DNA of 20,575 bases from a virus, in the IMG/VR virus record IMGVR_UViG_3300025840_005046, positions 1 to 20,575 of that record. The stretch is one strand, 5' to 3'. Below the pieces are notes generated by a model. That model had not been told where the DNA came from. It ran no database searches and worked only from the letters and a program-made list of their open reading frames with translations. Both the position numbers and the translations under genes were made by a program. Each line of letters opens with the position of its first letter. Position 1 is the stretch's first letter. Shown here piece after piece: positions 1-20,575 of the stretch.

Positions 1-331
1 ATTCTTTTCCTTTGTTAGCTGCAACCTGGTCCTCAACAATCTTTTTGAATGTTCTTCTTGCCGAACCTTTACCGTTGCTTTCAGTAATTTTAGCAACTTT
101 TAAAGCCAAGCTTTCGATTTCTTCAGTTGCTTTCTTTAGATCCTCTTGCGTTGTAGCTTGAGAAATTTTCGCGTTGATTGCGTCAAGTTCGTTTTTGTTA
201 GCTTTTGTTTCCAATCTTGAAGAAACGTCAGACAAAAATTCACTTTGAAGCTCCGCTTGTTTTGTTACTTCTAAACCGGCATATTGCTCGGCGTTGTAAC
301 CTTTGCTTAAAATAAACTCGTTAAATTTCAT
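1..331 (-). CDS. Major capsid protein, N-terminal part (cut by left edge)
   Basis: The reading frame opens at an ATG at 331 and runs off the left edge, so only about 110 residues are visible. The visible part starts MKFNEFILSKGYNAEQYAGL and continues as a charged, helix-rich, probably coiled-coil segment (many E, K, A and L residues), ending in the basic stretch SARRTFKK. HK97-type capsid proteins often begin with such a helical delta (scaffold) domain that is removed by the prohead protease. No fold-defining capsid residues lie inside the window; the call rests on the helical start and on position directly after portal and protease, the standard head-gene order. The gene begins 2 nt after the protease stop, so the two are probably co-translated. 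A separate scaffold protein is a less likely alternative. Confidence 0.7.
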   Translation of the reverse strand, partial: MKFNEFILSKGYNAEQYAGLEVTKQAELQSEFLSDVSSRLETKANKNELDAINAKISQATTQEDLKKATEEIESLALKVAKITESNGKGSARRTFKKIVEDQVAANKGKE

Positions 332-333
332 TT

Positions 334-1146
334 TTAATTTTTTAAAAGTGTTTGATAAAATAATTTCTTTTGAGTGTCTTCCGACGGCTCGGTTTTTGTT
401 GGAGTGCTTTTGGCGGCTTCAACGTTTATTGTTGGCGTCGCGTGGTTTGAACCTTTCACGACGGCGCTTCCTTCTATGGCTTTTGCTTCCTGGACCGCCC
501 AAAAATAACCTTGTTCCTCGGCGGTTTCTTTATTTGCTATTGAATCAATGTATTTGTCCCAAACGGCTTTTTCGGCTTTGTCTTCGTCAGCGTTTGAATT
601 TATGGCAAGGTCCATTTTGACGTATCGCATACCAACCGAATGTTCTTTAACATATCCATTCTTATATTGCTCAAACATAAACGGGTTGCGTTCTTTGTCA
701 ATTTCAGCATAAAAAACCAACGCTTCAGTTTTACCGGAATATCCAAAACCAAGGTCCCTCCAATTAAAAGCTTCAGCTTTCGCCGTTACTTTGTCGGTTA
801 TAATCTTGTCAAATGTCATTTGGTGTTCCTGGAGCAATAGCAAATTTTTATTTTCTTGAATTGTCTTGTTCCATATTCCGTCAATATGTACGTCGTTATG
901 GGAATCCATTATTCCGGTCGTATTGATTACCAAGCGCGCATTGATTTTATTTACGTCGCGCCCGGTTAAAGCTTCGGCTTTGTTTGCGTCCTTGCTTTCC
1001 ATTTGTGAAACATAAACAATTGAATCGGCTTGTTTAGTTATCATTTTCTTTTGAGCAATCAAGGTTTTTTTGTTTGCCTTCAATTCGCGAAACAATTCTT
1101 CCTTTGTCGCAAATTCTTTATTCGGAAATTCCTTAACTAATATCAT
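334..1146 (-). CDS. Prohead maturation protease (HK97-type)
   Basis: This 270-aa protein is predicted to be the serine protease that processes the capsid precursor inside the prohead. Visible family features are the segment DSHNDVHIDG (about 81-90), the motif QEH with a likely catalytic His at 108, and EHSVGM with the likely nucleophile Ser at 170, followed by an acidic residue-containing segment YFWAVQEAKAIEGS (about 214-227). The last 40 residues are rich in T, S, P and K and look flexible. The ATG at 1146 overlaps the stop of the 41-aa minigene as ATGA, and the stop lies 2 nt before the capsid start. The position between portal and capsid fits the role exactly. Confidence 0.85.
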   Translation of the reverse strand: MILVKEFPNKEFATKEELFRELKANKKTLIAQKKMITKQADSIVYVSQMESKDANKAEALTGRDVNKINARLVINTTGIMDSHNDVHIDGIWNKTIQENKNLLLLQEHQMTFDKIITDKVTAKAEAFNWRDLGFGYSGKTEALVFYAEIDKERNPFMFEQYKNGYVKEHSVGMRYVKMDLAINSNADEDKAEKAVWDKYIDSIANKETAEEQGYFWAVQEAKAIEGSAVVKGSNHATPTINVEAAKSTPTKTEPSEDTQKKLFYQTLLKN

Positions 1147-1268
1147 TTTTTAACCTCCGCTTTATCTTTAATCATTTTAATACGCTTAATAACGGAAGCC
1201 AAAACTTCCTCGTTTATATCTTCCCGCTCCTTTAATAATTCCAATTTTTTAAGTTCTTCGTTTTTCAT
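1143..1268 (-). CDS. 41-aa charged minigene in the head operon
   Basis: An ATG at 1268 opens a 41-residue frame (MKNEELKKLELLKERED at the start, ending in AEVKK). It overlaps the portal stop as ATGA upstream and the protease start as ATGA downstream, so both junctions show the coupling seen elsewhere in this genome. The protein is predicted to be entirely helical and highly charged, with no recognisable domain. It may be a small assembly factor, or simply a translational bridge between portal and protease. I do not recognise a family. The double overlap is the main reason to treat it as a real gene. Confidence 0.65.
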   Translation of the reverse strand: MKNEELKKLELLKEREDINEEVLASVIKRIKMIKDKAEVKK

Positions 1269-2506
1269 AAGTTAAACATTCCGCTTATTGATTCTCGATA
1301 TTCTTCCGGGCTTATTATTCCTTGACTTAAAAGGGTTGATAAAATTTCAACTTCGCCTTTCTTTATTCTTTGCTTCCTTTCTTCGTCTTCTTGCATTACC
1401 GCCAAATGAGCAAATGAACCGACAATTTTTCCGTCAGTTAACCCCAAGTATTTATTCAAGCTATTCGTTCGGTCATTTACCAAGTTTTGAACCTCGCCTT
1501 CAATAAATGCTTTGTAAGCTTCTTTTTGATTTTCGAAAGTTGATCCTGAAGCCAAAGCGGAAAACGCTTCCTTCGGCAATCCAAACAAACCGAAGATTGT
1601 AAGCCCGGCATTTATTAAAGTGTCGTTAAGTTTCAAGTCGCTAACTTTCGGCAACGTCGAAACGTAATCGACATCGGTTCCAATTACTTGAATATTTCGT
1701 TGACCGGATAAAACGCCGTAGTCTAATTGTTGCGCTTCTTCAATGTCTTTGCGTTCTTTCTCCGTTAACATTGCCGAACCTATTGCGTCCCTTTTGCGAG
1801 AAACCCAAGCGCCAATTCCACCAGGATTACTTAAAAAAGTGTTTTGAGCTTCAAGGGCAGCTTGACAATTTGAAACAACGTATTGAAGCGCTTCAAGTCT
1901 TGATTGACTAAAATAAGGATTTGTAAACGTCGGCGTATCAAAGTAAGGAATTAATTTTTCAACGTCGATTGTTTTTACTTCCCGGGTTACTTCGTCAACA
2001 ATGTACTTTATTATTATTTCGTCGGTTTGTTTCTGAATCAATTCCGCAATATAATCCCCGTCGTAAAGCTCCCCTTTTGTATTTAAAAAAATCAATTTGT
2101 CAGCGGAAAGGTTTAATAAGTCGGTTGTCGGATCCTCGAAGCTTCTTGAATCAATTAGTTTATTAATATACCAATAAGACGTTCCGAAAATACTTTGAAA
2201 AGTTAGGTCCTGAACAAGAAAGTTCTCCTTGCTTTGATACCGGTTCGGGTTGTTTAGTTTGTCGGTAATGGCATTTTCAGTTAATTCGCCGTTTTCCTTG
2301 TAGTAAAACTTAACGTTCGAAACGGCTTTCGCTCTTTCTTGTATTGCCCAAAAAACGAAAGGGTTTGTTTTATACCAACTTACAAAGTCCTTCTTTAAAA
2401 GCTTTTTATTTCGTTGGGTATATTGAGCGGTCGTAAGTACGTTAATCGGTTGTTCAACCTTATAACGGCCGAAAATGTTTAATTTTTGCAAGAAATTTAA
2501 AGCCAT
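1265..2506 (-). CDS. Phage portal protein (HK97 family)
   Basis: This 413-aa protein is predicted to form the dodecameric ring at the capsid vertex through which DNA is packaged and ejected. It has a typical portal start (FLQKLNIFGRYKVEQP), the NPFVFWAIQERAKAVSNVKFY segment with the usual residue pattern of the portal wing, and a C-terminal clip and stem region with LFGLPKEAFSALASGSTFENQKEAYKAF, which is characteristic of HK97-type portals. The length is within the usual 380-500 residue range. The start at 2506 follows a 56-nt gap with a candidate promoter. The end overlaps the 41-aa minigene as ATGA. Order terminase, portal, protease, capsid supports the call. Confidence 0.88.
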   Translation of the reverse strand: MALNFLQKLNIFGRYKVEQPINVLTTAQYTQRNKKLLKKDFVSWYKTNPFVFWAIQERAKAVSNVKFYYKENGELTENAITDKLNNPNRYQSKENFLVQDLTFQSIFGTSYWYINKLIDSRSFEDPTTDLLNLSADKLIFLNTKGELYDGDYIAELIQKQTDEIIIKYIVDEVTREVKTIDVEKLIPYFDTPTFTNPYFSQSRLEALQYVVSNCQAALEAQNTFLSNPGGIGAWVSRKRDAIGSAMLTEKERKDIEEAQQLDYGVLSGQRNIQVIGTDVDYVSTLPKVSDLKLNDTLINAGLTIFGLFGLPKEAFSALASGSTFENQKEAYKAFIEGEVQNLVNDRTNSLNKYLGLTDGKIVGSFAHLAVMQEDEERKQRIKKGEVEILSTLLSQGIISPEEYRESISGMFNL

Positions 2507-2544
2507 TCATTAAAATTATGGTCTTTAAAAGACTCGATTTCGGG

Positions 2545-2573
2545 CAAATATAACCTTTTTATTTAAATTTCAA
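2545..2573 (-). promoter_or_regulatory. Candidate Bacteroidota promoter in front of portal
   Basis: On the minus strand the 8-mer TATATTTG (2552-2545) matches the Bacteroidota -7 consensus TAnnTTTG. A TTG lies 18 nt upstream (2573-2571), close to the expected -33 position. Initiation would fall near 2537, leaving a leader of about 30 nt before the portal ATG at 2506. It sits in one of the few real gaps of this operon. Motif match is by eye only. Confidence 0.4.
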
Positions 2574-2724
2574 CCGAATTGTTAAAAAGTTTTATTTCTT
2601 TTTTACATTTCCGGCAATACGGGTAAATAACAACGTTGGAAATATTTCCTTCGTATTTTAGGAGCTTTTGATTGCAAACCTTGTTTTCTCTTATTCGCGG
2701 GCAACGTATTTCTTTCGTTTTCAT
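2563..2724 (-). CDS. Small zinc-ribbon protein, Com-like
   Basis: The 53-aa frame starting at 2724 has four cysteines: EIRC at 8, VC at 17, and YCRKC at 37 and 40, the spacing pattern of a small zinc ribbon. The layout resembles Com of phage Mu, an RNA-binding activator of Mom translation, though here the first pair is C-x8-C rather than C-x2-C. An upstream in-frame ATG at 2754 exists, but the start at 2724 forms an ATGA overlap with the terminase stop and is preferred. It sits between the large terminase and the portal. Function as translational regulator is an inference from similarity only; a structural zinc knuckle or DNA-binding protein is equally possible. Confidence 0.5.
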   Translation of the reverse strand: MKTKEIRCPRIRENKVCNQKLLKYEGNISNVVIYPYCRKCKKEIKLFNNSVEI

Positions 2725-3953
2725 AATATTCCTATTGATTTTAGATAAAGACAAACGTATTCAATCGCATCAATTAAATGGTTGTTGAGGTCTTCGCGTT
2801 CTTCCAGGGAATTACCGGCGCGGTCTTTCTTCCAACAACTTTCAAATTGTTCCATTTCTATATTTTTGGAGCTTTCGGAAAAGTAAACGTTCAACTCTTG
2901 CATCATGGAAATGCGTTCTATTATTTTAACCTTGTTACCTATTGCCGTTGTATTTTCCCAACCCGCCGCGCGAAGGTCCCTAATTTTAACCGGACGATTG
3001 TTATCGCAAATAATTATTGCGTTTTGGTCAATGTTAAGCTTCTTAAACATATAAATCGGAACGGAGCCAATTTGTTCGTTTATTGCGGTCGTTGGAATCC
3101 GGGCTTGAAGTTGGTTTTCGCTTAAATAGTTATATTCATGAACGTAAAGATTGCCGTCTTTATATTTGACACCAACAATCGCGAAAGGATCAACTTTGCC
3201 CCAATCGACGCCAATAAATTCTTCGGCTTGTATTGAATAATATTCTTCGTTTGTGCATTTCGTCCAATAATAAATTCGACCTTCAACGCCGCCAATTTCC
3301 CCAAGTCCATAAACGCGCCATTTGTTTGCGTAAAACTCCGATTTTATCGTTCCGTCCGGGTTGTAACCTTTCTCCTTATAGCTTAAAATATTACGCCGTT
3401 CTTCTTCGCTAATCTTTTCATTTCCTTCAAACGTAACTTGAAGAAAGTTGTTTTCGTTAATTAACTCATGAATATAAAAACGCCGGTCCGCGTTGAAGTC
3501 AACAATTACCTTCTTTGCCCTTTGTGAAATATCAAACGTTTTGTTTTGTGCAACCTTGTTGACCTCGTTAATATAAATTATATCCCGGCGCCTTCCTTTT
3601 CCAAGGTCTTCTTTGTCCAATCCAATAAACTCGATAAACCCGGTCGAAGAATTTCTTTCAATTAGTTTGCTTTTATTGTCGTTCCATTTAAACTCGTCCC
3701 ATATATTCCAATCAATACAAATCTTTTTAAGGTCCTGAAAAGCGGTGTCCATTAATTTAGTCTTTTCCGCTGAACAAATAGTAATTTCCAAAGCCGGATT
3801 TTCTCGAAAGGCGTCAATAATTAGCATTATTATTGAAACGGTCTTTGAAGCTCCTTGGCTTCCCTGGATAATAAGAAGCGGTTCGTCTTTAGCTTTAACA
3901 AAGAAGTTGTTGAGCTTATAAGTATTTGTAACCGGAATATAATTAAAAGACAT
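2721..3953 (-). CDS. terL: Terminase large subunit
   Basis: This 410-aa protein is predicted to be the ATP-driven packaging motor and nuclease that cuts concatemeric DNA. The ATPase domain shows a Walker A motif GSQGASKT (31-38) and a Walker B region IIYINE (125-130). The RNase H-like nuclease domain shows GVDWG with Asp 250, ICDNN with Asp 317, and NNHLIDAIEY with Asp 395, the three expected metal-binding positions. Length is normal for the family. The ATG directly follows the stop of the small terminase gene (TAA-ATG, no gap), and the stop overlaps the Com-like gene. All key residues are present. Confidence 0.93.
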   Translation of the reverse strand: MSFNYIPVTNTYKLNNFFVKAKDEPLLIIQGSQGASKTVSIIMLIIDAFRENPALEITICSAEKTKLMDTAFQDLKKICIDWNIWDEFKWNDNKSKLIERNSSTGFIEFIGLDKEDLGKGRRRDIIYINEVNKVAQNKTFDISQRAKKVIVDFNADRRFYIHELINENNFLQVTFEGNEKISEEERRNILSYKEKGYNPDGTIKSEFYANKWRVYGLGEIGGVEGRIYYWTKCTNEEYYSIQAEEFIGVDWGKVDPFAIVGVKYKDGNLYVHEYNYLSENQLQARIPTTAINEQIGSVPIYMFKKLNIDQNAIIICDNNRPVKIRDLRAAGWENTTAIGNKVKIIERISMMQELNVYFSESSKNIEMEQFESCWKKDRAGNSLEEREDLNNHLIDAIEYVCLYLKSIGIL

Positions 3954-4331
3954 TTACTTTCTTAATCCGTTTTTATCAAATATAGGCGGCGCCTTTACCG
4001 AAACGCTTGTTTCAACCATTTGCGTCGGTTTACCAAGTAAGCGGTCCATTGCGGCAAGATAAGCTTTCGTGTCGCCTTCGTCAAATGCTTTTTCAATTTG
4101 CTTTAATGTCATGGCAATGTCAAGCGTATATTCCGAATCCTTTAAATCAATTCCAACCTTTTGAGCAATTGCTTTGCATTTGTCTAATCTTTCGCCCATT
4201 ATTAAAGCGTCCGCTAAATCCTTTAACGCCCTTTTCCGCTTGTGTCCTTCGCTTTTAAGCTTTGGGGAAGGTTGATTTTCCTTACTAAATGGAACGGAAT
4301 CCTTTACTATATCTTTTCTTCCTCTTGGCAT
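3954..4331 (-). CDS. terS: Terminase small subunit-like DNA-binding protein
   Basis: This 125-aa protein begins with a basic stretch (PRGRK, then SEGHKRKRALKDLADALI at about 27-44) and is followed by helices containing MTLKQIEKAFDEGDTKAYLAAMDRLLG. Such proteins precede the large terminase in many Bacteroidota phages and recognise the packaging site. The sequence evidence alone is moderate, but the position immediately upstream of terL with zero spacing is strong. A candidate -7 box (TATCTTTG) lies 32 nt upstream of the start, so this gene probably opens the packaging transcript. Confidence 0.7.
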   Translation of the reverse strand: MPRGRKDIVKDSVPFSKENQPSPKLKSEGHKRKRALKDLADALIMGERLDKCKAIAQKVGIDLKDSEYTLDIAMTLKQIEKAFDEGDTKAYLAAMDRLLGKPTQMVETSVSVKAPPIFDKNGLRK

Positions 4332-4362
4332 TTTTATAAACGTTTTTTAAAGGTTCAACTTT

Positions 4363-4370
4363 CAAAGATA
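4363..4370 (-). promoter_or_regulatory. Candidate -7 promoter box upstream of small terminase
   Basis: TATCTTTG on the minus strand matches TAnnTTTG exactly. Initiation near 4356 would leave a leader of about 25 nt before the ATG at 4331. No clear TTG is visible at -33, where the sequence is a T/A-rich TGTTTT instead, so support is partial. Confidence 0.35.
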
Positions 4371-4376
4371 CTAAAT

Positions 4377-4436
4377 TTATTTATTAAAACATTTTTCTTC
4401 GTCTTCGGGTAGTTCAAATTCTATTATTGCTTTCAT
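4377..4436 (-). CDS. 19-aa micropeptide or remnant of a small phage gene
   Basis: An ATG at 4436 opens a frame of only 19 codons, starting MKAIIEFELPEDEEK and stopping at 4377. The opening resembles a small acidic protein of about 50-80 residues that I recall from many phages, where the frame continues well beyond this point. Here it stops early, just where the terminase promoter begins. It is either a decayed remnant left when the neighbouring methyltransferase was inserted or a translated micropeptide. No sequence after the stop resumes a recognisable frame by eye. Confidence 0.35.
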   Translation of the reverse strand: MKAIIEFELPEDEEKCFNK

Positions 4437-4446
4437 ATTCTTTAAA

Positions 4447-5412
4447 TTAAAAAAGTGTAAGTTCGTTTATTATTTTACTTGCTCTTTTGTTTGCTAAATC
4501 AGCATATTTGCTTTCTATTTCAAAACCTACAAAACGCCTTTTTTCTTTTGCACTCATAGCGCACTCTGTTCCGCTTCCAGCAAATGGAACTACTACTAAA
4601 TCATTTTTACGTGAGCAAGTTTGAATGAGTATTCTTGTTAGCTTTTCTGGTTTAATTGTATCGTGGTCGTATTTGCTTGTTTCATAGTTTGGCAATCTTA
4701 TTACATCGCCTAAATGTAAAGAGTTATTGAATGGTCTGCGTAGGTCTTCATATTCTTTGCGTAGTTCTTCGTATTCCTTGCGTAGTTCTTCGTATTCCTT
4801 TGTTAAATAAGGTTTACACCACGCTTGTAATTTTTTATACATTTCTTTAGTTAGCATTGTTGGCTCTGATTTATCTAAACTTAAACAAGCAGAAGCAACA
4901 CCCCCCCCATTTGTGGCAGTCCCTAAAGCTTGATTAATTTGTTTAAATATTATTTCTCCTTTTGATTTTGTTATTTCGGCTCTTATGTAATCTCTTATAT
5001 GGTAAACACATTGCGTTAAATTGTAAGCTTCATTACTATACATTAAAATACGTTCAGTAAGCGGTGCAAATGTTCTTAAATCTTTATTAAATCTTATTTG
5101 CTGCTTATGGTCGTTTGTATTTTCCCAAACTATACTATTTAACAAATTAAAGTGTTTATCAAAAATAATTTGAGAATAAGCAATATTTTTAGCATCTCCA
5201 TACCATAAAAGCGTTCCATTGTCGGATAAAATTCTTTTACATTCAATAGCCCACTTTTCAACGTCTGCCAAATACTCGTCAAATGTTTTCCATATAAAAT
5301 CAAAGTCGCCTTTAACCTTGTAATATGGCGGATCTGCAATTATTAAGTTTGCACATTTATCCGGTAAATCATTATTTAAAAAATCAATATTATAAACCTT
5401 ATTTAATTCCAT
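4447..5412 (-). CDS. DNA methyltransferase, beta-class N6-adenine/N4-cytosine type
   Basis: This 321-aa enzyme should transfer a methyl group from AdoMet to an exocyclic amino group in DNA. The catalytic motif DPPY (27-30) comes first and the AdoMet-binding motif PFAGSG (276-281) near the C-terminus, which is the beta-class order. DPPY favours adenine. The middle contains NGGGVAS (168-174), encoded through a run of eight G, and a heptad array YEELRKE repeated about three times (about 205-225), probably a coiled-coil spacer in the target-recognition region. No restriction enzyme is adjacent, so it is an orphan that may protect phage DNA. The gene is CpG-poor compared with its neighbours (about 26 CpG in 966 nt against roughly 79 per kb in portal and primase samples), suggesting transfer. 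A terminator lies just upstream. Confidence 0.88.
   Translation of the reverse strand: MELNKVYNIDFLNNDLPDKCANLIIADPPYYKVKGDFDFIWKTFDEYLADVEKWAIECKRILSDNGTLLWYGDAKNIAYSQIIFDKHFNLLNSIVWENTNDHKQQIRFNKDLRTFAPLTERILMYSNEAYNLTQCVYHIRDYIRAEITKSKGEIIFKQINQALGTATNGGGVASACLSLDKSEPTMLTKEMYKKLQAWCKPYLTKEYEELRKEYEELRKEYEDLRRPFNNSLHLGDVIRLPNYETSKYDHDTIKPEKLTRILIQTCSRKNDLVVVPFAGSGTECAMSAKEKRRFVGFEIESKYADLANKRASKIINELTLF
4737..4799 (-). repeat. Three tandem 21-bp repeats inside the methyltransferase gene
   Basis: Units at 4737-4757, 4758-4778 and 4779-4799 are near-identical; the last two match exactly and the first differs at a few positions. Each encodes one heptad close to EYEELRK. Changes in copy number would keep the frame and alter only spacer length. 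Confidence 0.9.
4901..4908 (-). repeat. G8 homopolymer tract in methyltransferase coding strand
   Basis: Eight consecutive C on the plus strand (G on the coding strand) encode part of Gly169-Gly171. In DNA this AT-rich such a run is rare. Slippage by one base would put the rest of the gene, including the AdoMet motif at 276-281, out of frame. The NGGG motif itself seems conserved in relatives, so the tract may partly reflect protein constraint. Confidence 0.85.
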
Positions 5413-5423
5413 ATTTTAGTATT

Positions 5424-5455
5424 AAAAAACCCGGCGCCATTTCTGACAACCGGGT
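5424..5455 (-). terminator. Rho-independent terminator after the SSB-like gene
   Basis: On the minus strand ACCCGG (5455-5450) pairs with CCGGGT (5434-5429) around a 15-nt loop and is followed by a run of six T (5429-5424). It follows the SSB-like gene stop at 5473 and precedes the methyltransferase start at 5412, so it would close the replication transcript. Confidence 0.7.
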
Positions 5456-5472
5456 AAACCTAAACTAATATA

Positions 5473-5754
5473 TTAAAACGGAAGTCCGTCATCAATGTCT
5501 TCAGCTCCAGGAGAAACCGAAACGTTTCCTTCGTTGCTCCAAATTACTTTCCCATTGCCAAAAAAATTTCTGTCAGTTTTTGAATCTCTTTCTTCCTTGC
5601 TTTGATTTTCCCATAAAGAACAATCGTTTCCAAATTGATCCTTTTCGTCATTTACGGCAATGTTAAAGTTTAAATAAGTTCCTTTTTTGCCTTTAATAAG
5701 TTTTGATTTTGTGATTTTATCAAGGTTAATTGATACGTTTGCAATTTTCGCCAT
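5473..5754 (-). CDS. Single-stranded DNA-binding (SSB-like) protein
   Basis: This 93-aa protein begins MAKIANVSINLDKITKSKLI and contains KGTYLNFNIAVNDEKDQFGN, a pattern of short beta strands typical of OB-fold SSB-like phage proteins. It ends with the acidic tip EDIDDGLPF, very like the DDxPF tail by which bacterial SSB recruits partner proteins. It is shorter than a full bacterial SSB (about 110 residues for the OB fold alone), so it may be a minimal or divergent version. It is the last gene of the replication module, followed by a terminator. Its probable job is to coat single strands made by the phage primase-helicase. Confidence 0.7.
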   Translation of the reverse strand: MAKIANVSINLDKITKSKLIKGKKGTYLNFNIAVNDEKDQFGNDCSLWENQSKEERDSKTDRNFFGNGKVIWSNEGNVSVSPGAEDIDDGLPF

Positions 5755-5803
5755 TGTGTGAAATTTTGATTAAGAAATATTTTCTAAATATAAGTAATTC
5801 TTT

Positions 5804-6187
5804 TTAAAATATAGCTTTTTTATAGTAATAATGAAGTTTTTCAAATTCGTTATTGATTGCTTTGAATGTTTCATTACTTTCAAAATCCGTTTGTATTAAA
5901 TTTGTCGCCGTTTTATTCGCGTTCAATATCGTTGAATGATCGCGATTGTCAAAAATTCGACCAACTTGTTTCAAGCTTATATTGTAATATTTATTTTCGT
6001 AGATTGCCAATATTAGCAAGCTTCTAATTATTGCAATTTTTGCTTTCCTGGACCGTCCAAATATTTGTTTTGGAGTTACTTTGTAATTACGTTCGACAAA
6101 GCTTAAAAGCTCCGGAATAATTATTTCCTTCAATGTTTCATTGTTTTCCGTTTTCATTCTTTTGATTTTGGTTAATATTTTATTCAT
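5804..6187 (-). CDS. DnaA domain IV-like DNA-binding protein without ATPase
   Basis: This 127-aa protein matches the C-terminal origin-binding domain of DnaA: GRSRKAKIAIIRSLLILAIY (about 44-63) corresponds to the basic helix region, and QVGRIFDNRDHSTILNA (about 74-90) carries the DnaA signature around RDHSTI (82-87). The AAA+ domain of DnaA is absent, so it can bind DNA but not form an ATP-driven initiator filament. A second ATG at residue 11 could also serve as start. It begins 2 nt after the C5 methyltransferase stop (TAA-CA-ATG). It may bind the phage origin, or compete with host DnaA at host boxes; both are inferences. Confidence 0.75.
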   Translation of the reverse strand: MNKILTKIKRMKTENNETLKEIIIPELLSFVERNYKVTPKQIFGRSRKAKIAIIRSLLILAIYENKYYNISLKQVGRIFDNRDHSTILNANKTATNLIQTDFESNETFKAINNEFEKLHYYYKKAIF

Positions 6188-6189
6188 TG

Positions 6190-6864
6190 TTAAAATAGTT
6201 TTATTTGTTCTTTGTTATTGTCTTTTATTATTCCAAGTGCTGTTTCAAGTATTGTTTTTCCGGCTTCGTAGTCAACTAAATCTTTCGCAATTACGTCCAA
6301 TCTTTGCTTTCCTTTATATTTTCTAAAATTGTAATTATGAAATTTAGATAATTCTTCAATATTTCCTTTTGCAAAATCTTTCGGTTGTTTTCTTTCATTT
6401 AAATTGTTTGGCAAGTTAAAGTTTGTCCAATATAAATGTCTTCCCCTTTTTTTAGCAGGTATTAAAGGTTCATAATACGGTATAACATTTTCAACGCAAT
6501 ATTTGCCATTAAAATAATGTTTTAAAAAAATAACTTCTTCATAAAGTTTTAAGTCTGGGTAAGGCATTTTAAAATTTCTTCTTTTCATATTTTTCCAAGC
6601 CAATTGTAATTTGCTATGCGTTGGACAAGGTGGAGATGTCCAAATAAAATCAAAATTTTCATAATTTTCCTGCAAATATTGATGAGCATCAGCAACTACG
6701 ACAATATCATTTTGAAACCTTTCTTGATAAAGCTTTGCAAGTTCTTTATCTAATTCAACAGCAGTAATTTCAATTTCAATTTTAGCTTCATCAGCTACTT
6801 CATCCCATTTGTAACGATTACCACCAAGACAAGCGTATAAATTTAAAATCTTGTATTTTTTCAT
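6190..6864 (-). CDS. C5 cytosine DNA methyltransferase
   Basis: This 224-aa enzyme should methylate carbon 5 of cytosine in a specific DNA sequence. Visible motifs are the AdoMet-binding start LNLYACLGGNR (7-17), the catalytic SPPCPTHS with Cys 80, ENV (125-127), and AKKRGRHLYW (137-146), equivalent to the QxRxR region. It is shorter than the typical 300-400 residues, but similar short forms occur in phages with a reduced target-recognition region. There is no adjacent restriction gene. CpG content is low (about 11 in 675 nt), unlike the flanking genes. The start lies 2 nt after the VRR-NUC gene stop. Confidence 0.85.
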   Translation of the reverse strand: MKKYKILNLYACLGGNRYKWDEVADEAKIEIEITAVELDKELAKLYQERFQNDIVVVADAHQYLQENYENFDFIWTSPPCPTHSKLQLAWKNMKRRNFKMPYPDLKLYEEVIFLKHYFNGKYCVENVIPYYEPLIPAKKRGRHLYWTNFNLPNNLNERKQPKDFAKGNIEELSKFHNYNFRKYKGKQRLDVIAKDLVDYEAGKTILETALGIIKDNNKEQIKLF

Positions 6865-6866
6865 TG

Positions 6867-7337
6867 TTAAAATTTTTTAATTGTTTGATCGTACCATTCA
6901 ATAAATTCGTCAAATGTTCGAGCAATGTAATAAATGCCGCCGGCGCTTTCAATATGCTTTTGATATTCCTTTTGCTCCTGGCTTTGTCGGTCTTTGCCCC
7001 ATTTAATTTCAATTTTAACGGACCTTCCTTTAATGGTTGCGGATAAATCAGCGCTTCCCTTTGTTCCGGTTCCTTTGATATACTTTTGGCTTCCTACAAC
7101 TTGCGGAAGCCCTACAACGTCGTGTTTTATTTGAGTTTTGCCAACCATTCGCCCCATTGTATTGATTCGTTCAGCTTGCCAACCTTCCCAATTAAGAAAA
7201 TTTTTTATAAGCTTCGTTAAATCGTTGGCGCTTCTTTCTTTTGTGTCAGGCTCTATTGGATAAGGAACGTTCGGGTATTTTATTCGGTCAACTTTTGCCT
7301 TTAATTCAATATAGCGTTTTTTGTTTTCTTTGTTCAT
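6867..7337 (-). CDS. VRR-NUC-like endonuclease
   Basis: This 156-aa protein has the PD-(D/E)xK nuclease core of the VRR-NUC family: GTKGSADLSA with Asp 97, KIEIKWG with Glu 110 and Lys 112, then QSQEQKEYQ (118-126). An N-terminal region with ANDLTKLIKNFLNWEGWQAERINT resembles the part that precedes the core in phage Holliday-junction or flap nucleases. It may resolve branched intermediates during replication or recombination. The ATG overlaps the stop of the CoiA-like gene as ATGA, so the two nucleases are probably made together. Substrate is not determined by the sequence. Confidence 0.78.
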   Translation of the reverse strand: MNKENKKRYIELKAKVDRIKYPNVPYPIEPDTKERSANDLTKLIKNFLNWEGWQAERINTMGRMVGKTQIKHDVVGLPQVVGSQKYIKGTGTKGSADLSATIKGRSVKIEIKWGKDRQSQEQKEYQKHIESAGGIYYIARTFDEFIEWYDQTIKKF

Positions 7338-7888
7338 CGTGTTATGAAGTTTTGATTGTTATAAAATTTTTTATAAATAGCCCGGTCCGCTGAAAAATCA
7401 AGGATAAAAAAATATCCTTTGAGTTCTTCAATAAGGTATTGAAATTTGTTCGGGTAATTGTGGAAGTACCAAAAACTAATAAATCCAAGCTCTTTATATT
7501 TTAGCGTCTTTTCAATTACTTCTTTGTTTGTTATTGGCGAAGTTACAATTTCATATACCATTTGACGACCAGGTTCCGCAATATCAGCGCGAAGATTCCC
7601 AACGGAATATTCAAGTTCCGGATTGTAATTTTGCGCTTTTAATAGTTTGTACAAATGTTCCTTTATTATTAAATGCTTCTCGCTTTCTCCGGTTTTTCCA
7701 TATTTTGAAACATACCATTCGGGAAGCGTTTTGTAACGAAAATGCGCTTTTCTATTATTTACCGCTTTACTAACAAAAACTAATTCGTTTCCATTATTAC
7801 AAAATATTTCCGGTCTTTCTTGGTCAAGCTTATATTCAAGGTATTGTTCAACGGTAAGTTCCCGGTTCTTATAAATGCAAATATTCAT
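7334..7888 (-). CDS. CoiA-like PD-(D/E)xK nuclease family protein
   Basis: This 184-aa protein resembles competence protein CoiA. Matching features are HFRYK (49-53), ESEKHLIIKEHLYKLL (68-83) with Glu 68 and His 72, RADI (100-103) with Asp 102, and YEIVTSPITNKEV (112-124) with Glu 113, followed by YKELGFISFWYFH (131-143). In CoiA this region is the predicted nuclease core, often reading EIQ.S; here it is EIVTS, so the lysine/glutamine position is altered and activity is uncertain. CoiA of Gram-positive bacteria processes DNA during transformation; a phage copy next to a VRR-NUC gene suggests recombination or end-processing. The ATG shares one base with the primase stop (TAATG). Confidence 0.6.
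   Translation of the reverse strand: MNICIYKNRELTVEQYLEYKLDQERPEIFCNNGNELVFVSKAVNNRKAHFRYKTLPEWYVSKYGKTGESEKHLIIKEHLYKLLKAQNYNPELEYSVGNLRADIAEPGRQMVYEIVTSPITNKEVIEKTLKYKELGFISFWYFHNYPNKFQYLIEELKGYFFILDFSADRAIYKKFYNNQNFITR
7347..7359 (-). promoter_or_regulatory. Leader motif ACAATCAAAACTT before the VRR-NUC gene
   Basis: A 13-base version of the motif found before two other early genes (13394-13407 and 13716-13729), one A shorter. It lies 9 nt upstream of the ATG at 7337, within the 3' end of the CoiA-like gene. Confidence 0.35.
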
Positions 7889-10254
7889 TAAAATGGTGTT
7901 TCAAGGTTTTCAAATTGTTCTTCTTCGTCCGTCTTGAGCATAAACCAACGATTTCCGGAAGTGTTGCCTTCTTCGTAATTATAGTCAGCATATTCAGCGT
8001 ATTTTTTAACCCAAATATTGAATTTCTTCCTTGTCAACCATTTTTTAAAGTCAATGTATTCTTCAATAAATTGGTCAAATACTTCCTTCTTATTGTGCCT
8101 AACATTAATAGGAAAGTTTTCCGCGTCTTTTATAAACTCGATAAATTCCATTGATGATTCCGCGATTAACTTTCTCAACTGAATATTTTTCGCGTCCTGG
8201 CTTATTAAACCATATTGAAAATATTTTTGAAGGCATTGAATCATGTAATTGTCAAAGTTTCGAAAATCTTTTTCGCTCCAATCGTCAAACAATTGACGTT
8301 TAAATTCATCGAACGGCGTAATATTTCGACCATAATATTGAGCAAATTCCACTTCGTGACGTCTTCGATCATTTGACCAACCGGCGCCTTTAATCGCGTA
8401 ATTTGTCGAAATTAATATTTTCGGAGATTCTTCAACGCTCAATTTTATTGCGTCTTTGTTTTTACGTTCTAAAGTTATTCCTTCAGTAACCAAGGAAAAT
8501 ATATTTTCAAAGTTAAAGTTTTTCTTGACATCGTCAAAAACAAGAATGTCGGTGTCGTGTCCAACGGTTTGAAAGGCAAAGCTTTTTTTGTCGTCGAACG
8601 CTTTACCGTCCAAAATTGAAACGCTTCTTATTTGCTTTAACCCTTGAACAAACAAACCCTTTCCGGTTCCACCTTCCGGGTTATCGGAAATAACTTCGTC
8701 GTTTAAAATTACGGAAGCGTTGTCCGTTTTATTCTTGTAATTGCTTAATAGGTAACCAATGCAACATTCCATTGCAAGCGGTTTATTGTTGCTTATATTG
8801 TTAATAAAAGTCTTGTAATCGTTTTCCGTTTCTTTTGTTGGTTCAAACGTTCGTTTAATTATTTGATTTTCCCAAACGTACCCTTGAACGTCCAGGTAAT
8901 CAATAAGTTTAATTTCGTCCTTTGTTATTTCCAAAATGCCGTTTTCAAAGCTGATAAAACTTTTATCTTTTTCGTCCTTCAGCATTAACAATTCTATTGA
9001 ATCCAACATTGAAAGAAAATTTTCTTGAAATAGCTTAATATTAGAAGCGCAATAATTCCAAACGGCGAGTTCCTTCCGGTCCATAAGATAAGCAAGGGTA
9101 AAGTCTTTAATTTTGTCAATACTTGTTTCCCGAACCTTATTCGATTCAATACGAACAAAGATAGGTTTCAATGCTTGATTCGGGAAATACTTTTTAAATC
9201 CGTTCATTTCAAGAAACAACTTGAAGCTTGCCGGATTAATAGAAACTTTTTCGTTCCCTTGTTTGTCTTCCTTTACCGTCCAAAAATTAACAAGCTCCAG
9301 GTTAGCGCTTATTTTGTCAAACGTTTCTTCGTCAATTTTATACTTTTGGGCAACTATTTTTTTGCCTTTGCTTATATCCTTCTTAACGTTGTTTATTAGG
9401 TTGTTATCTTCGAAAAACTTTATATTGAAATCCCGCTTTTTATACGCGCTTTTTATTGCGTGTTCGGCTTCCCTTTGCGAAAAGTCCCCAATAACGACGT
9501 TGTTTAAAATATAACCTATTGCATAAGATTGTGAAACGCCATATTCGCAAAACAATCCTGCGACGTCAAAAATATACGCATTGCGTTCCCCTTCGGTAAA
9601 TGATTTCGAAAAGTTAAAGTTCATTATCTTCCGGGCAATTACGTCTTCGTCGTAAATGGGAAGCAATGGTTCCTTGTTTACAACCTCGTAACCTTCGTCA
9701 ATAATTAACGGCGTATAAATTTTAGCGTCGTAATTTATGTAAATGTTAGGATCATAAGAGGAAAAACAAACGCGGGAAATGTCCGACGTTGAAAGGTCAA
9801 AATATTTGTAATCAAACTCCTTCTTAAATTGTTTAAATATGTTCGTATAATTCGAAGCTTCGTTTTCGCTTATATTTATTACCGCTTTATATCCGTTTCC
9901 GGAAGGGCTTAAAAAACAAGCGACAACGAACGGATTGCTTTTAATTGTTTCAAACGTTTCTTGAAGTTCAAGGTCGTCGTTTATGTCGTCAAAGTCCAAA
10001 ACCATTAAACCGGAAGATTTTACTAAACCCAAAATTGCCCGGTGCGAAAATTCCCCTTGAAATAATATGGCCGGAAGGTTTGTTTTGAGTTGATTCCTTT
10101 CTTCCTTTGTTTTGGCTTGTCTTATCTTGTTTACAAGCTCTTTGTCATTTCCTCGTTTTATGCGCTGAAGAATTTTCTCCAGAGTAACAATGTAAGGAAC
10201 GTCTTTCGTTTTATAAAGGTCCTTAAATACCGTTATTTTCTTTTCTTTTGTCAT
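7888..10254 (-). CDS. Primase-helicase (VirE/BT4734-like primase plus D5-like helicase)
   Basis: This 788-aa protein is the likely replisome core. The N-terminal part is an archaeo-eukaryotic-type primase of the VirE/BT4734 group: VLDFDD with Asp 87 and Asp 89 as metal ligands, and SPSGNGYKAVI (116-126). A PriCT-like linker lies around EGERNAYIFDVAGLF (221-235). The C-terminal half is a superfamily 3/D5-like helicase: Walker A PEGGTGKG (526-533), Walker B ILVFDD (570-575), sensor ISTNY (615-619) and a probable arginine finger DRRR (629-632). All motifs are intact. It makes primers and unwinds DNA at the fork. The iteron-like repeats lie directly upstream of its start, and the stop overlaps the CoiA-like gene. 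Confidence 0.9.
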   Translation of the reverse strand: MTKEKKITVFKDLYKTKDVPYIVTLEKILQRIKRGNDKELVNKIRQAKTKEERNQLKTNLPAILFQGEFSHRAILGLVKSSGLMVLDFDDINDDLELQETFETIKSNPFVVACFLSPSGNGYKAVINISENEASNYTNIFKQFKKEFDYKYFDLSTSDISRVCFSSYDPNIYINYDAKIYTPLIIDEGYEVVNKEPLLPIYDEDVIARKIMNFNFSKSFTEGERNAYIFDVAGLFCEYGVSQSYAIGYILNNVVIGDFSQREAEHAIKSAYKKRDFNIKFFEDNNLINNVKKDISKGKKIVAQKYKIDEETFDKISANLELVNFWTVKEDKQGNEKVSINPASFKLFLEMNGFKKYFPNQALKPIFVRIESNKVRETSIDKIKDFTLAYLMDRKELAVWNYCASNIKLFQENFLSMLDSIELLMLKDEKDKSFISFENGILEITKDEIKLIDYLDVQGYVWENQIIKRTFEPTKETENDYKTFINNISNNKPLAMECCIGYLLSNYKNKTDNASVILNDEVISDNPEGGTGKGLFVQGLKQIRSVSILDGKAFDDKKSFAFQTVGHDTDILVFDDVKKNFNFENIFSLVTEGITLERKNKDAIKLSVEESPKILISTNYAIKGAGWSNDRRRHEVEFAQYYGRNITPFDEFKRQLFDDWSEKDFRNFDNYMIQCLQKYFQYGLISQDAKNIQLRKLIAESSMEFIEFIKDAENFPINVRHNKKEVFDQFIEEYIDFKKWLTRKKFNIWVKKYAEYADYNYEEGNTSGNRWFMLKTDEEEQFENLETPF

Positions 10255-10280
10255 GAATATTTTGGTTTATGGTGTAAAAT

Positions 10281-10491
10281 ACAACACTTTTTATCAATTT
10301 GCAACACTTTTAAACGCTTTGCAACACTTTTATTTTTAAATGTGTTGCGGTTTAAACCCTTGGTATTACTACGTTTAAAGGTCATCGCAACACTTGCAAC
10401 ACTTTTTTTTTGTTTTTTTGAAATTTTTTGTAAAAATAATTTTTCTCTTATAAGGAGTAATTGGAAACGCCTAAAATGTGTTGCAAGTGTT
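10281..10491 (+). repeat. Iteron-like block of GCAACACTT repeats (candidate origin or operator)
   Basis: Copies of GCAACACTT and close variants lie at 10281-10290 (ACAACACTTT), 10301-10310, 10321-10330, 10387-10395 and 10396-10404 on the plus strand; inverted copies (AnTGTGTTGC) lie at 10339-10348 and 10476-10485, the last extended to TGTGTTGCAAGTGTTT. The first three are spaced exactly 20 bp apart, about two helix turns, and the pair at 10387-10404 is tandem. Between them is very A/T-rich DNA (10405-10450). The block fills the gap between the HTH gene and the primase-helicase gene. When read as protein the motif falls in all three frames, which argues for a DNA-level function such as initiator or repressor binding. 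Confidence 0.8.
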
Positions 10492-10683
10492 TCATTTAAA
10501 AATGTCAATTCGAAGCAAATCTTCCAATTTAAGCAGCATTTCAACCGTTGTATTGGCTTTGCCGTTTTCAATGCGGTTAATTGTTTCAAAACTTGTTTTG
10601 GCTTTCCTTGCAAGGTCTTTTTGAGTTAACCCGGCGCTTTGCCGGGCTTCTCTTATTTTAGTTCCGATTATGTTCTTATTCAT
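10492..10683 (-). CDS. Small XRE-type helix-turn-helix regulator
   Basis: This 63-aa protein is little more than a Cro/CI-type helix-turn-helix: IREARQSAGLTQKDLARKAK (10-29) is helix one to two, and TSFETINRIENGKANTTVEM (30-49) contains the recognition helix and the typical IENGK turn. It lacks the oligomerisation domain of CI-like repressors, so Cro-like action is more likely. The start at 10683 follows the methyltransferase stop by one base; an earlier in-frame ATG at 10728 lies inside the methyltransferase gene and is less likely. The GCAACACTT repeats begin at its stop codon, so it is a candidate to bind them and control the primase gene. Confidence 0.8.
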   Translation of the reverse strand: MNKNIIGTKIREARQSAGLTQKDLARKAKTSFETINRIENGKANTTVEMLLKLEDLLRIDIFK

Positions 10684-10684
10684 T

Positions 10685-11569
10685 TTATTGTTTTTTAAAT
10701 ACAAGTACATTTTGATGTATTTTAACAAGTTTATGAGATTTCATATTTCCATTTGCTCTCATACTTGCACTTGCAATGGGATTTAAGAGTATTGCTTCAT
10801 TATAATAAACCATTCCACACTTTTTAAAAACATTAATGGTGTCAGGTACAAAGCCAATATAATTTCCTTTTTTATCTCTTACCTCGCCAACCACAAAACA
10901 AGCATAACCACCATTTTTTAATAAATTGCAACTCTTTGAAATTATTTCTTCATACGCTTTTAAAAAGCTTGTGTAGTCCATATTTGAAATATCTCCTTCT
11001 AAATCGCTATATACTTCTAAATCAGCATATGGTGGGCAACTAAAGACAAAATCAAACTTTTTATTAAATCCGTTTAAAACTTGGTTACTATCACCTACAT
11101 ACCAATTGGGTTGGTTGTTTGCTTCAAGTATTTCTAAAGCTTGTTCCCTATTGCTATCAATTTGCTCTTGCCTTATGTCTATACCGGTGTACCTATATCC
11201 GAGATAATTTGCGACAATTCCACGAACAGAGCCACCAGCAAAAGGGTCTAAAATCTCGCCATTTTCTGGCACAAACCAATGATATAAAACTTCGCAAAGT
11301 GCAGGGTCAAAAATAGAAGTTCCTTGCTCTTTACTTTCTTTTACCTTGCCCTCTTTTTGTCTGTAATAATCAAAAGACTTAACAGCACCTTTGTAGGTCA
11401 TATCATCTTTTCTTCCTATTTCACTTTTAATTCCGATACCCTTCCAAATACGTTTTCTTTTTTGCCAATTTCCACTTTTTGTGTCAAGTATGCTAAATGG
11501 TGGTTCAATAAACTTATCCCGCAAAAGCGGATCTCTTATAATTTTATTTCCAAATAAATCTTTTTCCAT
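10685..11569 (-). CDS. DNA methyltransferase, N4/N6 family, motif order I then IV
   Basis: This 294-aa enzyme has the AdoMet motif DPFAGGS (108-114) followed by the catalytic motif SCPPY (177-181), the reverse order of the methyltransferase at 4447-5412, so the two are not copies. Ser before PPY is more typical of N4-cytosine enzymes than DPPY, but the target base cannot be fixed by eye. The region before motif I (about 20-100) and the C-terminal part (LNPIASASMRANGNMKSHK) may hold target recognition. No restriction partner is present. CpG content is very low (about 14 in 885 nt), suggesting a recent arrival. The HTH gene starts one base after its stop. Confidence 0.85.
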   Translation of the reverse strand: MEKDLFGNKIIRDPLLRDKFIEPPFSILDTKSGNWQKRKRIWKGIGIKSEIGRKDDMTYKGAVKSFDYYRQKEGKVKESKEQGTSIFDPALCEVLYHWFVPENGEILDPFAGGSVRGIVANYLGYRYTGIDIRQEQIDSNREQALEILEANNQPNWYVGDSNQVLNGFNKKFDFVFSCPPYADLEVYSDLEGDISNMDYTSFLKAYEEIISKSCNLLKNGGYACFVVGEVRDKKGNYIGFVPDTINVFKKCGMVYYNEAILLNPIASASMRANGNMKSHKLVKIHQNVLVFKKQ

Positions 11570-11617
11570 TGTTTCTATTTTAAAATGATTCTTGTAGTTC
11601 GTGTGTAGGTGGTTTAT

Positions 11618-12043
11618 TTATTTTATTGAAGCTTTTATGAATGAAGACGTTGTTGAGCTTACAAGCGGCACTTCTTCGCCGTTTTCGTCAAATATTGGCT
11701 TCATCAATTTAACCCTGGCTTTCAATAAATCTTCGCGGTTTTTCAACTCATTATGTAAGTCGTTGTAAATTGGATCTTCCTTAAAATTTAAAACGGTCCG
11801 TTGACCTTCAGAAAATTCAACTCCGCCAAAACTTGTATTTTCGGTTACTTTGGCTTTCAATTCCTTATTAATTGCCGAAACAAAACTTTCAATTCGAAGT
11901 GTTTGCGAAAGGATTTCTTCCGGTTCTTTTTGTTCTAATAATTTAGTTGCGTAAAATTCAGCTTCTTGAGCTAATTCCTTGCGATTCATTTGCGCAAGCA
12001 TTTCCTCGCGGTGCGCAATAAACAAATTTTTTGATTGTCCCAT
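11618..12043 (-). CDS. Conserved phage protein, Erf companion, function unknown
   Basis: This 141-aa, mostly helical and acidic protein contains FSEGQRTVLNFKEDPIYNDLHNEL (about 77-100) and then REDLLKARVKLMKPIFDENGEEVPLVSS. I recall similar small proteins with a DPIYxxL and a GxEVPxV segment next to ssDNA-annealing genes in Bacteroidota phages and prophages, but I know of no assigned function. It starts 4 nt after the Erf gene stop, so it is probably co-translated with it. A role as accessory factor to recombination is an inference from position only. The 48 nt after its stop show no clear signal. Confidence 0.7.
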   Translation of the reverse strand: MGQSKNLFIAHREEMLAQMNRKELAQEAEFYATKLLEQKEPEEILSQTLRIESFVSAINKELKAKVTENTSFGGVEFSEGQRTVLNFKEDPIYNDLHNELKNREDLLKARVKLMKPIFDENGEEVPLVSSTTSSFIKASIK

Positions 12044-12047
12044 TGTA

Positions 12048-12602
12048 TTAATTGTTTTGAAGTTGTTGTTTAAATTCTTTTTTCATGGAGTAAATAAAGC
12101 CGTCGCTTTGTACGGTTGTTCCGTCGTATTTGCTCAAGTATTTAGTAATCATTTCGGCGTCCGATTTTTTGAGCTTGTTAAATTGCTCCAGGGTAAGCCA
12201 TTTAACCGGCGCTTTTTCGTCCTTATGGTCATTTGTCGCGTCGGCGTCTTTGGTGTCGTCAATTAGAAACAAACCATTCAAAGCGTATTTTCTCGCGTAA
12301 CTTGACGAGCTTCCGAAGCTTTGCGAAATATCCATTCCTTTTCGGTTAGGATCAATTCCGGCTTGCGCGGTAACTTCAACCTTTGTTTTCCCGTCGGAAA
12401 ATATTGCTTTCGCTTCTATAAAAACAATATTTGCGATTTCCTTTACTTCGTCGGTAATTACCAACGTACATTTTTCCGCGTCCAATAATGGCTTGAGTGC
12501 TTCAAGAATGTCTTCGCAATTTCGATATTTGTATTTACCGAATGAATTAAATTGATTTTTTGGAGCTTTCAAAGCTCGTTGAATTTTAATAAGTTTTTCC
12601 AT
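12048..12602 (-). CDS. erf: Erf-family single-strand annealing recombinase
   Basis: This 184-aa protein matches the Erf family: FNSFGKYKYRNCEDILEALKPLL (18-40) is the characteristic N-terminal block, and SFGSSSSYARKYALNGLFLIDD (about 95-116) is the family signature, followed by DAD and a variable C-terminal part. Erf proteins form rings that anneal complementary single strands, used for circularisation and recombination of phage DNA. Length is close to the usual 180-220 residues. It begins 2 nt after the upstream stop (TAA-CA-ATG) reading from 12605. Together with SSB-like and VRR-NUC-like proteins it suggests a phage-encoded recombination pathway. Confidence 0.85.
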   Translation of the reverse strand: MEKLIKIQRALKAPKNQFNSFGKYKYRNCEDILEALKPLLDAEKCTLVITDEVKEIANIVFIEAKAIFSDGKTKVEVTAQAGIDPNRKGMDISQSFGSSSSYARKYALNGLFLIDDTKDADATNDHKDEKAPVKWLTLEQFNKLKKSDAEMITKYLSKYDGTTVQSDGFIYSMKKEFKQQLQNN

Positions 12603-12604
12603 TG

Positions 12605-12838
12605 TTAAAATTTTTGTTTGATTAAAATAATTGCGGTTTTTTTAAGGTCCGGCGAAGTCATTACGATTTTATAAGTGTTATTTGTTGCCTTCTTTACAAG
12701 GAACGTTTCCGATAGCCCGGAAAGCTCTAAAATTGTAGCTGAAGCCCCGCCGTAAACCTTGGTAATATTTTGAACGTCGTCTTCTTTTGGTTGCTTTTTA
12801 AGCCAGGACAACGCGCGTTTTATTTGATTGTTATACAT
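12605..12838 (-). CDS. 77-aa hypothetical protein
   Basis: I do not recognise this family. The sequence starts MYNNQIKRALSWLKKQPKEDD, a basic helical segment, followed by what look like alternating strands (TKVYGGASATILEL, ETFLVKKATNNTYKIVMTSP, KTAIILIKQKF). It could be a small alpha-beta protein with nucleic-acid affinity, given the basic charge. It is wedged between a small membrane protein gene (1-nt gap) and the Erf gene (2-nt gap), so it is probably part of the same translationally linked early set. Confidence 0.6.
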   Translation of the reverse strand: MYNNQIKRALSWLKKQPKEDDVQNITKVYGGASATILELSGLSETFLVKKATNNTYKIVMTSPDLKKTAIILIKQKF

Positions 12839-12839
12839 T

Positions 12840-12986
12840 TTAAGCGAATATAGTTAATAAATAAATGATAACGCAAATAACGAAGTTTGCGAAATTTTCC
12901 TTTTCAACGGTTCCTTTTTCAAGTAATTCGTAACCGATTAACAATAAAGAAATAAAGCAAGCTATTAAAAAAATTAAGGTCAGCAT
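12840..12986 (-). CDS. 48-aa two-helix membrane protein
   Basis: The frame from ATG 12986 encodes MLTLIFLIACFISLLLIGYE, a clear membrane helix, then a short charged loop (LLEKGTVEKENF) and a second helix (ANFVICVIIYLLTIF) ending at residue 48. A longer open frame extends upstream to 13334 but overlaps the 131-aa gene out of frame and has implausible composition, so the short start is used; the ATG sits 4 nt after that gene's stop. Small early membrane proteins in phages can act in superinfection exclusion or host takeover. No specific role can be assigned. Confidence 0.6.
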   Translation of the reverse strand: MLTLIFLIACFISLLLIGYELLEKGTVEKENFANFVICVIIYLLTIFA

Positions 12987-12990
12987 ATTA

Positions 12991-13386
12991 TTAAAAGTTT
13001 TCGGTTTGATTAATTTTAACAAAGCTTCCAAGCTTTGCATTGTCAATAAGGTATTCCAAAACGTCTGAATCCAAAATTTCAACGTCAAAAATTGAAACCC
13101 AAGCTTGACGATTTCCTTCAAAATCAAAATCAACAAGCGCTTCATATTCGTTGACATCGTAAAAATGAGAAACAACGTCGCGAAGTTCAATTTCGTAATT
13201 GTACCAAATTTCTGACCGGTTAAAATTAACGGAAGCGTATATTGTTTCGCCTTCAATGTTATCAATTTCAGCTTCGCATAAAAAAGAAAGGTCTTGTTTC
13301 TCTTTGCGTTGGTCCATGTTAACTGGCTTTGCAATTTGTGTTAAGCGGGTAATGATTAGGTTTGAAATGATTTCTGAATTTTTCAT
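12991..13386 (-). CDS. 131-aa acidic hypothetical protein
   Basis: I do not recognise a domain with certainty. The protein is acidic, with a helical start (MKNSEIISNLIITRLTQIA) followed by strands such as CEAEIDNIEGETIYASVNF, EIWYNYEIELRDVVSHFYD and RQAWVSIFDVEILDSDVLEYL. The pattern of a beta-rich core and several Tyr/Trp resembles small phage proteins of unknown role found in early regions of Bacteroidota phages. The leader motif ACAATCAAAAACTT ends 7 nt before the ATG at 13386, the same distance as before the 41-aa gene at 13708, which supports this start. Confidence 0.7.
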   Translation of the reverse strand: MKNSEIISNLIITRLTQIAKPVNMDQRKEKQDLSFLCEAEIDNIEGETIYASVNFNRSEIWYNYEIELRDVVSHFYDVNEYEALVDFDFEGNRQAWVSIFDVEILDSDVLEYLIDNAKLGSFVKINQTENF

Positions 13387-13393
13387 AATTATA

Positions 13394-13407
13394 AAGTTTT
13401 TGATTGT
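13394..13407 (-). promoter_or_regulatory. Leader motif ACAATCAAAAACTT before the 131-aa gene
   Basis: This 14-mer is identical to the one at 13716-13729 and sits 7 nt upstream of its ATG, exactly as there. A shorter version occurs at 7347-7359. The constant distance to the start codon suggests a translation-initiation element rather than a promoter. Confidence 0.45.
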
Positions 13408-13409
13408 TT

Positions 13410-13586
13410 TTAAATGTTTGAAATAATTGTTGCGTTGTAAAATTGGCGCGGGTTGTTCTTAATTAAGTTCTCAAGGTATTCTTTGGAATCTTTCGTACAT
13501 TCCCAAGAATATTCGTACCAACGTTGATCATTTGTGTCATAATGTTGACCAGGTCTGACGATTGTGTAAATTTCAGGTTTTTTCAT
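13410..13586 (-). CDS. 58-aa hypothetical protein, Trp/Tyr-rich
   Basis: ATG 13586 opens a 58-residue frame containing MKKPEIYTIVRPGQHYDTND, then QRWYEYSWECTKDSKEYLENL and a C-terminal NPRQFYNATIISNI. The density of aromatic residues and balanced composition look like a real small protein. The start overlaps the stop of the preceding 41-aa gene as ATGA. I do not recognise a family. It lies near the start of the early transcript, a place where phages often keep small host-modifying proteins. Confidence 0.6.
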   Translation of the reverse strand: MKKPEIYTIVRPGQHYDTNDQRWYEYSWECTKDSKEYLENLIKNNPRQFYNATIISNI

Positions 13587-13708
13587 TGTGCTTGTTTTTT
13601 AATTTGTTGATAAATTGAATAATACATTGAAGAATATTCATTAACTGAAATACTTTTATTTTCCAAAGCGATTTTTAAGTCTTGTAATTTTTGCTCTAAT
13701 TTTTCCAT
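13583..13708 (-). CDS. 41-aa helical protein, first gene of the early module
   Basis: ATG 13708 opens a 41-residue frame, MEKLEQKLQDLKIALENKS followed by ISVNEYSSMYYSIYQQIKKQ, with a heptad-like pattern that suggests two helices or a short coiled coil. The stop overlaps the next gene as ATGA, and the 14-base leader motif lies 7 nt upstream of the ATG. It is the first gene after the lysis-side terminator, so its promoter should lie at about 13730-13790. Function is unknown. Confidence 0.6.
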   Translation of the reverse strand: MEKLEQKLQDLKIALENKSISVNEYSSMYYSIYQQIKKQAQ

Positions 13709-13715
13709 TGTTATT

Positions 13716-13729
13716 AAGTTTTTGATTGT
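13716..13729 (-). promoter_or_regulatory. Leader motif ACAATCAAAAACTT before the 41-aa gene
   Basis: Identical to 13394-13407 and 7 nt upstream of the ATG at 13708. Farther upstream, TACATTCG (13752-13745) matches the TAnnTTTG -7 box at all but one position and could be the early promoter, but no convincing -33 element is visible. Confidence 0.45.
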
Positions 13730-13791
13730 GCAACAACATCGTTACGAATGTAAAATTACACTTTATTTTTTAAATATGAAATATATTGCAT

Positions 13792-13832
13792 AAAAAAAAT
13801 AAGAAAAAGCCCTAAAAATTAATTTAGGGCTT
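13792..13832 (-). terminator. Strong rho-independent terminator ending the lysis transcript
   Basis: AAGCCCTAAA (13832-13823 on the minus strand) pairs perfectly over 10 bp with its inverted copy at 13816-13807 around a 6-nt loop, followed by a T-rich run (13808-13792). It lies 46 nt after the stop of the secreted basic protein and before the early genes. The remainder of the 13709-13877 gap holds the leader motif and a possible promoter. Confidence 0.85.
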
Positions 13833-13877
13833 CTCCCAACCAAAACATTCATAACAATGAAAGCCCGAAATATAATA

Positions 13878-14306
13878 CTATTTTTTTATAAATTCAAATA
13901 TTTTCGTTATGGGTTTATATTTTTCGAAAAATAAACCAAAGGAAGTTATTAATCCGGTAGCTCCGGCGCCGCCGCCGAAGATTTGTCCAAGGGTTAAGGA
14001 TCCGATAAACGTTCGGGTTGTTTGAAACAATTGGAAGACAAAATTTCGCTTTGTTTTTTGTTTCTCTTTTTGTTTTTCGGTTTTGCCTTTTATCTTTTCA
14101 ATTTTACGCTTTGTTTTTAACGCTTTTTTTGGCGCCTGGGCTTCAATTACTTTATAAATGTAAATTGTATCGTTGGAAATTTCCGAAGCGCTTAAACAAG
14201 CGGAAAGGGCTTCTTCGCAATCGTGTAAATTAGTTCGAAGCTTCTTTTTATTCACTTGCGCGTTTGCAATGCTAAAAATCAAAATAAACGGTATTATTGT
14301 TTTCAT
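13878..14306 (-). CDS. Secreted or membrane-anchored basic protein, lysis-module end
   Basis: This 142-aa protein starts with a clear signal peptide, MKTIIPFILIFSIANAQ, with cleavage expected after NAQ or NA. It continues with a helix containing two Cys (HDCEEALSACLSASE, about 28-42), a long lysine-rich stretch (about 60-86), and a glycine-rich hydrophobic segment (LGQIFGGGAGATGLITSFGLFF, about 106-127) that may insert in a membrane. There is no lipobox Cys. The layout, an exported N-terminus with a helical periplasmic part and position after the endolysin, could fit a spanin-like or outer-membrane-disrupting lysis protein, but I cannot assign it to a family. Confidence 0.6.
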   Translation of the reverse strand: MKTIIPFILIFSIANAQVNKKKLRTNLHDCEEALSACLSASEISNDTIYIYKVIEAQAPKKALKTKRKIEKIKGKTEKQKEKQKTKRNFVFQLFQTTRTFIGSLTLGQIFGGGAGATGLITSFGLFFEKYKPITKIFEFIKK

Positions 14307-14315
14307 ATTCTTAAT

Positions 14316-14546
14316 TTAAATAAAAATAGGAGTTGAATTACCAAAATAAGCTTGTTTAATTTCAAACTCCAAAAAATCAATGGCTTCAGTTGTTTCAATA
14401 TGTTCTTCCAATATTTCCAAAGCTTTATTATACGAATAAATATAGCGAAAATTTTCGCAATCGATTCCAATTATTGCGTCGTCAAATCCGTCAGCTTTGA
14501 CAAATTCAAAATATTCAAAGTTCAAATGTCGTAAATTGTGAAACAT
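14316..14546 (-). CDS. 76-aa conserved small phage protein
   Basis: From the ATG at 14546 the protein contains FVKADGFDDAIIGIDCENF, RYIYSYNKALEILEE, AIDFLEFEI and the end AYFGNSTPIFI. This pattern (D-AIIG, then YSYxKxxEIL, then A-EF-E, then AYxGxxTPI) recalls a widespread small phage protein of unknown function. A longer frame from 14591 begins inside the metallophosphoesterase gene with an unlikely start, so 14546 is used; it still overlaps the upstream gene by 32 nt. It is located between the phosphoesterase and the secreted basic protein. Confidence 0.65.
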   Translation of the reverse strand: MFHNLRHLNFEYFEFVKADGFDDAIIGIDCENFRYIYSYNKALEILEEHIETTEAIDFLEFEIKQAYFGNSTPIFI

Positions 14547-15705
14547 TATCTTCAAGCGTTTCAATTGTAAAACCCCGGCGCCCCTTTGCAAAATTAGTTG
14601 AAACCCATTCTGAAGCCGGAGAAAGCGCCATATAATTCAAATAGTCAAATTTAGGTTGGGTAAAATCAAATAATTGTTGATGCGAATCCCCTTTTTTAAA
14701 TTGAACCCGGTAATCGTGTAGTTTATGTATATCAATATAGGAGTTTATATGGCTTTTTGCTTTGTCGTTAAGCTTGACATCAAACCCGAATTTCGCAAAT
14801 TCTTTGTCTTTTCCATGGGTTAATATTACCGCCGTTTTTTCGTTGATATAGTGGTTTATAAATTGGTCAAAAATATGGTATTCGCATTTAGGCAAAATAT
14901 GTTTTAAAGCGTTTTGAGCGTATAAATTAACAATATGCGAAAAGTCCCCGCCATGATTATCATTTACGACATTATAAAACTTAATCTTTACGCCAAGGGC
15001 TGACAAATTGATTGCAAGCTGAATTTTGAAGTTTGCCGCCGCTTGAAAGGTTTCAACGTTGTCCATATTTGTTGGCAAGTAATGCCCGCCGCGCGTCGTT
15101 TGTTTGTTCCAATGGTCAACCAAGTCGCCAAGGTCCTCAACAATTATTTGATTATGTCCGTCAAAAAGGTCGTAAACTTTTCCGGTCATCATTACAAGCG
15201 TTTTATCAAGCTCCGCTTTGTTCCATTTACCGGAATGGTAAAGGTCGTTTTCTATATTCATTCCGACGTGAGTATCGGCAAAAGTTAATACCAAGCTTTT
15301 ATTTGTCGTTTGTGGCGCTTTAATTGGCGGTATTGGCGCCAAGTTCAAACCGGAAAGCGTTTCTTCAATTATTTCTTTGTTAAGCTTAAAAAGGGCTTTC
15401 TTTTGGCTTTCCTTTGTGTATATTGCCCATTGTTGCCCGGTTGTTACGTTTGTGCTTAACCTGGAAAGCTCCAAGTCTTCCGGAACCTCAACTAAATTGC
15501 TTTGTTGAAGCTTTTCCGTCCGGCTTGTAACGTTTCCGTTTTTATCAAGCTTTCGTTGTGTTTCTACAAACTTTCGTTTTGTATAAAAATATCGGTTTAA
15601 GCTATTTTTGTGCAACCCGGTAATTTCCGAAAGTCTTTTGAACCATTTATTGTTTGATTCTCCCGCTAATTTAGGGAATTGCCGAAGGGCTTGTTTACAA
15701 GTCAT
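14515..15705 (-). CDS. Calcineurin-like metallophosphoesterase with N-terminal helical domain
   Basis: This 396-aa protein has metallophosphoesterase signatures in order: FADTHVGM with Asp 144 and His 146, DLGDLVDHW (191-199) as the GDxxD element, NDNHGG (248-253) as the asparagine-histidine element, and LTHGK with His 297. The N-terminal 130 residues look like a helix-turn-helix region (WFKRLSEITGLHKNSLNRYF, 21-40) joined by a linker, suggesting DNA binding. Relatives include nucleases and phosphodiesterases; which substrate is cut cannot be read from sequence. The gene overlaps the endolysin stop region by 11 nt. Its place in the lysis module is unusual; DNA end-processing or degradation is one possible role. 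Confidence 0.75.
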   Translation of the reverse strand: MTCKQALRQFPKLAGESNNKWFKRLSEITGLHKNSLNRYFYTKRKFVETQRKLDKNGNVTSRTEKLQQSNLVEVPEDLELSRLSTNVTTGQQWAIYTKESQKKALFKLNKEIIEETLSGLNLAPIPPIKAPQTTNKSLVLTFADTHVGMNIENDLYHSGKWNKAELDKTLVMMTGKVYDLFDGHNQIIVEDLGDLVDHWNKQTTRGGHYLPTNMDNVETFQAAANFKIQLAINLSALGVKIKFYNVVNDNHGGDFSHIVNLYAQNALKHILPKCEYHIFDQFINHYINEKTAVILTHGKDKEFAKFGFDVKLNDKAKSHINSYIDIHKLHDYRVQFKKGDSHQQLFDFTQPKFDYLNYMALSPASEWVSTNFAKGRRGFTIETLEDNVSQFTTFEL

Positions 15706-16171
15706 TTGTTATGTCTTTATAGCGGGTAACGTTTCGCGAATCTTTGTAAGCTTTCAAAACTTGATTTCGTTGTTGATCCTTACTAAATGAAACGTGAACC
15801 CAAGAAGGATTTCCTTTTATTGGAAATTCGTTTATTAATTGGTCAAATTTTAAATTGTCCCGGATATATTCGAAAATATGGCGGTTTGTTACGCCGTTGT
15901 TAGCGTTGTCGTTGTCAATGTCTATTGCTTCGCCTTTGCAATGCTGCGAAGTTTTACTTCCTTTTATTGCCTTGTTTAACGCTTCGCTTCTATAACCTGA
16001 CGAAATGTAAATTGGAACGCCGAAATGATCGCGCAAGGGTTGAAATACGTTGTTTGCTAAAATTTTAAGGTTTTCAATATGTTCTTCCGTCGGTGTATTA
16101 TCTATATTACGACGTTTAGCCGTTTCGGACCGGGTAACTTCGGCAAGCGTTAAATTTTTGGAAAGTTTCAT
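15695..16171 (-). CDS. Peptidase M15 endolysin
   Basis: This 158-aa protein is a predicted zinc D,D- or L,D-peptidase that cuts peptidoglycan cross-links during lysis. It has SSGYRSEALN (57-66), SQHCKGEAIDID with zinc ligands His 77 and Asp 84, a possible catalytic Glu 115 (LINEF), and SWVHVSF with the third zinc ligand His 126. All expected residues are present and the length is typical of single-domain M15 phage lysins. There is no signal peptide, so it needs a holin; the upstream membrane-protein genes fit that. The start overlaps the upstream gene as ATGA. Confidence 0.9.
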   Translation of the reverse strand: MKLSKNLTLAEVTRSETAKRRNIDNTPTEEHIENLKILANNVFQPLRDHFGVPIYISSGYRSEALNKAIKGSKTSQHCKGEAIDIDNDNANNGVTNRHIFEYIRDNLKFDQLINEFPIKGNPSWVHVSFSKDQQRNQVLKAYKDSRNVTRYKDITNDL

Positions 16172-16419
16172 TTAATTTTTTTATTCCACAAATGGCGTAT
16201 AATAAGCGACAATATAAGAATTACCGACGCGGTCAATATACTTATAAAACTTTTAAATATTTCTTGAAGATAAAAATTATTTGATATTTGAAGCTTCATG
16301 TTAAAATATACGCCCATTCCGGTTCCAATAGACAAAATTGAATCAATTATTTTGTTCTTAAAATTTCCATTTTGAAACGCTTCGAAAAACATTATTATTC
16401 CAATTATTGCCTTGTCCAT
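16168..16419 (-). CDS. 83-aa membrane protein, holin candidate
   Basis: The protein has a hydrophobic N-terminal stretch (AIIGIIMFFEAF, 4-15), a middle region with ILSIGTGMGVYF (28-39), and a strong C-terminal membrane helix (SFISILTASVILILSLII, about 57-74) followed by a basic tail (RHLWNKKIK). Size, helix content and direct overlap (ATGA) with the M15 endolysin gene are what is expected for a holin, which permeabilises the inner membrane to release the lysin. No family signature is recognised, so the call is based on topology and context. The neighbouring 130-aa protein is an alternative holin. Confidence 0.6.
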   Translation of the reverse strand: MDKAIIGIIMFFEAFQNGNFKNKIIDSILSIGTGMGVYFNMKLQISNNFYLQEIFKSFISILTASVILILSLIIRHLWNKKIK

Positions 16420-16424
16420 AACCG

Positions 16425-16817
16425 TTAAATTTGTGCGTTTCTAATCAACTTCGCCTTTTTCAAAATTGCTTCAAGAACCCAAGCGAATGATAAACCGAAT
16501 AAATAATAAATATACATAGGGTTATTGGTCTTCATCGCATCCGGCAAAAAATTTAAACCCAACCAATGAACCAAGTCTTCAGTAAAAACAATAATTGGGA
16601 AACACATTAAGAAAAAGGAAACAACGGAGTTGTAATTATCCAACCACCAAAACTTAAAAGATACATTTACCGGTGTCCGTTTAGATTCTTTATTCCGAAT
16701 AGTAAATTGGAACCATTTACTCGTAATAAACGCCAACAAAAGGAAAAAGAAAGCAGCGAAAATAAAACTACTTTCAATTCCGTTTGTAAAATAATTTTGA
16801 ACGTAACCGGTGTCCAT
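16425..16817 (-). CDS. 130-aa three-helix membrane protein in lysis module
   Basis: Three probable membrane helices are visible: SFIFAAFFFLLLAFITSKWF (about 17-36), SVVSFFLMCFPIIVF (about 64-78) and MYIYYLFGLSFAWVLEAI (about 101-118), with a basic C-terminus (KKAKLIRNAQI). The loop between helix one and two is positively charged. It lies 5 nt from the 83-aa membrane protein gene, one base after the fibre-like secreted protein stop. It may be a second holin, an antiholin or a superinfection-exclusion protein. I do not recognise a family. Confidence 0.6.
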   Translation of the reverse strand: MDTGYVQNYFTNGIESSFIFAAFFFLLLAFITSKWFQFTIRNKESKRTPVNVSFKFWWLDNYNSVVSFFLMCFPIIVFTEDLVHWLGLNFLPDAMKTNNPMYIYYLFGLSFAWVLEAILKKAKLIRNAQI

Positions 16818-16818
16818 A

Positions 16819-17715
16819 TTAATTAAGTTTAACCCAATCGGCGCTTGTAGTTCCTACGCTTATATAGATATGGTTTGTCCCGGTGTCCCAATACATTATT
16901 CCTTCGTGTGCCGGTGTAACAACTCCGACCGGGCTTCCGCTTCCACCGGATAAAGTTACAACGGTTCGAAATTGTGTACCATTGTAAGCGCGAAATTCCG
17001 TAGTATTTTGATTGAAATAAACGCTTCCAGGTTCGCCGGTTGGTTCCGCGCCCATTTTAGGTAATACAAATCCGTTTGCATTTAATGTTGCTTTTATTGT
17101 ATCATTTCGCATTGAAATACTACTTGTATCAATAGCTTCAATGGCGTTATATTTGCCTTCAAATAAATTAACATATCCATATAAATGCGCGTAATCTCCA
17201 CCTATAACCGTTGCATTTCCGAAACCAATTAAGGATTTGTAAGTTCCTAAATCTCCGGCGCTTGATCCTACAAACGGCAATTTGAATATTCCAAAATCAA
17301 TGGAATCATTCAACAAAGAATAACCTTGATAACTAAAACGAAAAGGTTTAACGTCCGTAGGCGCGTAATATCCCCCGCTTGTCGTCCATAATGTCCCGCC
17401 TTCAGTTGTTGAGAAAAACGGCAAAGCGTTAATTGCATCGATAAAGTCCGGAATTGTCGGGTAAACGGTATCGTTAATAGCAATCGAAGAATATAATTCA
17501 ACTGAAGCAATTTGACCGCCTAACTTCGTATAAAGGTAAGTTTTACCGCTTTGACGAACACGAGCGTAACCGCCAACACTATTGGAATAATATGCGGTAT
17601 CGTTTATAGTTGTCTTAATTACTTGACAACCGCCTTCAATGGTGTTAATTAGTAAGTTTTGAGAAAAAGCGCTAAATGAAAAAGCAAGCGCCAAAATAAT
17701 AAAGATTTTTTTCAT
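16819..17715 (-). CDS. Secreted protein with fibre-like C-terminal motifs
   Basis: This 298-aa protein begins with a textbook Bacteroidota signal peptide, MKKIFIILALAFSFSAFSQN, which should be cleaved near FSQ. The body is beta-rich and Ser/Thr/Gly/Tyr-rich. Near the C-terminus two related units are visible, GSVYFNQNTTEFRAYNG (230-246) and EGIMYWDTGTNHIYISVG (271-288), of the kind seen at the ends of tail-fibre or head-fibre proteins in phages. Export signals are not expected on virion proteins, which assemble in the cytoplasm. It could be a secreted decoy, a surface-exclusion protein or a captured host surface protein. The 61-nt upstream gap contains a GC-rich direct repeat and a hairpin. 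Confidence 0.7.
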   Translation of the reverse strand: MKKIFIILALAFSFSAFSQNLLINTIEGGCQVIKTTINDTAYYSNSVGGYARVRQSGKTYLYTKLGGQIASVELYSSIAINDTVYPTIPDFIDAINALPFFSTTEGGTLWTTSGGYYAPTDVKPFRFSYQGYSLLNDSIDFGIFKLPFVGSSAGDLGTYKSLIGFGNATVIGGDYAHLYGYVNLFEGKYNAIEAIDTSSISMRNDTIKATLNANGFVLPKMGAEPTGEPGSVYFNQNTTEFRAYNGTQFRTVVTLSGGSGSPVGVVTPAHEGIMYWDTGTNHIYISVGTTSADWVKLN

Positions 17716-17731
17716 TATATTATTGTTTTAA

Positions 17732-17761
17732 GGCGCTCGCGTCCGCTCGATTGTATAATCG
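17732..17761 (-). promoter_or_regulatory. GC-rich direct repeat plus small hairpin before the secreted protein gene
   Basis: On the minus strand CGATT-ATAC-AATCG (17761-17748) forms a 5-bp hairpin and is followed by CGAGCGGACGCGAGCGCC, with CGAGCG repeated at 10-bp spacing. GC density is striking in this AT-rich gap. A regulatory or binding role is possible; no known signal is matched. Confidence 0.3.
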
Positions 17762-17776
17762 GTAAAAGTAAATAAA

Positions 17777-19402
17777 TTAAATTAGAAATTCGAAATTTTG
17801 CTTCCTTAATTTAACCTCAAGTTGAAACAAGTCCGTTCGGTCTTCAAAAGAAGCTTCTTCCGGTCCTTCCTCCGCAGCATATTCTTCGCCTTCAATTGTT
17901 ATGGTATCAAAGCCGAAAACGTTTGAAAGCATATCGCATAAATAATCCGGAATGGCGCCGGTCTTTAAAACCCTAACTTTTTTAGCAAAGTTTTCCAAGG
18001 TAACGTTTGACCTTTGACCAACAAAAACTTCAATGTCCGAACCGCTTCCCTTTATTAACTCCGCATTGATTAACAAGCTTGCGGTCCATAAATCGGAAAA
18101 AGCAACGTTTAAATCCATAAACTCTGAAGAATAGTCAAGCTTTAAAAGCTTTAAAGATTCTTTTTCTTCTTCAGTTATTACCGTAAAATATTCAGAATAA
18201 TATCCCCCAATTTCAAAACGGCAGCAATCGAAAATTTTCCCTTTTTTACTTATTTGTATATAAGAAGCAGCGCTAAAAGTTGGGCTTTCATCGGAAAAAT
18301 CAATTATTTCACCTCCAATTGTGGTGTAATAGGTATTTTCTTGTAATTGTGCCCCTGTTTCTATGATTCCCCCCAAAGCTTGAAAATCACTAAAAACCCC
18401 GTCTTTTATTTCACCTAATTTTGTTACTAAAATTCTAATTCCTGAATAAATTGTTGAAATATTTGAATCACTATTTGTGTAAAGATAATTTTCGTCAACA
18501 ATTGTATCGTCAAGCGAAAAATCATAAGTATCGCGCAAAGCTCCATTTTCATAAACCAATAAAGAAACCGTTCCCACAATTGCCGGAATACTTACCGACA
18601 AAATTAAACCATTAATTGTGTAGTCAATCCAATCATATTTTGTTACAAACTCATTCAAAAGGGCTTCATCCGAAAACGCTCCGTTTGAAACTTGGTAAAT
18701 ATCCGTATTTATTTTGATTTTAAAATCAATGCTTTGGCTTTGGTCGTGTTTGTTTGTAAAATCCAAAGAATAAATATTCAATTTTTCGCTTATATCGTTA
18801 TTTAAATTATACCATTTTATACTTGAAGTAACCAAATAAACTCCACCAAAAGGGCAACAATCAATAAGTTCCGCCGATTGGTTATAATCGCAAACGGTAT
18901 AACTTATTTCCGGTTCGCAAAGCATAACGCCCGAAATACATATTTTTTCGCTTGACGATATTTTGACGGTTAAGTTTACATAATTTTGATCCAAGATATA
19001 AATAAAAATTCCGCTTTGACTGGTAAATGAATCAACCACCGTTGTATCTTCCCTAACCTCAATGTCGTAATCTCCGTCAATTTTTACAATTAACTTTTTG
19101 CCAATTACCGCGCCGTCTAAATTGGTATAAATAATACTCCCGGAATCAATACAAGCTTTGCAATTTTCAATTGTCGGGTTGTCAGCTCCGGAAGTTATAA
19201 ATTCATCAATTGACGAAAACCCATAAGCCCCGGAAATTTGTTCTTCATAAACAACGGCTTCAACTTCTTCTTGGAATTTTGGCGTATATGAACCCGGCAA
19301 AGCGTTCCAATAATCAGAAGCTTCCGCAAAGCTTAAATTGTCTTTTAATTTTGTCGCGTTTGGCTTATAAAAGCGCAAAGGGTTTAACGTTGGTATTTGC
19401 AT
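17777..19402 (-). CDS. 541-aa probable tail or baseplate structural protein
   Basis: I do not recognise a specific family. The N-terminal 60 residues (PLRFYKPNATKLKDNLSFAE) are followed by long beta-rich stretches with many Ile, Val, Thr, Tyr and Asp, and several Cys clusters (NCKAC about 80-84, LCEPE, VCDY and IDCCPFGG in the 160-185 area, DCCRF near 390). The composition and size fit tail-tip or baseplate proteins of Bacteroidota phages. The C-terminus (RTDLFQLEVKLRKQNFEFLI) looks like a beta strand array used for assembly. It lies between the adsorption-type LamG gene and the lysis module. A short CpG-poor patch occurs at 18301-18480. Confidence 0.55.
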   Translation of the reverse strand: MQIPTLNPLRFYKPNATKLKDNLSFAEASDYWNALPGSYTPKFQEEVEAVVYEEQISGAYGFSSIDEFITSGADNPTIENCKACIDSGSIIYTNLDGAVIGKKLIVKIDGDYDIEVREDTTVVDSFTSQSGIFIYILDQNYVNLTVKISSSEKICISGVMLCEPEISYTVCDYNQSAELIDCCPFGGVYLVTSSIKWYNLNNDISEKLNIYSLDFTNKHDQSQSIDFKIKINTDIYQVSNGAFSDEALLNEFVTKYDWIDYTINGLILSVSIPAIVGTVSLLVYENGALRDTYDFSLDDTIVDENYLYTNSDSNISTIYSGIRILVTKLGEIKDGVFSDFQALGGIIETGAQLQENTYYTTIGGEIIDFSDESPTFSAASYIQISKKGKIFDCCRFEIGGYYSEYFTVITEEEKESLKLLKLDYSSEFMDLNVAFSDLWTASLLINAELIKGSGSDIEVFVGQRSNVTLENFAKKVRVLKTGAIPDYLCDMLSNVFGFDTITIEGEEYAAEEGPEEASFEDRTDLFQLEVKLRKQNFEFLI

Positions 19403-19408
19403 CGTTTG

Positions 19409-19639
19409 TTAATTTAATTCTTCAATATTTGTCCAATCCGGACCGCTTACAATTTGAGCCATTTCAAGTTTGGTATAACCTTGATATGCAACCGGCGCTA
19501 ATTCTTCGGTAAACGTCATTATTCCAAGCGTTCCTTCTATATTCATACGAATATAAATGTTTTCACTATTCAAGCTTTCAATCATTAAGGGCTTTAATTC
19601 CTCAATTTTTTCCAAAGGTACAATATAGTATTTTATCAT
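19409..19639 (-). CDS. 76-aa hypothetical protein between tail genes
   Basis: The protein starts MIKYYIVPLEKIEELKPLMI and contains NIYIRMNIEGTLGIMTF, then ELAPVAYQGYTKLEMAQIVS and ends GPDWTNIEELN. An alternation of helix and strand suggests a compact alpha-beta fold. I recall proteins of this look as small tail-associated genes in Bacteroidota phages, without assigned role; a chaperone or connector function would fit the position. Its ATG overlaps the LamG gene stop as ATGA and its stop lies 6 nt before the next start, so it is translated with the tail genes. Confidence 0.6.
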   Translation of the reverse strand: MIKYYIVPLEKIEELKPLMIESLNSENIYIRMNIEGTLGIMTFTEELAPVAYQGYTKLEMAQIVSGPDWTNIEELN

Positions 19640-20575
19640 GTTGGATAGTTTACTTCATCTAAATTTGCCGCGCTCATATTGTACGGAATACCGTCATTCG
19701 TTCCAATTATATCGTTTACTATGGTCGTAGGATCGTCGCGTTTATCCATTGCCCAATGGCTCACAATATCAGAAGCAAAGCTTGCCGTTGTAATATCAAT
19801 CGGAAGCCCACCGTTATACAATTCAGTAACTTCCGCGGCGCTTAACTCTTTTCCAATTACCGAAAAATGGTTTGCGTTTCCGTCAATGTAGTCGGAACCC
19901 ATAAATCTTAAATTTCCGCCCCCGTTTGTCATTCCGGTATAAGTTCCGGCGCTTGCATTTCCGGTAACAACTTCTGAATCATTAATATAAATTTTCATTC
20001 CGGTTTTGGTTTTTGAACCGTCATAAGTACAAACAATATTTAGCCAAGTTGACAAATCTCCTGTAAGGTCAATATAACGTGCGGAAAGTCTATTTGAAGA
20101 ATTTGTTAACAACTCGAAAAATATTCTTCCGTTTTGATTCATTCGAAGACGATATTCGTTAGTTTTATTAAAAAACATTTTGTTTGCGCTTCCGGTATAA
20201 CTGTCTAAATAAACCCATATAGAAAATGAAAAAGCTTGGTCCGTTACGCCGTCGCCAAAACTCAAGTCGTCAGCGTCCGCAACTTGAACGAATTGGTTTA
20301 TTCCGTCAAATATAAAACTTGCTTGATAGTCAACCGGAGCCGGAGCTTCAAAAGCTTGTTTTTCAATAAGGGTAATTTTGCCAAGGTCATTTTGAATTTG
20401 TGCCTTCCATAAATAGCCAAACTTTTCTTCGCAACCTAAACTAAATTTAAAAACGTCCAATTGATTGTTCATAATCTTCCAAAGGTCCGTTTCAGCAACT
20501 TCAAAATTCCAAAGCATCGGAATAAATTTCGAAGTTGTCGTTTCTGAATAGTCCAGGTCGGCAAGTTCTTCCAAG
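19636..20575 (-). CDS. LamG-domain (concanavalin-like) tail or adsorption protein, cut by right edge
   Basis: The frame is open at the right edge; the first visible in-frame codon is TTG, so the true start lies outside and the visible 312 residues are the C-terminal part. From about residue 83 it forms a LamG/concanavalin A-like jelly roll: ASFIFDGINQFVQVADADDL, FSFSIWVYLDSYTG, the mid strands around RIFFELLTNSS, WLNIVCTYDGSKTKTGMKIYI, and the end strand HFSVIGKELSAAEVTELYNGG. Such domains bind carbohydrates and in phages decorate tails for host adsorption. The final 40 residues (VSHWAMDKRDDPTTIVND) are also typical of this group. The N-terminal part (MLWNFEVAETDLWKIMNNQL) is unassigned and may attach to the tail. 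Confidence 0.8.
   Translation of the reverse strand, partial: LEELADLDYSETTTSKFIPMLWNFEVAETDLWKIMNNQLDVFKFSLGCEEKFGYLWKAQIQNDLGKITLIEKQAFEAPAPVDYQASFIFDGINQFVQVADADDLSFGDGVTDQAFSFSIWVYLDSYTGSANKMFFNKTNEYRLRMNQNGRIFFELLTNSSNRLSARYIDLTGDLSTWLNIVCTYDGSKTKTGMKIYINDSEVVTGNASAGTYTGMTNGGGNLRFMGSDYIDGNANHFSVIGKELSAAEVTELYNGGLPIDITTASFASDIVSHWAMDKRDDPTTIVNDIIGTNDGIPYNMSAANLDEVNYPT

Follow-up and report, generated by a model that had tools for sequence, protein, structure and literature searches.

Gene neighbourhood and layout of the repeat array

The window (the whole stretch of DNA analysed here, 20,575 bases) is the virus record IMGVR_UViG_3300025840_005046, which is classed as linear. It encodes a portal protein, a terminase, an endolysin, an Erf-like annealing protein and several methyltransferases, and most likely represents a phage of Bacteroidota hosts. 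Three DNA methyltransferase-like genes of differing types (4447-5412, 6190-6864 and 10685-11569) share this one short phage fragment. A small HTH gene and a primase-helicase gene, both leftward, flank a stretch of short repeats, which is intergenic, with the stop of the HTH gene (10492) on one side and the start codon of the primase (ATG, 10254) on the other. The HTH product is a Cro/HipB-like regulator. Another nearby gene codes for an orphan DnaA domain IV protein, in which the AAA+ part is absent and the signature reads RDHST. Domain matches bear out the identity of all three neighbours as given in a preliminary description of this DNA (HTH_3; BT4734-like_N plus PriCT_1; Bac_DnaA_C). The features are collected in Table 1.

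A motif scan allowing at most one mismatch located eight copies of GCAACAC(T/A)T at 10281-10493, where at least seven in both orientations had been described. A first-order Markov model built on this same region predicts a mean of 0.27 copies, with a maximum of 3 in 2000 draws. In line with this, CAACACTT occurs six times in the window against 0.58 expected, and five of the six occurrences lie inside the array. Every point of the earlier account of the repeats holds: three copies are phased at exactly 20 bp, two stand in tandem at 9 bp, and the inverted copy said to abut the HTH gene is a second 9-bp pair in the opposite orientation that overlaps the HTH stop codon. The A/T-rich stretch noted there is equally real, with a GC content of 20% compared to 35% for the window; only 2.4% of 71-bp windows are as GC-poor. 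The opposed pairs thus enclose 71 bp of A/T-rich DNA, and further copies follow towards the primase gene.

Table 1. Features of the putative origin region and its neighbours. Positions are those of the window unless stated otherwise.
Feature	Position	Strand	Basis or remark
Orphan DnaA domain IV protein (Bac_DnaA_C)	5804..6187	-	Domain match
Primase-helicase, presumed initiator reading the iterons	7888..10254	-	BT4734-like_N PrimPol domain, PriCT_1, SF3/D5-type helicase, C-terminal winged helix
C-terminal winged helix of the primase-helicase (residues 702-774), presumed iteron reader	7933..8151	-	AlphaFold2 models, covariation, fold matches
Helicase part (residues about 322-690), SaPI5 Rep-like	8185..9291	-	Predicted model, fold match
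Intergenic region with putative origin	10255..10491	.	HTH stop to primase start
Iteron ACAACACTT, 20-bp phase, closest to primase start	10281..10289	+	Motif scan, 1 mismatch
Iteron GCAACACTT, 20-bp phase	10301..10309	+	Motif scan
Iteron GCAACACTT, 20-bp phase	10321..10329	+	Motif scan
Iteron GCAACACAT, opposed to proximal pair at conserved 47-bp spacing	10340..10348	-	Motif scan
Proximal pair of iterons in tandem, 2 x GCAACACTT at a 9-bp step, facing distal pair	10387..10404	+	Motif scan; copies 10387-10395 and 10396-10404
A/T-rich core, 71 bp, presumed melting site	10405..10475	.	Composition, 20% GC
Distal tandem iteron pair, GCAACACAT (10476-10484) and GAAACACTT (10485-10493)	10476..10493	-	Motif scan
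Small HTH_3 protein, upstream of array	10492..10683	-	Domain match; not a general array reader
Array of GCAACACTT in relative L275	-212 to -28 relative to primase	.	Motif scan

The preliminary description knew of no account of this exact repeat, and a literature search for the word agrees, with no relevant description among the matches listed; yet its CACTT core corresponds to the AAGTG iteron of Cch2 of SCCmec (PMC7581432). GC skew, suggested earlier as a check, has no turning point at the array, either in the window or in two related contigs (G006 and G007). Because these two contigs begin and end at different points, each spans the ends of the other; they show some mosaic differences.

A kept layout with a changing word

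Related primases were gathered from viral contigs and from genomes; each scan contributed its best 80 at most, out of at least 595 in one of them. A first scan of genome contigs with the primase of L008, whose group includes G006 and G007, gave no relative; a scan of genome contigs with alignment A1 gave 27. According to their records, the genome relatives are mostly Flavobacteriaceae and other Bacteroidota, and some are MAGs labelled as other phyla. Upstream of 82 of 149 distinct related primases, the repeat cluster exceeds the 95th percentile of coding controls. Among the 67 below this threshold, some show sparse copies by eye and others may lack an array. Three loci scored as array-less (L060, L065 and L073) nevertheless carry sparse TGACACAT/CGTCACTT copies on inspection. 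Together with the array of the L008 group, in which no DnaA-domain protein was detected, they led us to drop the idea that presence of the array goes with presence of that protein.

In the two nearest relatives (80% primase identity), array and HTH gene are both kept. A group at 57% identity has the same word, GCAACAC, and lacks the HTH gene. More distant primases have other words at the same place: GGTACAC, AGTACAC, GGGGCAC/AGGGCAC, CGTCAC types, ACTACAC, AAGACAC, AGGACAC, TGCACTA, TTGGACA and AGTCAAC, most of which end in CAC. These labels were assigned by hand from the scan outputs, which is a source of bias. L025 (GGGGCAC) and L031 (GGTACAC) differ in word although they are 84% identical overall. 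GCAACAC itself recurs beside primases that are only 41-43% identical to that of the window (L259, L265 and L275). Relatives that keep the primase and lack the repeats had been named as evidence against an origin. This particular word is indeed absent from many relatives, but another word then occupies the same place in the same layout, and in the relatives, as in the window, the array is on the 5' side of the primase gene.

Several loci have peculiarities of their own. L275, an uncultured Tenacibaculum contig of 343,890 bases and possibly an integrated prophage, has an enlarged set of copies, some of them degenerate. Some 100 bp 5' of the primase, L024, L031, L034, L044, L064 and L082 have a conserved leader of the form TATTTGCAGAGGGGTTGTCGGAGGCATCCAC...AAAAGGTTT, which comes after a TAnnTTTG promoter and is common to loci with different array words. 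It is possibly a structured 5' leader; L031, L034 and L082 gave no Rfam match for it. Small proteins are encoded between array and primase in L050 and L052 (both at about -476 to +3 from the primase start) and in L042 and L171. Those of L050 and L171 are NUMOD4/HNH_3 homing-endonuclease-like, and the L042 protein looks alike.

The geometry of the arrays is more constant than their sequence. In 42 arrays, the largest spacer has a median length of 76 bp and a median GC content of 0.27, and copies face each other across it in 37. Two spacings, of about 85 bp and 43-49 bp, recur between oppositely oriented copies in 31 arrays. The 43-49 bp step between oppositely oriented neighbours is present in 22 of these 31, against 3.8 expected and a maximum of 11 under random placement in the same span (2000 trials). 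The arrays in this comparison all come from loci whose words had been labelled, and relatedness makes some of them less than fully independent. The corresponding step in the window is 47 bp. In CGTCAC-type arrays the layout is reversed and the spacing is similar, at 45 bp in both L156 and L186 and at 46 bp in L269. A strict rule of a tandem pair facing a tandem pair was rejected, as only 5 of 45 arrays with exact words fit it; the looser rule of opposed copies at fixed spacing holds across the arrays. Since the spacing stays constant while the sequence changes, the geometry points to one conserved nucleoprotein assembly.

Candidate readers of the array

The array had been proposed to be either a replication origin or a multi-site operator, with the HTH protein or the DnaA-like protein as binder. 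Conservation, layout and covariation argue for the origin; neither proposed binder is borne out. As an operator, the array would let the primase-helicase or another regulator control primase transcription and would not be an origin. Its position directly 5' of the primase gene, reaching close to the ATG, fits such a role, and since many relatives have a typical Bacteroidota TAnnTTTG promoter between array and gene, a bound protein could affect transcription. The window itself, however, shows no TAnnTTTG motif between array and gene on the strand of the primase, and the array is kept in L050-L053 and L054-L058 although another gene separates it from the primase. Opposed clusters over a low-GC spacer of fixed length are moreover the known layout of PICI origins (PMC6092414) and atypical for an operator, and it is apparently the helicase that reads the array, through its own C-terminal domain (see below). 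We consider a purely regulatory array improbable.

A still weaker case can be made for the orphan DnaA domain IV protein. It is common among the relatives, where its gene is near or directly upstream of the array in most, giving the order DnaA - array - primase. Many relatives keep its RDH(T/S/A)T signature, and the constant CAC(A/T) of the word resembles the CACA half of the DnaA box TT(A/T)TNCACA. A motif search found no such consensus box in the window, though, and in the L008 group, whose array also uses GCAACAC, no DnaA-domain protein and no HTH protein was detected. A further objection comes from natural swaps, in which the word tracks the primase. In the pairs L031/L064, L044/L066 and L082/L030, the DnaA proteins are 94-97% identical, whereas the primases are 48-49% identical and the words differ. 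Conversely, L064, L066 and L082 share one word and have primases that are 97-99% identical, with DnaA proteins of only 35-48% identity. Across 34 loci with six words, the word changes five times on the primase tree, which is the minimum, and eight times on the DnaA tree. An origin of the DnaA-box (oriC) type read by this protein is thus very unlikely; the protein could be an accessory factor. That the array is the operator of the adjacent HTH repressor can practically be dismissed: the distal pair overlaps the stop codon of this Cro/HipB-like gene, but the array lies 3' of it, 18 of 20 relatives tested lack it (only the two nearest have it), and the 57%-identical relatives keep the word without it.

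The primase-helicase remains as the likely reader, because most relatives lack the HTH, the DnaA-domain protein is discordant with the word, and array and primase appear to be exchanged as a unit. Between L031 and L044, shared DNA runs from -403 to +2389, and between L025 and L034 from -341 to +2382 (BLAST boundaries), thus taking in the array and the primase gene up to roughly the gene's end. The DNA next to these stretches is less similar or unalignable. Natural swaps of these kinds suggest that array and primase travel together from phage to phage, as a single cassette set between alike flanks. Array and primase are neighbours, so some of the shared inheritance of word and primase follows from linkage alone.

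Within the primase-helicase, the word covaries with the C-terminal region. We compared 24 lineage representatives with a body identity below 62%. Lineages with the same word show an excess identity of 0.103 in residues 701-785 (p=0.0004; 5000 permutations, 11 windows of residues); outside the C-terminal region, only residues 1-100 fall under 0.05 (excess 0.041, p=0.015). In pairs that are 75-88% identical over residues 1-700, identity in residues 735-780 is 0.66 for the same word vs 0.48 for different words, and residues 1-640 hardly differ between the two kinds of pair. When word similarity was graded (sliding-window partial correlation), the C-terminal signal was positive and not significant (p 0.11-0.34 for 701-780). 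A preliminary analysis on pairs not collapsed into lineages peaked elsewhere (541-585) and was set aside.

AlphaFold2 predicts a C-terminal winged helix at residues 702-774, with a third helix at 742-755 and a wing turn, GNTSGNRW, at 763-770. The covarying wing residues sit in this turn, which reads GN(S/T)xGxRW in GCAACAC lineages, RNHxGRY in most CGTCAC/TTGTCAC lineages and KTNxRRW in GGTACAC/GGGGCAC lineages. The Walker A and B residues are invariant. The helicase half best matches the SaPI5 primase-helicase Rep (7ola; Z 21.4, rmsd 5.2, 386 residues, model residues 322-767). The isolated C-terminal domain matches the winged helices of RFX5 (8zjr, Z 7.3), RFX1 (1dp7, Z 6.6) and the origin-binding domain of phage P4 (1ka8; Z 6.5, rmsd 2.5, 71 residues). 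A Z below 8 can reflect a common arrangement, and at this level the matches of the predicted domain are taken to indicate the fold only. In RFX proteins it is the wing that reads DNA, which would fit the covariation of the wing with the word. Sequence searches of the PDB gave no relative, either for the primase or for its profile.

A putative origin module and its known counterparts

We think it highly probable that the array is a replication origin whose iterons are bound by the C-terminal winged helix of the phage's own self-loading primase-helicase. From the array, its kept layout with a changing word, the co-inheritance of word and primase and the C-terminal covariation, all of them features of sequence, we infer binding, melting and origin activity at this site. 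The primase-helicase would bind the iterons via its winged helix, with recognition helix and wing reading the word, and oligomers would assemble on the opposed clusters. The A/T-rich stretch between the clusters may then melt, allowing the helicase to load and unwind and the N-terminal PrimPol domain to prime.

Among the closest counterparts is the rep-ori module of SaPIs (SaPI5 Rep) and of other PICIs, those of E. coli included. In PICI origins, two sets of short iterons surround an A/T-rich region, a layout reported as unique among the bacterial replicons then known (PMC6092414). The window shares this arrangement beside a (primase-)helicase gene (PMC6092414, PMC7581432), as well as a D5/SF3-type helicase whose fold matches SaPI5 Rep. 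The SaPI/PICI origin is read by the C-terminal domain, which we presume for the window from the winged-helix fold and its covariation with the word, and SaPI/PICI elements carry different iterons, as do the relatives of the window. In contrast, the array lies 5' of the gene in the window and its relatives and 3' in SaPI/PICI. The window is a phage with its own portal, terminase and endolysin, whereas SaPI/PICI are satellites, and it further differs in its BT4734-type primase domain and its Bacteroidota hosts. The array-primase module would thus work like a SaPI/PICI replicon, but it has neither the 3' origin nor the satellite character.

Phage P4 alpha is a primase-helicase fusion whose C-terminal winged helix reads type I decamer iterons in both orientations. 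The window protein is predicted to have a similar build, and the P4 domain is among the top fold matches of its isolated C-terminal domain; P4 alpha differs in its primase domain and in the separate crr site of P4, and PDB sequence searches detect no relation. Cch2 of SCCmec binds AAGTG direct repeats by its gene via its C-terminal domain and needs these iterons for unwinding (PMC7581432). The CACTT core in the window gives this same AAGTG when read on the opposite strand, and both Cch2 and the window protein have a D5-type helicase related to SaPI5 Rep. Unlike in the window, the Cch2 iterons are three in number and follow the gene, a protein of its own acts as primase, and the element is a chromosomal cassette rather than a phage. 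In the PLE satellites of Vibrio cholerae, RepA/ori modules are swapped under pressure from the nuclease Odn (PMC8263062). There, as appears to be the case in the relatives of the window, the DNA-binding domain of the initiator and the origin covary and are swapped as modules. PLE differs in its RepA_N initiator, its semi-palindromic iterons of about 30 bp and the lack of a helicase in the initiator, so the relationship is analogous only.

Two loci code for proteins built like ICP1 Odn. L083 (5195-5857, + strand) and L084 (5195-5854, + strand) encode, immediately upstream of their primase genes, proteins of 219-220 aa that are 41% identical, in which a T5orf172/MUG113 (GIY-YIG type) nuclease is fused to a copy of the primase C-terminal winged helix. 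The wing of the fusions, RTN(S/A)xRF, resembles RTNSTRW in the primase wing of their own phages. Two further scans for Odn-like fusions found only these two.

More tentatively, and as a picture that we consider possible rather than probable, these arrays might form an origin family of Bacteroidota phages with fixed geometry, fast-changing words and a wing-and-helix code in the C-terminal domain of the initiator, spread as array-primase cassettes, in which diversification of the word may be driven by origin-directed nucleases.

Taken together, a PICI-type layout would now extend to phages of another phylum, 5' of the gene and with more than ten iteron words on one conserved scaffold. The array family would offer naturally occurring data on changes of specificity in a winged helix, and its layout would allow origins of uncultured phages to be located with nothing but their sequence. 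The Odn-like fusions may provide a testable reason for the swapping of replication modules.
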